Shown piece after piece: positions 1-60,380 of a DNA stretch of 60,380 nt (within the stretch, counting starts at the first letter, position 1; each line of letters opens with the position of its first letter). The DNA comes from Desulfobacteraceae bacterium (GTDB taxonomy: Bacteria; Desulfobacterota; Desulfobacteria; Desulfobacterales; JAABRJ01), in the NCBI GenBank assembly GCA_022340425.1, contig JAJDNY010000004.1, forward strand, positions 1 through 60,380. The letters run 5' to 3'. Below the pieces are notes generated by a model. The model was not told the DNA's origin, searched no databases, and saw only the letters and a program-made list of their open reading frames with translations. The position numbers were made by a program, and so were the translations under genes.

Positions 1-13
1 GAAGGAGACCATT

Positions 14-613
14 ATGTATGCATTGGCGGTAAACGGGAGCCCGCGCAAGGAAGGAAACACCGAACTGCTTCTGAGGGAAGTCCTCACCGAACTGAAAAAT
101 GCCCGCTGGGAAACGGAACTGGTAAAGGTTGGCGGAACGTCCATTCGCGGTTGCATTGCCTGTCAGAAGTGCTTTGAAAACAAGGACAACGAATGCTCCG
201 TCAAGAAGGACAAATTCAACGATGTCTTTTCTAAGATGCTCAAGGCCGATGCCATGATTTTGGGCTCGCCAACCTATTTCGCGGCTGTATCGGCTGATTT
301 GAAAGCCCTGATCGAACGGGCGGGTTATGTGGCCTATGCCAACGATCACGCTTTTTCCGGAAAAATAGGGGCGGCGGTGGTGGCGGTCCGGCGCGGCGGC
401 GCCACCCATGTGTACGACACCATCAACCACATGTTCCAGATGTCCAGGATGATCATCCCCGGCTCGACTTACTGGAATATGGGTTTTGGCCTGGGCAAGG
501 GTGAGGTTCTGAAAGACGACGAGGGGTTGACCAACATGCGCCATTTGGCGAAATGCATCGATTGGCTTGGCAAGGCCATTGTGCCCCATATGGGCAACTA
601 CCCACGGTCTTGA
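14..613 (+). CDS. Iron-sulfur flavoprotein (Isf-like) / NADPH-dependent FMN reductase family
   Basis: 199 aa. The start is supported by GGAG seven bases upstream. The N-terminus (AVNGSPRKEGNTELLL, residues 5-20) is the phosphate-binding loop of flavodoxin-like NAD(P)H:FMN reductases, and GSPTYFAA further on is the second FMN-contacting segment. Cysteines 47, 50, 53 and 61 form the compact CX2CX2CX7C pattern known from archaeal and anaerobe iron-sulfur flavoproteins, so an FMN plus a 4Fe-4S cluster is likely. Such proteins are cytosolic electron-transfer or oxygen/peroxide-detoxifying flavoproteins of anaerobes; the partner here is unknown. It stands alone, directly followed by a repeat copy that begins in its stop codon region. 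Family assignment is confident; the exact role is not. Confidence 0.85.
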   Translation: MYALAVNGSPRKEGNTELLLREVLTELKNARWETELVKVGGTSIRGCIACQKCFENKDNECSVKKDKFNDVFSKMLKADAMILGSPTYFAAVSADLKALIERAGYVAYANDHAFSGKIGAAVVAVRRGGATHVYDTINHMFQMSRMIIPGSTYWNMGFGLGKGEVLKDDEGLTNMRHLAKCIDWLGKAIVPHMGNYPRS

Positions 614-744
614 CGGTTCCGCAAAAATTCCAATTTCTGCGTTGCGCTGCATCTCGAGGTCGCTGCGGCGGCATAGAGATGCACGCCTCACTCCTCGAGA
701 TTTGCACGCCTTGAAATTGAACTCTTAAGCAACTCAACCGTCAA
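610..744 (+). repeat. MITE-like intergenic repeat, copy 1
   Basis: A 135-bp unit bounded by a perfect 9-bp inverted end (TTGACGGTT at 610-618, AACCGTCAA at 736-744). The interior shares long stretches with 16616-16744 and, in reverse complement, with 48885-49010: for example CTGCGTTGCGCTGCATCTCG in copies 1 and 2, followed in all three by GCCTCACTC- or GCCTCACTT-like and GAGATTTGC- blocks. It encodes no credible protein, so it looks like a non-autonomous, MITE/REP-type element. The family name is unknown to me. Confidence 0.8.
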
Positions 745-754
745 TCCCCGCAGA

Positions 755-1080
755 TAGGACGTTTTTTTAAGAGGACACCCGGATTTAGACCGCCTGGTGA
801 AGCAGGTGTTTTATGTCCCGTCGTCCCGGGCCGAGCATCGCAGCAGCCGGCGATAAAAGCCCTGTGGCTGTCTGAGCGCAAGCGAGTTCCACAGGGCCCG
901 CCGGCTAGGAGAAGCGCAGGGCAGCCCGCAGGGCCCCGGGACGCGGGCGGCTTCTTTTGGTTCCTTTTCTTGTCCGCACAAGAAAAGGAACACAGACCAA
1001 TGGGAGTTGTAAATCCCGGTCTATTGCCGGGATGCCCGGCAAAGTTCCTTTCCGACAAACACCGCACGGTCGGGGTGAAA
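755..1080. other. Highly structured intergenic block (possible structured RNA or repeat)
   Basis: No credible gene. The DNA contains nested complementary arms: 822-830 with 935-943 (9 bp), 845-852 with 899-906 (8 bp) and 859-867 with 889-897 (9 bp), all co-axial. These are followed by a perfect 13-bp hairpin (TTCCTTTTCTTGT at 961-973, loop CCGC, arm 978-990) and an 8-bp hairpin (1024-1031 with 1035-1042). The 13-bp hairpin has no T-run after it, so it is not a standard terminator. From memory, similar blocks with a TTCTTTTGGTT...AAGAAAAGGAA hairpin recur between genes in other proteobacteria. The transcribed strand, if any, cannot be told. Confidence 0.5.
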
Positions 1081-1150
1081 TGTTTTTTACGATAAAGTCT
1101 GATTTTTGACTTACCGCTTTCTCAAAATTGACAGCAAGCGCAATTCGTTG

Positions 1151-1179
1151 TTGAATGTATCTAAATTAAGATCTATATT
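1151..1179 (+). promoter_or_regulatory. Candidate sigma-70 promoter and operator of the toxin-antitoxin pair
   Basis: TTGAAT (1151-1156), a 17-bp spacer, then TATATT (1174-1179), 41 bp before the antitoxin ATG. A short dyad (ATCT...AGAT) lies in the spacer, where an autorepressing antitoxin would be expected to bind. Seen by eye only. Confidence 0.5.
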
Positions 1180-1220
1180 CGGTACTAAAAACAAACCCGA
1201 ATTGATCCAAAGGTGCCAAA

Positions 1221-1484
1221 ATGAAACCCCTGAGTGTTTCCAGGAATATCGTTTCACTGTCGGAATTTAAAGCCAAAGCTTCTCAAATACTCCACGACGT
1301 ACAGAGCTCGCATCATCCACTGGTCATCACCCAAAACGGCAAAGCAGCCGCCGTCCTGATTTCACCAGCCGATTTCGATTTCCTCACGGAAAAGGCCCGT
1401 TTCATCAGCGCCGTCCAAAAGGGCTTGGCGGATGTTGAAAATGACCGGATCGTGCCGGATGAAAATCTGGACTTGGAGATATGA
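1221..1484 (+). CDS. Phd/YefM-family antitoxin
   Basis: 87 aa. The N-terminal half (SVSRNIVSLSEFKAKASQIL, then PLVITQNGKAAAVLISPADF) is the Phd/YefM DNA-binding and dimerisation fold: a conserved 'piece' that sets up the helix, then the 'ITQNGKAAAVL' strand. The acidic C-terminal tail (residues 65-87) is the region that normally wraps and neutralises the toxin. It overlaps the next gene by 4 bases (ATGA), the usual translational coupling of antitoxin and toxin. It probably represses its own promoter at 1151-1179. No key element looks missing. Confidence 0.9.
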   Translation: MKPLSVSRNIVSLSEFKAKASQILHDVQSSHHPLVITQNGKAAAVLISPADFDFLTEKARFISAVQKGLADVENDRIVPDENLDLEI

Positions 1485-1759
1485 AGCTATTTTGGACCGA
1501 AACAGCCCAACGGGACCTTCAGAAAATCCGAAGGTATATTGCCGCCGACAATCCGACCGCAGCCAAACGATGGGTCGAAAAATTGAGGAATCGCGCGGTG
1601 CAGGCCCTCACGGCGCCGCTGAGCGGCCGCAAGGTGCCAGAATTTTTGCGGGACGACATCCGAGAGCTGATCGAGGGGAACTACCGCATCGTATATCAGG
1701 TGTTTTCAGATCGTCTGGTGATCCTGACCGTTTTTGAAGGGCACGCGTTTTCCCAATAG
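1481..1759 (+). CDS. ParE/RelE-family toxin
   Basis: 92 aa, the usual length for the ParE/RelE fold. It begins KLFWTETAQRDLQKIRRYIA, has the central LRDDIRELIEGNYRIVYQV segment with the conserved arginine and tyrosine before the last strands, and ends ILTVFEGHAFSQ. The N-terminal A-x-x-DL-x-x-I-x-x-YIA helix resembles ParE (gyrase-directed) more than ribosome-dependent RelE, but sequence alone does not settle the target. Coupled to the antitoxin by an ATGA overlap. The pair sits between a repeat-rich region and polA, consistent with horizontal acquisition. Confidence 0.88.
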   Translation: MKLFWTETAQRDLQKIRRYIAADNPTAAKRWVEKLRNRAVQALTAPLSGRKVPEFLRDDIRELIEGNYRIVYQVFSDRLVILTVFEGHAFSQ

Positions 1760-1825
1760 AGCGTTTGGAGGATTCCGGCGTCGATTGATCCGTCCGCCGC
1801 CTGCTAACGGCCGCTGGGGCTCCGC

Positions 1826-4537
1826 TCAGTGCGCCTCGGTCCAGTTCCCGCCGTGGCTGATGTTCACCTTGAGGGGCACGCTCAAGTCCCAGACCCCTTC
1901 CATTTCCGCCTGCACCACCGCCGTGAGCGTGTCCATTTCCTCGGGGGGCACCTCGAAGACGATTTCGTCGTGGACCGAGAGCAGCATGGCGCTCTTGAGC
2001 TTGCGCCCCGCCAGGGCGGCGTCCACCCGGATCATGGCCAGCTTGATGAGGTCCGCGGCGGTCCCCTGGATGGGCGTGTTGATGGCCATCCGCTCTGCAA
2101 ACCCGCGGACCACCTGATTCTTGCTGTGAATTTCGGGCAGCAGGCGGATCCGGCCGAGCAGCGTACTGGTCCTGCCGCTGACGGCGGCCTCGGCGATGGT
2201 CCGGTCGATGTAGGCCTTGACCCCGCTGTAGCGCGCGAAGTAGTGCTCGATGTAGGTCTTGGCCATTTTCTGGCTGATGTTGAGCTCCTTGGCCAGGCTG
2301 AAGGGGCTCATGCCGTAGATGATCCCGAAATTGATCACCTTGGCCTGGCGGCGCAGATCCGGGGTGATGAAATTGGGCAGGACCTCGAAAACCTCGGTGG
2401 CGGTGCGGGTGTGGATGTCCTCGCCTTCGCTGAAGGCCTTGATCAAAATCTCGTCCTGCGAGACATGGGCCAGTATGCGCAGCTCGATCTGAGAGTAATC
2501 CGCCGAGACCAGCTGCCAGCCGGCGCGGGGGATGAAGGCGCTGCGGATCTCGCGGCCCTCCTCGGTGCGGATGGGGATGTTCTGGAGGTTGGGGTCCGAG
2601 CTGCTCAAGCGGCCGGTGGCCGCCACGGTTTGGTTGAAGGAGGTGTGAATCCGACCGGTTTCCCGGTTGACCAGCTCCAGCAGGGAATCGGTGTAGGTGG
2701 ATTTGAGCTTGGCCAGGGTGCGGTGCTTGAGGATCAGGGCGGGCAGCTCGTGGTGGAGCGCAAGCGCGGTCAAAACCTCCACGTCGGTGGAGTAACCCGT
2801 TTTCTTCTTGGTTTTTTTCTGGGTCGGCAGCTTGAGCTTATCGAACAGGATCACCCCCAGCTGCTGGGAGGACTTGATGTTGAAGGTTTCGCCGGCCTGG
2901 GCGTAGATCTCCCGCTCCAGCAGCTCAAGCTGGTGTTCGAAGTCTTTGGAGAGCGCCCGCAGGCGTGCCTCGTCCACGCGGATGCCGGCCATCTCCATTT
3001 TGACCAGGACCGCCACCAGCGGCATCTCCACCGTTTCGAAAAGCTCGGTCAGCCCGATTTCCGCCAGCTGCGGCTGCAAAACCCCGCAGGCCTGCAGGGT
3101 GACATCGGCGTCCTCGCTGGCATAGACCGCCGCCTGGTCCAGGGGCACCTGGGAGAAATTGATGGCGTTTTTGCCCGTGCCGGTCACCTCCGCGTAGGAA
3201 ACGGTCTTGTAGTCGAGAAAGTCCAGGGCGATCTGGTCCAGGCTGTGGGCCCGCTTGGAGGGGTTGATGAGGTAGGAGGCCAGCATGGTGTCAAACACCA
3301 CCCCGGCCAGCCGCACCCCATGGCGCGCCAGGACCATCCAGTCGTACTTGATGTTCTGCCCGACCTTGGGCACGGCCGGGTTCTCCAGCAGCGGCTTGAG
3401 CCGCGCGAGGACCGTTTTCAGGGCAAGCTGGGGGGGTACGCCGGGGTAGTCGTGGCCGCAGGGGATATAGAAGCCCTGGTCGGGCTGAACGGCAAACGAA
3501 AGACCCACCAGACGCGCCTGCATCGGGTACTGGGAGGTGGTTTCGGTGTCCAGCGCCACCCGCTCGGCTTTTTCCAGGCGGGCCACCAGCGAGTCCAGGG
3601 CCTCATCGTCGAGAACCAGGCGGTAGTCCTTGCGCGAATGGTCCGCCCCCTGGGGGTAGTCCTTCTGCAGCTGGCGAAATTCCAGCTCCTTGAAAAGCCC
3701 GGCCAGGGCGGCGTTGTCCGGCCCCCGGAGGCGATATTCCTGCGGATCGAAGGCCAGCGGGGCGCGGGTCTCGATGGTGGCCAGCTCCCGGCTCAAAAAG
3801 GCCTGCTCGCGGTATTGGGACAGTTTCTCCTGCTGCTTCTTGGCGCTCAGCTTGCCCAGGTCGGCATAAAGGGCCTCCAGGCTGCCGAAAGATTGGATCA
3901 GGTTCTGGGCGGTCTTGGGCCCGATTCCCGGCACCCCGGGGATGTTGTCGCTGCTGTCGCCCGCAAGGCCCATGACATCCACCACCTGCCCGGGGTCGAT
4001 GCCCATAGCCGCGCGCACGGCGGCGCGATCGACGGTTTTCTCCTTCATGGGGTCCCAGATTACCGCCGTGTCGGTCACCAGCTGCATGAAATCCTTGTCG
4101 CCGGTCACCATGACGACGAAGAAGCCCTCCTCCTGGGCCTGACGGGCCAAGGTGCCGATCAGATCGTCGGCCTCAAAGCCCGCCATCTCCACCAGCGGCA
4201 GGTTGAAACCGCGGGTGACGCGCTTGATCAGCGGAATCTGGACGGCCATCTCCTCGGCCATGGGGGGCCGGTTGGCCTTGTAGGCTTCGTAGCGTTCATG
4301 GCGGAAGGTGGGCCCCTTGGCGTCGAAGAGCATCGCGGCGTATTCGGGCCGGCGCTCGGCCATGAGCTTGATCAGCATGCGCGTAAAGCCGAAAACGGCG
4401 TTGGTGGGCAGCCCCTTGGAGTTGGTCAGACCGCGGATGGCATGGTAGGCGCGGTGGATGTAGGCGGTGCCGTCGATCAGGTAGAGGGACGGGGCGCCGT
4501 TGCGGGGCGCAACGGCCGGGTCTGACGTTGAGGTCAT
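1826..4537 (-). CDS. polA: DNA polymerase I
   Basis: 903 aa, full length. The 5'-nuclease domain covers about residues 15-300 (YLIDGTAYIHRAYHAI at the start, VTGDKDFMQLV, GDSSDNIPGVPGIGPKTA helix-hairpin-helix). The 3'-5' exonuclease domain follows and retains the DxE motif (ALDTETTS), so proofreading is probably intact. The C-terminal polymerase has motif A (SADYSQIELR), motif B (RRQAKVINFGIIYGMSPF) and motif C (SVHDEIVFE). It repairs gaps and replaces Okazaki primers. The start is supported by GAGG upstream. It is convergent with the toxin gene and divergent from the CoA-binding gene. A long open frame on the other strand is a composition artefact. Confidence 0.98.
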   Translation of the reverse strand: MTSTSDPAVAPRNGAPSLYLIDGTAYIHRAYHAIRGLTNSKGLPTNAVFGFTRMLIKLMAERRPEYAAMLFDAKGPTFRHERYEAYKANRPPMAEEMAVQIPLIKRVTRGFNLPLVEMAGFEADDLIGTLARQAQEEGFFVVMVTGDKDFMQLVTDTAVIWDPMKEKTVDRAAVRAAMGIDPGQVVDVMGLAGDSSDNIPGVPGIGPKTAQNLIQSFGSLEALYADLGKLSAKKQQEKLSQYREQAFLSRELATIETRAPLAFDPQEYRLRGPDNAALAGLFKELEFRQLQKDYPQGADHSRKDYRLVLDDEALDSLVARLEKAERVALDTETTSQYPMQARLVGLSFAVQPDQGFYIPCGHDYPGVPPQLALKTVLARLKPLLENPAVPKVGQNIKYDWMVLARHGVRLAGVVFDTMLASYLINPSKRAHSLDQIALDFLDYKTVSYAEVTGTGKNAINFSQVPLDQAAVYASEDADVTLQACGVLQPQLAEIGLTELFETVEMPLVAVLVKMEMAGIRVDEARLRALSKDFEHQLELLEREIYAQAGETFNIKSSQQLGVILFDKLKLPTQKKTKKKTGYSTDVEVLTALALHHELPALILKHRTLAKLKSTYTDSLLELVNRETGRIHTSFNQTVAATGRLSSSDPNLQNIPIRTEEGREIRSAFIPRAGWQLVSADYSQIELRILAHVSQDEILIKAFSEGEDIHTRTATEVFEVLPNFITPDLRRQAKVINFGIIYGMSPFSLAKELNISQKMAKTYIEHYFARYSGVKAYIDRTIAEAAVSGRTSTLLGRIRLLPEIHSKNQVVRGFAERMAINTPIQGTAADLIKLAMIRVDAALAGRKLKSAMLLSVHDEIVFEVPPEEMDTLTAVVQAEMEGVWDLSVPLKVNISHGGNWTEAH

Positions 4538-4745
4538 AGGGGTCCTCGTGGGTGTGGGGTCAGAGCGGCGCCCCCGCGGCCGGGAAGCGGGCGACCGTCG
4601 CAGGTCCGCCGCGTTGGGGGCGTTGACAGGCGGCGGGGACTTGGGCTAAAAAGGCGTCCGGCAGCAATCGGTGAGGGTTTCATACCCCGGCCCACTGCAG
4701 CACAATCGGTTCTTTGCGGACCACTTTAAAAAGGTAATCCAGTCC

Positions 4746-5213
4746 ATGTCGGTCCCCAGCCATAACACGCCCACCGCCAAACGACAAGACGGCCGCGAGG
4801 GCCGCCTGGTGACCGACGACGGGGACATCCGGCGCCTGCTAAAGGCCACCGCCACCATCGCGGTGCTGGGACTCAGCCCCAAGCCGGAGCGCGACTCGCA
4901 CCGCATCGCGGTCTACCTTCAGCGGCAGGGATACCGCATCATCCCCGTGCGCGCCGCGCAGCGGGAAATTCTGGGGGAAAAAGCCTACGGCTCGCTGGGG
5001 GAGATTCCCGAGCGGGTCGACCTGGTGAATGCCTTCGTCAATCCGGTCCGCATCCTGCCCCATGCCCGCGACGCGCTCGCCCTGTCGCCCCGTGCCTTCT
5101 GGATGCAGACCGGCATCGAAAACCGGGAGGCCGCCGAACTCTTGCGGCAGGCGGGCATCGACGTGGTCATGGACCGCTGCATCAGAATCGCCCATGCCTT
5201 CCTCTGCATATAA
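4746..5213 (+). CDS. CoA-binding domain protein (YccU-like)
   Basis: 155 aa from the chosen ATG, which follows AAGGTAATCC; an upstream GTG would add 25 poorly conserved residues. It is a single Rossmann-type CoA-binding domain: TIAVLGLSPKPERDSHRIAVYL is the nucleotide-binding start, followed by GYRIIPVRAA, YGSLGEIPERVDLVNAFV and the ending FWMQTGIENREAAELLRQAG...VVMDRCIRI. Proteins of this family bind CoA or acyl-CoA, but their reaction is unsettled. Its 3' end overlaps the next small gene by 20 bases, so the two are probably co-translated. Confidence 0.85.
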   Translation: MSVPSHNTPTAKRQDGREGRLVTDDGDIRRLLKATATIAVLGLSPKPERDSHRIAVYLQRQGYRIIPVRAAQREILGEKAYGSLGEIPERVDLVNAFVNPVRILPHARDALALSPRAFWMQTGIENREAAELLRQAGIDVVMDRCIRIAHAFLCI

Positions 5214-5418
5214 GCCGCGGCCTCCGCGCCGCACCCGCCGTCAACGCAACCCGGTGTGCCACTGCTGCGCAAAGCAGGTGCCCTTCTGCTGGACCTGCCG
5301 CTGCGGCTTTGCCATCTGCCAGGAGTGCATGCTGGAGAATTTCTGGGGGCTTTCCTGCAACGGCATCACCTGGCAGTGCCCGGACTGCGGCCAGCAAAAC
5401 GGTTTGGGCAACCAGTAG
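5194..5418 (+). CDS. Cysteine-rich zinc-ribbon mini-protein
   Basis: 74 aa with 11 cysteines: 22, 24, 25, 32, 35, 37, 42, 45, 55, 62 and 65. They form a CHCC knuckle, a CWTCRC segment, a CQEC pair and a final CPDC pair, which suggests two zinc sites of treble-clef or ribbon type. The basic N-terminus (PRPPRRTRRQR) could touch nucleic acid. It starts inside the end of the CoA-binding gene in another frame and precedes the IscU-like gene. I do not recognise a named family; the pattern and the tight gene packing support it being real. Confidence 0.6.
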   Translation: MPSSAYKPRPPRRTRRQRNPVCHCCAKQVPFCWTCRCGFAICQECMLENFWGLSCNGITWQCPDCGQQNGLGNQ

Positions 5419-5483
5419 CAGGCCGCCGGCGGACAGCAGCGCCGTTTCGGCGTCTCAATTCGATCAACCCGAAAGAAGAAAAC

Positions 5484-5942
5484 ATGCAGCCTGAGCCATC
5501 ATCCCAACGGCCCTTCGACTTCTGGCAGGACCACTCGTGCAATTTTCTGGAAATGGCCTTTCGCCACGACCGCCGCGAAAGGCTTCACAACCCGGACGGC
5601 TACGGCAAACGCACCGGCGAGTGCGGCGACACGGTGGAGATCTTCCTGATGGTCCGCGAAGGCCGCATCCAGACCGCGGCCTTCGACACCAACGGCTGCC
5701 TGCACACCACCGCCTGCGCCAACACGGTGGTCGAGATGGCCGCCGGCCGCCCGCCTGAAACGGCCTGGGAGATCACCCCCGAGGCGGTTGGCGCGTTTCT
5801 CGAGACCCTGCCGCGCGACCATTTTCATTGCGCCGAACTGGCCGTGGGGGCCCTCTACCTGGCCCTGGCAAGCCTCAAAAACGCCCCCGCCCGGGCGGGC
5901 GCCGCACCCAGCGCAATCAGGAACGCGGCGTGTCCCGAGTAA
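5484..5942 (+). CDS. IscU/NifU-N-like iron-sulfur cluster scaffold protein
   Basis: 152 aa. The start follows a GAAAGAAGAA ribosome-binding stretch. The fold's three cysteines are present in order: GECGDTVEIFL, NGCLHTTACANTVVEMAAG and HFHCAELAVGALYLAL. The aspartate after the first cysteine, which helps cluster release in IscU, is kept. The HscA-recognition LPPVK of classical IscU is replaced by LPRDH, so it may work without the HscA chaperone. No IscS or IscR is adjacent. Proteins like this are common stand-alone scaffolds in anaerobes. The last 26 bases overlap the 3' end of the convergent transporter gene. Confidence 0.82.
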   Translation: MQPEPSSQRPFDFWQDHSCNFLEMAFRHDRRERLHNPDGYGKRTGECGDTVEIFLMVREGRIQTAAFDTNGCLHTTACANTVVEMAAGRPPETAWEITPEAVGAFLETLPRDHFHCAELAVGALYLALASLKNAPARAGAAPSAIRNAACPE

Positions 5943-7155
5943 ACCCGTAGAGCGCGGCCACCCCCAGCAGGCAGGCGCCGCAGAGGACGAGTGCCGCCTT
6001 GAAGGCCGCCGGCCCCAGAGCGGCTTCGGGGTAAAGGGCCTGCATCAGCCCGCCCATTCCCTGCAGGAAGGCGGCCGCCCCGATCATGGTGAAGAAATTG
6101 ATCCCGGTCATGGCGGTCCCCGCCATCTCGATGGGCATCAGCTCCTTGATGTGGGTGTACATGATCCCGCCGGCGCTGGCGAAAAAGCCGAAGCCGAAAA
6201 AAAGCGCCGCCAGCAGCCCGGACCCGGCAGCGGCCGGGATGACCGCCAGGGCGCCGATGTCCGCCGCCAGGCAGGCCAGGCCGGTGATGATCACCCCTTT
6301 GCGGGTTCTGAAAACCGTGTCCGAAAGCCGCCCCCAGAGCGGTCCGCCGAGGATCATGCCGATGTTCAAGAGAAATATGAGGTTGCCCGCCACCAGGGCC
6401 GAACGCCCCATGACGGTCATCAGAAAAGGCCCCGCCCAGAGGGTCTGGACCGCGGCAAAAATCCCGTAGCGGCTGAAGGTGCCCAGGGAGATGATCCAGA
6501 AGTCGCGGTTTCGCAAAAGCCGGCCGAGGTCGGAGAAAAAGCCCGGGCCGGCGGCGGGCGGCGGGAGAGCGGCCGGGGCCGCCGGGGAAGTTTGCGGCCG
6601 GTCGCGCACCACCACGAAAAAGGCCACGGCCAGGGCCAGGTTGAGACCGGCGAAGAGCGAAAACGTCCAACGCCAGCCGACCCAGCCCACCAGGAGCGCG
6701 AGCGGGGTGGTGGCGGTGAGATTGCCGATCGTCCCGATGGAAACCACCAGCGCCGAGAGGGTCGCGAACTGCAGCGGGCTGAACCAGAGGGTCAACAGCT
6801 TGAAGGCCCCCATCAGGTTGCAGGCCATCCCGATGCCCAGCAGCACCCGGCCTGTCGCCAGGGCTGCAAGGCTATCCCCCCAGGCGAAGACCAGCGCCCC
6901 GGCCACGGCCACCACCGAGAGGGCGGTCATGGTGCGGCGCGGCCCGATGCGGTCCAGGAATATGCCGATGGGTATCTGGGTCAGGGCGAAGGCGTAGAAA
7001 AAAGCGGCCGACATCAGGCTCAGCCCGCGGGGATCCAGGCCCACATCGGCCATCAGGCGAGGGCTGATGACCGCGATGGAGGCCCGGTAAAACTGCGAAA
7101 ATACGAAAAGCGCCGAGGCGATCAGGAAGATCGCCCAGCGGCGGGATGACCCCAT
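5917..7155 (-). CDS. MFS transporter
   Basis: 412 aa with about 12 hydrophobic segments split by a cytoplasmic loop near residues 190-215 (DRPQTSPAAPAALPPP). MFS landmarks are visible: an N-terminal segment AIFLIASALFVFSQFYRAS, then loop 2-3 FLDRIGPRRTMTA, and the second-half repeat LWGRLSDTVFRTRKG. It resembles nitrate/nitrite and organic-anion permeases of the major facilitator superfamily, but the substrate cannot be read from sequence. The start follows GGAG. It is divergent from the radical SAM gene and convergent with the IscU-like gene. Confidence 0.88.
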   Translation of the reverse strand: MGSSRRWAIFLIASALFVFSQFYRASIAVISPRLMADVGLDPRGLSLMSAAFFYAFALTQIPIGIFLDRIGPRRTMTALSVVAVAGALVFAWGDSLAALATGRVLLGIGMACNLMGAFKLLTLWFSPLQFATLSALVVSIGTIGNLTATTPLALLVGWVGWRWTFSLFAGLNLALAVAFFVVVRDRPQTSPAAPAALPPPAAGPGFFSDLGRLLRNRDFWIISLGTFSRYGIFAAVQTLWAGPFLMTVMGRSALVAGNLIFLLNIGMILGGPLWGRLSDTVFRTRKGVIITGLACLAADIGALAVIPAAAGSGLLAALFFGFGFFASAGGIMYTHIKELMPIEMAGTAMTGINFFTMIGAAAFLQGMGGLMQALYPEAALGPAAFKAALVLCGACLLGVAALYGFTRDTPRS

Positions 7156-7336
7156 GGGCAGCTTCTCCGGTCAAGGCGAATTGCCGCGCGGCCGGGCGCC
7201 GGCACTGCGCCCAGGCCGCCCGGGTGGCCATCCCTAACAACCGCACCACCGAAAGTCAAACGCCCGCCCGGCGGCCGACCAGCCCGCTAAGAGGCCAGCC
7301 GCCGGGCTTGGTTCCCGCCGCTACCGAGCCGAGACG

Positions 7337-9076
7337 ATGAAGGTCCTGCTGATCTACCCCTACTGCCTGGAAGAGCGCCTCCATCAGGAGGACGTTTACG
7401 TGGCGCCCATCGGGCTTTACTATATCGGCGCCCTGCTGAAGGCCAAGGGCCACGCGGTGGAGATTCTCAACCTGCAGGGGCTGAAAGATGCCCCGGAGCG
7501 GATCCGCGCCCTGCTGGCCGACGAGCAGCCGGATGTGATCGGCTTTTCGATCCTAAACGCCAACCGCTGGGGCGGCATCGAGGTCGCGCGCCTCGCCAAG
7601 GCCCTCAACCCGGCCGTGGTCACGGTTTTCGGCGGGGTAACACCCACCTTTCTGTGGCGCCATTTCCTGACCCATTTCCCGGAAATCGATTACGTCGTGG
7701 TCGGCGAGGGCGAGTTTCCCCTGCTGCACCTGGTGCAGGCCCTTGAGAAGGCGCCGGCCCCGGATCCGGCGGCGATCCAGGGCCTGGCCTGGCGCGACGG
7801 CAGAGGCCCGGTCTGCAACCCGGCGCCCAAACCGATTCGCAACCTGGACGTCCTGCCCCAGCCGGCCCGCTATTTCCGGTTTCAGCACGTGGCGCTGACC
7901 CGCGGCTGCCCCGGCAACTGCACCTTCTGCGGCTCGCCGCTCTTCTGGGGGCCTCGGGTGCGGTTTCACTCCAGCGGCTATTTCGTCGACCAGTTGGAAC
8001 TGCTCTACCGCCAAGGGGTGACGTTCTTCTACGTCTCCGACGACACCTTCATGGTCAGCGCCAAGCGCGTCATCGCCATCTGCCGGGAAATCATCCGGCG
8101 CCGGCTGCCCATCAGCTGGGCGGCCATCTCGCGGGTCGACCTGGTGCAGCCCGAGGTGCTGGCCTGGATGCGGCGGGCCGGCTGCACCCAGATCAGCTAC
8201 GGAGTGGAAAGCGGGTCGGCGGCCATCCGCCAGAGCCTCAACAAACCGCTGGAAACAGAGCAGATCAAACGCGCCTTCGACCTCACCGTGCGCCACGGCC
8301 TCTTCAGCCGGGCCTACTTCATCTACGGCTGCCCCGGCGAAAGCGACCACACCATCGCCGAGACCCTGGCGTTGATCGCCGCCATCAAGCCGCTGAGCGT
8401 CATCTTCTACGTGCTCGACGTTTTTCCCGGCACGGCCTTGTACGCCGATTTCTGCCGCCGCTTCGGCCTGGACGACGACATCTGGCTGAACCGCATCGAG
8501 GACATCATCTACTGCGAGTACGACCCGGCGCTGACGCCCGAGCAGGTGAAACGCTGGGGCCGGCAGCTGCGGGAGGGGTTTTACCGCCTCCTGCCGGATA
8601 TCGTGGCAAACATCCGGCTGCTGGAAGACCCCGATTTCGCCCCCCTGCACGCCGATTTTCTGTCGCGCCTGGCCATGACCTTCAGCCACGGCGACTACGC
8701 CCGGATCGGGGCCATTGCCGATCGCGGCGGCCTTGCGGCCCGGCTCTACGATCGCGCCCTGGCCTATCACCCCGACCCGCGGGCCTTTCTGGGACGTGCG
8801 ATCCTTTACCAGCAGGCCGGGGCCTTTGACCAGGCTGCCGCCCTGCTGGAGCAGGCGCTTTCACACTTTCCCCAAAACGAGGCGCTCAACATCTGCCTGG
8901 GAATCAACTTCGTCAACCGCAACCGGCCGCAGGAAGCGATCGCGGTCCTGCGCAAATATCCGGACGCACCCCAGGCGGCCGCCGCGCTTGCCGCCTGCTA
9001 CACGGCCTTGGGCAACAGGGCCGCGGCGGACCGCTTCGCCCGCCGCCACCGGGATTTGACCGGCGGGGGCGATTGA
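7337..9076 (+). CDS. B12-binding radical SAM protein with C-terminal TPR-like repeats
   Basis: 579 aa. Residues 1-140 form a cobalamin-binding-type Rossmann domain (VLLIYPYC, VIGFSI, VTVFGG, YVVVGEGEFPL). The radical SAM cluster motif CPGNCTFC uses C191, C195 and C198. The core continues with FFYVSDDTFMVS, SWAAISRVDLV and QISYGVESGS, which are typical of the BchE/methylthiotransferase-like superfamily. From about residue 450, helical repeats follow (LYDRALAYHPDPRAFLGRAI, ALLEQALSHFPQNEALNICL, ACYTALGNRAAADRFARRH), consistent with TPRs. The substrate is unknown; no biosynthetic partner lies beside it. Confidence 0.85.
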   Translation: MKVLLIYPYCLEERLHQEDVYVAPIGLYYIGALLKAKGHAVEILNLQGLKDAPERIRALLADEQPDVIGFSILNANRWGGIEVARLAKALNPAVVTVFGGVTPTFLWRHFLTHFPEIDYVVVGEGEFPLLHLVQALEKAPAPDPAAIQGLAWRDGRGPVCNPAPKPIRNLDVLPQPARYFRFQHVALTRGCPGNCTFCGSPLFWGPRVRFHSSGYFVDQLELLYRQGVTFFYVSDDTFMVSAKRVIAICREIIRRRLPISWAAISRVDLVQPEVLAWMRRAGCTQISYGVESGSAAIRQSLNKPLETEQIKRAFDLTVRHGLFSRAYFIYGCPGESDHTIAETLALIAAIKPLSVIFYVLDVFPGTALYADFCRRFGLDDDIWLNRIEDIIYCEYDPALTPEQVKRWGRQLREGFYRLLPDIVANIRLLEDPDFAPLHADFLSRLAMTFSHGDYARIGAIADRGGLAARLYDRALAYHPDPRAFLGRAILYQQAGAFDQAAALLEQALSHFPQNEALNICLGINFVNRNRPQEAIAVLRKYPDAPQAAAALAACYTALGNRAAADRFARRHRDLTGGGD

Positions 9077-9176
9077 GCGGCACCAGAGGCGGAGCGAATC
9101 CCCCCGGCCGCACCCTTAACCCGTTGAAAGTTTTTCAAAAGGGTAAAATTTAACTTGTCATCTTACCCCTTTATCC

Positions 9177-9205
9177 TTGACAGCCCAGATGAACTTGATT
9201 ATAGA
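9177..9205 (+). promoter_or_regulatory. Near-consensus sigma-70 promoter of the dsr operon
   Basis: TTGACA (9177-9182, a perfect -35), 17-bp spacer, TATAGA (9200-9205). It lies about 115 bp before the first gene. The surrounding 9125-9215 is markedly AT-richer than the coding DNA, which fits a strong housekeeping promoter for the sulfite-reduction membrane complex. Confidence 0.7.
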
Positions 9206-9318
9206 ATTTGCCTTAATTTGGCACCTCGGCCAGGGGCCGGCCAGACCGGTTTGTCGTTTATTCCCGGTTTCACCTGGAGGCCCACCCCCGGTAACAAAAT
9301 TCATTTCCTGGAGCAATT

Positions 9319-9843
9319 TTGAGTCAAAAAAACCTGGCGCTTTTTCTGGAGAAAAGAAAATCCGCGGTCGTCTCCAAATGGTTTGACGAGGTGGCGGCAT
9401 CCTATGCCCCCGACGCCGGCCAATTTCTCAAGAAACAGCAGGACCCCTTCAGCAACCCGGTGGGCATGAGTTTTCGCGACGGGTTGAGCGGGCTTTTCGA
9501 CCAGGTTGTCCACGGCATCGACCGCGAAGGCGCGCTGCCTTTTCTCGACCCGCTGATCCGCATCCGGGCGGTCCAGGCCTTCACGCCATCCCAGGCAATT
9601 GCTTTCATCTTTTCGCTCAAAACAGTACTCCGTCGCAATTTCGGCAAGGAAATTTACGCCCAACAACTGCAGGAGGCGCTGGTTGAGCTCGAAAGCCGCA
9701 TCGACACGCTCGGCTTTCTGGCCTTTGACCTCTTCATGGAGTGCCGCGAGAAGATCTACCAGCTGAAGGCCAATACCGAGCGCAACACCATATACCGTGC
9801 ATTCGCAAGAGCGGGCTTGATCAAAGAGGACCCGGAAAATTAA
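9319..9843 (+). CDS. RsbRD N-terminal-domain-like protein preceding dsrM
   Basis: 174 aa, TTG start preceded by CTGGAG. The all-helical globin-like fold of RsbRD-N domains is suggested by FLEKRKSAVVSKWFDEVAAS at the start, DPLIRIRAVQAFTPSQAIAF in the middle and LVELESRIDTLGFLAFDLFMECREKIYQL at the end. In stressosome proteins this domain is a sensory module, but here it stands alone with no STAS domain. Its position directly before dsrM, behind the same promoter, suggests a role tied to the Dsr complex such as sensing or assembly. That role is inference from context. Confidence 0.75.
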   Translation: MSQKNLALFLEKRKSAVVSKWFDEVAASYAPDAGQFLKKQQDPFSNPVGMSFRDGLSGLFDQVVHGIDREGALPFLDPLIRIRAVQAFTPSQAIAFIFSLKTVLRRNFGKEIYAQQLQEALVELESRIDTLGFLAFDLFMECREKIYQLKANTERNTIYRAFARAGLIKEDPEN

Positions 9844-10038
9844 CCCGGTTCCCGGGGATGTTAACGTTTAATTTTTCAGGAGGCTCACGGTACGGCAGAG
9901 GATATCCGGCGTTTGCGCCGCGGCGGCCCGGCCATGAAATCACGGGTGCCGGCGCGGTTCCGGCCAGGACCCGTGGGGGGACAGACGCGCGGGCACGCCC
10001 ACTGCTTTATCGGGGGCAAGGCAGAGAGGTTACGCTAA
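9844..10038 (+). other. 195-bp leader between the RsbRD-like gene and dsrM
   Basis: No convincing gene. It begins with an isolated AGGAGG (about 9880-9885) that is not followed by a start codon. A 34-codon frame (9934-10038) ends one base before the dsrM ATG but is arginine/glycine-rich and has no ribosome-binding site. The usual Shine-Dalgarno for dsrM is GAGAGG near 10023-10028. Confidence 0.4.
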
Positions 10039-11067
10039 ATGAATGTGAACTATCTATTTTCTCTCGTAGCAGTCCTTCTGCTGTTCGCACTGGCCTATCT
10101 GGGCGTCAAGGTCCCGGGAGGCCAGCTGCTCTTCGGCATCATCATCCCCTACGTGGCTTTCATCGCGTTTCTGGCCGGTTTTTTCAACCGGGTGATGGGC
10201 TGGGGCCGCTCGGCCGTTCCGTTCCGGATTCCGACCACCTGCGGCCAGCAGATGTCGCTGCCCTGGATCAAGCAGAACAAGATCGACAACCCCACCACCA
10301 CCTGGGGCGTGATCGCCCGGATGTTTTTTGAAATCGTCACGTTCCGTTCGCTTTTCCGCAACACCCGGGCGGCCAAAAAGGACGGCGACCGGCTGCAGTA
10401 CAAACTGGAAATCTTCCTGTGGATCGGTGCGCTCGCCTTTCACTACACCTTCCTGACGGTCCTGATCCGCCACCTGCGCTTTTTCACCGAGCCTGTGCCG
10501 GGTTTTGTCCAAATGATCGAACGCGTGGACGCCTTCTTCCAGTTCGGGCTGCCGGTGGTCTATCTCTCGGGCATCGTCCTGCTGGCCGCGGTCCTCTACC
10601 TCTTTCTACGGCGCATTTTCATTCCCAACGTCAAGTACATTTCGCTGGCCTCGGACTACTTTCCGCTGTTTCTGATCGGCGGGATCGCCCTCACCGGCAT
10701 CATGATGCGCTACTTCACCAAGGTGGACATCACGGCCGCCAAGGAGCTTACCATGGGCCTGGTGACCTTCCACCCCACGATTCCCGAAGGCGTCGGCAGC
10801 ATCTTTTATGTCCATCTGTTCTTCGTCAGCGTTCTTCTGGCATACTTTCCCTTCAGCAAGCTGATGCACCTGGGCGGCGTTTTTCTCAGCCCGACCCGCA
10901 ACCTGCCCACCGATACGCGCGCCCGACGGCATGTCAACCCGTGGAACTACCCGGTCAAAGTTCATACCTACGAGGCCTATGAAGACGAATTCCGTGAGAA
11001 AATGATCGAGGCCGGTCTGCCGGTGGACAAACAGCCGGAACCCCAGGCGCCAGAGGAAAAGGAGTAA
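10039..11067 (+). CDS. dsrM: DsrM, membrane cytochrome b subunit of the DsrMKJOP complex
   Basis: 342 aa. About six membrane segments: residues 4-27, 32-50, a block near 130-150, one near 175-195, one near 215-230 and one near 250-275. It is NarI-like and expected to bind two b hemes and to react with menaquinone. The soluble loop SAVPFRIPTTCGQQMSLPWI after the second helix is typical of DsrM. The C-terminal tail is charged and cytoplasmic. It passes electrons to DsrK in the cytosol, toward DsrC trisulfide reduction. It is followed by dsrK after three bases. Confidence 0.97.
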   Translation: MNVNYLFSLVAVLLLFALAYLGVKVPGGQLLFGIIIPYVAFIAFLAGFFNRVMGWGRSAVPFRIPTTCGQQMSLPWIKQNKIDNPTTTWGVIARMFFEIVTFRSLFRNTRAAKKDGDRLQYKLEIFLWIGALAFHYTFLTVLIRHLRFFTEPVPGFVQMIERVDAFFQFGLPVVYLSGIVLLAAVLYLFLRRIFIPNVKYISLASDYFPLFLIGGIALTGIMMRYFTKVDITAAKELTMGLVTFHPTIPEGVGSIFYVHLFFVSVLLAYFPFSKLMHLGGVFLSPTRNLPTDTRARRHVNPWNYPVKVHTYEAYEDEFREKMIEAGLPVDKQPEPQAPEEKE

Positions 11068-11070
11068 GTA

Positions 11071-12720
11071 ATGAGTGATCTTCCGAAATCAGACGAATAT
11101 TTCAGCCAGATCGACCACAAGCCGCCCAAGCTGACCGGCTGGATGGACACCCCGATCAACATCCGCAAAGGCATGTACTGCTATGCGTCCAACCCCAAAA
11201 GCGTCGAGACCCTGGGGCTGCCCTACGCCCGGCCCTGGAACCCGCTGGAGGACGACTGGCAGCTGCCCGAAAACTGGCAGCAGATAATCCACGAGGGCCT
11301 CAAGGAGCGCCTGGAGCGCTTCCGCAGCTTCAAGATCTTCATGGACATTTGCGTCCGCTGCGGGGCCTGCGCCGATAAATGCCACTTCTTCCTGGGCACC
11401 GGGGACCCCAAGAACATGCCGGTCCTGCGGGCCGAGCTGCTGCGCTCGGTCTACCGCAACGATTTCACCGCCGCCGGCAAAATTCTCGCCAAGGCGGGCT
11501 TCGGCAAGCAGATCGGCGCCCGCCCGATGACCCTGGATGTCCTCAAGGAGTGGTGGTACTATTTCTTCCAGTGCACCGAGTGCCGCCGTTGCTCGGTTTT
11601 CTGCCCCTACGGCATCGACACCGCCGAAATCACCATCATCGGCCGCGAGCTGCTCAACCTGCTGGGACTGAACATCGACTGGATCGCCACCCCGGTGGCC
11701 AACTGTTACCGCACCGGCAACCACCTCGGCATCCAGCCGCATGCCTTCAAGGACATGCTGGAGTTCTTCGTGGACGACATCGAGGAGATAACCGGTGTGC
11801 GGGTGGATCCCCAATTCAACAAGAAAGGCGCCGACATCCTGTTCATCACCCCGTCGGGGGACGTCTTCGCCGACCCGGGCACCTACACCTGCATGGGGTA
11901 CATGATTCTCTTCCACTTCCTGAAGGAGAAATACGGGTTCGACGTCACCTGGAGCACCTACGCCTCGGAGGGCGGCAACTTCGGCTTCTTCACCTCCCAC
12001 GAAACCATGAAGCGCCTCAACGCCAAGATGTACCTGGAGGCCAAGCGCCTGGGGGTCAAGTGGATTCTCGGCGGCGAGTGCGGGCACATGTGGCGCGTGA
12101 TCAACCAGTACATGGACACCATGAACGGGCCGGCCGACTTCCTCGAGGAGCCCGTCTCGCCGATCACCGGCACCAAGTTCGAAAATGCCAAGTCCACCAA
12201 GATGGTTCACATCGCGGAGTTCACCGCCGACCTCATCAAACACGGCAAACTGGATCTGGACGTCCGGCGCAACGACCACCTCAAGGTCACCTTCCACGAC
12301 TCCTGCAACCCCGCCCGCGGCATGGGGCTGCTGGATGAACCGCGCTACGTCATCAAAAACGTCTGCAACCATTTCTACGAAATGCCGGCCAACACCATCC
12401 GCGAGCAGACCTTCTGCTGCGGCAGCGGCGCGGGCTTGAACGCCGGCGAGGACATGGAACTGCGCATGGCCGGCGGCCTGCCGCGGGCCAATGCGGTCAA
12501 GCACGTCCACAAAAAGCACGGGGTCAACATGCTGGCCTGCGTTTGCGCCATCGACCGCGCGGTCCTGCCGGCCCTGATGGAGTATTGGGTGCCGGAAGTC
12601 GATGTCACCGGCCTGCATGAGCTGGTCGCCAACGCCTTGATTCTGCCGGGAGAAAATGACCGAGAGACAGACCTGCGCGGCGAACCGCTGCCGGGAACGG
12701 AGGATGACACGAATGAATGA
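11071..12720 (+). CDS. dsrK: DsrK, HdrD-like iron-sulfur catalytic subunit
   Basis: 549 aa, cytosolic face. The first 4Fe-4S motif is CVRCGACADKC (C94, C97, C100, C104) and the second is CTECRRCSVFCPYG near residue 167. The C-terminal half carries the cysteine-rich CCG-type elements SCNPARGMG and FCCGSGAGLN, the signature that binds the special catalytic 4Fe-4S cluster in HdrB/HdrD relatives. DsrK is thought to reduce the DsrC trisulfide made by sulfite reductase. The 3' end overlaps dsrJ by 8 bases. All expected motifs are present. Confidence 0.97.
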   Translation: MSDLPKSDEYFSQIDHKPPKLTGWMDTPINIRKGMYCYASNPKSVETLGLPYARPWNPLEDDWQLPENWQQIIHEGLKERLERFRSFKIFMDICVRCGACADKCHFFLGTGDPKNMPVLRAELLRSVYRNDFTAAGKILAKAGFGKQIGARPMTLDVLKEWWYYFFQCTECRRCSVFCPYGIDTAEITIIGRELLNLLGLNIDWIATPVANCYRTGNHLGIQPHAFKDMLEFFVDDIEEITGVRVDPQFNKKGADILFITPSGDVFADPGTYTCMGYMILFHFLKEKYGFDVTWSTYASEGGNFGFFTSHETMKRLNAKMYLEAKRLGVKWILGGECGHMWRVINQYMDTMNGPADFLEEPVSPITGTKFENAKSTKMVHIAEFTADLIKHGKLDLDVRRNDHLKVTFHDSCNPARGMGLLDEPRYVIKNVCNHFYEMPANTIREQTFCCGSGAGLNAGEDMELRMAGGLPRANAVKHVHKKHGVNMLACVCAIDRAVLPALMEYWVPEVDVTGLHELVANALILPGENDRETDLRGEPLPGTEDDTNE

Positions 12721-13102
12721 CAAAAAGTATATCATCGCCGGATTAGCGATATTCGTGGTGCTCATGACCTTCCCCTTCTGGTTCAACATGGGCAAGGCCG
12801 CCCCGCCGCCGGAGGTGATCCTGACCCCCAAGGCCAAGGCCGCCAAGGAGTGCGTGCGCCCCACGGAATATATGAAAGTGGAGCACATGCAGCTGCTGGA
12901 CGTCTGGCGGGATACGGTCACCCGTGACGGTCGGCGTGTCTACGTCAACGAGCAGGGCAAACAGTTCACCATGAGCCTTTCCAACACCTGTCTGGATTGC
13001 CACTCCAACAAAACCGAGTTTTGCGACCGGTGTCACAATTATGCCTCGGTGAGCCCTTACTGCTGGGACTGCCATATCGATAATCCGAAGGAGACAAAGT
13101 GA
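12713..13102 (+). CDS. dsrJ: DsrJ, periplasmic triheme cytochrome c
   Basis: 129 aa from the ATG nine bases after GGAGG; an ATG directly abutting that GGAGG is less likely. An N-terminal signal-anchor (residues 7-25, IIAGLAIFVVLMTFPFW) places it in the periplasm, tethered. Three heme motifs are seen: CLDCH (93-97), CDRCH (104-108) and CWDCH (117-121). Cys47 in AAKECVRPTEYMK matches the position of the cysteine that ligates one heme in studied DsrJ proteins (His/Cys coordination). It starts within the end of dsrK and shares one base with dsrO. Confidence 0.96.
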   Translation: MNDKKYIIAGLAIFVVLMTFPFWFNMGKAAPPPEVILTPKAKAAKECVRPTEYMKVEHMQLLDVWRDTVTRDGRRVYVNEQGKQFTMSLSNTCLDCHSNKTEFCDRCHNYASVSPYCWDCHIDNPKETK

Positions 13103-13884
13103 TGGAAGACAGCAGAAGAGATTTCCTGAAGATCGCCGGCATTTCGGCGCTGGGCCTGGGCGCCAGCCCGGTCCTGGACGCTTTTGCGAAAGAAGAGGTT
13201 TTGCACGCCCCCCAGATGATTCAAGGCGAAACCGCGCTCAAGGGCACCCACTGGGGCATGATAGTGGACACCCGCAAGATCCACTCGCCGGAAGATCTCG
13301 AACCGATGATCGCGGCCTGCAACAAGATCCACAACATTCCGGAGCTTAAAACCGAAAACCACGAAATCAAGTGGATCTGGGCGGAGGCCTACCACAACGC
13401 CTTTCCCGAAAAAGAGACCAACTTCCTCAACGAGCATCTCGAGCATATCGCCCTGCCCGTGCTCTGCAACCATTGCGAGGATCCGCCCTGCTGCCGCGCA
13501 TGCCCCACCCAGGCGACCTTCAAACGGGAATCCGACGGCATCGTGATGATGGATTTTCACCGCTGCATCGGCTGCCGCTTCTGCATGGCGGCCTGCCCCT
13601 ATGGTGCGCGCAGCTTCAACTTCCGCGACCCGCGGCCGTTCATCAAGGAAACCAACCTGCAATTCCCCACCCGGATGAAAGGTGTCGTCGAAAAGTGCAA
13701 CTTCTGCGCTGAACGCCTGGCGGTGGGCCAACAGCCGGCCTGTGTGGAAGCCTCCAACGGGATCCTGACCTTCGGCGACCTGGACGACGCGGAATCGGAA
13801 GTGCGCAAGGTCCTGCGGGAAAACTATACGATTCGCCGTAAACAGAACCTGGGCACCGGACCCAGCGTCTATTACATCGTGTGA
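13102..13884 (+). CDS. dsrO: DsrO, periplasmic ferredoxin-like iron-sulfur subunit
   Basis: 260 aa from the ATG, preceded by AAGGAGAC; a GTG one codon earlier is possible. The N-terminus SRRDFLKIAGISALGLGAS is a twin-arginine signal, so the folded protein is exported by Tat. Four-cluster ferredoxin spacing is visible: CNHCEDPPCCRACP, then CIGCRFCMAACPYGAR, then CNFCAERLAVGQQPACVEA, matching the NrfC/PsrB family. It probably carries electrons between DsrJ in the periplasm and DsrP in the membrane. It is packed between dsrJ and dsrP with almost no spacing. Confidence 0.97.
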   Translation: MEDSRRDFLKIAGISALGLGASPVLDAFAKEEVLHAPQMIQGETALKGTHWGMIVDTRKIHSPEDLEPMIAACNKIHNIPELKTENHEIKWIWAEAYHNAFPEKETNFLNEHLEHIALPVLCNHCEDPPCCRACPTQATFKRESDGIVMMDFHRCIGCRFCMAACPYGARSFNFRDPRPFIKETNLQFPTRMKGVVEKCNFCAERLAVGQQPACVEASNGILTFGDLDDAESEVRKVLRENYTIRRKQNLGTGPSVYYIV

Positions 13885-13891
13885 GGTGATC

Positions 13892-15049
13892 ATGCTTGAA
13901 CTCGCGATAAAAGGCAGCAAGAGATACTGGGGGTGGATGACCCTGCTGGCCGGCGTGGTCGGGGTGGGCTTCCTGATTTACCTGCAACAGCTGAACTTCG
14001 GCTTGGGCATTACCGGCATGAGCCGGGATGTCTCCTGGGGCTTCTACATCGCCAATTTCACCTACCTGGTCGGGGTGGCCGCCGGCGGCGTGATGGTCGT
14101 TTTGCCCTACTACCTCCACAACTACAAGGCCTTCGGCAAGATCACGATCCTGGGCGAGTTCCTGGCGGTGGCCTCGCTGGTGATGTGCCTGCTACTGATC
14201 CTGGTGGACCTGGGCCAGCCCATGCGGATGTTCAATGTCCTTTTCTACCCCTCGCCCCGCTCGGTGCTTTTCTGGGACATGATCGTCCTCAACGGCTACC
14301 TTTTTCTGAACATCGTCGTGGGTTGGAACGTCCTGGAAGCCGAACGCAACGGCACCTCCTACCCGCCCTGGCTCAAACCGTTCATTCTGCTTTCCATCCC
14401 CTGGGCGATCAGCATTCACACGGTCACGGCCTACCTCTACAGCGGGCTTCCCGGCAGGGGCTTCTGGATGACGGCCATCCTGGCGCCGCGCTTTTTGTCA
14501 TCGGCCTTCGCCGCCGGCCCGGCACTTCTGATTCTGCTCTGCCTGGTGGTGCGCAGGATGACCAACTTCGACCCCGGCCGGGAGCAGATCCAGTCCCTTG
14601 CCAAAATCGTGGCCTACGCCATCTGCATCAACGTCTTTTTCTTCCTCTGCGAGGTGTTCGTGGCCTTCTACAGCAACATCCCCGAGCACACCGCGCATAT
14701 CAAATACCTTTTTGTCGGCCTGCACGGCAAAGGGGCGCTGGTGCCCTGGATGTGGACCTCCATGGGGCTGATGGCGGTGGGCATCATCCTGCTGGTCAAC
14801 CCGGTCACTCGCAAGCAGGAAGGGGTGCTGGCGGTGGCCTGCGTTGCGGTTTTCGTGGGCACCTGGATCGACAAGGGACTCGGCATGATTTCCGGCGGTT
14901 TCGTGCCCTCCCCGCTGCACCATGTCAACGAGTACGCACCGACCATCCCCGAGATCCTGATCACCCTGGGCATCTACGCGATGGGGGCCCTGGTCCTGAC
15001 GGCGCTCTTCAAGATCGCGATTTCGGTCAAGGAGGAGGCCGCCGGGTAA
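13892..15049 (+). CDS. dsrP: DsrP, NrfD-like membrane quinone-interacting subunit
   Basis: 385 aa from the ATG after GAGGTG; a GTG two codons upstream is an alternative. About ten membrane segments make up the PsrC/NrfD fold, starting YWGWMTLLAGVVGVGFLIYL and ending ITLGIYAMGALVLTALFKIA. The family's MSRDVSWGFYIANFTYLVGVAAGGVMV region near residue 45 and the later WIDKGLGMISGGFVPSPLHH region are present. It likely exchanges electrons with menaquinone on the periplasmic side and hands them to DsrO. It is the last gene of the operon and is followed by a strong terminator. Confidence 0.97.
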   Translation: MLELAIKGSKRYWGWMTLLAGVVGVGFLIYLQQLNFGLGITGMSRDVSWGFYIANFTYLVGVAAGGVMVVLPYYLHNYKAFGKITILGEFLAVASLVMCLLLILVDLGQPMRMFNVLFYPSPRSVLFWDMIVLNGYLFLNIVVGWNVLEAERNGTSYPPWLKPFILLSIPWAISIHTVTAYLYSGLPGRGFWMTAILAPRFLSSAFAAGPALLILLCLVVRRMTNFDPGREQIQSLAKIVAYAICINVFFFLCEVFVAFYSNIPEHTAHIKYLFVGLHGKGALVPWMWTSMGLMAVGIILLVNPVTRKQEGVLAVACVAVFVGTWIDKGLGMISGGFVPSPLHHVNEYAPTIPEILITLGIYAMGALVLTALFKIAISVKEEAAG

Positions 15050-15080
15050 CCCCGAAACCTCCCGATACGGCAGCATCCAG

Positions 15081-15116
15081 AGGGGCGATTCAGGTTGGAT
15101 CGCCCCTTTGGCTTTT
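15081..15116 (+). terminator. Intrinsic terminator after dsrP
   Basis: Stem AGGGGCGAT (15081-15089) pairs perfectly with ATCGCCCCT (15099-15107) across a 9-base loop, followed by TTTGGCTTTT. It is 31 bases after the dsrP stop and marks the end of the operon. Confidence 0.85.
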
Positions 15117-15179
15117 GGGTTGCGCCCGGAAAATATCCGTCCGGCCGGCCCCCAGGGCGCCTTCAGCGGAGGGCGCTGA

Positions 15180-15983
15180 CTACCACCGGATGCGTTCTTG
15201 GCCGCAAAAAACCAGCAGACCGGCCGGCCGCGCCAGACAGGCGAGGGTCATGTTGAGCCATAGAGCGGTCTGAACCGCCAGGCGGGTGGGGCGGGACATG
15301 GAAAAAATGACGGCCACGCCGGCGCGGGCCGCCTTCTGAACCAGATCGAAGCTGATCCGGGAGGAGAGCACCAGCAGGGCGGCGGCACCCAGGGTGCCCC
15401 CCAGCAGGAGCCGACCGACGGCCTTGTCCAGGGCGTTGTGCCGCCCGACATCCTCGACCGCGGTCAAGAGGGTCAGATCGGCACTTAACAAGGCGGCGGC
15501 ATGCGCCGCGCGCGTCCTGCCCCGCAGGGGCTGCAATTCGTCCAGCCGCTGCAGGCAGTCCAGCGCCAGCCGCCCGTCCAGGAGACCATCGGCGGCGGGA
15601 AAGCGCGGCACCTGGTCCGCCAGGGCCGCGATCAACCGGTCGCTGTCCACCTCGGCCTGGCCGGCCCGGGCGCCATCCCGCCCTTCAAGGCGATCGGCCA
15701 CGGCCGCCCAGCGTGCCGCGCTGAGGGTGACGTCGACGATGGCATCCACCCCCTTTTGGGCATAGTCCAAATGGGTGATATCGCCCGCGGCGTCGACAAT
15801 CCCCTCGGCAAGGCAGAAACCTGCGGCCTGGGGAATCTCATCCCCCGGTGTGCGCATCCCCAGGGATGCGCGCCGCCCCTGGACCCGTATCAAGAGCGGG
15901 GCTTCCCCGATCAGCGTCAGGGAGGCCGCACGGATGCCATGCGCGTCGCAGTGATGGGCTTCAAAGCTGGTAAAGGGCTTCAT
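15180..15983 (-). CDS. fdhD: FdhD-like formate dehydrogenase accessory protein lacking the CxxC
   Basis: 267 aa from the ATG preceded by AAAGGAGTCTGAA; a start 18 codons upstream has no such site. Family signature EDVGRHNALDKAVG is at residues 177-190, with HAAALLSADL before it and AGFCLAEGIV near residue 55. FdhD hands sulfur from a cysteine desulfurase to the molybdenum cofactor of formate dehydrogenase, using a conserved CxxC. That motif should fall in the stretch after residue 100, but no cysteine occurs between 58 and 142. It may therefore be an altered paralogue. No formate dehydrogenase gene is adjacent. Convergent with dsrP. Confidence 0.85.
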   Translation of the reverse strand: MKPFTSFEAHHCDAHGIRAASLTLIGEAPLLIRVQGRRASLGMRTPGDEIPQAAGFCLAEGIVDAAGDITHLDYAQKGVDAIVDVTLSAARWAAVADRLEGRDGARAGQAEVDSDRLIAALADQVPRFPAADGLLDGRLALDCLQRLDELQPLRGRTRAAHAAALLSADLTLLTAVEDVGRHNALDKAVGRLLLGGTLGAAALLVLSSRISFDLVQKAARAGVAVIFSMSRPTRLAVQTALWLNMTLACLARPAGLLVFCGQERIRW

Positions 15984-16134
15984 TTCAGACTCCTTTCGAT
16001 GCCCCAACGGCCGTTTTCGGATGGAAAAATCGGTCATCAGGGGTGCTCGGGCGCCAAGCCGCTCGGGGACTTCGCGCCCCGTGAGCCCCCACCCCCGGCC
16101 GGGCCGGGCGCGGACGGACGGCGGAATATTTTTC

Positions 16135-16162
16135 TTGACAAAATTTCGGAATTAATTACTAT
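16135..16162 (+). promoter_or_regulatory. Candidate promoter of the rplU-rpmA-obgE operon
   Basis: TTGACA (16135-16140), 16-bp spacer, TACTAT (16157-16162), in an AT-rich island about 100 bp before rplU. The leader then ends in a textbook AAAGGAGGG ribosome-binding site at about 16247-16255. Confidence 0.6.
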
Positions 16163-16262
16163 TTGGAGCTTTTTAGCGCATCGTCAAATTTTTATTGATC
16201 ACCAATCAACCCGCGATTACGATTTTGCAGGTATCCCAAAGATATAAAGGAGGGTCAAGCCG

Positions 16263-16571
16263 ATGTACGCTGTGGTGAATTCAGGCGGAAAGCAATACAG
16301 AACTCAGCCGGGGGAAACCTTACGGGTGGAGAAGCTGCCCGGCGAGGTCGGGACCCCCGTAACCTTCGACGTCTTGATGTACTCCGACGGCGAGAATGTC
16401 CGGATCGGCCAGCCGCTTGTGGAGAACGCCGCGGTTCACGGCCACATCGTCGAACAGGCCAAGTCTTCCAAGGTGCTGGTCTTCAAGTTCAAACGCCGCA
16501 AGGGCTATCGCCGCAAAATGGGACACCGGCAGCCTTTCACGGCGGTCAAAATCGACCGCATCGAGGTGTAG
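16263..16571 (+). CDS. rplU: 50S ribosomal protein L21
   Basis: 102 aa, the normal length. It begins MYAVVNSGGKQYRTQPGETL, the universal L21 start, and ends KRRKGYRRKMGHRQPFTAVKI, whose basic loop contacts 23S rRNA. The ribosome-binding site is near-perfect. It opens the ribosome/GTPase operon but is separated from rpmA by 270 bases, much of it a repeat copy, where other bacteria usually have a short gap. The protein itself looks normal. Confidence 0.98.
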   Translation: MYAVVNSGGKQYRTQPGETLRVEKLPGEVGTPVTFDVLMYSDGENVRIGQPLVENAAVHGHIVEQAKSSKVLVFKFKRRKGYRRKMGHRQPFTAVKIDRIEV

Positions 16572-16615
16572 TCGCCGGTCTTCCCGTCGGATGCGCCGAT
16601 GGGGCCGGGACACCA

Positions 16616-16744
16616 TTGACGGTTCCGCAAAAAGGCCAATTTCTGCGTTGCGCTGCATCTCGAAGTCGTTGCGGCGTAAAGCATTACGCCTCACTCCCAG
16701 AGATTTGCGCGCCTTAAACTTGGCGCTTTTTTCGAAACCGTCTG
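16616..16744 (+). repeat. MITE-like intergenic repeat, copy 2, between rplU and rpmA
   Basis: Starts TTGACGGTTCCGCAAAAAGG and ends GAAACCGTC, with the same interior as copy 1 (AATTTCTGCGTTGCGCTGCA, TGCGGCG, GCCTCACTC, GAGATTTGCGCGCC). It lies in the same orientation as copy 1 and inside an operon that is normally compact, so it probably inserted there. Confidence 0.8.
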
Positions 16745-16841
16745 GTTTTTAACTTTTTACTGCTTCATCACTACTACCATTTGCCGAAACCGCGTCCGAC
16801 CGGGGACCGGTGGCAGGTCTTATAATTGAAGGAGTTTCACA

Positions 16842-17096
16842 ATGGCACATAAAAAAGCAGGGGGCAGTTCCAAAAACGGTCGTGACAGCGCCGGTCAGCG
16901 GCGCGGAGTCAAGTGTTTCGGCGGTCAGCCGGTCAGGGCCGGCAATATCCTGGTGCGCCAGGTGGGCACCAAGATCCACCCCGGAACCAATGTTGGCATG
17001 GGCAAGGATTACACCTTGTTCGCCAAAATTGACGGGGTTGTAGCGTACGAGCGCCTGGGCCGCTCCCGAAAAAAGGTCAGCGTTTACGCAGATTGA
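16842..17096 (+). CDS. rpmA: 50S ribosomal protein L27
   Basis: 84 aa. N-terminus [20 protein letters not shown] is the classic L27 tail that reaches toward the peptidyl transferase centre; the core has [20 protein letters not shown] and [14 protein letters not shown]. There is no N-terminal cleavage extension of the Firmicutes type. It is preceded by GAAGGAG and overlaps the obgE start by four bases (17093-17096). The start is distant from rplU because of the repeat insertion at 16616-16744. Confidence 0.98.
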
Positions 17097-18103
17097 AATT
17101 CATTGACGAGGCCACGATCAGCGTGCAGTCCGGAGACGGCGGGCGCGGCTGCGTCAGTTTTCGCCGGGAGCGCTTCATTCCCCGGGGCGGGCCGGACGGC
17201 GGCGACGGGGGAAAGGGCGGCGATGTCCTGCTGCTGGCCACTTCGCGCAAACGGACGCTCCACCATTTCAAATACCAGCACAGTTTCAAAGCCGCCAACG
17301 GCGCCGGCGGCGAGGGCGCGCAGAAAACCGGTAAAAACGGCGCAGACCTCGTCATCGAGCTTCCGCCGGGAACCCTGGTCTACGATGCCCGCACGGGAGA
17401 GCTTTTAAGGGACCTGACCGCCGACGGCGAGAATTTTCGGGTCGCCCGGGGCGGACGCGGCGGACGGGGCAACAGACGCTTCGCCACCGCCACCAACCGG
17501 GCCCCCCGTTTCGCCCAGCCCGGAGAGCCCGGCGAAGCGCACCAGCTCAAGCTGGAACTCAAGCTACTGGCCGATGTGGGAATCATCGGCCTGCCCAACG
17601 CCGGCAAATCCACCCTCATCGGCGCCATATCCGCCGCGCGCCCTAAAACCGGCAGCTATCCCTTCACCACGCTCGAACCCAACCTGGGGGTCGTCACCAC
17701 CGACTGGGGCGCCCCCTTCGTGGTGGCCGACATCCCGGGGCTGATTGAAGGGGCGCACCAGGGTGCCGGTCTGGGGATTCAGTTTCTGCGGCACATTGAA
17801 CGCACCCGCCTCCTGGTTCACCTGATCGACGCCGGCACCATCGATTCCCGGCAGCCGCTGAGGGACTACCACGCCATCAACGCGGAACTGCGGTCCTACA
17901 AGCCCGAACTGGCGGCCAAACCCCAGATCGTGGTGCTCAACAAGCTGGACCTGCCGGAGGCCAAGCAGAAAGCCGCGGATTTTCAACAAGCCCTGCCCGA
18001 AATCGAGATTGTGTGCATCTCGGCGGTGACCGGCGAGGGCCTCCCAGCGCTAAAATCCAAGGTCGTCTGCCTTCTGGACAAATGCGATGAACAGTTACCG
18101 TAA
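17093..18103 (+). CDS. obgE: Obg-family GTPase
   Basis: 336 aa, TTG start overlapping the rpmA stop. The glycine-rich Obg fold occupies residues 1-158 ([31 protein letters not shown]). The G domain follows with G1 [12 protein letters not shown], a G3 [16 protein letters not shown] and G4 NKLD. It ends shortly after the G domain, so the variable C-terminal domain is absent, as in many proteobacterial homologues. It takes part in large-subunit assembly and stress signalling. It overlaps proB by 17 bases. Confidence 0.97.
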
Positions 18104-19229
18104 AGCGTGTTTCGACCGGGCCAAGCGCATCGTCGTCAAGGTCGGCAGCAATGTCCTGACCGAAGACAACGGCCTGAATCTCAGGGCGCTGCATGCCATC
18201 AGCCATCAGATCAGTCAGCTCTGCAACCGCGGGCTGGAAATCATCCTGGTTTCCTCGGGGGCGATGGCCTCCGGCATGAAGAAAGTGGGCCTCGCCCGAC
18301 GCCCCGAAGCGATCCCGGAACGTCAGGCGATTGCCGCCGTGGGACAGGCCACCCTGATTCGGGAATATGAAAAGGCCTTCGAAAAGGACAACAAAAAAGT
18401 GGCCCAGATCCTGTTGACCAGCGACGGCCTGGCCAACCGCAAGCGCCACCTGAACGCCCGCAACACCATCAATACCCTGCTGGAATGGCAGATCATTCCC
18501 ATCGTCAACGAAAACGACACGGTGATGGTCCAGGAGATCCAGTTTGGCGACAACGACAATCTGGCCGCCATGATCACCCTGCTGATGAACGCCGATATTC
18601 TCATCAATCTGACCGACATCGACGGTCTCTACGACAAGGACCCCCGGCGCCACCGGGATGCCGCCCTCATCCCCCAGGTAAGCACCTTCAAACGTGAGAT
18701 CGAAAAATTTGCCAGCGACATTCCCGGCGCCCTGGGCACCGGCGGCATGCTCAGCAAGATCAAGGCGGCCCGCAAGCTCACCACCGCCGGGGTGCCGATG
18801 GTGATCGCGCGCGGTGAAAAACTCGACATCCTGCTGGCGCTCTTCGCAGGCGAAAACCACGGCACCTTCTTCGTTCCCAAACAGGAGAAGCTCGCCAGCC
18901 GCAAATGCTGGATCGGCTTCAACCTCAAACCCCAGGGGGCGCTGCAGATCGACGCCGGCGCAGAAGAGGCGGTCCTGCACAAGGGCAAGAGCCTTTTACC
19001 CAGCGGCATCGTCGCGGTCGAGGGCGAATTCGGCATCGGGGCGCCGGTGGAATTCAAACGGGGCAACAGCGACGTCCTGGGTATCGGCCTGGTCAACTAC
19101 AACTCGGCCGACATCCGCAAGATCATGGGACTGCGCTCCAACCGGATCAAGTCGGTGCTCGGCTACAAACCCTACGACGAGGTCATCCACCGCGACAACC
19201 TGGCGCTTACCGGCGAATTCGCGCTCTGA
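18087..19229 (+). CDS. proB: Glutamate 5-kinase
   Basis: 380 aa. The amino-acid kinase domain (residues 1-260) begins RIVVKVGSNVLTEDNG and contains LVSSGAMASGM, IPIVNENDTVM and INLTDIDGLYDKDPR. A C-terminal PUA domain (about 280-370) follows, with LPSGIVAVEGEFGIGAPVEF. It phosphorylates glutamate, the first step of proline synthesis, and is normally feedback-inhibited by proline. It sits between obgE and nadD, a placement common in Desulfobacterota. Its start lies inside the end of obgE. No proA is in the window. Confidence 0.97.
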   Translation: MNSYRKACFDRAKRIVVKVGSNVLTEDNGLNLRALHAISHQISQLCNRGLEIILVSSGAMASGMKKVGLARRPEAIPERQAIAAVGQATLIREYEKAFEKDNKKVAQILLTSDGLANRKRHLNARNTINTLLEWQIIPIVNENDTVMVQEIQFGDNDNLAAMITLLMNADILINLTDIDGLYDKDPRRHRDAALIPQVSTFKREIEKFASDIPGALGTGGMLSKIKAARKLTTAGVPMVIARGEKLDILLALFAGENHGTFFVPKQEKLASRKCWIGFNLKPQGALQIDAGAEEAVLHKGKSLLPSGIVAVEGEFGIGAPVEFKRGNSDVLGIGLVNYNSADIRKIMGLRSNRIKSVLGYKPYDEVIHRDNLALTGEFAL

Positions 19230-19302
19230 AGGCCCGCCGCCCACACAACCCGCACCAGGCTATCGCCCACCTTCCGGCAGCGCGGCAGATTAAGGGGTTT
19301 CG

Positions 19303-19971
19303 GTGAACCGCATCGGCCTTTTCGGAGGAACCTTCAACCCGATCCACCTGGGGCACCTGCGCTCGGCCCAGGAAGTGCTCGAAGCCTTTGACCTGCAGCG
19401 GATCCTGTTGATCCCCTCCGCCCTCCCGCCCCACAAGCAGCCGGAGTTTCTGGCCAGCGCCACGGATCGTCTGGCCATGATCCGCCAGGCCACCCGGGGG
19501 CACACCGGCCTCAGCGCGTCAAGCGTCGAAATCAAGCGCCCAGGCCCCTCCTACACCATCGACACGGTGCGGTTTTTCAAGCGCAAATTGCCGTCCGCCA
19601 CCCGCTTGTTCCTGGTGGTGGGTCTGGACGCCTTTCTGGAGATCGACTCCTGGAAGGCCTGCCGCGATCTGTTCCGCTTAACGCCCTTTATCGTCATGAT
19701 CCGGCCCGAAGCGGCAGCGGAGACCGACAATCAGACGTTCAAGCGGGTGGAGACGCTGCTCCAGGCGGCCATCTCGCCGTCTTACGGTTTTCGGCCCGCC
19801 CCCGACCGGCTCGCGGATGCCCACTTCCAGCCGGTCTATTTCATGAACGTGACCCCCTTGAGCATTTCCTCCACCCGCATCCGGGCGGCCCTGCGGCAGG
19901 GGCGCTCGATCCGCTACCTGGTGCCCGAGCGGGTTGAGGCCTATATCAGAGAAAAAGGAATTTATCGATGA
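19303..19971 (+). CDS. nadD: Nicotinate-nucleotide adenylyltransferase
   Basis: 222 aa, GTG start after AAGGGG. The nucleotidyltransferase signature GGTFNPIHLGHLRSAQE holds the HxGH-type catalytic pair, and the C-terminal SISSTRIRAALRQG binds ATP phosphates. It converts nicotinate mononucleotide to deamido-NAD. It overlaps rsfS by four bases (ATGA), a very common gene pairing. Nothing unusual is seen. Confidence 0.97.
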   Translation: MNRIGLFGGTFNPIHLGHLRSAQEVLEAFDLQRILLIPSALPPHKQPEFLASATDRLAMIRQATRGHTGLSASSVEIKRPGPSYTIDTVRFFKRKLPSATRLFLVVGLDAFLEIDSWKACRDLFRLTPFIVMIRPEAAAETDNQTFKRVETLLQAAISPSYGFRPAPDRLADAHFQPVYFMNVTPLSISSTRIRAALRQGRSIRYLVPERVEAYIREKGIYR

Positions 19972-20366
19972 CGGCTGCCCAGGATACGCATATCGACCCT
20001 TTCGTAAAGGCCATTCTGGCCCGCAAGGCGCTCGGCCTGGTGGTGCTGGATGTCCACGACCTGACCTCCCTGGCCGATTATTTCATCATCTGCAGCGGCA
20101 AATCCAACCGCCAGGTGAGCGCCATTGCCGACCATGTTCAGCGGGAGCTGAAAAATGCGGGTATTCGCCCGCTGAGTGTCGAGGGGGCCCGGGAGGGCCA
20201 TTGGGTGCTGCTGGACTACGGTTACGTGGTAATCCATGTCTTCTACGAACCGATCCGCCAATTCTACGATCTGGAGGGGTTGTGGGCCGACGCCCCGCGC
20301 GTTAAAATCGAGCGCCTGACGGACATCCAGACGACCTGCGGGGACAAGGAGGTGTGCCATGACTAG
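19968..20366 (+). CDS. rsfS: Ribosome silencing factor
   Basis: 132 aa. Contains the RsfS core [34 protein letters not shown] and the closing [21 protein letters not shown]. It binds L14 on the free 50S subunit and blocks joining under starvation. Translationally coupled to nadD at its start and overlapping gpmI by eight bases at its end, so growth-control and glycolytic genes share one transcript here. Confidence 0.96.
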
Positions 20367-21903
20367 ACCGAAACCGTGTCTGCTGATGATCCTGGACGGC
20401 TGGGGAATTCGGTCGGAAACCGCCGGCAACGCGGTCGCCATGGCAAAAACGCCCCATCTGGCGGCGCTTCAGGCCGCCTACCCGCACACCCAGCTGCAAT
20501 GCGCCGGGCAGGCCGTCGGCCTTCCGGCCGGCATCATGGGCAATTCCGAGGTGGGCCATCTGAACATCGGGGCCGGCCGCGTGGTTTACCAGGACCTGCT
20601 GCGTATCGACCGCGCCGTGGAAAGCGGCGACCTGGCCCGCAATCCGGTAGTGCTGGACCTCTTCGGCCGCATTCGGGCCGGCGGGGGGGCGCTGCACCTG
20701 ATGGGGCTGGTGTCCGACGGCGGCGTCCACAGCCAGCTGCGCCACCTCCTGGCGCTGCTGGAAACCGCCGCGGCGCAGGGGCTGACACGGGTTTTCGTCC
20801 ACGCCATCCTGGACGGTCGGGACACCCCGCCGGACAGCGGTCTCGCGTATCTGGAGCAGCTGCAGGCGCATATTGCGCGGCATGCCTTCGGCGCCCTGGC
20901 CACGGTTTGCGGCCGTTTTTACGCCATGGACCGCGACAGCCGCTGGGAGCGCACCGAGATCGCCTACCGGCTCTATACCGAGGGCGAGGGGCGCAGCGCC
21001 CGCGACCCCCTTGCCGCTGTGCGCGAGTCCTACGGGGCGGGGGAAACCGACGAATTTGTCCGCCCTATCGTCCTCACCGACCCGACCGGCCGCCCGAGGG
21101 GGCTGGTGTCCGACGGCGACGGGGTCCTTTTCTTCAACTTCCGGGCCGACCGGGCGCGCCAGATCACCCGGGCCTTTACCGACCCGGCTTTCGACGGTTT
21201 CCTGCGCCGGACGCTGCCGGCCCTGTGCGGCTATGCCTGCATGACCCGCTATGACGAATCCTTCGACCTGCCGGTGGTTTTCCCGCCGGAAAAAATCCGG
21301 CGGGTTTTGGGAGAGGTCCTCAGCCGTGCTGGATTGACCCAACTCCGGATTGCGGAGACCGAAAAATATGCCCACGTGACGTATTTTTTCAACGGCGGCG
21401 ACGAAACGCCCTTCGCCGGTGAAGACCGCTTCCTGGTACCCTCCCCCAAGGAGGTGCCGACCTACGATTTGAAACCCGAGATGAGCGCTCTGGCCGTCAC
21501 ACACGAGGTGCTGGCGCGGATCGCCGGCGGGCGCTACGACGTGATCGTGCTCAACTTCGCCAACATGGACATGGTGGGGCACACGGGGGTGCTGCCGGCG
21601 GCGATCGCCGCCTGTGAAGCGGTGGATGCCTGCGTGGGCCAAATCGTGGGCGCGGTCAGAGCAGCCGGCGGGGTGGTGCTGCTGACAGCCGATCACGGCA
21701 ACGCGGAGCTGATGGCCAACGCCGACGGCAGCGTCCACACGGCCCACACCCTGAATCCGGTGCCGTTTATTTTGATCGACGACCGGCAACGCTCAGCGCG
21801 CCTGCGTCCGGGATGTCTGGCCGATATCGCCCCGACCCTTTTGTCCCTGCTGGAGATCGAGCGGCCGCCGGAGATGACCGGAGCGTTGCTTTTGGAGCGG
21901 TAA
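20359..21903 (+). CDS. gpmI: 2,3-bisphosphoglycerate-independent phosphoglycerate mutase
   Basis: 514 aa, the usual length. It belongs to the alkaline-phosphatase superfamily. [10 protein letters not shown] starts the metal site, [17 protein letters not shown] contains the phosphorylated serine, ILDGRDTPP and [14 protein letters not shown] line the transferase domain, and the C-terminal metal ligands lie in [12 protein letters not shown] and LTADHGNAE. It interconverts 3- and 2-phosphoglycerate using two Mn2+ ions. Last clearly housekeeping gene of the operon. Confidence 0.97.
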
Positions 21904-21947
21904 ACCCCGGAAACTTCCCCGCAAAGGGTGTCCGGGGGAAGTGGGAG

Positions 21948-22502
21948 ATGCTGGAAATGAAGGAGAAAGAGGTATTCGATGACACGCTGGTCGATTTTGT
22001 GACCGGCCAAACGGTCGGCGATATCGGGGCCGAGCGCAACCGTCAGGCGCTGGAGCGCTTCCTGGTGACCGAGAAGGGGTTCGCCAAAAGCGATATCGCG
22101 GTGGACCACGCCTTCGAAGTGACCGTCCAGGGGGAGCCGTACCGCTCCCGCATCGATCTTTTGGTCAGCGTGGACGGCGTGGGCTTCATGGCGGTCAAGT
22201 GTCCCGCCGGGTCCCTGGGCTCATGGGAGCGTGAAATCACGGCCGCGGCGCGCCTCGTCAACCGCCGGCAACTGCCGCTGGCGGTGGTTTGCGACGGCGC
22301 CGCAGCCGTTGTCATCGACACGGTTTCAGGCCGGAGAATCGGCAAAACAATGGCCGCCATTCCTTCCAAAACGGCGGCCCGGGAGTACCTGAAATCCACC
22401 CCGCTGCAACCGCTGGCGGCGGAGCGACGGGAGCGCGAGGCGATTATTTTCAAATCCTACGACATGATGCGGGTGAACGTTCAACACCCGCAGAGGGCTT
22501 GA
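21948..22502 (+). CDS. HsdR N-terminal-domain-like protein (stand-alone)
   Basis: 184 aa; an ATG three codons later is an alternative start. The body resembles the N-terminal nuclease fold of type I restriction R subunits: DDTLVDFVTGQTV, ERNRQALERFLV, YRSRIDLLVSVDG, GFMAVKCPAGSLGSW and LPLAVVCDGAAAVVID. In active PD-(D/E)xK enzymes the strand ends ExK; here it reads MAVK, so the acidic residue seems lost and cleavage is doubtful. No methylase, specificity or helicase gene is nearby. It follows gpmI by 44 bases and is probably co-transcribed. Function unknown. Confidence 0.75.
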   Translation: MLEMKEKEVFDDTLVDFVTGQTVGDIGAERNRQALERFLVTEKGFAKSDIAVDHAFEVTVQGEPYRSRIDLLVSVDGVGFMAVKCPAGSLGSWEREITAAARLVNRRQLPLAVVCDGAAAVVIDTVSGRRIGKTMAAIPSKTAAREYLKSTPLQPLAAERREREAIIFKSYDMMRVNVQHPQRA

Positions 22503-22519
22503 AAGCCCCTCCGCCCGGA

Positions 22520-23203
22520 CTATAAGCCGGCCACCTCCTTGCCGCAGTGCTTGCAGACCTTGGCCCTTTGCTTGATGATCTCGGCGCAGAACGGACACTC
22601 GCGGGTGAAAAAGCGCTGGTGGATGTGACCGATGGCGCTGTTGACTTTTTCCTGCAGGATCTCGTTTCCGAATTTCAGGTTGCGAAGGGGTTCCACCACC
22701 TCCAGATCACCAAAATCGCCGATCATCTCGGCCGCCTTGACCCGAACCCGGACCGGCTCGGTGGGGTCCAAAAGAATGCGTGAGACCGTCAGCCAATCTT
22801 TTGACGTATAGCACCCGGCCAACACCGAAAACCCGCGCTTGATGGCCTCCTTGAGGGCCTCCTGGGCCGCCAGGACTTCCTCGTCCACCACCTGGCCCTG
22901 GCCTCCCATGGAGCTAAAGACCGGCATGCATTCGAATTCTGGGGTTCCCGACCCGGGATAGCACACGGTCCGGTATGAGGAGTTGGAGCCGTATGTGTCT
23001 TTCATGTGCTCCCAGCCGCCTTTGTAAGCCGGGCAGTCGTCGTTGAAGCAGACGAACAGGTAGGGAACCCCCCAGCCGAGCCCATCGCTGAAGGCCACCG
23101 GCGGTACCTCCCAGATGCTCATTTCCTGACCGCAATGGGGACACTTGGGTTTTTCCTGGTTCAGGATTTTTTCGAGAACTTCCTCTTTGGTTTCAAAAGC
23201 CAT
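22520..23203 (-). CDS. Double zinc-ribbon protein with a HEAT-like middle
   Basis: 227 aa, start supported by AGAGGAG. An N-terminal ribbon (CPHC at 21-24, later CFNDDC) is followed by a conserved GVPYLFVCFNDDCPAYKGGW segment and a tyrosine/glycine-rich loop. Residues about 105-190 are helical, with LDPTEPVRVRVKAAEMIGDFGDLEVVEPLRN reading like one or two HEAT repeats. The C-terminus has a second ribbon, CPFCAEIIKQRAKVCKHCGKE. I know this type as an uncharacterised zinc-ribbon protein of sulfate reducers; no function can be assigned. Convergent with the HsdR-like gene. Confidence 0.7.
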   Translation of the reverse strand: MAFETKEEVLEKILNQEKPKCPHCGQEMSIWEVPPVAFSDGLGWGVPYLFVCFNDDCPAYKGGWEHMKDTYGSNSSYRTVCYPGSGTPEFECMPVFSSMGGQGQVVDEEVLAAQEALKEAIKRGFSVLAGCYTSKDWLTVSRILLDPTEPVRVRVKAAEMIGDFGDLEVVEPLRNLKFGNEILQEKVNSAIGHIHQRFFTRECPFCAEIIKQRAKVCKHCGKEVAGL

Positions 23204-23700
23204 GTAAGATTCTCCTCTTGATGCGCCAGTTGGCGCGACGGTGCAGCAAGCGTTGCCGATTTGGGGTGGCTAAGGGGGGTTTAAAGCTTGCCCCCGCGGC
23301 CTCTCGGCATACAACGCTAAGGACCTTTGCAGGGGTTGTCAACCTTGCCCCAGGTGCGTGCCCAGCCGGTTTCGAGCCGCACGCGGCGGCTGCGCACCCA
23401 GCGGCCCGCCGGGCGGTCGTCAACCTTTTGACGCCCCGTTGGCGCCGTTCCCATGGCCTGGCTGCGCCCCGGGCCCCCACCCGCTTGCCGGCCGACGGCG
23501 GGCGAGAAGCTTCGGCGGCCGCCCAGAACATTTTGCCCGCCACGCCCCCGGGCCAATTCAGCACCGGGGCAGGTTTTGCCGCCCATCGTCCCTCGAAATC
23601 TTAAATATTAAACAAATTCATAGTTTTATAATTTTGGTACGAAAAATGCTGTGCTTTACGGCAGGCCGCTGGCACTCATCTGAAGCAAGGACACAGGATC
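23204..23700. other. 497-bp intergenic region without a recognisable gene
   Basis: Between two divergent genes. It contains a short dyad, GCGCCA-GT-TGGCGC (23223-23236), just upstream of the zinc-ribbon gene, possibly an operator. The middle is very GC-rich; open frames there (for example 23218-23604) have arginine/alanine/proline-rich composition, no ribosome-binding sites and no family resemblance. The last 100 bases (23600-23700) turn AT-rich and probably hold the promoter of the GGDEF gene. Confidence 0.5.
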
Positions 23701-24768
23701 ATGCCAAACCAGGAGACCAGATCGTTTCGCCGCCACACCTTGGCGCTGCTGAACCTCTTTTGGGGCCTGAAAAAAGGCGCGGATTACAAAACCCTCAACC
23801 ACTACAGCCTCAAAATCAACCAGGCCCGCAGCCTGGAGGGCCTTCTGCTGGAGCTCGGGGGGTGTCTGAAAGCGCTTTTGAACTACAAGATGTTCGCCTT
23901 CGCGATGCAGGACGAGGAAAAGCTCACCGCCTGGGTCGACCCGCGGTTGGGCCGGCCGGCGCTGCAAAACATCCTGCAAAAGGATTTCAGCCAGACCGGC
24001 GCCCTGGAGATCCGTCCGCTGCGACAAGGGACGGAGGCCCTCCGCGCCCCGGTCACCTTCCAGACCACCGACCTCCTGTCCTACGTGCTGTTGGACGGCG
24101 CGTGCGTCGCGCGGCTCTACGTGCTGCCCAACCGACACATGTTCGCCTACCACAATGAGATTCTGCAGACCCTGATCAAGACCCTGGGCGTTGCCCTGTC
24201 CCATCTGATGACCGTCAAAAGGTTGGAAAATGCGGCAGCGGTGGACCCGTTGACCAACTGCTACAACCGCCGGGTCATGGACCGCCAGCTGGCCCACCAG
24301 GTGGCCAATGCCCAGCGCTACGGCCAGGAGGCCTCCCTGATCATGTTCGACCTCGACCATTTCAAGCAGGTCAACGACCGCTTCGGCCATCAGGCCGGGG
24401 ACCGCGTTCTGCAGAAAGTGGCCGCGACCGTTCTCGGCACCATCCGCAAGGGGGATTACCTGTCCCGCTACGGCGGGGAGGAATTCGTGGTGATCCTGCC
24501 GCAAACCAAAAAATCGCACGCCATGGAATTGGCCGAACGGCTGCGCTCCAAAATCGAGAATCTGACCATCGGTCTTCCCGAGGGCCGCAGCCTTTCGGTG
24601 ACCGCCAGTTTCGGGGTTTCCGCGCTCCGCCGCGATCTCGACGAGGCGGGGCTGCTGCGGGAAGCCGACGCCATGCTCTACAAGGCCAAAGCGGCCGGTC
24701 GCAACACGGTCATGCCCGGCCTCAAGCTCTGCGGGGCGGCAGCACGGTGGAAGGAATCGGTTTGCTGA
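23701..24768 (+). CDS. GGDEF diguanylate cyclase with N-terminal GAF-like sensor
   Basis: 355 aa, soluble. Residues about 30-175 form a divergent GAF-like sensory region. The GGDEF domain starts at DPLTNCYNRRVMDRQLA (182 on), keeps the metal aspartate in LIMFDLDHFKQVNDRFGH and has active-site GGEEF at 258-262. An RxxD inhibitory site (RKGD, 249-252) lies exactly five residues before it, so product inhibition by c-di-GMP is expected. There is no EAL or HD-GYP domain. Activity looks intact; the signal sensed is unknown. Confidence 0.93.
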   Translation: MPNQETRSFRRHTLALLNLFWGLKKGADYKTLNHYSLKINQARSLEGLLLELGGCLKALLNYKMFAFAMQDEEKLTAWVDPRLGRPALQNILQKDFSQTGALEIRPLRQGTEALRAPVTFQTTDLLSYVLLDGACVARLYVLPNRHMFAYHNEILQTLIKTLGVALSHLMTVKRLENAAAVDPLTNCYNRRVMDRQLAHQVANAQRYGQEASLIMFDLDHFKQVNDRFGHQAGDRVLQKVAATVLGTIRKGDYLSRYGGEEFVVILPQTKKSHAMELAERLRSKIENLTIGLPEGRSLSVTASFGVSALRRDLDEAGLLREADAMLYKAKAAGRNTVMPGLKLCGAAARWKESVC

Positions 24769-24827
24769 ACGGCGGCAAGGCGGCAGCCAAAAGCTTGGCA
24801 GCCGTTGGCAGCGATGAGACCAAACTG

Positions 24828-24857
24828 GACGGGACCCCGTATCGACGGGGCCCCGTC
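24828..24857. terminator. Bidirectional terminator-like hairpin between convergent genes
   Basis: Arms 24828-24840 (GACGGGACCCCGT) and 24845-24857 pair at 12 of 13 positions around the loop ATCG. It lies between the ends of the GGDEF gene and the glutaconyl-CoA decarboxylase alpha gene. There is no long T-run on either side, so it may act as a stabilising 3' hairpin as much as a terminator. Confidence 0.6.
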
Positions 24858-24865
24858 CGCCGCTT

Positions 24866-26599
24866 TCAGCCCTTGATGATTCTGGGCAGCAGCATGTGGT
24901 GCTGGGGGCAGATGGAGCGGGGATTCTGGTAGACCGCGCCGGCAAAAGCCACCAGATAGCTTCGCAGATCGGAGATCGGAACGATCTCGTCCAGCATCCC
25001 GGTCTTGGCGCAGAAAAGCGGCCGGGACTTGTCGTGGTAATCCCGGGCCAACTGGTTCATCTTCTCGATCACCGGCTCCAGCGGCCGCCCCGCCTCTTTT
25101 TCCTTCACCAGGCGGCGGGCGTAGGTGGCCACGGCAGCCGTCTCGCCGTGCATCACGTAGATTTCCGAGGCCGCCGTTCCCAGGGAAAAGGCGTTGTGGC
25201 GGTTGGCGGTGGGGCCCCCCATCACGTAGTGCGCCGCCGCCGAGCCCTTGCGCAAAACGATCAGCATCATGGGGACCTCGGTCTGCTGGATGGAATAGAT
25301 CAGGGACTGCCCCAATCCCAGCAATTCGGCTTTTTCGGCGACATCCCCGACATCGATGCCGGAGGTGTCCTGTAGCCAGACGATGGGCAGGCGGTCGCGG
25401 CCGCACAGGGTCACGAACTCGTTCATCTTGATCAGCCCCTGGCGATAGAGCTTGCCGCCGATGCCGGGGTAATCGGCATACTCCGGGTAGCCCTTGCCCA
25501 GGTAGCCCTGGCGGTTGCCGATGCAGCCCACCAGAAAGCCGTCGATCTTGCACAGCCCGGTGTAGACCTCGGGGCCGTAGTCGGGCCGAAATTCCAGGTG
25601 CTCGCTGCCGTCCACCAGCCGCGCCAGGATCTCCTCGAAATCGTAAACTTTCTTGGGATCCAGAGGCAACAGCCGGTAGATGTCATCCACCGGAAAGCGG
25701 GGCTCCCGGGGCTCCGCCACCCGGAAAAACTTGGGGTGGTAGGCGGGCATGCCGGCCATGAACTCCTTCAGGCCGTCCAGCACCCCTTGCTCCTCTTCGT
25801 AGACATACCGGAAAAAACCGGTCTGGTCGTAATGAATCTTGACCGATCCGGGCGGTTTGGCTTTGAAATGTTTGGCCTTTTCGATCAGGGTTTCGGCCAT
25901 TTGGGTGTCAAAGCCGCCCTTGGGGGCCATCCCGGAGACGATCCCGGCGCCGCCCACGGCGATATTGCAGTTTTTGTGGGCAAAAAGGATCGTCGGGCTG
26001 ACCCCCTGGTAGCCACCGCCGGCCGGGTTGGTGCCGTAGATTCCCGCCAGAACCGGAATGCCCATCTGTTCGAGCTCCGCGTGCCGGAAAAACGGGGTCC
26101 CGGCCCCGCGCCGGTTGGCGTAGAATTTCTCCTGCTCCGGCAGCTTGGCGCCGCTGCAGTTCACCAGCCAGACCAGCGGCAGGTTGAAACGCTTGGCGAG
26201 ATCGGTCACCCGCAGGATGTTCTCGGACTGGCCGGCCAGCCAGGCGCCGGCCATCACCTTGTTGTCGAAACCGACGATCACGGCCCATTTGCCGGAAATT
26301 TTGCCCAGGCCGTCCACCACATTGGTGGTGCCCTCCTCGTTGTCCAGGGGGTTGAAGAGGGTGTGCAGCGGGCACCACGTGCCGGGCTCCACCAGGTACT
26401 CCAGCCGCTGCCAGACGGTCATCTGGCCGCGGGCGTTGATCTTTTCAGTGGGGAAGCCGGCATTCTTGACTTTCTCCACGGCCTGGGCCACCTCGGCTTC
26501 CACTGCCCTGAGCTGCGCCACGTTTTCGTCGGTGCGCTTGAAAGCGCCTTTTTTCAACTCACGGCCGAAATCGGCCATCTTTTCAAAATACGGTCGCAT
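24866..26599 (-). CDS. gcdA: Glutaconyl-CoA decarboxylase alpha subunit (carboxyltransferase)
   Basis: 577 aa, start supported by AGGAGTG. A carboxyltransferase with two crotonase-like halves: NPLDNEEGTTNVVDGLGKISGKWAV, then YGTNPAGGGYQGVSPTILFAH, and in the second half GIGGKLYRQGLIKMNEFVTLC, LGLGQSLIYSIQ and LRKGSAAAHYVMGGP. Length and wording match the glutaconyl-CoA decarboxylase alpha type rather than propionyl- or methylcrotonyl-CoA carboxylase. It moves CO2 from glutaconyl-CoA to biotin on the carrier subunit, leaving crotonyl-CoA. It is the last gene of the minus-strand operon, 28 bases after the biotin carrier gene. Confidence 0.93.
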   Translation of the reverse strand: MRPYFEKMADFGRELKKGAFKRTDENVAQLRAVEAEVAQAVEKVKNAGFPTEKINARGQMTVWQRLEYLVEPGTWCPLHTLFNPLDNEEGTTNVVDGLGKISGKWAVIVGFDNKVMAGAWLAGQSENILRVTDLAKRFNLPLVWLVNCSGAKLPEQEKFYANRRGAGTPFFRHAELEQMGIPVLAGIYGTNPAGGGYQGVSPTILFAHKNCNIAVGGAGIVSGMAPKGGFDTQMAETLIEKAKHFKAKPPGSVKIHYDQTGFFRYVYEEEQGVLDGLKEFMAGMPAYHPKFFRVAEPREPRFPVDDIYRLLPLDPKKVYDFEEILARLVDGSEHLEFRPDYGPEVYTGLCKIDGFLVGCIGNRQGYLGKGYPEYADYPGIGGKLYRQGLIKMNEFVTLCGRDRLPIVWLQDTSGIDVGDVAEKAELLGLGQSLIYSIQQTEVPMMLIVLRKGSAAAHYVMGGPTANRHNAFSLGTAASEIYVMHGETAAVATYARRLVKEKEAGRPLEPVIEKMNQLARDYHDKSRPLFCAKTGMLDEIVPISDLRSYLVAFAGAVYQNPRSICPQHHMLLPRIIKG

Positions 26600-26627
26600 C
26601 TTTCACTCCTGTGGTTGGATCCGCTGA

Positions 26628-26843
26628 CTATTCGATCACGGCCAGAACATCGTCCTCCTCGACCTCAGCGCCTTCCTTGACCCGGATCTCCTTGATGGTG
26701 CCGTTGCAGGGGATGAACACCGGCGTTTCCATCTTCATGGCCTCGATCACCATGGCCTCCTCGTCCTCCTCGACCGCATCCCCGACCGCGATATTCACCG
26801 CAACCACCTTGCCCGCCAACGGGGCTAAAATTTCTTCTGCCAT
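26628..26843 (-). CDS. gcdC: Biotin carrier subunit of the glutaconyl-CoA decarboxylase
   Basis: 71 aa from the ATG placed 8 bases after GGAGGG; an ATG five codons upstream overlaps that ribosome-binding site and is less likely. It is a bare biotinyl domain: ILAPLAGKVVAVNIAVGDAV, then EAMKM with biotinylated Lys37, then the second hammerhead half GTIKEIRVKEGAEVEEDDVL. Unlike the well-known fermentative GcdC proteins it has no Ala/Pro-rich linker. It shuttles carboxybiotin between the alpha subunit and the membrane beta subunit. Confidence 0.9.
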   Translation of the reverse strand: MAEEILAPLAGKVVAVNIAVGDAVEEDEEAMVIEAMKMETPVFIPCNGTIKEIRVKEGAEVEEDDVLAVIE

Positions 26844-26916
26844 TTCAAATCCCTCCATAATTTGGAATTGAGTTTCATCAAACGCGATGGACGCCGCTGT
26901 GATGAGGGCTGGTCTC

Positions 26917-28032
26917 TTAGCCCAACAGCGTCAAAAATATGCCGGCCGCCACCACCGTACCGATCACCCCGGCGACATTGGGACCCATGGCGTACATCAG
27001 CAGGTAATTTTTCTTGTCCGCCTCGGCGGCCACCTTGTGCACCACCCGGGCGGCCATGGGCACCGCCGAAACCCCGGCGGCGCCGAGCAGCGGGTTGATC
27101 TTGTTGCGCGAAAAGAGGTTCATCAGCTTGGCCAGCAGGATGCCGGTGGCCGTGCTGAACATGAAGGCCGAAAGCCCCAGGAAAAAGATGAAGATCACCT
27201 TGGGTTGCAGAAAATTCTCGGCGTTCATGGTGGCCCCCACGGGCAGGCCCAGGAAAATGGTCACGATGTTGAGCAGCTCGTTTTGGGAGGCGTGCGTCAG
27301 GCGCTCCACCACCTTGGCCTCGCGAAACAGGTTGCCCAGCATGAACATCGCCACAAGCGGGGCCGAGGCCGGAACCAGCAGAATGATAACGATCGCCGCC
27401 ACGATGGGAAAGACGATTTTTTCCAGGGGTTTGACCTTGCGCCCCTTCTGCATGCGAATGACGCGCTCGCTGCGGGTGGTCAGGAGCTTCATGATGGGGG
27501 GCTGAATGATGGGCACCAGCGCCATGTAGGAATAGGCCGCCACCGCGCAGCTGCCCAGCAGGTGGGGGGCCAGCTTGGTGGCCAGGAAAATCGTCGTGGG
27601 GCCGTCGGCCCCCCCGATGATCCCGACGGTCGCCGCCTCCTTGAGATCAAAGCCCATGGCGTAGGCCACGAAAAAAGTGAGGTAAACACCGGCCTGGGCG
27701 CCGGCCCCCAGAAAAATCAGCCGCGGGTTGGCCAGCAGGGGCCCGAAGTCGGTCAGGGCCCCCAGCCCCAGGAAAATCAGCGGCGGGATCACTTCCCACT
27801 GGATGCCGTAGTGGTAAAAGCGCCAGAGCAACCCCTCGCCGGGCGTCATCAGGCCGCTCAGGGGCAGGTTGACCAGCAGGATGCCGAATCCGATCGGCAG
27901 CAGCAGCAGGGGTTCGTAGTCCTTGGCAATCGCCAGGTAGATCAGGACCAGGGCGATGACCCACATGATCAGCATGCCCGGCGTCAGGTAGAAGACACCG
28001 GATGTCTTGAAAAGCGCGATGAGGGTGTGCAT
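26917..28032 (-). CDS. gcdB: Na+-pumping decarboxylase beta subunit (GcdB/OadB family)
   Basis: 371 aa, very hydrophobic, about nine or more membrane segments. The family's key aspartate region GIIGGADGPTTIFLATKLAPHLLG is present (the Asp binds Na+ and couples carboxybiotin decarboxylation to export), as is the C-terminal NPLLGAAGVSAVPMAARVV motif with its essential serine. The start is preceded by AAGGAAAAG formed by the end of the delta gene, whose stop codon abuts this ATG. Together with the alpha, carrier and small subunits it forms a primary sodium pump. Confidence 0.94.
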   Translation of the reverse strand: MHTLIALFKTSGVFYLTPGMLIMWVIALVLIYLAIAKDYEPLLLLPIGFGILLVNLPLSGLMTPGEGLLWRFYHYGIQWEVIPPLIFLGLGALTDFGPLLANPRLIFLGAGAQAGVYLTFFVAYAMGFDLKEAATVGIIGGADGPTTIFLATKLAPHLLGSCAVAAYSYMALVPIIQPPIMKLLTTRSERVIRMQKGRKVKPLEKIVFPIVAAIVIILLVPASAPLVAMFMLGNLFREAKVVERLTHASQNELLNIVTIFLGLPVGATMNAENFLQPKVIFIFFLGLSAFMFSTATGILLAKLMNLFSRNKINPLLGAAGVSAVPMAARVVHKVAAEADKKNYLLMYAMGPNVAGVIGTVVAAGIFLTLLG

Positions 28033-28161
28033 TTACTTTTCCTTACGGCCTCCGATCTTGTCGGTCACCCGGGATGTCAGCCGAATGGCGCCGTAGAGCA
28101 CCGCCATGGCAACAAAAACGCCGGCAAGGCCGGAGATGAAAATGGTGATCGCCTCTTCCAT
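28033..28161 (-). CDS. gcdD: Small membrane subunit of the decarboxylase (GcdD/OadG-like)
   Basis: 42 aa, easily missed because of its size. It starts at ATG four bases after GGAGGACA and its stop codon is directly adjacent to the beta-subunit ATG. One membrane helix (residues 6-26: TIFISGLAGVFVAMAVLYGA) is followed by a short basic tail ending VTDKIGGRKEK. This is the layout of OadG/GcdD, the subunit that holds soluble carboxyltransferase to the membrane beta subunit. The long Pro/Ala linker and C-terminal tail of studied OadG are absent. Position and topology make the call; sequence resemblance alone would be weak. Confidence 0.8.
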   Translation of the reverse strand: MEEAITIFISGLAGVFVAMAVLYGAIRLTSRVTDKIGGRKEK

Positions 28162-28213
28162 CGCTGTCCTCCTTTTTTTCATACTTCCCGGCGGGTGTCG
28201 CCCAAGTGCCGGC

Positions 28214-28606
28214 CTATGGGGTCAGGGGCCACTGGCCGCGCTCTTCCAGGACCGCCTGGAGGGTCTTCAGCGCGGCGTTGGTGGCCGGCATCCCGCCGTA
28301 GATGAAGGTCTGAAAGATGGTTTCGGCGACCTCCCGCGGGGTGCAGCCGACGTTCAGGGCGGCCTGCAGGTGCAGCTTGAGTTCGTCCAGGCGCGAGAGC
28401 ACCGTAAGGGCCGCGACGGTGATCAGCTGGCGGGTTTTGTGCGGAATTTTTTCCCGCCCGTACATCTGCCCGGTGATGAAAAGCGACAGGTCCCGGGCGA
28501 GTTCCTTGTCAAAGGCCTTCCACAGCTCGTAGGGCTTTTCGCCCTGGACCCCTTCGAAATAGAGGGCCGCCACTTTCCGGGTTTTCTCCACAATCTCCTG
28601 GCTCAC
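28214..28606 (-). CDS. Carboxymuconolactone decarboxylase-like protein in the glutarate operon
   Basis: 130 aa, GTG start after AGGAGAG. It is a single CMD/AhpD-type helical domain: GREKIPHKTRQLITVAALTVLSRL, then LKLHLQAALNVGCTPREVAETIFQTFIYGGMPATNAAL. The histidine in LHLQAAL and the E-x-x-E segment follow CMD proteins, while the CxxC of AhpD peroxidase partners is absent, so a disulfide reductase role is unlikely. It lies 61 bases after the acyl-CoA dehydrogenase and 52 before gcdD, so it is part of the same transcript. Its reaction is unknown; a role in handling glutaconyl-CoA is conjecture. Confidence 0.8.
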   Translation of the reverse strand: MSQEIVEKTRKVAALYFEGVQGEKPYELWKAFDKELARDLSLFITGQMYGREKIPHKTRQLITVAALTVLSRLDELKLHLQAALNVGCTPREVAETIFQTFIYGGMPATNAALKTLQAVLEERGQWPLTP

Positions 28607-28667
28607 GGCAATCTCTCCTGGATGGTTTGAATGTCAACGGCCTCCCCCGGCGGAAAGGCCGCCCCTG

Positions 28668-29831
28668 CTAGCGGTTGGCCTTGCGGATCCCCAGCTGATC
28701 CTGGGCGATGATCCATTTGCAGATATTCGAGGAGCCTTCCACCATGGTATAGGTCGGCGCATCGCGGTAGAAGCGGGCCACCGGGTACTCGGTGGAATAG
28801 CCGTAGGCCCCCAGAATGCGCATGGCGTAGTTGGCGCACTTGGTGACGGCCTCCCCGGCGAAGTACTTGGCCATGGCCACATCCAGCCCGTTGTTGAGCT
28901 TGCCCTGATCCTTGGCCCAGGCGGCCTTGTAGACCAGCAGGCGGGCGGCCTCGATTTCGGTGGCCATCTGGGCGATCATGTCCTGGTTCATCTGGAAGGT
29001 GCCGATCGGTTTGCCGAACTGCTTGCGGTCGTTGCAGTATTTGATGGCGGTGTCCAGACAGGCCTGGGCCAGGCCGACGGCCCCGGCGGCGGCGGAAAGG
29101 CGGGTCTGGTTGAGCGAGCTGAAGACGATGCGGGCGCCGTCGCCGGGCTGGCCGAGGATGTTCTCCTTGGGAATGCGCGTGTCGCTTAAGAAAACCTCAC
29201 CGGTGGGGCTGGAGTGGGAGCCCATTTTGTCCAGCCCCGAGGTCTTGACGCCGTTGAAGTTCTTGGGTTCCAGAACGAAGGCCGAAAGCCCCCGGGAACC
29301 CTGGGAGCGGTCGGTGTAGGCGTAATAGATCAGCACGTCGGCGACGTTGGCGTTTGAAATCCAGGTCTTGGAGCCGTTGAGCAGCCAATGGTCGCCCTTG
29401 TCCTCGGCGGCGGACTGCATGGCCATGACGTCGGAGCCCGCATCCGGCTCGGTGATGGCAAACCCGCCGATGTATTCGGCGCTGACCAGCTTGGCGATGT
29501 ACTTCTTGCGCAGTTCCTCGCTGCCGTATTTATAGATGGTGAAGGCGCAGCCCAGGGTCTGCATGTTGACCTGGACCCGCAGGGAGCTGGAAGCCCGCGC
29601 GATCTCCTCAGTGACGATCATGGCCGCCAGCCAGCCCATATCCTCGCCGTTGTAATCTTCAGGGATCACCGTGCCGAAAAACCCCAGCTCACCCATGGGC
29701 TTCATGGCCTCCTTGTAGGGCAGGTAGTGGTTGGCGTCCCATTCATCGGCGTTGGGGGCGATTTTCTTGGCGGCAAATTCCCGCACCGCATCCCGCAGCA
29801 TCTCTAAGTCTTTGGAAAGTTTGAAATCCAT
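28668..29831 (-). CDS. Probable non-decarboxylating glutaryl-CoA dehydrogenase
   Basis: 387 aa from the ATG after GGAGGACGCC. Acyl-CoA dehydrogenase landmarks: FAITEPDAGSD (123-133), DHWLLNGSKTWISNA, a QFGKPIGTFQMNQDMIAQMA core and catalytic base Glu365 in YTMVEGSSNI. Two sites matter. Val364 stands immediately before the catalytic Glu, where decarboxylating glutaryl-CoA dehydrogenases have Tyr. Ala78 stands seven residues before Arg85, where they have Glu. From memory, those two replacements mark the Desulfococcus multivorans enzyme, which oxidises glutaryl-CoA to glutaconyl-CoA without losing CO2. The downstream decarboxylase genes fit exactly. ETF is the expected electron acceptor. Confidence 0.88.
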   Translation of the reverse strand: MDFKLSKDLEMLRDAVREFAAKKIAPNADEWDANHYLPYKEAMKPMGELGFFGTVIPEDYNGEDMGWLAAMIVTEEIARASSSLRVQVNMQTLGCAFTIYKYGSEELRKKYIAKLVSAEYIGGFAITEPDAGSDVMAMQSAAEDKGDHWLLNGSKTWISNANVADVLIYYAYTDRSQGSRGLSAFVLEPKNFNGVKTSGLDKMGSHSSPTGEVFLSDTRIPKENILGQPGDGARIVFSSLNQTRLSAAAGAVGLAQACLDTAIKYCNDRKQFGKPIGTFQMNQDMIAQMATEIEAARLLVYKAAWAKDQGKLNNGLDVAMAKYFAGEAVTKCANYAMRILGAYGYSTEYPVARFYRDAPTYTMVEGSSNICKWIIAQDQLGIRKANR

Positions 29832-29880
29832 GGCGTCCTCCTGGGTGAAGTTGGGTGTCAAAATTGCTGGCGGCCGGGGT

Positions 29881-31083
29881 TCAAATCACCCCGTTTTGCC
29901 GCAGGCTTTCGATTTCAGCGGTGCTCAGGCCGAAGCGCGCCTGCAGAAGCTCCTCGGTGTGCTCCCCCAAAAGCGGCGGGTGCCGTTTGATGTCGCAGGG
30001 GGTTTGACTGAGCTTCATCGGGCTGGCCACCATCTTGACCGTCCCGGCGGTGGGGTGCGGCACCTCGGCGAGCATGCCGCGAAAAAGCAGCTGGGGATCG
30101 GAGAAGACCTTGTCGAAGGTGTTGATCGGACCGCAGGGGATCTTCAGCTTGCCCAGTTCGGCCAACCACTCCTCCGCCGGCCGTTTGAGCATGGCCCGGG
30201 CCACTAGCGGGATCAGCGTGTCGCGGTTTTTGACCCGTTCGGGGTTGGTGGTGAAGCGCGGGTCGTGGGCCAGATCGTCCAGCCCCGCCAGCTGGCAGAA
30301 TTTCTGCCACTGCTGGTCGTTGCCCACCGCCAGGGCGATATAGGTGTTGTCCCGGGTCAAAAACGGCTGGTAGGGCACGATGTTGGGGTGGGCGTTGCCG
30401 TAGCGTTTGGGAAGCTCGCCGGAAACAAGGTAGTTGCTGCCCACGTTGGCCAGCCAGGCCACCACCGAGTCCAGCAGGGCCATGTCGATGTACTGGCCCT
30501 GGCCGGTTTTTTCGCGGTGGCGCAGGGCCGCCAGGATGGCGCTGCAGGCAAACATCCCGGTGGTAATGTCCACGATCGCCACGCCGACCTTCATGGGCGG
30601 TCCTTCGGGCTCCCCCGTGAAGCTCATAACCCCACCCATGCCCTGAATCATGAAGTCGTAGCCGGGCTGATCCTTGTAGGGGCCGTCCTGGCCGAAGCCG
30701 GTGATGGAGCAGTAGATGATACCGGGGTTTTCCTTGCGCAGGTCCTCGTAGCCCAGCCCCAGCCGGTCCAGGGTGCCGACCATGTAGTTTTCGATGACGA
30801 TATCGCTTTGACGGGCCAGTTTGCGGATCAAGGCTTGCCCCTCGGGGTGCTTGAGGTTGACCGTCAGGCTGCGCTTGTTGCGGTTGACGCACAGATAGTA
30901 GGCCGCCTCGCCGCCGGCCTCCGGCGGCCCCCAGCGGCGGGTGTCGTCTCCCACCTGCGGCCGTTCGACCTTGATCACGTCCGCCCCGAGATCACCCAGC
31001 ATCATGGAGCAGTAGGGTCCCGCCAGAACCCGTGAGAGGTCCAAGACGGTGATGTCACTCAGCGGTTTTGGATTCGCCTGCAT
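29881..31083 (-). CDS. Class III (CaiB/BaiF) CoA-transferase, probably for glutarate
   Basis: 400 aa from the ATG behind AAGGAGACATC. Family features: ITVLDLSRVLAGPYCSMMLGDLGADVIKVERP at the start, LKHPEGQALIRKLARQSDIVIENY and VGVAIVDITTGMFACSAILAAL, with the catalytic aspartate expected at Asp172. It would activate a dicarboxylate by taking CoA from another thioester such as succinyl-CoA. Gene order before glutaryl-CoA dehydrogenase and glutaconyl-CoA decarboxylase makes glutarate the likely substrate. Its start lies within the end of the iclR gene (29-base overlap), so the two are coupled. Confidence 0.87.
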   Translation of the reverse strand: MQANPKPLSDITVLDLSRVLAGPYCSMMLGDLGADVIKVERPQVGDDTRRWGPPEAGGEAAYYLCVNRNKRSLTVNLKHPEGQALIRKLARQSDIVIENYMVGTLDRLGLGYEDLRKENPGIIYCSITGFGQDGPYKDQPGYDFMIQGMGGVMSFTGEPEGPPMKVGVAIVDITTGMFACSAILAALRHREKTGQGQYIDMALLDSVVAWLANVGSNYLVSGELPKRYGNAHPNIVPYQPFLTRDNTYIALAVGNDQQWQKFCQLAGLDDLAHDPRFTTNPERVKNRDTLIPLVARAMLKRPAEEWLAELGKLKIPCGPINTFDKVFSDPQLLFRGMLAEVPHPTAGTVKMVASPMKLSQTPCDIKRHPPLLGEHTEELLQARFGLSTAEIESLRQNGVI

Positions 31084-31891
31084 TGATGTCTCCTTTTTCT
31101 GACGTCCTGCCTTGCAATTCCCCATCGTGGCCCATGACCTGGGAGAACTCACGGGCGGTCTGACACAGCTCCTGAAGGCAGAATTCCCGGTGCCGGTCAT
31201 CCTTGTAGCGAATCTCCGGCAGGGCGAGGCTGAGGGTCGCCAGCAGCTGGCCGCGGTGGTTTAAAACCGGCGCGCTCAGCGACCCCAGGCCGGGGTTGCG
31301 CTCCCCCAGGCTGACCGCGTAGCCCTGGGCCGCGATTTGCGCCAGTTCCGCGCGCAGGGCGTCCAGATCGGTGACGGTGTGATGGGTCAGGGGGGGGATG
31401 GCGGTCAGGTTCTCGAGATACTGCTCCCGGAATTCCGCTTCACAAAACGCCAGCAGGCACTTGGAAGACCCCCCGGCGTAAAGGGGGGAGCGGCTGCCGA
31501 TGGGCATCGTGGCCTTGAGCGTTTGGGGGGATTCCATGTTGTCGATGCACACCCGGTCGGTGCCCTCCCGGATATTGAGGTGCACAGTTTCCCGGGTGCG
31601 GGTCACCAGGCGCTGCATGAAGGGCTGGCTTGCCCGGGTGATGGGGTAGGTGCCCTTGAGCGCGTGCAGAAAACCGTAATAGACAAATCCCAGGCGATAC
31701 TGGCGGGTGGCGGCGTCCTGCTCCACGAAACCGTTGGCCTTGAGGACCTGCAGGATCCGCTGGACGGTGGCCGGGCTGAAGCCCAACTGCGCGCTGAGCT
31801 CGCGGACGCCCCAGGAGGTGCGCTCGGCCTGGAAAGCCAGCAGGATTTGCAGGGCTTTTTCGATGGAATTGAAATGGGCAGTTTGTTTCAT
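31055..31891 (-). CDS. IclR-family transcriptional regulator of the glutarate operon
   Basis: 278 aa. A winged helix-turn-helix (residues 7-70: SIEKALQILLAFQ, GVRELSAQLGFSPATVQRILQVLKANGFV) is followed by the IclR effector domain (YAGGSSKCLLAFCEAEFREQYL, GYAVSLGERNPGLGSLSAPVLNHRGQLLATLSL). The tail is charged and loose. There is no clear ribosome-binding site before the ATG; the leader seems very short. A perfect dyad at 31897-31909 sits directly upstream. It is the first gene of the operon it probably controls, with a small dicarboxylate or its CoA ester as a likely effector. Confidence 0.9.
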   Translation of the reverse strand: MKQTAHFNSIEKALQILLAFQAERTSWGVRELSAQLGFSPATVQRILQVLKANGFVEQDAATRQYRLGFVYYGFLHALKGTYPITRASQPFMQRLVTRTRETVHLNIREGTDRVCIDNMESPQTLKATMPIGSRSPLYAGGSSKCLLAFCEAEFREQYLENLTAIPPLTHHTVTDLDALRAELAQIAAQGYAVSLGERNPGLGSLSAPVLNHRGQLLATLSLALPEIRYKDDRHREFCLQELCQTAREFSQVMGHDGELQGRTSEKGDINAGESKTAE

Positions 31892-31896
31892 ATATC

Positions 31897-31909
31897 AAAA
31901 CACTGTTTT
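31897..31909 (-). promoter_or_regulatory. Candidate IclR operator (AAAACA-C-TGTTTT)
   Basis: A perfect 6-1-6 palindrome on the plus strand, AAAACA C TGTTTT, ending six bases from the iclR start codon. A possible minus-strand promoter (TTGACA at 31949-31944, CATACG at 31926-31921) places the palindrome just downstream of the expected transcription start, where a repressor would block. Confidence 0.5.
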
Positions 31910-32127
31910 ATTTTTTTCTTCGTATGCCAGCCTGAAACCGGTTTGTCAAGAGGAATCTGCAGGCGCTCAAACCGGCCGGGAAGGCCTGTGGTGGAGATGG
32001 CGCGGAGGGGCTCGCTGGGCGGCCTGGGCGGGGAGAAGGTTCCCGCCCTGGTGACGAAATCCGCGGCCGGAAAGGGGTGCCCGGCCGGTGATGGGACCCG
32101 GAAAAAGGGCCCAGCTGGGAATGAATG

Positions 32128-33426
32128 CTAGTCCAGGGTGCCTGCAAGCGCCCGGCGGCAGGCCCTAACGGCGCCCAGGGCGGTGGCGAGGGCCAGGCCG
32201 CTGCCGCACTTCATGCGCATCCAGTCCTGGTGCGCCAGAATGGCGCCGGCGGCGAAGAGTTGCCTGAAGGCCGGCCGGCCGGTGGTGGCGAGGGGCCGGA
32301 AGTGGCGGTCGGTCGCGATGCCGGCCTGGTTGACGGGATGGCCCCGGGAGTCCAGAAAATCGCGCCGATGCCACTGCCGCCGATCCTGGGGCTGAAATAC
32401 CGGCAGATCAAGCAGCGTTTCACGGATGCGGCCGCGCTCGGCGCGCAGCCCCGCGCCCAGAAACCGGCCGGTGGCCATCAGCAGGCTGCGGCACGTCAGG
32501 CGTGTTTGAAAGCCTGGCCGACCGGCCACCTGAAGCGCAAACCCCCCGTCACCCAGGGGTTGCACTTCCGTCACCCGCTGCTCCAGAAAAAGCCGCACCC
32601 CCTTGCGGGGCAGGTGCTGTTCACAGGCTTCCTTGAGCCGCAGGCCGGGAACTGAAGGCGGAATCGAAGGGATTTCAAAAACCGGCCGCTCAAGGGCCGT
32701 CGAAAGCGCTGCGGCCACTGCACGGCAGCCGCCGACGCCGAGAATCGACGGCAGCCCCACCACCTCGGCCCCATCCAGGTGCGGGCGGATGGCGGCCGCC
32801 AGGTCTTCGATGGCGGCGGGCAGTTCCATGGCACGGGCCATCTTTTCGGGGTAGACCTCCCCGCCCTGGGCGCCGGGAAAGGCCACCGTTGCGGCGCGCA
32901 GGTGCGGCCAGGACGCTGCCAGGCTGGCCGCCATCTGAGGCGCACTGAAACCCTTGAGGCCCTTGATGGCCACGATGAGACAGCGCCGGCCGGCCGCCCG
33001 CGCCGCGACCCCCGGCTGCATGCTGGCCGGCAGGGCATAGGTAAGTTTGAAGGTCCCCAGGGATGTCAGCACCGGGCTGTTGCGGCCCGGGTCGATCCAG
33101 TAGGGCAGGCCGGCATCGGCCAGGAAGGCGCAGAACTCGGTGAACGCCCCTTGGATGTCGGCCTTGGAAAGCCGGGCGTACGGGTGCCGGGGAAGGTCCC
33201 GGCGGAGGGCGTCCACAGCCGCCCAGGGGTCCCGCCAGATTCTGCCCGTGGCTATGGGGTGAACCCCCAAGAGGTCCAGCAGCCCGCTGGCAAAAATGAT
33301 TTCAGCGCTGCTGCCCACCTGTGCCACGGTCAGGCCGCGGTTGACCGCCAACAGAGCGGCGGCCATGCCGGCCATGCCGGCCCCGATGACGATCAGGTCA
33401 ACCGGCGCTGAATTCTGGTCGCTCAT
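32128..33426 (-). CDS. glpB: Anaerobic glycerol-3-phosphate dehydrogenase subunit B
   Basis: 432 aa, start after AAGGAACGGAG. An N-terminal FAD dinucleotide fold, LIVIGAGMAGMAAALLAVNRG, is followed by FASGLLDLLGVHP. The middle has GLKGFSAPQMAASL, GLPSILGVGGCRAVAA and EIPSIPPSVPGLRL, and the C-terminus has the conserved LFAAGAILAHQDWMRMKCGSGLALATALGA. It carries electrons from GlpA toward the membrane. In the canonical complex it is anchored by GlpC, an iron-sulfur protein; no glpC is found here, only the divergent neighbourhood of the iclR operon. Separated from glpA by 65 bases on the same strand. Confidence 0.92.
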   Translation of the reverse strand: MSDQNSAPVDLIVIGAGMAGMAAALLAVNRGLTVAQVGSSAEIIFASGLLDLLGVHPIATGRIWRDPWAAVDALRRDLPRHPYARLSKADIQGAFTEFCAFLADAGLPYWIDPGRNSPVLTSLGTFKLTYALPASMQPGVAARAAGRRCLIVAIKGLKGFSAPQMAASLAASWPHLRAATVAFPGAQGGEVYPEKMARAMELPAAIEDLAAAIRPHLDGAEVVGLPSILGVGGCRAVAAALSTALERPVFEIPSIPPSVPGLRLKEACEQHLPRKGVRLFLEQRVTEVQPLGDGGFALQVAGRPGFQTRLTCRSLLMATGRFLGAGLRAERGRIRETLLDLPVFQPQDRRQWHRRDFLDSRGHPVNQAGIATDRHFRPLATTGRPAFRQLFAAGAILAHQDWMRMKCGSGLALATALGAVRACRRALAGTLD

Positions 33427-33491
33427 GTTTTCTCCGTTCCTTTACTTGGGGGCGGCCGGCACCGGTCTGCCTGTCCGCGAGTCGCGCCGAT

Positions 33492-35042
33492 TCAAAGCTC
33501 CAGCCCGAAAAGACCGCAGTGCAAGGCCTCCTGCAGTTCCTCCTGGACCAGAGAGCGGCCCCACAAGACGGGCCGCAACCCCTTCCAGCGGCTGGCGAGA
33601 AAGGCCCGGATGTCGGCCGGCCCATCCCCCGCCCCGAGCAGACCCCGGTCGCAGAGGTAGGCGGCCAGCCGCACGGCACAGAAGGCGCCCTGGCAGGTTC
33701 CCTTGCCGATGCGGCTGCGCAGCCCGATGGCGCGGATGTCGACCACCGCCTTCTGACGCCGGATGGCATCGACGATCTCGTCAACGGCGCTTTGGGGCAC
33801 CATTTCACACTCGCACAGCAGCAGATCGTCGGGATCCTGGGCTTTGAGCCACAATCGGGGCGCCAGCCCGGGCGCCGCCCAGCGGCTGGCGCCACCCGAC
33901 GCCAGGGGCTGGACAGCGGTCCGACAGGCCGCGGCGACCCCCAATTTGGCGCAGACCAGATCGGCGGTTTTTTCGGCCATCTTACGGTAGGTGGTCAGCT
34001 TCCCCCCGGTGATGGTGACCAGGTTGTCACACCCTTCGGCGGCATGATCCACCAGGGCAAACCCGCGGCTGACGGCACGGTCGTCATGCGGGGTCTTGGC
34101 GCCGACCAGCGGCCGGACACCGGCATAGGCCCGAATGAAGCGGGTCGCCGCAAGCACCGGCACCATTTTTGAGGCGGCGTCGATGATCCGGTCGATCTCC
34201 GGTATGGTCGGCCGGCAATCTTCCAGCCGGTCAAGCCGCACGGAGGTTGTACCCAGCAGCGAGACTGTGCCGCCGGGCACCAGGATGTCGGCGTCGGCGG
34301 AGGACCGCAGCCGGTTGATGACCCGCCGGGCCAGGCGCCGTTCGGTCACCAGCAGACTGCCCTTGGAATACAGCATCGGGATTTCAAGGCCCGCCAGGGC
34401 GGCGACCTCCGCGGCCCAGGCTCCGGCGGCGTTGACAAACTGGGCGGCCTCGACGGTCAACGCCGCACCGCTTTGCATGTCGCGCAGAAGCGCGGCTTCA
34501 AGCCCCCGGCGACACCGCCGGAAGCCCGTCAACCTGGTGTGGGGCCGCACGTCGGCCCCCAGGCTCAGGGCCTCGTCGATATTTTCGAACACCAGTTTGA
34601 ATGGATCGATGGCCGCATCGGGCACCTTGAAGGCCGCGATCAGTTTTTCCGAGAGAACCGGCTCCATTTCCCGGGCCTCCCCAAGCGCCAGCGGCTCGCA
34701 GGCAACACCGCACGTGTGGCAGTGGGACGGAAAATCAGCGACATAGCGCTCATCATCCCCTGCCACCGCCGCGAACAGGCCCCCGGTGTCCTCGATGCAG
34801 CCGGCCGCAACCTTTTTCAGAATCGCCCCTTCCACCGCGCATTCCATTGCCGCCTGCGGGTCCTTGGCCACGTAGCGCGCGCCGCTGTGCAGCAGCCCGT
34901 GGTTGGCGCCCGATGCCCCCGCGGCGATGTCGCCGCGTTCAACCAGCAGGCAGGGCACCCCGCGCAGGCTCAAATCCCTCGCAAGCCCGGCGCCGGTCGC
35001 TCCGCCGCCGATGATCAGCACCTGGGTTTTGAGCAGGGTCAT
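33492..35042 (-). CDS. glpA: Anaerobic glycerol-3-phosphate dehydrogenase subunit A
   Basis: 516 aa from the ATG after GGAGGCTCCC. FAD-binding N-terminus VLIIGGGATGAGLARDLSLRG, then GASGANHGLLHSGARYV, the FADGAGAWA-like NAAGAWAAEVAAL segment and TTYRKMAEKTADLV. The C-terminal BFD-like [2Fe-2S] domain has CECEMVPQSAVDEIVDAI and the later cysteine pair in GKGTCQGAFCAVRLAAYL. It oxidises sn-glycerol-3-phosphate to dihydroxyacetone phosphate. Forms a two-gene unit with glpB; the missing GlpC implies a different electron acceptor or an unlinked gene. Confidence 0.93.
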   Translation of the reverse strand: MTLLKTQVLIIGGGATGAGLARDLSLRGVPCLLVERGDIAAGASGANHGLLHSGARYVAKDPQAAMECAVEGAILKKVAAGCIEDTGGLFAAVAGDDERYVADFPSHCHTCGVACEPLALGEAREMEPVLSEKLIAAFKVPDAAIDPFKLVFENIDEALSLGADVRPHTRLTGFRRCRRGLEAALLRDMQSGAALTVEAAQFVNAAGAWAAEVAALAGLEIPMLYSKGSLLVTERRLARRVINRLRSSADADILVPGGTVSLLGTTSVRLDRLEDCRPTIPEIDRIIDAASKMVPVLAATRFIRAYAGVRPLVGAKTPHDDRAVSRGFALVDHAAEGCDNLVTITGGKLTTYRKMAEKTADLVCAKLGVAAACRTAVQPLASGGASRWAAPGLAPRLWLKAQDPDDLLLCECEMVPQSAVDEIVDAIRRQKAVVDIRAIGLRSRIGKGTCQGAFCAVRLAAYLCDRGLLGAGDGPADIRAFLASRWKGLRPVLWGRSLVQEELQEALHCGLFGLEL

Positions 35043-35263
35043 GGGAGCCTCCTTACTTTTTGTATAATGGAAAACTGGCAGCACCTGCAAGATCCGATCG
35101 CCGGGCGAATTGCCAGCGCCCATCTGCGAGCATTATGTTTTCTGATCAAGATATGGTAGTTTTAAAAAATAGAGGGGGAAGGCCTCTGACCGACATCAAT
35201 CTGCTCGGATTTTAGACAGTTATTCCGAAAAACCCGATTTTCCAGCCCGATGAGGTATCAACC

Positions 35264-35845
35264 GTGCAAATGCTCAACATCGCGGCCCTGGCCGTGGCGC
35301 TGGCCATGGATGCCTTTGCGGTGGCGATTGCCGCCGGTGTGACCCTTAAAAAGATCAGCTTTCGTCAGAACTTCCGGCTGGCCTGGCATTTCGGGTTGTT
35401 TCAGGCCATGATGCCGGTTATCGGCTGGGGGGCGGGAATCCACATCAGGCACTGGATCGAGAGCTTCGACCATTGGGTCGCCTTTGGCCTGCTGGTCTTT
35501 GTCGCCCAGGGAATGCTGCGGGCGGCGTTCCGAACCGAAGCGCCGGACCAGGAGCGCAAAGACCCCACCCGCGGCGCCACCCTGGTGATGCTTTCGGTGG
35601 CGACCAGCATCGATGCCCTGGCCGTGGGGTTGAGCCTCTCGCTGATCAATATTTCCATCTGGACGCCGGCCCTGATGATCGGCCTCGTGGCGGGCGCCTT
35701 CACCACGGCGGGAATGCATCTGGGAAAAATGATCGGCGCCGCCCCGTATCTGAGCCGCTACGCCGAGGGTGCGGGCGGGATCGTGCTGGTGCTGATCGGC
35801 ATCAATATTCTGCACGAGCACGGCGCGCTCGGGTTTTTGAGCTGA
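35264..35845 (+). CDS. mntP: Manganese efflux pump MntP
   Basis: 193 aa, GTG start; an ATG two codons later is possible. Six membrane segments arranged as two three-helix repeats, with the paired acidic motifs ALAMDAFAVAIAAG near residue 15 and VATSIDALAVGLSLS near 115, characteristic of MntP. It exports Mn2+ and protects against manganese excess. The 220-base upstream region, shared with the divergent glpA, was examined for the yybP-ykoY manganese riboswitch, but its conserved loops were not seen. Confidence 0.92.
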   Translation: MQMLNIAALAVALAMDAFAVAIAAGVTLKKISFRQNFRLAWHFGLFQAMMPVIGWGAGIHIRHWIESFDHWVAFGLLVFVAQGMLRAAFRTEAPDQERKDPTRGATLVMLSVATSIDALAVGLSLSLINISIWTPALMIGLVAGAFTTAGMHLGKMIGAAPYLSRYAEGAGGIVLVLIGINILHEHGALGFLS

Positions 35846-35848
35846 TCC

Positions 35849-35873
35849 GAGGGCGCCGGTGCCCTTGGCTTTT
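35849..35873 (+). terminator. Weak terminator-like hairpin after mntP
   Basis: Short GC stem (AGGGC / GCCCT around a six-base loop) followed by TGGCTTTT, a few bases after the mntP stop. Only a five-base-pair stem, so modest support. Confidence 0.4.
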
Positions 35874-35973
35874 AACCCTGCCCGGTGAGCGAAGCTCTAC
35901 CCAGTGGGGCGCTCTGACGCGAGACGGCGGCTGCCCAGCGCCGCTTGCCCTGCCGCGCGGGGTCCTTCCGGCA

Positions 35974-37359
35974 TCAGAGAAGACAGCGCGGCTGGGAGAA
36001 AAAGGTGCTGTGAATCGCGGTCACGGCCTTTTGCAGGTCTTTCAGCCGCACCAGAAAATAGAGCGCCACGCGCGAGGGCCCGAAGGAGATCATCTCAACG
36101 TTCACGCCGCAGGCCTCAACGGCCGCGAAACAGCGCGCCGCGATGCCCTTGCGCCGGGCGATGCCCTCCCCCACGATGCTGATCAGGGCGACCCCCGCCA
36201 CCTTTTCCAACTTGCGGTAGGGCCGCGGCGTGAGGCCCTGCAGCGCCTCCTGGGCCGCATCGAGGTCCCTCAGGGAGAGCAGCAGGCTGATGCAGGTCTG
36301 GGAGGTGACCACAGACTTGATGTTGATCCCGGTTGCGGCCAGACAAACCGCCACCTCGGCCAGAATACCGGGGCGGGCCCCCACCCCGGAGGCATGGATT
36401 TTGAGAATCCCGATGTCGGTCTGGTGGGCCACGCTTTTGATCACGGTCTTCGCCAGAAGACGCTTGGCGGAGATCAGACTGCCGGGGGCGTCCGGGTTCA
36501 GGGTGTTTTTGATGGCGATCTGGAGTTTCCGGCGTCGAAGGGGCTCCACAGTCCGGGGGTGGAGGATTTTGGCGCCGAAGTAGGCGAGCTCGGCGGCCTC
36601 GTCGTAGGAAATCCGGGGGATCAGCTGCGCCTCGGGGATGATGGTCGGGTCCGCGCTCATAAAACCGGCGACGTCCTTCCAGACCTCCAGTACCTCAGCG
36701 CCCATGGCCGCCGCCACCACCGCGGCGGAATAATCGCTGCCCCCGCGGCCAAAGGTCGTGATGGCGCCCAGCTCACTGACCCCAAAAAAGCCGGGGATCA
36801 ACAGGACCATCCCGTTTTTAAGCAGGGAGGCCAGGTGGTGCTGGAGGTTTTGGGCGGTGGGGCGCATCTTGACGGTGGCATCGCCGAACTTGCCGTCGGT
36901 GACCAAACCGATTTTGTGGGGCAGCCGGTAGCCGGCCTGCAGCCCCCGGCTGCGCAGCACAAAGGCCAGCAGGGCGGCTGAAAAACGCTCCCCGTAGCTG
37001 CAGATCACATCCCGCAGCCGGGCGGTGATTTCACGGGTGAAATTCAGGCCGTAGAAATAGCGCTCCAGTTCGGCCAACTGCCGGGTCAGCTCCCGGCCGT
37101 ATTTTTGGACCGCCTGACTGTCGCTCAGGAGATGGCGGGCCACCAGCAGGTGACGGCTTTTGAGGCGACCGATGATGCCGGGGATATTTTCTTCATCGGC
37201 CAGGGCCTTGGGGATGCTCTCGATCAGCAGGTCGGTGATGCCGCTGAGCGCCGAGACCACCAGGATATTGCCGCGCCCCCGAGTGGCGATCAGCTCCAGG
37301 ATCCGGCCGACGGCCTGTTTGTCCTTGAGACAGCCGCCGCCGACTTTGATGACTTTCAT
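35974..37359 (-). CDS. lysC: Aspartate kinase
   Basis: 461 aa, start after AAAGGAAGC. The kinase domain (1-300) begins KVIKVGGGCLKD, a variant of the usual KFGGTSV, and contains SYGERFSAALLAF, TFGRGGSDYSAAVVAAAMGA and VWKDVAGFMSADP. The C-terminal third has two ACT domains (SGVGARPGILAEVAVCLAATGINIKSV and GIAARCFAAVEACGVNVEMIS), so feedback inhibition by lysine or threonine is likely. No homoserine dehydrogenase is fused. First step of the lysine/threonine/methionine pathway; thrC lies about 20 kb away in the same window. Confidence 0.93.
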   Translation of the reverse strand: MKVIKVGGGCLKDKQAVGRILELIATRGRGNILVVSALSGITDLLIESIPKALADEENIPGIIGRLKSRHLLVARHLLSDSQAVQKYGRELTRQLAELERYFYGLNFTREITARLRDVICSYGERFSAALLAFVLRSRGLQAGYRLPHKIGLVTDGKFGDATVKMRPTAQNLQHHLASLLKNGMVLLIPGFFGVSELGAITTFGRGGSDYSAAVVAAAMGAEVLEVWKDVAGFMSADPTIIPEAQLIPRISYDEAAELAYFGAKILHPRTVEPLRRRKLQIAIKNTLNPDAPGSLISAKRLLAKTVIKSVAHQTDIGILKIHASGVGARPGILAEVAVCLAATGINIKSVVTSQTCISLLLSLRDLDAAQEALQGLTPRPYRKLEKVAGVALISIVGEGIARRKGIAARCFAAVEACGVNVEMISFGPSRVALYFLVRLKDLQKAVTAIHSTFFSQPRCLL

Positions 37360-37500
37360 GCGCCGCTTCCTTTCCCGCCCCGGGCGGTTTGAAGGCCCGC
37401 CGATATTCTGATATAGGCCAGGGGGTCACCCATCAAACGCCAGGCTGCGGCCCGCGGCGGGAATCCGCCGCCGCGGACGGCAAAGCCGGAGAGATATGCC

Positions 37501-38409
37501 ATGAAACCCCGACGCTCGACCTTGTCCGTTCCCGGCCACGTGTTGAAAATGCACCCCAAAGCAGCGGCCAGCGCCGCCGACGTCGTCATGCTGGATCTGG
37601 AGGACAGCGTTCCGCTGGACGCCAAGGACGCGGCCCGGCGGCAGGTCATCGACTCCCTGCAGACGATCGACTGGGGGTCGAAGACCGTGACGGTGCGCAT
37701 CAACGGATTGGACACGGCCTACGCCTACCGGGATCTGCTGGAAGTGGCGGAAGCGGCCGGCGACCGCTTGACAAGCATCGTGATCCCCAAAGTCGATCAC
37801 CCCCGGGACATCCACTTCGCCGCCCGCCTCCTGGACGGCATCGAGCTGCATTGCGGCCGGGAGCAGCCCCTGGGGCTGGAGGCCTCAATCGAAACCGCTG
37901 CCGGGCTGCAGCAGGTGGCGGCCATCGCCGATGCCAGCGACCGCATCCAGACGCTGGTTTTCGGCATCGCCGACTACTCGGCCTCCATTGGCGCGCGCCT
38001 GGTCTCCCTCTCGGGCCACGGGGAAGGGGAGGAGGCGCTCTATCCCGGTCACCGCTGGCATTTCGCCCTCAGCCGCCTGGTCATGGCCGGCAAGGCCCGC
38101 GGCCTGATGGTGATCGATGCGCCCTTCGGCAATTTCAAGGACGCCGAGGGGCTCCAACGCGCCGCGGTCACGGCCAGCGCCCTGGGCTGCGATGGCAAAT
38201 GGGCCATCCACCCCGACCAGATAGGGACCTTAAACCGAGTGTTCAGCCCCTCCCCCGAGGAGATCGCGCGCGCCGGCCGGATTCTGGACGCCTTCCAGCA
38301 GGCCCGGGGACGGGGTGCCGTCGCCGTGGACGGCCGCATGGTGGACCAGGCGACCGTGCGCATGGCCCGCCAGCTGTGGGAGCAGGCCCGGCACCTGGAG
38401 CTGGTGTGA
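37501..38409 (+). CDS. HpcH/HpaI aldolase family protein (CitE / malyl-CoA lyase-like)
   Basis: 302 aa, start after GGAGAG. CitE-superfamily TIM barrel: RSTLSVPGHVLKMHPKAAAS, the metal-binding VVMLDLEDSVP, TVRINGLDT, SIVIPKVDHPRDI, GLEASIETAAGL and FGIADYSASIG with the second metal ligand. Length and motifs fit L-malyl-CoA or beta-methylmalyl-CoA lyase-like proteins or stand-alone CitE paralogues. The reaction would be C-C cleavage or condensation of a CoA thioester. No citrate lyase genes (citD, citF) are adjacent, so true citrate lyase is unlikely. Confidence 0.85.
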   Translation: MKPRRSTLSVPGHVLKMHPKAAASAADVVMLDLEDSVPLDAKDAARRQVIDSLQTIDWGSKTVTVRINGLDTAYAYRDLLEVAEAAGDRLTSIVIPKVDHPRDIHFAARLLDGIELHCGREQPLGLEASIETAAGLQQVAAIADASDRIQTLVFGIADYSASIGARLVSLSGHGEGEEALYPGHRWHFALSRLVMAGKARGLMVIDAPFGNFKDAEGLQRAAVTASALGCDGKWAIHPDQIGTLNRVFSPSPEEIARAGRILDAFQQARGRGAVAVDGRMVDQATVRMARQLWEQARHLELV

Positions 38410-38487
38410 GAAAACCGACGGCGCGGTATTTTGGTTCGTCACCACGGCGCAGGTCTCGACGCCCGGCGGAATCTGTGTCGGGCGCCC

Positions 38488-40620
38488 TCAGGAGGCTTTC
38501 TCACGAAAGGCCCGTGTTGCGTTGAGCAAGGCCAGCAGGGCGGTACCCATATCGGCGAAAACAGCCTCCCACATGGTTGCCAATCCGAAAGCGCCGAATG
38601 ACAGGAAAACCCCCTTGATGAAAAGCGCCAGTGCGATATTTTGGACAACAATTTTTCGGGTATTCTTGGCGATTCCGACTGCTTCGGCCATCTTGGATGG
38701 CGCATCGGTCATCAGCACCACATCGGCGGTTTCAATGGCCGCATCCGACCCCAAAGCCCCCATGGCCACCCCCACATCGGCCCGCGCAAGGACTGGCGCA
38801 TCGTTGATGCCGTCCCCCACGAAAGCAACTTTTTCATCTTTCGGGGCTTCCGCAATGATCTCTTCCAAAACACGGACTTTATCTTCCGGCAGCAATTCGG
38901 CATGAAATCGGTCCAGGCCGAGCGCTGTGGCGACGCTTTGGGCGGCACAGGCGTTGTCGCCCGTCAGCATCACCAATTTGCTAACGCCTCTGGAGCGCAA
39001 CCTTGCCACGGCCTGTTTTGCATCTGGTTTCAGCAGGTCACCAATCCGGATGTGGCCGGCATACTGCCTATCCACCACCACGTGAACGACGGTGCCGTCA
39101 AAAACACATCGTCCGTGATCGATTTCTTTCTCATGTAAGAGCGCGTCGTTTCCAACTGCGATATTTTTTCCATCATAGACGGCTGCGACCCCCTTTCCGG
39201 GAATGGCGACATGATCGCTGATCCGGGAAGCATCGATGGCCGATCCCGTTTCCTTTACTGCCGCAACAATCGATTTGGCGATGGGGTGGTCGGAATGAAA
39301 CTCCGCGGCGGCAGCCATCTGGAGCACTTGCTCGGAGGTAAAGCCATCGGCGCTTACAACCCGATCCACTTTGAAAACACCCTGCGTCAGGGTCCCGGTC
39401 TTATCAAAAACCACCGTTTTTACCTTCGCAAGAACATCTATGAAAAGCGACCCCTTGACCAGGATACCTCTTCGCGATGCGCGGCCGATCCCCCCGAAAT
39501 ACCCAAGCGGAATGCTGACCACCAGGGCACACGGGCAGGAGATCACCAGCAGCACCAAAGCGCGATAAATCCAGGTGGAAAATAACGCATCCGCCAGGAT
39601 CAACGGCGGCAAGAGGGCGATGGCCACCGCGATGGCCACCACCACTGGGGTATAATACCGGGCAAATGTGGTGATAAACTTTTCGGTGGCGGCCTTGCGG
39701 GAGGTCGCGCTTTCCACCAACTCCAGCACGCGGGCGATGGAAGACGCCTCAAATGGTTTTTCGACGCGTATCGTCAGCGCCGATGCCGCATTGATGCAGC
39801 CGGCCATAACCGGATCACCCGGACGCACCCGGACCGGCACCGGCTCGCCGGTCAAGGGCGAGGTGTCCACCTGTGAAACGCCCGCGACCACCCTGCCGTC
39901 CAAGGCGATTTTTTCGCCGGGCCTCACCAGAATGATATCGCCAATCTTCACCCTCTCGGGCGCCGTTTCCTTCAGCCCCCCTTGGGTTTTCAGCAAAGCC
40001 CGGTTGGGTCGAGCCGCCAGCAAGCCCCGCACCGAGCGCCTTGATCTGGAAACCGCCACCTCCTGGAGCAGCTCGCCAATCTTGAAAAACAGCATCACAC
40101 CGACTGCCTCTGACAGCGCGTGGATGGCCATGGCTCCGAGCGTGGCAACCACCATGAGCACGTTTTCATCGAAAAACTGCCCGCGCCTCAGGGTTTGCAG
40201 TGCGCCTTTGAAAACTCGCCAGCCAGCCAGCAGGTATGCGCTGATTACAGTTGGATAGGCCACCCAGACCCAGAGGCCCCGGTACAACCGATCTTCAAAA
40301 ACAAGGTGAACCGCGAAGATAATCCCAGCGATTGCGATAACCCCGATCTGCTTCTTAAAACCGGTTGCCTCTGTTGCAACGCTATCTTCGACTTCAAACT
40401 CCTGGCTTGCGGCTGCGATCTTGACGTTGGGTTCTATCCGCCTGACCGCCGCCATAGCCTTCGGTATGTCGGCGGCCTTTATGCGCAGGGTAAGCGTTGC
40501 AAAATCCAGGGTTGCCGCCTCGACCCCTTCTGTTTTCAGCAGTTCGCGCTCGATTCTGGCCGCACAAGTTGCGCAATCTATATTTTCAACCCTGAATTTT
40601 CTTTCTTCCATGGCCTGCAT
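38488..40620 (-). CDS. Zn2+/Cd2+/Pb2+-exporting P1B-type ATPase
   Basis: 710 aa from the ATG eight bases after GAGGGAA; a start 16 codons upstream lacks support. One N-terminal heavy-metal domain with the CATC pair (C16, C19) preceded by Asp15. Membrane metal motif SCPCALVVSIP, phosphorylation motif DKTGTLTQG, HP motif SDHPIA and hinge GDGINDAPVL. The last helix has DMGTALLALLNATR; an aspartate there is typical of zinc/cadmium (P1B-2) pumps rather than copper pumps. Exports divalent soft metals from the cytosol. It lies alone, upstream of a possible dyad (see findings). Confidence 0.92.
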   Translation of the reverse strand: MQAMEERKFRVENIDCATCAARIERELLKTEGVEAATLDFATLTLRIKAADIPKAMAAVRRIEPNVKIAAASQEFEVEDSVATEATGFKKQIGVIAIAGIIFAVHLVFEDRLYRGLWVWVAYPTVISAYLLAGWRVFKGALQTLRRGQFFDENVLMVVATLGAMAIHALSEAVGVMLFFKIGELLQEVAVSRSRRSVRGLLAARPNRALLKTQGGLKETAPERVKIGDIILVRPGEKIALDGRVVAGVSQVDTSPLTGEPVPVRVRPGDPVMAGCINAASALTIRVEKPFEASSIARVLELVESATSRKAATEKFITTFARYYTPVVVAIAVAIALLPPLILADALFSTWIYRALVLLVISCPCALVVSIPLGYFGGIGRASRRGILVKGSLFIDVLAKVKTVVFDKTGTLTQGVFKVDRVVSADGFTSEQVLQMAAAAEFHSDHPIAKSIVAAVKETGSAIDASRISDHVAIPGKGVAAVYDGKNIAVGNDALLHEKEIDHGRCVFDGTVVHVVVDRQYAGHIRIGDLLKPDAKQAVARLRSRGVSKLVMLTGDNACAAQSVATALGLDRFHAELLPEDKVRVLEEIIAEAPKDEKVAFVGDGINDAPVLARADVGVAMGALGSDAAIETADVVLMTDAPSKMAEAVGIAKNTRKIVVQNIALALFIKGVFLSFGAFGLATMWEAVFADMGTALLALLNATRAFREKAS

Positions 40621-40773
40621 GCAACGCTTCCCTCTTGGTGGAACCCAAAGAAAGTGGGAATCGGTCAACTTGTGATCGGGGTTATTCGATTCGCGGAAAA
40701 ATCAATACCCGCTTATTCACGGAGATGGCGGCATTCGGCGAGCCGAGGCAGTGTCCGAATATGATTTTTTTCG

Positions 40774-42300
40774 TTAAACGTTCCGATCCAAATTCCTGTA
40801 CTGAATCGCCTCGGAGATATGATTGGTCCCGATCGTCTCCGACCCCGCCAGATCGGCGATGGTCCGGCTGATCTTGAGGATGCGGTTGCAAGCCCGGGCC
40901 GAGAGGCCCAGCCGGTTCACGGCGGTCTCCAGAAGTGTTGATGATTTCGCGCCGATGGTGCAGTGCTGGCGGATGTGGCGGGAGCCCATTTTGGCGTTGC
41001 AGTGGATGCCGGCGCGCTTGAACCGCAGCGTTTGGACCTCACGCACCCGTGAAACCCGCTCCCGGATCGCTGAGGAGGGCTCACCCGCTCTGCCGCCGGT
41101 GAGGTCCTTGTAAGGCACGGCCGGCACCTCGACGTGGATGTCGATCCGGTCCAAAAGCGGCCCGGAGATCCGGGAGCGGTAGCGGTTGACCTGGGCCGGG
41201 GAGCACCGGCATTCGTGTGCGGCGTCCCCCAGATAACCACACGGGCAGGGGTTCATGGCCCCGATCAGCATGAAGCTGCAGGGGTAGGTAAGGGTCGATG
41301 CCGCCCGTGCGATGGTGACCTGGCGGTCCTCAAGCGGCTGGCGCAAGACTTCCAGGACATTCTTTTTGAACTCGGGCAGTTCATCCAAGAAGAGCACACC
41401 GTTGTGCGCCAGGCTGACCTCGCCGGGTTTGGGCACATGCCCACCGCCGATCAGCCCGGCATCTGAAATGGTGTGATGCGGCGCCCGAAAGGGCCGCTGC
41501 CGCACCAGGGCCTGCCCCCGCTGAAGCATCCCGGCAACGCTGTAGATCCGGGTGGTTTCGATGGCCTCCTCAAAGGTCAGGGTCGGCAGGATCGTCGCAA
41601 TCCGCCGCGCCAGCATGGTTTTGCCCGAGCCCGGCGGCCCGATCATCAGGAGGTTGTGCCCCCCCGCAGCGGCAACTTCCAGCGCCCGCTTGACGTGCTC
41701 CTGGCCTCTGACATCGGCGAAATCGACGCCGGCCGGCTCATCCGACAGCAGTTCCTGCCCCACCGCGGATTCGTGGGGCGCAATGGATGTCAGCCCCCGC
41801 AGAAATTCGGCGGCCTGGGAAAGCGTTTCAACCGGGATGACCGCCACCCCCACCACCACGGCCGCCTCCCGGGCGTTGTCGACGGGAACGATGATCCCCG
41901 CATACCCGGCGTCGCGGGCGGCCAGGGCGGTGGAAAGGGCGCCGGTGACCGGTTTTACGCGCCCGTCCAGGGACAGCTCGCCCAGCACCAGGTAGCCGTC
42001 CAGGGCCGCCTGATCGATGACCCGCGTGGCCGCCAGGAGGCCCAAGGCGATGGGCAAATCGAAGCCGGTGCCCTCCTTCTTGATGTCCGCCGGGGCGAGG
42101 TTGACGGTGATGCGGTCATCCGGAAATGTGTAGCCCGAATTTTTGATGGCCGACTTGACCCGGTCCTTGCTCTCCCGGACGGCGGTTTCCGGCAGGCCGA
42201 CCATATTGAAGACCGGCAGGCCGGCGGCGATGTCCACCTCCACCTCCACCGCGTATGCTTCGATTCCGATTACGGAGCTGCTCAATACTTTGGCCAGCAA
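40774..42300 (-). CDS. comM: YifB/ComM-family Mg-chelatase-like AAA+ ATPase
   Basis: 508 aa. Residues 1-200 are a Lon-like N-terminal fold ([41 protein letters not shown]). The AAA+ core has Walker [14 protein letters not shown], the [29 protein letters not shown] stretch with Walker B, and sensor 1 [11 protein letters not shown]-terminal domain with QHC and RAC cysteines follows ([20 protein letters not shown]). ComM is a hexameric helicase that helps branch migration during natural transformation; the gene is widespread outside competent species too. Single gene, 153 bases upstream of the ATPase gene on the same strand. Confidence 0.93.
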
Positions 42301-42524
42301 GGATTATCCTCGATTCCAGGGGTCAACCGCCACACAGCCGAGCACACCCTATAGCAGGGATCGCGGCTTTGAACAATTCCTCGATCCACCCGAAGACTGC
42401 GGGTGGGACGTGTCAAAGGAAGCGCGCCAGGAGGTTTAAATCCCCCATCAATTGTGATAGTGTACCAAAAATTCCATCCGCCACCCGCACGCTTCCGAGA
42501 AGGCCACTAGGAATTCAACCGATT

Positions 42525-43433
42525 ATGAGCATCGAAACCCGCCAGCACACGCTGGCGCGACCGGTTAAGTGCACCGGCATCGGGGTGCACTCCGGCCGTC
42601 AGGTGAACTTGGAAATTTTGCCGGCGGCCATCAATCACGGCATCAAGTTCGTGCGCACCGACCTTCCCGGAAAACCGGTTGTCAGCGCGCATTTCAACAG
42701 CGTGGTGGACACCAGTCTGGCCACTGTGATCGGCGCCGAGGGCGTGATCGTCTCCACCATCGAGCACCTGATGGCAACCTTTTCGGGGCTGTACATCGAC
42801 AACGCCCTGGTGGCCGTCGACGGCTACGAGATTCCGATCATGGACGGCAGCGCAGCACCCTTCACCCGCCTGCTGCAATCCGCCGGGGCGGTCCGCCAGG
42901 AAGGTCCGCGGTGCTATTTCATCATCAAGCGCCCGATAACTCTGCGGGACGGCGACAAGGCGGTGACGGTATCGCCCGCCGCCCACTTCCGGATCAGCTA
43001 CGCCATCGACTTCGATCACCCGCTGATCCGGTATCAGGATTTTTCCCTGGTGGTGACCCGTGAGAGCTTCGAGCGCGAAATCAGCCGGGCCCGCACCTTT
43101 GGATTTTATCATGAGATCGAATATCTTAAGCGCTTTGGACTGGCCCGCGGGGGCTCCCTGGAGAATGCCATCGTGATCGATCGGAAACGCATTCTGAACG
43201 CGGGCGGGCTGCGCTTTGCGGACGAATTCGTGCGCCATAAACTCCTGGACTGCATCGGTGACTTTTCCCTGCTGGGAATGCCGATCTTGGGCCACATCGT
43301 TGTGAAGCGCTCGGGTCACGCTTTCAACCACGCTTTTCTCGAAAAGTTTTTTGCCAGCAAGGACTGTTGGGAAACCAGAACGTTCGATGTCGCGCCGCAA
43401 ACCCAGGCACAACCCAAATCGGTGGCCCTCTGA
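42525..43433 (+). CDS. lpxC: UDP-3-O-acyl-N-acetylglucosamine deacetylase
   Basis: 302 aa. The start chosen is ATG MSIETRQHTLARPVKCTG, since earlier frame codons are poorly conserved. Zinc ligands are visible in VSTIEHLMATFSGL and in HKLLDCIGDFSLLG; the catalytic EIP motif region is YEIPIMDGSAAPF, and a late GHAFNHAF closes the fold. It commits UDP-GlcNAc to lipid A, so the cell makes LPS and has an outer membrane. It opens a plus-strand cluster with a DUF4390 gene and a two-component system. An AT-rich stretch (42440-42480) before it probably holds the promoter. Confidence 0.97.
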   Translation: MSIETRQHTLARPVKCTGIGVHSGRQVNLEILPAAINHGIKFVRTDLPGKPVVSAHFNSVVDTSLATVIGAEGVIVSTIEHLMATFSGLYIDNALVAVDGYEIPIMDGSAAPFTRLLQSAGAVRQEGPRCYFIIKRPITLRDGDKAVTVSPAAHFRISYAIDFDHPLIRYQDFSLVVTRESFEREISRARTFGFYHEIEYLKRFGLARGGSLENAIVIDRKRILNAGGLRFADEFVRHKLLDCIGDFSLLGMPILGHIVVKRSGHAFNHAFLEKFFASKDCWETRTFDVAPQTQAQPKSVAL

Positions 43434-43442
43434 AAAAATGCC

Positions 43443-44015
43443 ATGAATTTCCCCCGCAAGCCAAAAACAGCCGCCGCGCTGCTCCTGATCCTGGTCCTCT
43501 GCTGGCAGACCGCCGCCTTATGCCAGGAGGCCCGCCTGACCGACATCATCGTCACCAACACACGCGATGACCTGCTGCTGTACCTCAAGGTCGAGGGGGC
43601 GTTTAACGAAAAAATGGAAACTGCCATCCAGAGTGGGGTGCCGACCACCTTCACCTTTCTCATCGATCTCAACCGGGTGCGCCCTCTCTGGCCCGACAAG
43701 CGCATCGCGGCCCTCAGGGAGACCCACAGCGTCGTCTACGACACCCTCAAAAAGGAGTATACGATCGTCCGCTCCTGGGACAGCGCCGGAAGCGTGACGA
43801 CCCAGTCGTTTGCGGAAGCCCGGAGACTGATGAGCGAGATCGACAGTTTAAAAATCGTCCCCCTGCAAAAACTCGTCAAGGGCGCGCAGTATCAGATTAA
43901 AACCAAGGCCGAGCTGAGCAAGCTCAAACTCCCCTTTTACCTCCATTATGCCCTGTTTTTCATATCCTTTTGGGATTTTAGAACCGATTGGTACACCATC
44001 GACTTTGTCTTCTGA
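43443..44015 (+). CDS. DUF4390 family exported protein
   Basis: 190 aa. N-terminal signal peptide (AAALLLILVLCWQTAALCQ, about residues 10-28). The mature part matches the DUF4390 pattern: LTDIIVTNTRDDLLLYLKVEGAF, PTTFTFLIDLNRVRPLWPDKRI, VYDTLKKEYTIV, and a conserved end with LPFYLHYALFFISFWDFRTDWYTIDF. Periplasmic or envelope-associated. These genes commonly sit directly before an NtrY-like histidine kinase, as here, so a part in sensing the envelope is plausible but unproven. It follows lpxC by nine bases. Confidence 0.85.
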   Translation: MNFPRKPKTAAALLLILVLCWQTAALCQEARLTDIIVTNTRDDLLLYLKVEGAFNEKMETAIQSGVPTTFTFLIDLNRVRPLWPDKRIAALRETHSVVYDTLKKEYTIVRSWDSAGSVTTQSFAEARRLMSEIDSLKIVPLQKLVKGAQYQIKTKAELSKLKLPFYLHYALFFISFWDFRTDWYTIDFVF

Positions 44016-44055
44016 GCACCCCGCTCGCCGCGTGCATCTTGAAATCACGAAAGCC

Positions 44056-46293
44056 ATGAACCGCAGCAGACCGATCACATCCGAAGCCCCGGTCAAGGCC
44101 GGGGATCGCAGCCGCCGCAAACGCGAGCTGATGCTGATTGCAATCTGCCTGGCGGCCATGGCCCTGTTGACCTATGCGGAGACCCGGATCATCTACTTCG
44201 GGGTGGATTTTCCGATCTCCAACACCATCCTGATGTTCATCCTGATCAACTTCAACCTGTTGCTGCTGCTGCTGGTCATTTTCCTGGTCTTCCGCAACCT
44301 GGTCAAGCTCCTCTACGACCGCAAACGCAAGGTGCTCGGCTCCCGGCTGACCACCCGCCTGGTGTTCTCCTTCATCACGCTCACACTGCTGCCGACGACG
44401 GTGTTGTTTTTTTTCTCGTTGAACTTCATCACCACCAGCATTGATTACTGGTTTAACGTGCCGGTGGAGCAGGCCCTGGAAAACTCGCTGCAGGTCGGCC
44501 GGCGCGTCTACGACCAGATCGAGGCGGGCAACCGCTTTTTTCTGGAGAGAATCGCCTACCAGATCAAAGCCAAGAATCTATTGCAGTCCAAAAACCAGAA
44601 AGCATTGGCGCACTACCTGGAGGTGGTGCAACGCTCCTTCAACTTGCAGGCGGTGGAGGTCTACAGCACCGGCTTCAAGCGGCTGGCCCATGCCGTGGCC
44701 CCGAGCCTGGCGGAAAACGACGGGCTCCCCCAGCTCGACGCGGACGGTCTGCAGCCAGAGACCAGCGAGGCCCAGGTCCGGAGCGTGACCCGCAAGAGCA
44801 AGGACGGGGAGCTGACCCGAACCATCGCCACCGTTCCTTTCGGGGTCCAGCCCGCCCAGGCCGAGGCATTCATCACCGCAGCCAAACACATCCCCTTCCA
44901 GCTTTCCGAGGAAATGACCTCCATCTCCCGCGGGGTGGCGGAATACCACCAGATCAAGCTCCTCAAGCAGCCGATCAAAATCACCTACTACATCACGCTG
45001 TCCACCGTGGCGCTGCTGGTGGTTTTCTGCGCGATCTGGTTCGGCTTTCACCTGGCCAAGTCCATCAGCATCCCGATCCGCGACCTGGGCGAGGCCACCC
45101 GGCGGGTGGCCGAGGGCGACCTGAGCTTTCGGATCATGCCGGTGGCCGACGACGAGATCGGCCGGCTGGTGGACTCCTTCAACCAGATGATGCGCGATCT
45201 GCAGGTCAGCCGCGCCCAGCTGGAGCAGTCCGCGCGCAAGCTGCGCGAACAAAACAGCGAGCTCGAGGAAAAGCGGCGCTACATGGCGATCGTGCTCAAG
45301 AACGTCTCCGCAGGGGTCATCAGCCTGGACGCCGACGGCCTGGTTTCCACCATCAACACCGCGGCCGAGAAAATGCTCAACCTGAAATTCGATGAAATTA
45401 TCGGCCAGAGCTACCGCAAACTGCTGCGCGGTCAGCACCTCAATCTGGCCGACGAGGTCATGGACAGTTTGGCCACCTCATCCACCAATGCCATCGCCCT
45501 GCCGCTGCGGCTGGCGGTCGACGGCAAGCCCCGCAGCTTCATGGTGCACATCAACGCCCTCAAAAACGACGCCGGCGAGCATATGGGCATCGTCATGGTC
45601 TTCGACGACCTCACCGATCTTGAAAAGGCCCAACGCATGGCCGCCTGGCGGGAGGTGGCGCGCCGGATCGCCCACGAGGTCAAAAATCCGCTGACCCCCA
45701 TCAGCCTCTCGGCCCAGCGGCTCAGCCGCAAGTACGGCGCCCAGATCAACGAGACGGTGTTTGACGAGTGCACCCGCACGATTATCGACCACGTCGAGCT
45801 GATCCGCAATCTGGTGAATGAATTCTCGGCTTTCGCCCGCTTTCCCACCGCCGACCCGAACCTCGCCGACCTGCCGCCCATCGTGGAGGAGACCATCGCG
45901 CTCTACCGGGAGGCCCACCCCAACATCGATTTCAAATTTTCCACCGCAAACGCCATCCCCCGCTTGAAGCTCGACCGCCAGCAGATCAAGCAGGCCCTGA
46001 TCAATCTCGTGGACAACGCCGTGGCCTCCATCAAAAAAGAGGGCAGCATCAGTATTCACCTGGACCACGATCCCATCCTGAAAAGCGTTCGGATGGAGGT
46101 CGCGGACACCGGTGAAGGCGTTTCCGACGAGGACAAGACCCAGCTTTTCGAACCCTATTTTTCCACCAAAAAATCCGGCATGGGATTGGGCCTGACAATT
46201 GTCAGCAGCATCATCTCGGATCACAACGGCATGATCGGCGTCCGGGACAACAAACCCCGGGGCGCCAAATTCGTGATCGAACTGCCGGCCTGA
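44056..46293 (+). CDS. NtrY-like membrane sensor histidine kinase
   Basis: 745 aa from a methionine 36 codons into the open frame, whose upstream part overlaps the DUF4390 end and looks non-coding. Two or three N-terminal membrane helices, including ILMFILINFNLLLLLLVIFLVFRNL and LVFSFITLTLLPTTVLFFFSL, precede an extracytoplasmic segment and a further helix near 315-340. Then come HAMP (SIPIRDLGEATRRVAEGDLSF), PAS, and a HisKA H-box with His540 (RIAHEVKNPLTPISLSAQRL), and an ATPase domain (LVDNAVASI, ADTGEGV, GMGLGLTIV). Pairs with the next gene. The signal is unknown despite the nitrogen-type name. Confidence 0.93.
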   Translation: MNRSRPITSEAPVKAGDRSRRKRELMLIAICLAAMALLTYAETRIIYFGVDFPISNTILMFILINFNLLLLLLVIFLVFRNLVKLLYDRKRKVLGSRLTTRLVFSFITLTLLPTTVLFFFSLNFITTSIDYWFNVPVEQALENSLQVGRRVYDQIEAGNRFFLERIAYQIKAKNLLQSKNQKALAHYLEVVQRSFNLQAVEVYSTGFKRLAHAVAPSLAENDGLPQLDADGLQPETSEAQVRSVTRKSKDGELTRTIATVPFGVQPAQAEAFITAAKHIPFQLSEEMTSISRGVAEYHQIKLLKQPIKITYYITLSTVALLVVFCAIWFGFHLAKSISIPIRDLGEATRRVAEGDLSFRIMPVADDEIGRLVDSFNQMMRDLQVSRAQLEQSARKLREQNSELEEKRRYMAIVLKNVSAGVISLDADGLVSTINTAAEKMLNLKFDEIIGQSYRKLLRGQHLNLADEVMDSLATSSTNAIALPLRLAVDGKPRSFMVHINALKNDAGEHMGIVMVFDDLTDLEKAQRMAAWREVARRIAHEVKNPLTPISLSAQRLSRKYGAQINETVFDECTRTIIDHVELIRNLVNEFSAFARFPTADPNLADLPPIVEETIALYREAHPNIDFKFSTANAIPRLKLDRQQIKQALINLVDNAVASIKKEGSISIHLDHDPILKSVRMEVADTGEGVSDEDKTQLFEPYFSTKKSGMGLGLTIVSSIISDHNGMIGVRDNKPRGAKFVIELPA

Positions 46294-46336
46294 AGCAGGC
46301 GGCGGCCCAACCCGGCGCGCAAAGGAGCCTTTGCCC

Positions 46337-47689
46337 ATGTTTCCATCCCTTTTGATCGTTGACGACGAAGCCTCCATCCTCCAAACCCTGGGCGGGCTTC
46401 TGGGCGACGAGGGATTTGAGGTCGCCACGGCCACCAACGGCTACGAAGCCCTCAAAAAAATCGAAAGCGAATCCCCCGACCTGGTCCTGCTGGATATCTG
46501 GATGCCGGGCATCGACGGCATCGAAACCCTGAAGGAGATCAAAAAGGCCGCTCCCCAGGTCCAGGTGATCATCATCACCGGGCACGGCACCATCGAGACC
46601 GCCGTCAGGGCCACCAAACTGGGGGCCTTCGATCTGATCGAAAAACCGTTGTCCATCGACAAGGTCCTGGTGGCCATTCACAACGCGCTCAATTTCCGCC
46701 GTCTGGAGGAAGAGAACCGCTACCTGCGCAAAAAGACCATCGAAAAACACGCCCTCAGCGGCAGCAGTCCGCGGACTTTGGGACTCAAAAAACAGATCGA
46801 AACAACGGCTGCCAGCAACGCCTGGATTCTTATTAAAGGTGAAAACGGCACCGGCAAGGAGCTGGTGGCCCGCAACATCCATCACCTCAGTCCACGCGCC
46901 GAGCATCCGCTGATCGACGTCAACTGCGCCGCCATTCCCGAGGAATTGATCGAAAGCGAGCTTTTCGGGCATGAAAAGGGGGCCTTCACCGAGGCCACCG
47001 TCAAGAAGCGCGGCAAGTTCGAACTGGCCAACAACGGGACCCTCTTTCTGGACGAGATCGGCGACATGAGCCTCAGGACCCAGGGCAAGATCCTGCGGGT
47101 TCTGCAGGAGCAGAAGTTTCAGCGGGTGGGCGGCGGGCGAACCCTGACGGTGGACGTCCGGGTCATCGCGGCGACCAACAAGGACCTCGAAAAAGAGATC
47201 CGCGACGGCAATTTCCGGGAGGATCTCTATTACCGCCTGAACGTGATCCCCATTGAAGTGCCGGCGCTCAGGGACCGGATTGAAGACCTCCCGGTGCTGG
47301 TGGAGATCTTCCTGGCGGAATGCGCCCGGCAGCACAAGACCCGGCGCAGGATGTCCCCCGCGGCATTGGCGCTGCTGCAGCGCTACCCGTGGCCGGGGAA
47401 CGTGCGGGAATTGAAGAACCTCGTCGAACGCCTGGCCATCATGGGGCGCAGCGAGCTTATCGACGTCGCGGATCTGCCCGCGCTTTACAACCCGGGGGCG
47501 CCGGGGGGTGCGGCGAGCATTGAGAACGGTCTTTTTGCGATTGACAGCCTGGCCAAGGCCAAAAGGGCTTTTGAGCAGGCCTATCTGCAGCACAAGCTCA
47601 GCCAACACGGCCACGATTTGGCCGAAACCGCCCGGGCCATCGGCGTGCAGACCGCCGAGCTTGGCAAGCTGGTCAAAAATTTGGGGTGA
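46337..47689 (+). CDS. NtrX-like sigma-54-dependent response regulator with a GAFTEA loop
   Basis: 450 aa, start nine bases after AAAGGAG. Receiver domain with phospho-acceptor Asp53 (LVLLDIWMPGIDG). AAA+ domain with Walker A GENGTGKE (168-175), then GHEKGAFTEA (211-220): the second Gly of the sigma-54-contacting GAFTGA loop is Glu. It continues with GTLFLDEIGDM and RRMSPAALALLQRYPWPGNVRELKN. The C-terminal Fis-type helix-turn-helix is short (HDLAETARAIGVQTAELGKLVKNLG) and its recognition helix is unusual. It works with the upstream kinase; targets unknown. Confidence 0.92.
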   Translation: MFPSLLIVDDEASILQTLGGLLGDEGFEVATATNGYEALKKIESESPDLVLLDIWMPGIDGIETLKEIKKAAPQVQVIIITGHGTIETAVRATKLGAFDLIEKPLSIDKVLVAIHNALNFRRLEEENRYLRKKTIEKHALSGSSPRTLGLKKQIETTAASNAWILIKGENGTGKELVARNIHHLSPRAEHPLIDVNCAAIPEELIESELFGHEKGAFTEATVKKRGKFELANNGTLFLDEIGDMSLRTQGKILRVLQEQKFQRVGGGRTLTVDVRVIAATNKDLEKEIRDGNFREDLYYRLNVIPIEVPALRDRIEDLPVLVEIFLAECARQHKTRRRMSPAALALLQRYPWPGNVRELKNLVERLAIMGRSELIDVADLPALYNPGAPGGAASIENGLFAIDSLAKAKRAFEQAYLQHKLSQHGHDLAETARAIGVQTAELGKLVKNLG

Positions 47690-47776
47690 AATCAGCGGTC
47701 AGAGGGGCGTGCCGGCGGCCGCCTGGCCCCCATGTCCCGGCAACTGCACCCCAGCCAGGGGAAAGCGGCAGGCATC

Positions 47777-48331
47777 ATGCGCGTGATCGCCGGTGAACTG
47801 AAAGGCAAACGGCTGGTTTCCTTTACGGGACGTTCTATCCGCCCAACTTCCGAGCGCGCCCGGGAGGCCGTTTTCAACATTCTCGGCGACCGGGTCCGGG
47901 GGGCGGTGGTGCTGGAGCTTTTTGCCGGCACCGGCGCTTTCAGCATCGAAGCCCTCAGCCGGGGCGCCGCCAGCGCCGTCATGATCGAACGTTCGCGCGA
48001 GGCCCTCCAACTGATCGGGCGCAACCTGGTGGCATGCCGGCTGGCGGCGCGCGCCCGGGTCATCCGCTGGGACATCACCCGCAACCTCGATTGTCTGCGG
48101 CACCTGCCCGACCGGTTCGACCTGGTGTTTATCGACCCGCCTTACCAGCAGGGGGCTATCGGGCCCTGCCTGCAGCACCTGATCGCCTGCGGCGCCCTGG
48201 CCCCCGGGGCCAGCGTGGTGATCGAACACGCCCCCCGGGAAGTGCTGCCGGCGGAATCCGCCCCGCTGCGACTGAGCGACCGGCGAAAGTACGGGAAAGC
48301 CCTTGTTTCCTTTTTTACCTATGTGCTATAA
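47777..48331 (+). CDS. rsmD: 16S rRNA (guanine966-N2)-methyltransferase RsmD
   Basis: 184 aa from the ATG MRVIAGELKGKRL; 15 earlier in-frame codons are probably untranslated. The start region RSIRPTSERAREAVFNIL is characteristic. The SAM fold includes VLELFAGTGAFSIEALSRGA, and the catalytic motif is IDPPYQQG (DPPY variant of NPPY). It methylates 16S rRNA in the small subunit. It is followed 35 bases on by coaD, a very widely conserved pair. Confidence 0.95.
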   Translation: MRVIAGELKGKRLVSFTGRSIRPTSERAREAVFNILGDRVRGAVVLELFAGTGAFSIEALSRGAASAVMIERSREALQLIGRNLVACRLAARARVIRWDITRNLDCLRHLPDRFDLVFIDPPYQQGAIGPCLQHLIACGALAPGASVVIEHAPREVLPAESAPLRLSDRRKYGKALVSFFTYVL

Positions 48332-48366
48332 GGCCCAGAAATTTCGACTATATAGGGGGCAGGCGG

Positions 48367-48864
48367 ATGCAGCGAATAGCCATTTATCCCGGATCCTTTG
48401 ACCCGGTCACCAACGGACACCTCGATATTGTCGAGCGCGGACTGACGCTGTTTGACAAAATCGTGGTCGCGATTCTCCACAATCCCGCCAAGAACTCCCT
48501 CTTTTCGGTGGAGGAGCGCATTGAAATGCTGCAGGCCAGCACGGTCAAATTCAGCGGGGTGGAGATCGACTGCTTCAACGGGCTGCTGGTGGACTATGCC
48601 AGCCGCAAAAACGCCCAGGCCATCTTGCGTGGCATGCGGGCGGTTTCCGATTTCGAGTATGAATTTCAGTTGGCCCTGATGAACCGCCGCTTGAATCGCG
48701 AGGTCCAGACGGTGTTTCTAATGACCGGTCTGCGCTGGATTTTTACCAGCTCCTCGATCATCAAAGAGGCGGCCAGCTTCGGCGGCGACATTTCAGACAT
48801 GGTGCCCGAAATCGTGGAGCACAAGCTGCGCGAAAAATTCGACTCCAAACCGAAAACAGATTAA
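48367..48864 (+). CDS. coaD: Phosphopantetheine adenylyltransferase
   Basis: 165 aa. Starts RIAIYPGSFDPVTNGHLDIVERG with the HxGH-type motif (NGHL), has LVDYASRKNAQAILRGMRAVSDFEYEFQLA and closes with FTSSSIIKEAASFGGDIS. It adenylates 4'-phosphopantetheine, the penultimate step of CoA synthesis. Ribosome-binding site AGGCGG lies just before the start. Followed directly by the third repeat copy. Confidence 0.97.
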   Translation: MQRIAIYPGSFDPVTNGHLDIVERGLTLFDKIVVAILHNPAKNSLFSVEERIEMLQASTVKFSGVEIDCFNGLLVDYASRKNAQAILRGMRAVSDFEYEFQLALMNRRLNREVQTVFLMTGLRWIFTSSSIIKEAASFGGDISDMVPEIVEHKLREKFDSKPKTD

Positions 48865-48884
48865 CCAGTAAAACCTCAAAATCC

Positions 48885-49010
48885 GGACAGTTTCGTAAAA
48901 AGGTCAAGTTACGGCGCGCAAATCTCGAGAAGTGAGGCCTACTTATGTACGCCGCAGCGACTTCGAGATGCAGCGCAACACAGAAATTGGCCTTTCTACG
49001 GAACTGTCAA
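48885..49010 (-). repeat. MITE-like intergenic repeat, copy 3 (inverted)
   Basis: Reverse-complement of copies 1 and 2: it reads, on the minus strand, TTGACAGTTCCGTAGAAAGG, then GTTGCGCTGCATCTCGAAGT, GCTGCGGCG, GCCTCACTT, GAGATTTGCGCGCC and ends TACGAAACTGTC. The two ends form an imperfect terminal inverted repeat of about 22 bases. It lies between coaD and the LysR gene and includes an in-frame extension of the latter. Confidence 0.8.
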
Positions 49011-49021
49011 AACAGGCTGAA

Positions 49022-49936
49022 ATGGACCTGTGGCAGCTGCATATCTTCTGCAAGGTCGTCGAACACAAGAGCTTCTCCAAGGCCGGCAAGGCTGTTCACC
49101 TTTCCCAACCCACGATCAGCAGCCACATCCGGGACCTCGAAAATCATTTCGGTTGCCGCCTGATCGACCGCCTGGCCCGCCTGGCCGCACCCACCAAGGC
49201 CGGCGAGCTGCTCTACACCTACGCCCGTCGGCTGATCGCCCTGAGGGAAGAAACCGAGACGGCCCTGGCCGAATTCCAGGGCCGGATCAAGGGCCGCCTG
49301 GTGATCGGCGGCAGCACCATCCCGGGGACCTACATTCTGCCGCGCCTCGTGGGGGACTTCACTCGCACGCACCCCGAAACAACCGTAGCGCTGCGCATCG
49401 GCGATACGGACAGGATCATCCAAGAAACCCTCGAGGGAAAAATCGAATTCGGGATCGTCGGGGCCAAATCCAAAGACAAGCGCATCGCCCAGGAAAAGGT
49501 GATCGAGGATGAGATGCGCCTGATCGTGCCGGCCACCCACCCCTGGGCCGACCAAGAATCCATTCCCGTCAACCGGTTGCTGGCCGAGCCGTTCATCTGC
49601 CGCGAACGCGGCTCCGGCACCCTCAAATCCATCCAGATCTGCCTGGCTCGCAGGGCGGTTTCCATGGAGGCCTTCACCATCGTCGCCGAAATGGGCAGCA
49701 CCGAGGCCGTCTGCCAGGGGATCAAAAACGGGGTGGGAATCTCCATTCTTTCCACCCTTGCGGTGGCCGAAGACCTGCAGGCTGGCAGTCTGAAAGCGCT
49801 CTCGCTGGAGGGCATCGATCTCAAACGGGCCTTCTACCTGACCACCCACAAGTCCCGCAGCCCCTCACCGCTGTGCAAGGCCTTCCTGAAGTTCATCCGC
49901 CGCGAAACCCCCCGGGTGGACCCCGTTCGCGATTAG
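49022..49936 (+). CDS. LysR-family transcriptional regulator
   Basis: 304 aa from the ATG at MDLWQLHIFCKVVEHKSFSKAG, the standard LysR start. A 30-codon in-frame extension upstream is encoded by the repeat and is rejected. The winged helix-turn-helix (1-60) is followed by an effector domain: GRLVIGGSTIPGTYILPRLVGDF, FGIVGAKSKDKRIAQEKVIEDEMRLIVPATHPWA and MGSTEAVCQGIKNGVGISIL. The wording recalls regulators linked to selenium metabolism in sulfate reducers and clostridia, but no selenium genes are nearby, so this is a weak suggestion. Its targets are unknown. Confidence 0.88.
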   Translation: MDLWQLHIFCKVVEHKSFSKAGKAVHLSQPTISSHIRDLENHFGCRLIDRLARLAAPTKAGELLYTYARRLIALREETETALAEFQGRIKGRLVIGGSTIPGTYILPRLVGDFTRTHPETTVALRIGDTDRIIQETLEGKIEFGIVGAKSKDKRIAQEKVIEDEMRLIVPATHPWADQESIPVNRLLAEPFICRERGSGTLKSIQICLARRAVSMEAFTIVAEMGSTEAVCQGIKNGVGISILSTLAVAEDLQAGSLKALSLEGIDLKRAFYLTTHKSRSPSPLCKAFLKFIRRETPRVDPVRD

Positions 49937-49937
49937 C

Positions 49938-49977
49938 GGCGCCTGCGCCGGCAGGCCTTTCTGGCGCCCGGTTTTTT
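49938..49977 (+). terminator. Intrinsic terminator after the LysR gene
   Basis: A nested hairpin: GGCGCC (49938-49943) pairs with GGCGCC (49963-49968), enclosing GCCTGC-GCCG-GCAGGC (49941-49956, alternative), followed by CGGTTTTTT. The T-run makes plus-strand termination plausible. Confidence 0.65.
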
Positions 49978-50076
49978 GGGGGCAGCAGCCGGGTTGGTTG
50001 CGGCCAACCTTAAAAATCATTAAAATAATGACGAATTCTGATTAAGCGGTTCACCTCCGAAGGCAAGGAAACGGCC

Positions 50077-52245
50077 ATGGGCATCTCCCTCTCCCCCCAC
50101 GCCAAGCTGGTGCTGCAAAAGCGCTATCTGCGGCGGGACCCCGGCGGCAAGACCATCGAAACCCCCGAGGCGCTTTTGGACCGGGTCGCCACCTGTGTCG
50201 CGGCGGTGGAAACCCGTTTCGACCCCGCGGCGGATATCGCCGGCACCCGCGACCGGTTCTATCGCCTGATGGCAAGCCTCCGCTTTCTGCCCAACTCCCC
50301 GACCCTCATGAACGCCGGGCGGCCGTTGGGGCAGCTGGCCGCCTGTTTCGTGCTGCCCATCGAAGACGACACCGACAGCATCTTCGAGACCCTCAAACAC
50401 ACTGCTCAGATCCATAAAAGCGGCGGGGGCACGGGGTTTTCCTTTTCCCGCTTGCGTCCGGCCAACGACGTCGTCTCCTCCTCCGCCGGAGTTTCCAGCG
50501 GACCGGTGGCCTTCATGGCGGTCTTTGACGTGGTCACCGAAACCGTCAAACAGGGCGGAACCCGCAGAGGCGCCAACATGGCCGTGCTGCGGGTGGATCA
50601 CCCGGACATCGAGGCGTTTATCACGGCCAAAACCGACTTCGACCGCCTGACCAACTTCAATCTGTCCGTCGCCATGACCGACAGCTTCATGCAGGCCCTG
50701 GCCCAGGGCGGCGAGCACCGCCTGATCAACCCCCGCAACGGCCAGGTGACCAACAGCCTGCCGGCTCAGCAGATATTCGACCGGATCGTCGACTGCGCTT
50801 GGCGCTCGGGAGAGCCCGGCGTAATTTTCATCGACCGCATCAACCGGGACAACCCGACCCCACAGCTGGGGGCGATTGAAGCCACCAACCCCTGCGGCGA
50901 GCAGCCCCTTTTGCCCTACGAATCCTGCACCCTGGGATCCATCAACCTTTCGGCGATGGTGGTCAAAAACGAGATATCCTGGGGGCGCCTGAAACAGACG
51001 GTGCGCACCGCGGTCCATTTTCTGGACAACGTGGTCGAGGTCAACCGCTATCCCCTGGCGGTCATCGAAAAAATGAGCCTGGGAAACCGCAAAATCGGTC
51101 TCGGGGTGATGGGGTTTGCCGACATGCTGATCAAACACAACATCCCCTATGACTCCGAGGAGGCGCTCGCCCAAGCCGAGCGCCTGATGGCGTTCATCAC
51201 CGCGGAAGCCCGCCAGGCATCGGCCGAGCTGGCCCGTCGGCGGGGAAACTTCCCCAACTATCCCGGAAGCCGCTTCGACACCCCGGAGACCCCGCTGATG
51301 CGCAACGCCACCGTCACGACCATCGCCCCCACCGGCAGCCTCAGCATCATCGCCGGCACCTCAAGCGGCATCGAACCGCTTTTCGCCGTGGCCCACGACC
51401 GCCGCGTGCTGGACGGCGAAACCCTCCACGAGGTGCACCCCCTGCTTGCCCAAGCCGCCCGCAAGCAGAATTTCCACAGCGCGGAGCTGATCGCTGAAAT
51501 CGCCCGCTCGGGCTCGCTCCAGGGAATTTCGGGGGTGCCCGACGAGGTCAAGAAGGTCTTTCGAACCGCCCAGGACATTGCGCCGGAATGGCACGTGCGG
51601 CTTCAGGCCGCTTTTCAGAAACACACCGACAACGCCGTTTCAAAGACGGTCAACGTTCCCGCCACGGCCAGTCGGGCCGAAATCGCCCAGGTCTTTCTGG
51701 CGGCCTACCGCAGCGGCTGCAAAGGGGTAACCGTCTACCGCTACGGCAGCCGCGGTCGGCAGGTGCTGAATATCGGCCAACCCGACGGCGAACGCCCAGC
51801 AATTGCGCCGCGGCCCCGCCCCGAGCGCACCCGGGGGGTTACCGAACGCATCACCACCGGCTGCGGCAAACTGTATGTAACGGTCAACACCGATGGGCAG
51901 GGGCTCTGTGAGGTCTTTGCCAAAATGGGCAAAACCGGAGGCTGCGCCTCCTCGCAAATCGAAGCGGCCGGCCGCCTGATTTCACTGGCGCTGCGCTCCG
52001 GGATCAAGGTGGAATCCGTCGTGCGCCAGCTCAGCGGGATTCGATGCCCCGCTCCGGCTTGGCAGAATGGCCAAATGGTGCTCTCGTGCCCGGACGCCAT
52101 CGCCCAGGTGCTGGGCAACGTGACCGGCGCCGAAATCCCGGCCGAAGGCTCGATGATGGGCGCCTGCCCGGACTGCGGCGCGGCCCTCACCCATCAGGAG
52201 GGTTGCCTGATGTGTCCTGCCTGCGGGTTTTCGAAATGCGGCTGA
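50077..52245 (+). CDS. nrdJ: Adenosylcobalamin-dependent (class II) ribonucleotide reductase
   Basis: 722 aa. NrdJ-type landmarks: LRFLPNSPTLMNAGRPLGQLAACFVLPI, then HKSGGGTGFSFSRLRP, the GVIFIDRINRDNP and NPCGEQPLLPYESCTLGSINLS active-site region, and ATVTTIAPTGSLSIIAGTSSGIEP. After the barrel come a TSCPD domain (VTERITTGCGKLYVTVNTD, KTGGCASSQIEAAGRLI) and a terminal zinc ribbon (CPDCG, CPACG). It makes dNTPs using cobalamin and needs no oxygen, as expected in a strict anaerobe. No other nrd gene is in the window, and no B12 riboswitch was seen in its 140-base leader. Confidence 0.95.
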   Translation: MGISLSPHAKLVLQKRYLRRDPGGKTIETPEALLDRVATCVAAVETRFDPAADIAGTRDRFYRLMASLRFLPNSPTLMNAGRPLGQLAACFVLPIEDDTDSIFETLKHTAQIHKSGGGTGFSFSRLRPANDVVSSSAGVSSGPVAFMAVFDVVTETVKQGGTRRGANMAVLRVDHPDIEAFITAKTDFDRLTNFNLSVAMTDSFMQALAQGGEHRLINPRNGQVTNSLPAQQIFDRIVDCAWRSGEPGVIFIDRINRDNPTPQLGAIEATNPCGEQPLLPYESCTLGSINLSAMVVKNEISWGRLKQTVRTAVHFLDNVVEVNRYPLAVIEKMSLGNRKIGLGVMGFADMLIKHNIPYDSEEALAQAERLMAFITAEARQASAELARRRGNFPNYPGSRFDTPETPLMRNATVTTIAPTGSLSIIAGTSSGIEPLFAVAHDRRVLDGETLHEVHPLLAQAARKQNFHSAELIAEIARSGSLQGISGVPDEVKKVFRTAQDIAPEWHVRLQAAFQKHTDNAVSKTVNVPATASRAEIAQVFLAAYRSGCKGVTVYRYGSRGRQVLNIGQPDGERPAIAPRPRPERTRGVTERITTGCGKLYVTVNTDGQGLCEVFAKMGKTGGCASSQIEAAGRLISLALRSGIKVESVVRQLSGIRCPAPAWQNGQMVLSCPDAIAQVLGNVTGAEIPAEGSMMGACPDCGAALTHQEGCLMCPACGFSKCG

Positions 52246-52260
52246 AGCATTTGGGCGGGT

Positions 52261-52842
52261 TTAAAACAGATAGCGGATCAGGATGAAACCGAGCACCAGC
52301 AGCACGCAAAAGACCACCGCCAGGGTGTTGAAATAGCGGTCGATGAAGCGTTGGATGCGCGGCCCGAAAGCGTAGATTAGCCCTCCCAGGAGAAAAAAGC
52401 GGGCCGAGCGCGAAACCAGCGAGGCGATCATAAAAACCCAGAAGTTGACCTTGAACATTCCGGCGGCAATGGTGAAAACCTTGTAGGGGATCGGCGTGAA
52501 GCCGGCGATCCCGACGGCCCAGGCATCGTAGCGCTGATAGACCTCTTCGATCAGGCGTACCTTGCCCTCCAGACCGTAAAAGGCGACAATCCGCTCGCCG
52601 ATGGCCGCCATGAACTGCCAGCCGATGAGATAGCCCAGCGCCCCGCCCAGGACCGAGCCGACGGAACAGACCAATGCATAGCGGATGGCTTTGGCCGGAA
52701 CCGCCACCGCCAGGGCGATCAACAGAATGTCCGGGGGGATGGGGAAAAAGGAGGATTCGCAGAAGGCCAGCAGGAAAAGGGCCCAGGTTCCGTAGGGGGT
52801 GTCGGCCCAGTGCAGAACCCAGTCGTAGAGGCGCCGCAGCAT
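52261..52842 (-). CDS. YqaA/DedA-family (VTT-domain) inner-membrane protein
   Basis: 193 aa with about five hydrophobic segments. The VTT/DedA region reads FPIPPDILLIALAVA, CSVGSVLGGALGYLIGWQF, RYDAWAVGIAGFTPIPYKVFTIAAGMF and a final helix TLAVVFCVLLVLGFILI. This family has roles in envelope lipid transport and membrane stress. It is downstream of pcm, starting three bases after its stop, so the two are one transcript. The F-x-P-I-P and G-F-T-P-I-P-Y-K pattern is as expected. Confidence 0.9.
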   Translation of the reverse strand: MLRRLYDWVLHWADTPYGTWALFLLAFCESSFFPIPPDILLIALAVAVPAKAIRYALVCSVGSVLGGALGYLIGWQFMAAIGERIVAFYGLEGKVRLIEEVYQRYDAWAVGIAGFTPIPYKVFTIAAGMFKVNFWVFMIASLVSRSARFFLLGGLIYAFGPRIQRFIDRYFNTLAVVFCVLLVLGFILIRYLF

Positions 52843-52845
52843 CAG

Positions 52846-53502
52846 TTATTTCTTCCAGCCATGCTCCCCCACCAATTTGACGAAGCGGCAGCCGCCCAAA
52901 CTCACCTGGTGGATGCCGTCCTCGTCGCGGTAGAGCTTGACCAGATCCTGGGTGTACTGGTCCCCCACCGGGATGATCATGCGCCCCCCGGGGGCCAGCT
53001 GGCTGACGAGGGTTTTGGGGATTTCGGGCGCTCCCGCCGTCACCACGATGGCGTCGAAGGGGCTTTCCTCCAGCCAGCCGCTGGTCCCGTCGGAGTAGCG
53101 GGTGACGATATTGTGGTAATGCAGGCGATCGAAGATTTGTCGCGCCTTGACCAGCAAGGCATGGATGCGTTCGATAGTGTAGACGCGATAGGCGATTTCG
53201 GCCAGGATGGCCGCCTGGTAGCCGGAACCGGTCCCGATTTCCAGCACCCGGTCGTCGGCGTTCAGCTGCAGGGCCTGGGTCATTTCGGCAACGATATACG
53301 GTTGCGAAATGGTCTGCTGCAGGCCAATGGGAAGCGGAAAGTCACCATAAGCCTGGTCCATCAGTGCCTCGCTGACGAACAGATGCCGCGGCACCTTGCG
53401 CATGGCGGCCAGAACCTTGGGGTCCGTGATCCCGCGGGCCGCGATCTGGCGCTGGACCATCTCCTCGCGCTGGCGCTGGAATTTCATCGAGTCGGCCTTC
53501 AT
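52846..53502 (-). CDS. pcm: Protein-L-isoaspartate O-methyltransferase
   Basis: 218 aa; a second methionine at residue 6 is an alternative start. EMVQRQIAARGITDPKVLAAM, AYGDFPLPIGLQQTISQPYIVAEM and the SAM motif VLEIGTGSGYQAAIL, followed by VYTIERI and IVVTAGAPEIPKTLVSQL. It repairs isoaspartyl damage in old proteins. It sits between the cyclo-ligase gene and the DedA-like gene, all on the minus strand. Confidence 0.95.
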   Translation of the reverse strand: MKADSMKFQRQREEMVQRQIAARGITDPKVLAAMRKVPRHLFVSEALMDQAYGDFPLPIGLQQTISQPYIVAEMTQALQLNADDRVLEIGTGSGYQAAILAEIAYRVYTIERIHALLVKARQIFDRLHYHNIVTRYSDGTSGWLEESPFDAIVVTAGAPEIPKTLVSQLAPGGRMIIPVGDQYTQDLVKLYRDEDGIHQVSLGGCRFVKLVGEHGWKK

Positions 53503-53600
53503 GGTGGACTTACCTATCGGAGCAGAAGGTTCAGGTCAAGAAATTAGCGGCATGCCCGGACACCAGCGCCACCGGGCGGCTTCCGGGACGCTGTCCGCCG

Positions 53601-53631
53601 GCGACGCGGCCCTTGACGTCGCGGTTTTTTT
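53601..53631 (+). terminator. Plus-strand terminator-like hairpin with no plus-strand gene before it
   Basis: GCGACG (53601-53606) pairs with CGTCGC (53617-53622), followed by GGTTTTTTT. It lies between two minus-strand genes (pcm start and cyclo-ligase end), so it would stop transcription coming from the left on the plus strand. Confidence 0.4.
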
Positions 53632-53640
53632 CGAACCGGG

Positions 53641-54228
53641 TCAGATCTTGTAGATCACCCGGTTTTCCGTAATGATGATGTCCACGTGTTTGTCGTGGGA
53701 TTCCATCGGCACTTGGGGCAGGATCTGCGCCTCCAGTGAAAGGGCGACTTTGCGGGTCGTAACCGGCAGGCGCGGAATCAACCGGTCATAGTAGCCTTCG
53801 CCGGTGCCCACCCGGCCACCCTTTTCATCGAAGGCGATTCCCGGGACGATGGCGATATCCACCCGATCGATCGGCACCAGCTTGCAACGGGTGGGGTCGG
53901 GCTGGGGAATGCCGGCAGGCCCGGCAATCAAGTCTTTGCCCAGGTTGTCGACTTTCAGCAGTTTCATCCGGTGGCGGGCGGGATCCAGAGCCGGTAGGAC
54001 CAGGATTTTGTTGCTCTGCAAACACCGCTTGAGAATCTTCTGGGAGGAGACCTCACCTTTGCGGCTGTAGTAAAGAAAGACAATCCTGGATTCGAGGAAA
54101 TTCGCGAACTCAAACAGACGGACTTCGATGGCTTCATATCTTTTGGCGATCTCGTCAGAGGAAAGCGCCCCCAGCCTTTCACTGACCTCTCTGCGGATTT
54201 CACGTTTTTTTTCCTTGATATGATCCAT
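53641..54228 (-). CDS. 5-formyltetrahydrofolate cyclo-ligase
   Basis: 195 aa, start after GGAGTTAGGTA. KKREIRREVSERLGALSSDEIAK at the start binds nucleotide phosphates; RIVFLYYSRKGEVSSQKIL, VDIAIVPGIAFDEKGGRVGTGEGYYDRLIPRL carries the conserved glycine-rich ATP loop, and it ends with HDKHVDIIITENRVI. It converts 5-formyl-THF to 5,10-methenyl-THF. A 6S RNA gene often lies beside it in other proteobacteria; I looked in the 138 bases downstream and about 250 upstream and did not recognise one. Confidence 0.94.
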   Translation of the reverse strand: MDHIKEKKREIRREVSERLGALSSDEIAKRYEAIEVRLFEFANFLESRIVFLYYSRKGEVSSQKILKRCLQSNKILVLPALDPARHRMKLLKVDNLGKDLIAGPAGIPQPDPTRCKLVPIDRVDIAIVPGIAFDEKGGRVGTGEGYYDRLIPRLPVTTRKVALSLEAQILPQVPMESHDKHVDIIITENRVIYKI

Positions 54229-54297
54229 TACCTAACTCCACGATGATTTCGGTTGTATGGCGAGCGCCCTGGACCGGTTTCAACCTGTAAAAATAAT

Positions 54298-54325
54298 TGA
54301 CCAATTTGACCGCTCGTGCTAAGGT
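54298..54325 (+). promoter_or_regulatory. Candidate serS promoter in an AT-rich island
   Basis: TTGACC (54298-54303), 16-base spacer, TAAGGT (54320-54325), inside 54280-54450, the most AT-rich stretch nearby. A second TTGACC at 54306-54311 makes a tandem. The leader to serS would be about 150 bases. Confidence 0.35.
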
Positions 54326-54479
54326 TCCAAATTGCTTATCAAAAATTATCTAATCTGTTTCGCACCGATATCTGATTTTCTCGCAGGCCACCAGTCTTCC
54401 ACCGGAAACCGGCTGACCAATAACAACCTGTTAATAAAGCCAAAATTTTTATCGCGCACTCAGGATAATAGGACTTTTT

Positions 54480-55754
54480 ATGCTCGAAATCAAGCTGGTT
54501 AGAGAAAAATATTCTGAAATCGAAAAATCCCTTTCAAACCGCGGAGAAAAGATGGACCTGCCCGCGATGCGGGAACAGGACGACCAGCGTCGCGCGTTGC
54601 TGCTGGAAATCGAAGCCCTGCGGCATCGGCGCAACACGGTTTCCCAGGAAATCGCCGCGATGAAGCAAAAGGGCGTCGACGCGGAGCCCCTTGTTTTGGA
54701 AATGCGCACCGTTGCCGCCCGCATCAAGGAACTCGACGCTACTCTGGCGAGCTTGGACAAATCCCTGAACCACTTCCTGCTGCGCCTGCCCAATATCCCC
54801 CACGCCTCCGTTCCGGTGGGAAAAAGCAGTGAAGACAACCCGGTGCGCAAAAAAGAGGGGGCCGTGCCGGTCTTCGACACGTCACCCCAGGCGCACTGGA
54901 CCATCGGCGAAAATCTCAACATCCTGGATTTCGAACGCGCGGCCCGGATCACCGGCGCCCGCTTTCCCCTCTATATCGGAGCCGGTGCCCGGCTGGAGCG
55001 GGCCCTGATCAACTTCATGCTGGACGTGCACACCGGCGAGCACGGCTATTGCGAGATTCTACCCCCGTTCATGGTCAACCGCAACACCATGACCCACACC
55101 GGCCAGCTGCCCAAATTCGAGGAGGATCTCTTCAAGCTGGAAGGCTGGGACTATTTCATGATCCCCACCGCCGAAGTGCCGCTTACCAACATCCACCAGG
55201 GGGAAATTCTTGAGGAGGACCGCCTGCCGATCTACTACACGGCCTACACCCCCTGTTTTCGCAGCGAAGCGGGCTCATACGGCAAAGACACCCGCGGCCT
55301 GATCCGTCAGCACCAGTTCAACAAGGTCGAGATGGTGAAGTTCACCACCCCGGAAACCTCCTATGACGAGCTGGAAAAAATGCTGACCAATGCCGAGGCC
55401 ATTCTTCGGCGGTTGGGTCTGGCCTACCAGGTGTTGACCCTGTGTACCGGCGATATGGGCTTTTCCGCCGCGAAGACCTATGATATCGAGGTGTGGATGC
55501 CGTCCCAAGGGGTCTACCGCGAGATCTCCTCCTGCAGCAACTGCGAAAGTTTTCAGGCACGGCGCGCGGATATCCGCTTCCGGCGCAAGGGTCTGAAAGG
55601 CACCGAGCTGGTGCACACCCTGAACGGTTCCGGGCTTGCCGTGGGCAGAACCCTGGCCGCCATTCTGGAAAATTATCAACAGCCCGACGGCAGCGTCGTG
55701 ATCCCGGAGGCGCTGCGACCCTACATGGGTGGAATGGAACGGATTGCCAAATGA
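54480..55754 (+). CDS. serS: Seryl-tRNA synthetase
   Basis: 424 aa. A long N-terminal coiled-coil arm (residues 25-100, [29 protein letters not shown]) contacts the tRNA long arm. Class II catalytic motifs: motif 2 [30 protein letters not shown] and motif 3 [32 protein letters not shown] binds the seryl group. It charges tRNA-Ser (and tRNA-Sec if present). It shares ATGA with thrC, so both are one operon; an amino-acid link between the two is not obvious. Confidence 0.98.
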
Positions 55755-57262
55755 AAATCGAGGATTTCCCTGCGGATATCCAGCCGCTTCTGATCCCTGA
55801 AGCCTCTGGTTCCCTGATCTACCGCTGCCTGGGGTGCGGCGCGCAGTACGACATTCAAAAATTGCTCTACACCTGCCCGCGGTGCGGCCAGGTGCTGCTG
55901 ATCGACAACCCGGATTTCGAGCGGCTCAAAGCGGTCGGCCCCCGGAGCTGGCAGCGGCTCTTCGATTGCCGCAAGATGCTGACAGTCCCGGCCCTCAAGG
56001 GCATCTACCGCTATCATGAATTCATCGGCCCGGTCATTCCCCTGGACGCCGTCGTCTACCTCGGAGAAGGCCACACCCCCATCGTCGAGGCCAATGGAAT
56101 CCTGCAGGAGCGCGCCGGCATCCGGTTTTTTTTCAAAAATGACGGCCAGAACCCCAGCGCCTCCTTCAAGGACCGCGGCATGGCCAGCGCCCTGAGCTAC
56201 ATCAACTTCCTGGTGCGCCAAGGCTACGTCTCGGATGTCCTGGCGGTCTGCGCCTCCACCGGCGACACCTCCGCTGCCGCGGCGCTTTACGCCGCCTACC
56301 TCAAGCCGCATGTCAAATCGGCGGTCTTGCTGCCCCACAAAAAAATCACCCCCCAGCAGCTTTCCCAACCGCTGGGCAGCGGGGCCGATGTATTTGAAAT
56401 CCCCGGGGTCTTTGACGACTGCATGAAAGTCGTCGAGGCGCTCTCGGAGCGCTACGCGGTTGCCCTCCTGAACTCCAAAAACGCCTGGCGGATTCTTGGC
56501 CAGGAATCCTACTCCTACGAAATCGCCCAGGATTTCGAGTACGATCTGGCCGGCAAGGTCGTCGTGGTGCCCATCGGCAATGCCGGCAACATCACCGCGG
56601 TGATGAGTGGGTTTTTGAAATTTTACGAAGCGGGCATTATTGAGCAGTTGCCCAAGATCGTCGGGGTCCAGTCCGGCCACGCCAACCCGGTGGTCCGCTA
56701 CTACCGTGAACAGGACCCCGCCAAACGCAAATTCGTGCCGGTCACCGTGCGCGCCAGCGTCGCCCAGGCGGCCATGATCGGCAACCCGGTTTCCATGCCC
56801 CGCGTGGTGCACCTGGTGGATCGCTACAATCAAACCGCCGGCGGGCAGCGGGTCTTTTTCGTGGAGGTCCCCGAGCAGGCCATCATGGACTGGGAGCTTT
56901 GGGCGAACCGCAACGGCCATATCGCCTGCACCCATGGCGGCGAATCGCTGGCCGGTCTGGTGGCCGCCCGCCAAAAGGGCGTGGTCTCTCCGGATGAGGT
57001 GGCAATTGTCGACTCCACGGCCCACGCACTCAAATTTTCCGGCTTTCAGGATCTGTATTTTGAGGGCCGCTTCCCGGAGGAGTTCGACATCACCCCCGAC
57101 CCCGCCCTGATCAACCGCCCGCGTCTGATCCGACCCGAAGACCTGGCAAAATTCCCGGCACCCGGCAAGCCATTGACCGGAGCGGATTTTCAGCGCTTTG
57201 TGGACCGGGTTTGCGAGGAGATCGCCGCGGCCCTGGACCTTCAAAAGGTAACAACGCCATGA
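55751..57262 (+). CDS. thrC: Threonine synthase
   Basis: 503 aa from the ATG overlapping the serS stop. N-terminal zinc-ribbon-like segment [23 protein letters not shown] (residues about 24-47), then the PLP fold: [35 protein letters not shown] with the PLP lysine, [20 protein letters not shown] and [20 protein letters not shown] (phosphate loop). It converts O-phosphohomoserine to threonine. The C-terminal part from [21 protein letters not shown] is complete. Overlaps the LysM gene by four bases. Confidence 0.96.
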
Positions 57263-59094
57263 CCCAAACTCCTTCGGCCGGCCGCTTTTTGGGGTTCCTG
57301 CTGCTGCAGGTCTTGCTTTGCAGCCTCCTGATGGCCCCCCGGCCCGCAGGCGCTGGCTTCCTCTACAAAACCTATTTGGTGCAAAAGGATCTCGGTGCGG
57401 ATATTCTCTGCGATCCTTATGTGGTTCAGAAAAATGACTACGTGCTCAAGGTCTTTCGGCAGAAGGGGGAGATCTCCAGCGAAGATTTTGAGGAATTCCT
57501 GGGAATTTTTCAGCGAATAAACCCCCACATCCCGGACATCAATGTCATTCGGCCCAGCCAGAACCTACTGATTCCCCTCAAGAAGCTCCAACCCGACACT
57601 TTCCCCGGGCAGGACAGCGGCGTGGTCACGATTCCGTTTGTCACAATTTCCAAGGTGTCCGACCTGGTTGCCTCCTACAGCGCCGAATACCAGGTCCAAC
57701 CGGGCGACACCATTTCGGTTCTGATTGCCAAGCAATTCGGCGATTACGGCTCGGCGCTCTACAAGGAGGGGATCAAGCTTTTCAAAATCAACAACCCCGA
57801 GATCAAAAACCTGAACCGCATCTATGCCGGTCAGAAGATCCAGCTGCCCGACCCCCGACTGGTGAATGAGGCCTGGTACGAGTCGCTTTTCGACAGCACC
57901 GGCGCCCTCCGCAACGACATGGACCCTGCCCCCCGGAGCGCCGCAGCGCCCGAAGCGAGCCCCCCGAGCGAACCGGCCGCATCCGCGCCCCGGCTGCCCC
58001 CAGCGATTCCGGCAGCCGAACCGAAAACGACAGCCGTCTCCGCTTTCCAGGCCGCCGCCACCGCCCTGGACGCCAAGCTGTCGGAAAACGGCATGTATTA
58101 CTTCCCCGGCCAAGACGGCCAGGAGGTCGCGCTGGACCTTGCCCTCAGCCCCTTGATGGAGTTGAGAAGCGGCCAGCGCCTGATCTTTCCCCGGGAAAAC
58201 CAGCTTCAGGAAAAAGAGATCGCGGTCATCAAGAGCCACTGGCCCCAGGCCAAGATCGCGCCGCTGCCCGCCGGCGCTTCGGCGGAAAAGGTCCTGGAGG
58301 CCGCGTTCCATTCCCTGGGCAGCGAACTGCTGGATAACGAAATTGCCTTCGGCGACAACGGCATCGGGGTTGTGGTCAGGGCCCGCTGGATCATTCAGGA
58401 GCCGGCCGGTGCGGGCATGACGCCGCGCCGTGAGTGCATCACCCTGATCGACTCCGCCGCGCAAACCACCCCCGACACCATCGGCCGCTATCTGGAGCAG
58501 AACAACATCATATTGCGGGAGATCTTCAAGGGCAGGGAAATGGCGCGGGGCAGCAGCCGGGTGCTGCGCTACACCATCCCGGACGGCGGACAAGACCTTC
58601 TGAGGGGGGCAAGCCCCAATGATCTGTTGAGAAGCGCGGCAGCCCTTTTGGACCTCCAATACACCGAAAACACGACCATCTCATTTCCTTATGGAGGGAT
58701 CCAAATTGCCGCCACCTCCAACCTGATTTCATCGGATGACGGCCGGAAAGCCCTCGTGGACTTTGGCGAGCTGCAAGGGGATGCGGTTGCACTGATTCAA
58801 AAGACAGGCCTGGACATCATCCAGATCAAAACCGATGACGGCGTGAGCGGCATTCTGCGCAAGGTCTTCACGGCCCTTAAGATCCCCTTCGTTGAAAACC
58901 CGGTTTTCCTGGCGGCGAAACGACCGGAAACCTACAACGTGGCCATCACCATCCCCGGTTTCCGGGTTACGCCCCCCGGCCGCGATCTTTTGATCAGCGC
59001 TGTCGCGCTGCATTATGAGATCGCCCAGTTCCTGATGGAAAGCGGGGTCAAAATCGTGAATCTGGCCCACGGCCCTGCAACCATTGATGAATAA
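57259..59094 (+). CDS. Exported LysM-domain protein
   Basis: 611 aa from the ATG overlapping the thrC stop. A signal peptide (residues 9-32, RFLGFLLLQVLLCSLLMAPRPAG) targets it out of the cytosol. Two LysM-like modules follow: 53-108 (DPYVVQKNDYVLKVFRQKG...NLLIPLK) and 143-197 (QVQPGDTISVLIAKQFGDY...GQKIQLP). A Pro/Ala linker lies around 230-260. The C-terminal 330 residues are unrecognised, mixed alpha/beta. LysM binds peptidoglycan, so the protein probably sits at the cell wall. It precedes a TPR lipoprotein and a secretin, so an envelope or pilus assembly role is plausible. Confidence 0.75.
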   Translation: MTQTPSAGRFLGFLLLQVLLCSLLMAPRPAGAGFLYKTYLVQKDLGADILCDPYVVQKNDYVLKVFRQKGEISSEDFEEFLGIFQRINPHIPDINVIRPSQNLLIPLKKLQPDTFPGQDSGVVTIPFVTISKVSDLVASYSAEYQVQPGDTISVLIAKQFGDYGSALYKEGIKLFKINNPEIKNLNRIYAGQKIQLPDPRLVNEAWYESLFDSTGALRNDMDPAPRSAAAPEASPPSEPAASAPRLPPAIPAAEPKTTAVSAFQAAATALDAKLSENGMYYFPGQDGQEVALDLALSPLMELRSGQRLIFPRENQLQEKEIAVIKSHWPQAKIAPLPAGASAEKVLEAAFHSLGSELLDNEIAFGDNGIGVVVRARWIIQEPAGAGMTPRRECITLIDSAAQTTPDTIGRYLEQNNIILREIFKGREMARGSSRVLRYTIPDGGQDLLRGASPNDLLRSAAALLDLQYTENTTISFPYGGIQIAATSNLISSDDGRKALVDFGELQGDAVALIQKTGLDIIQIKTDDGVSGILRKVFTALKIPFVENPVFLAAKRPETYNVAITIPGFRVTPPGRDLLISAVALHYEIAQFLMESGVKIVNLAHGPATIDE

Positions 59095-59123
59095 CTCTTA
59101 AACTCGGCAATGGCGGAAAAAAA

Positions 59124-59894
59124 ATGCGCAAACTATCTTATTTCGTGATGATCGGACTGCTGGCGGCGCTTGTTGCCGCCTGCGCCTCGCAACAACCTGT
59201 CTCGGACAAAAAAAAGGCGGAGGCCTCCCGAAACCTGGGCGAGGCCCTGATGCAGCAGGGGGATTATCCTGCCGCCCTGAGTGAGTTTCTCGCCGCCGAG
59301 AAGCTCAACCCCGATGACCCGATCCTGCAAAACGACCTGGGGCTTTTTTACCGCATCAAGGATCGGCTGGATCTGGCGATCCATCATTTCAAGCGGGCCA
59401 TCGAGCTGAAGCCCGGTTACGCCGTGGCCAAGAACAACCTGGGTGAAGTCTATCTCCAAAAGAAAGAGTGGGATACCGCGATCCCCATATTCAAGGAGTT
59501 GAGCGAAAATCTGCTCTACGCCACCCCCCACTACCCACTCAACAACCTCGGCTTTGCCTATTACAACAAGGGCGACTTCACTACGGCAGAAACCTACTAC
59601 CTGAAGGCGCTCAAGATCCGGTCCGATTTCCTGCCGGCCCTCTTGGGCCTCGGCAAAACCTACATCGCCTTGGGCAATGGCCCGGAGGCTGTCCCCAAAC
59701 TGGAAAAAGCGGCCAGTATGGCGCCCCTGGCGGCGGAGATCCATTTTTTCCTGGGCCAGGCCTATCAACTCAACCAGGAATACACCAAGGCCCTGAGCGC
59801 TTACGACCAGGCGGCCGCGGTTGAGCCCGACAGCGTCTTTGCCGCCAAAGCACGCCAGGAGGCCGGGATCCTTCGGCAGCGTTACGGCTCCTGA
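59124..59894 (+). CDS. TPR lipoprotein (PilF/PilW-like)
   Basis: 256 aa. Signal peptide with lipobox LVAAC; Cys20 would be lipidated. The rest is tandem TPRs: LGEALMQQGDYPAALSEFLAAEKLNPDDP, LGLFYRIKDRLDLAIHHFKRAIELKPGY, LGEVYLQKKEWDTAIPIFKEL, LGFAYYNKGDFTTAETYYLKALKIRSDF and further copies to AYDQAAAVEPDS. This architecture matches PilF/PilW pilotins that help secretin assembly; a PilQ-like secretin end is 250 bases away on the other strand, supporting that reading. Other TPR lipoproteins cannot be excluded. Confidence 0.8.
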   Translation: MRKLSYFVMIGLLAALVAACASQQPVSDKKKAEASRNLGEALMQQGDYPAALSEFLAAEKLNPDDPILQNDLGLFYRIKDRLDLAIHHFKRAIELKPGYAVAKNNLGEVYLQKKEWDTAIPIFKELSENLLYATPHYPLNNLGFAYYNKGDFTTAETYYLKALKIRSDFLPALLGLGKTYIALGNGPEAVPKLEKAASMAPLAAEIHFFLGQAYQLNQEYTKALSAYDQAAAVEPDSVFAAKARQEAGILRQRYGS

Positions 59895-60090
59895 AACCCC
59901 GGCGGCGTTTTTCCGATCCACGACCCGCTTATTGCAGCTGCGACCTCCGCCCCCCGGGGAAGAAGGACAAAAAATCAAGGCGCGAGATTGGGCCGGATTT
60001 CTGGTGGTGGGCCGCATGAGACCAATGGCCCTGGGAGCGGCATCCACTGACGCAGCCCTTGGAACGCAAGCGGCGCCGCTCATCCCAAAC
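59895..60090. other. 196-bp intergenic stretch without a recognised gene
   Basis: Between the TPR lipoprotein and the hairpin at 60091. Open frames across it are the shadow of neighbours and lack family resemblance. No promoter was recognised. Confidence 0.5.
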
Positions 60091-60127
60091 ACAACGCCCC
60101 GGTGACCGTCGGTCACCGGGGCGTTGT
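60091..60127. terminator. Perfect 17-bp inverted repeat between convergent genes
   Basis: ACAACGCCCCGGTGACC (60091-60107), loop GTC, then the exact reverse complement (60111-60127). It separates the TPR lipoprotein (plus) from the secretin (minus), 20 bases from the secretin stop. No long T-run follows, so it may act as a bidirectional terminator or transcript-end stabiliser. Confidence 0.75.
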
Positions 60128-60147
60128 GGGTCCTCAAAAGTCAGGTT

Positions 60148-60380
60148 TTAGCGCTGGGCCAAGCGGACGATTTTCGGGGATATGAAAATCAGGAGCTCCT
60201 CTTTGCGACTCTCTTCGAAATCTGAGCTGAAAAGCCACTCCAGCATCGGAATCTTGTTCAGATAGGGAATGCCTTGCTGGGAATTGCGACTGGTATCCTT
60301 GTTGACCCCCCCGATGACCACCGTCTCGCCGTCGTTGACCAGCATTTCGGTGACGGCCTCCTTGGTGTCCAGAAACGGCA
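60148..60380 (-). CDS. pilQ: C-terminal end of a PilQ-like secretin (partial, runs off the window)
   Basis: Partial: the 5' part lies beyond the window's right edge, and only the last ~77 residues are seen. The open frame enters with PFLDTKEAVTEMLVNDGETVVIGG and continues with QGIPYLNKIPMLEWLFSS and ELLIFISPKIVRLAQR, the conserved secretin C-terminus (beta-barrel end) of PilQ/GspD proteins. PilQ forms the outer-membrane pore for type IV pili. The pilus-type ending and nearby TPR lipoprotein favour PilQ over GspD, but this cannot be settled without the N-terminal domains. Confidence 0.88.
   Translation of the reverse strand, partial: PFLDTKEAVTEMLVNDGETVVIGGVNKDTSRNSQQGIPYLNKIPMLEWLFSSDFEESRKEELLIFISPKIVRLAQR

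Follow-up and report, generated by a model that had tools for sequence, protein, structure and literature searches.

An interspersed, mobile-looking intergenic element with a strand-specific fold kept across bacterial phyla

The window analysed here, a stretch of 60,380 nucleotides from a Desulfobacteraceae contig (JAJDNY010000004.1), carries near its beginning an intergenic element that occupies positions 763–1091 of the plus strand and is one of about 40 copies in the 3.97-Mb genome of 209 contigs to which the window belongs (G000). Next to it lie a gene of the NADPH-dependent FMN reductase family, a separate palindromic repeat (repeat A) and a toxin–antitoxin gene pair (Table 1). From the letters alone, the block had been described as three nested stems followed by a perfect 13-bp hairpin and a smaller one, with no gene, and had been read as a mobile or regulatory RNA-like element close to a toxin–antitoxin pair. 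Pfam confirms the Phd/YefM antitoxin and the ParE toxin, and no tie between the element and this adjoining pair was found at the window locus.

Table 1. The element, its structural parts and its neighbours, in positions of the window.
Feature	Positions	Strand	Basis
NADPH-dependent FMN reductase family gene (neighbour)	14–613	+	PF03358
Repeat A, separate palindromic repeat	610–726	+	blastn among 39 G000 loci
5′ extension of long G000 copies; short copies are without it	763–815	+	alignment of 40 copies
Conserved core common to phyla	816–993	+	alignments; short copies L024, L025 and L026 are the core without extensions
P1 5′ strand, partner 936–947	817–829	+	covariation alignments
Conserved GCCGAGC segment after the outer stem	830–836	+	alignment, by eye
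P2 5′ strand, partner 899–908 (best 845–852/899–906)	843–852	+	covariation alignments
P3 5′ strand, partner 889–897	859–867	+	covariation alignments
Most conserved internal loop, CTGTYTGAG...GCGAGTT	868–888	+	alignments
P4 small hairpin (924–927/931–934); absent from some genomes	924–934	+	alignments
P1 3′ strand	936–947	+	covariation alignments
Linker with conserved TTTCTTTTGG	948–959	+	alignments
P5 terminal hairpin, 14 bp, 4-nt loop; outward in paired copies	960–991	+	fold, covariation, pair orientation
3′ extension of long copies, holds small hairpin 1024–1042	994–1091	+	fold, alignments
Phd/YefM antitoxin gene (neighbour)	1221–1484	+	PF02604
ParE-family toxin gene (neighbour)	1481–1759	+	PF05016

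The three stems were located within 822–943 as described. The outer stem, P1, pairs 822–829 with 936–943 and is lengthened by 817–819/945–947; inside it lie the middle stem, P2 (845–852/899–906), and the inner stem, P3 (859–867/889–897). The smaller downstream hairpin is also present, whilst the terminal hairpin, P5, is perfect as claimed but 14 bp long rather than 13 (960–973/978–991). The fold of the 178-nt core consists of a closing stem, a long two-part arm, a small hairpin and this terminal hairpin; in other genomes the loop at 868–888 contains an apical stem of variable length. Such nesting had been thought unexpected by chance, and the folding energies beat those of shuffled sequences both for 755–1080 (z = −4.0 on the plus strand and −5.3 on the minus strand, none of 100 shuffles being as good on either) and for the core (z = −4.3, 0 of 200 shuffles). 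The open reading frames listed over the block (741–1067 and 811–993 on the minus strand, 957–1109 on the plus strand) look spurious, since the copies differ from one another in indels and, in one case, in the orientation of a loop.

Searching G000 with the element gave 45 rows, which reduce to 40 places once five are removed (four self-matches of the terminal hairpin on the other strand and the inverted loop of locus L027). The block is therefore not a single-copy sequence devoid of covariation, the case that would have counted against the original prediction, because it is present in about 40 places and the compensatory changes between its copies, described below, are strong. Seven of the 40 places end at the end of a contig, and the copies therefore probably break the assembly. 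Across the alignment of the 40 copies the core is mostly more than 90% conserved, and the long copies extend it by about 55 nt on the 5′ side and about 100 nt on the 3′ side. At L027 (1519–1691) the loop at the tip of the inner stem has been flipped between the two arms of that stem, a change such as template switching or recombination across the stem might produce. In G000 repeat A is often found just ahead of the element, and the two form a composite. Repeat A is itself palindromic, with ends GACGGTTCCG...CGGAACCGTC and a core TTGCGCTGCATCTCGA, and many copies of it are found in G000 and in the same-genus genome G001, also where the main element is missing.

The clearest evidence for the fold comes from covariation. 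RNAalifold, applied to 27 of the 40 aligned G000 copies (alignment A1; partial or misaligned copies were left out), gave 58 pairs, 13 of which show double changes. Among 76 copies from many genomes double changes are seen at 55 of 58 pairs, a level that none of 500 shuffles reached, and 93.8% of cells pair, falling to 40–53% when partners are slid by one to three columns; alignments A2–A4 were fitted to the model, so that such pair counts lean towards the structure. The covariation score is 0.660 compared with 0.068–0.099 for slid partners. From one genome to another most of the helix sequence is exchanged; the constant parts are CTGTYTGAG...GCGAGTT (inner arm), GCCGAGC (following the outer stem) and TTTCTTTTGG (ahead of the terminal hairpin). 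Helices exchanged to this extent are no product of the alignment. Selection acts on the fold, which compensatory change maintains across phyla.

The fold also prefers one strand. The plus strand has a lower folding energy than its complement in 21 of 27, 58 of 65 and 118 of 121 copies in three sets, the second being the first 65 of the 91 rows of A2 (full matches, used for the G-U counts too) and the third the 121 of 134 rows of A3 that are at least 150 nt long. The 326-nt block of the window departs from this pattern, its minus strand being slightly lower in energy. Cells with G-U exceed those with A-C by 60:16 and 144:48, or about three to four to one, counts with the same lean towards the structure as the pair counts. 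A DNA cruciform is ruled out by this asymmetry in energies and in G-U against A-C counts, because a cruciform would show no strand preference; the folded molecule must therefore be RNA or one specific DNA strand. Covariation and strand asymmetry together back the RNA-like character originally proposed. The asymmetry fits single-stranded DNA equally well, which brings in the possibility of an element, without any function as RNA, in which one strand forms its fold while the DNA is replicated and an enzyme that recognises hairpins cuts and pastes it, in the manner of REP/RAYT or IS200/IS605 systems.

The element is distributed widely and unevenly. A model built from the 27 G000 copies (R1) was positive in 8 of a panel of 76 relatives from the same order, mostly one genome per family: G000, G001, G002, G009, G011, G069, G070 and G071. 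G011 gave 18 weak matches (e.g. L127 3045–3116), those listed being mostly partial and covering model positions 21–99, and is possibly a distant or arm-only relative. With a broader model (R2, E ≤ 1e-5), 32 of 150 genomes in the phylum of Ralstonia, about a fifth, and 10 of 118 in that of Mediterranea were positive, the centre genome being included in both counts. A scan of public genomes with a pattern of the conserved words found at least 120 matching stretches; Ralstonia, Herbaspirillum, Gallionella, Thiobacillus, Solimonas, Haemophilus, Rodentibacter, Bacteroides and Mediterranea are among the matches listed, as are metagenome-assembled genomes labelled Nitrospirae and Veillonellales. These cross-genome matches bear out the suggestion that many proteobacterial genomes contain dispersed blocks with a similar final hairpin. 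Of the 120 genome loci listed, 80 (L131–L210) were searched with the model, as was one viral locus (L130). The chromosome at L160, titled Pseudomonas stutzeri NCTC11607, is 1.9 Mb long and of low GC, and its thr genes look like those of Pasteurellaceae, so its species label may be wrong. At the level of direct DNA similarity, the core had no match in phages, the window none among plasmids and the Haemophilus pair none in E. coli genomes; the Ralstonia pair matched 13 plasmid records in part.

In other genomes copies frequently occur as pairs with the terminal hairpins outward. For the 80 loci, using the 124 of 134 matches of at least 120 nt and neighbours within 2 kb, 36 neighbouring copies point outward, with the terminal hairpins outside, none inward and three the same way. 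In Ralstonia the pair is nested in a further inverted repeat, so that a unit of about 500–600 bp forms one palindrome. Terminal inverted repeats are clear in the pairs of Ralstonia, Sideroxydans and Thiobacillus and are not general in the single copies of G000. Some outward pairs enclose 0.5–1.4 kb with an open reading frame. Three of seven cargo proteins matched Pfam families (DUF2971 at L130, bPH_2 at L131 and HEPN_AbiU2 at L277) and four had no Pfam match; one of the seven, that of L130, also matched the PADLOC system PDC-S31. None of the seven is a recognisable transposase, and pairs enclosing such a gene were set aside as a general explanation. Other arrangements were seen as well: tandem same-direction arrays of up to five copies spaced by about 310–326 bp (L359–L362, in G134), and two copies between genes of a co-directional, NAD/ADP-ribose-looking cluster with sirtuin- and KptA-like reading frames, named by eye (L404, in G342).

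No transposase or other enzyme was found consistently beside the element. A reverse transcriptase was rejected as a general partner, as PF00078 gave no match in 12 of the 16 carriers searched, among them G000, the Ralstonia genome G077 and the single-contig G070. This makes it highly improbable that the element is a SINE-like retroposon, an RNA reverse-transcribed and inserted by a reverse transcriptase acting in trans, despite its RNA-like structured core, its many copies and its patchy spread. A Y1 transposase was likewise rejected as a general partner: Y1_Tnp was not found in carriers G009, G001, G081 and G231, and the element lies within the flanks examined at just one of 27 Y1 loci. G000 itself has two Y1_Tnp matches, the best on contig C47, which has no listed element. 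One IS200-type transposase gene does lie between two same-direction copies (L373 1338–2658, in G342; L373/L389). This gene and the outer position of the terminal hairpins in paired copies are what one would hope to see if single-stranded DNA were cut and pasted; the carriers and Y1 loci just described speak against it, and we consider that mechanism unlikely. For an element that is non-autonomous and whose core is most likely RNA, we infer that movement depends on an enzyme supplied in trans.

Evidence for mobility is indirect and comes from dispersal and from site occupancy. For 19 G000 copies the flanking sequences were compared with G001, which is 84% complete; both flanks were matched at four sites, three of them without the element. 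The L025 site measures 13 bp in G001 against about 512 bp in G000 and the L012 site 78 bp against 477 bp, whilst the L023 site has no insert; repeat A, too, is missing from the L023 and L025 sites. At the L005 site G001 keeps the start of repeat A and has no element, so this is not a clean empty site. With two genomes compared, the empty sites could reflect gain in G000 or loss in G001; taken with the dispersed copies, they suggest that the mobile part of the original prediction was sound.

A quite different possibility is that the element does not move at all and serves as a regulatory or mRNA-protecting intergenic RNA, such as a bidirectional terminator or decay barrier. Its intergenic position would suit such a role, and so would its presence inside apparent operons in Haemophilus-like genomes. 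Copies were seen between apparent operon genes, named by eye, at L197 (fabH and fabD), L160 (thrB and thrC) and L152 (purD and purH). Decayed hairpins are also kept between the convergent ubiA and proC genes of Ralstonia (identified by eye). The query for this site matched in 16 of 16 genomes, and 13 Ralstonia stretches were taken, eight of them aligned. Matches are full-length in G077, G096 and G101, and eight others examined keep reduced hairpins, so that at this site the element looks like an old resident and not a recent arrival; the reduced forms are consistent with internal deletion. Against a stationary element stand the sites empty in the same genus, the patchy presence and the lack of any fixed orientation to neighbouring genes. 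In 92 copies, scored with crude ORF calls and with the neighbour on one side undefined in 13, the missing orientation also removed a leader, terminator or attenuator of one neighbour gene from consideration. We therefore regard a non-mobile RNA as quite improbable.

The structured core might instead be a captured module, a passenger of DDE-type miniature inverted-repeat elements whose outer repeats (repeat A in G000, GGTGGTCCATC in Ralstonia) do the moving. The outer sequences do differ by genome whilst the core is common, the composite with repeat A fits, and 10-bp direct repeats flank L023 and L008. However, flanking direct repeats of at least 10 bp were found at 3 of 22 copies compared with 9.5% of cross pairs, no clear overall excess; short G000 copies are without both extensions, and a mere passenger would need no cross-phylum fold. 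This explanation seems to us less likely than not.

Rfam had no family at gathering score in the window, in keeping with the original inability to name one. At 19 member loci the only Rfam match was TwoAYGGAY (RF01731), in one arm of the Solimonas pair L207, at 54.8 bits against a gathering threshold of 43 bits. RF01731 gave no match to window positions 600–1250 at E ≤ 10 and none in G000, and by eye 816–993 contains no AYGGAY. In 24 element-bearing genomes RF01731 matched in three (30 matches in G147, 4 in G083 and 3 in G199), those of G147 mostly as outward pairs. In 23 of the 30 RF01731 loci examined, R2 gave an overlapping match in the same orientation; one of these loci (L428) is the same place as L207, a member of the R2 training set; L424, L427, L430, L441, L443, L446 and L449 have no R2 match. 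The two types share a scaffold of P1, P4, TTCTTTGG and P5 and differ in the inner arm, which in the window type has the CUGUYUGAG/GAGUU internal loop in place of the AYGGAY hairpins; the window type is also more widely spread, 21 of the 24 carriers having no RF01731 match. Thus the window copy is not a member of RF01731, yet its framework seems to be this shared scaffold. TwoAYGGAY is typed Cis-reg in Rfam, and has been listed as probably RNA and probably not cis-regulatory (PMC2864571). Its GGA hairpins have been matched, as a hypothesis, to the CsrA-binding motif in a later study (PMC4333381), and this resemblance of a related arm to the site of an RNA-binding protein is a further point against a purely single-stranded DNA element.

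Other kinds of interspersed repeat resemble the element in part. It is intergenic, palindromic, often in inverted pairs and non-autonomous. REP sequences and REPINs have these same properties, being interspersed as well; REPs are hairpins of 20–40 nt with a GTAG/GGAG foot and are associated with RAYT (Y1) transposases. The core described here, in contrast, is a 178-nt multi-branched fold, the Y1 gene is missing from several carriers, and no GTAG/GGAG foot is seen at P5, which is preceded by TTTCTTTTGG. Like MITEs, the element is short and non-coding, has inverted repeats in its paired forms and lacks a transposase of its own; unlike them, its fold is strand-specific and kept between phyla, with no consistent target duplication. 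The Pseudomonas fluorescens repeats R178 and R200, given as 101 and 320 bp in PMC2718517, are interspersed and intergenic in the same way, a likeness of description only. Relatives of the element may be present among them and among the Geobacter ‘multicopy nucleotide sequences’. No recognisable description of the element was met in the literature searched, mostly without subscription journals and in the parts of the sources available (e.g. PMC2996986, PMC2267715, PMC5217627, PMC11701678).

In conclusion, we favour, at a probability of about 0.6, a non-autonomous mobile element with a strand-specific structured core that is most likely RNA. The many copies, the one-strand fold across phyla, the empty sites and the outward pairs, sometimes with cargo, support this. 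The element is real, occurs widely, is structured, looks mobile and is new as a variant, and a function as RNA is likely. An enzyme provided in trans would copy or move the element, which would land between genes, be transcribed by read-through and then fold through its core. The scaffold of P1, P4 and P5 would present an exchangeable arm to a binding protein, the arm being the CUGUYUGAG/GAGUU internal loop in the window type and the pair of GGA hairpins in the TwoAYGGAY type. In paired copies the terminal hairpins would mark which side is outermost, and with time the palindromes of such pairs would decay by internal deletion. More tentatively, at somewhat less than an even chance, these sequences may form a class of mobile palindromic elements, so far without a name and spanning phyla, in which structured RNAs make up the arms, with exchangeable protein-binding arms on one scaffold, outward pairs usable for cargo and TwoAYGGAY as one variant.

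The work joins TwoAYGGAY, an orphan candidate RNA, to a large and mostly unlabelled set of interspersed repeats. The elements seem to break assemblies and to yield spurious short open reading frames, and their recognition would clean annotation. The invariant internal loop can serve directly as bait in a search for the protein. Should the arms be bound by RNA-binding proteins of the host, the repeats would seed binding sites across the genomes that carry them and could rewire or titrate global regulators.
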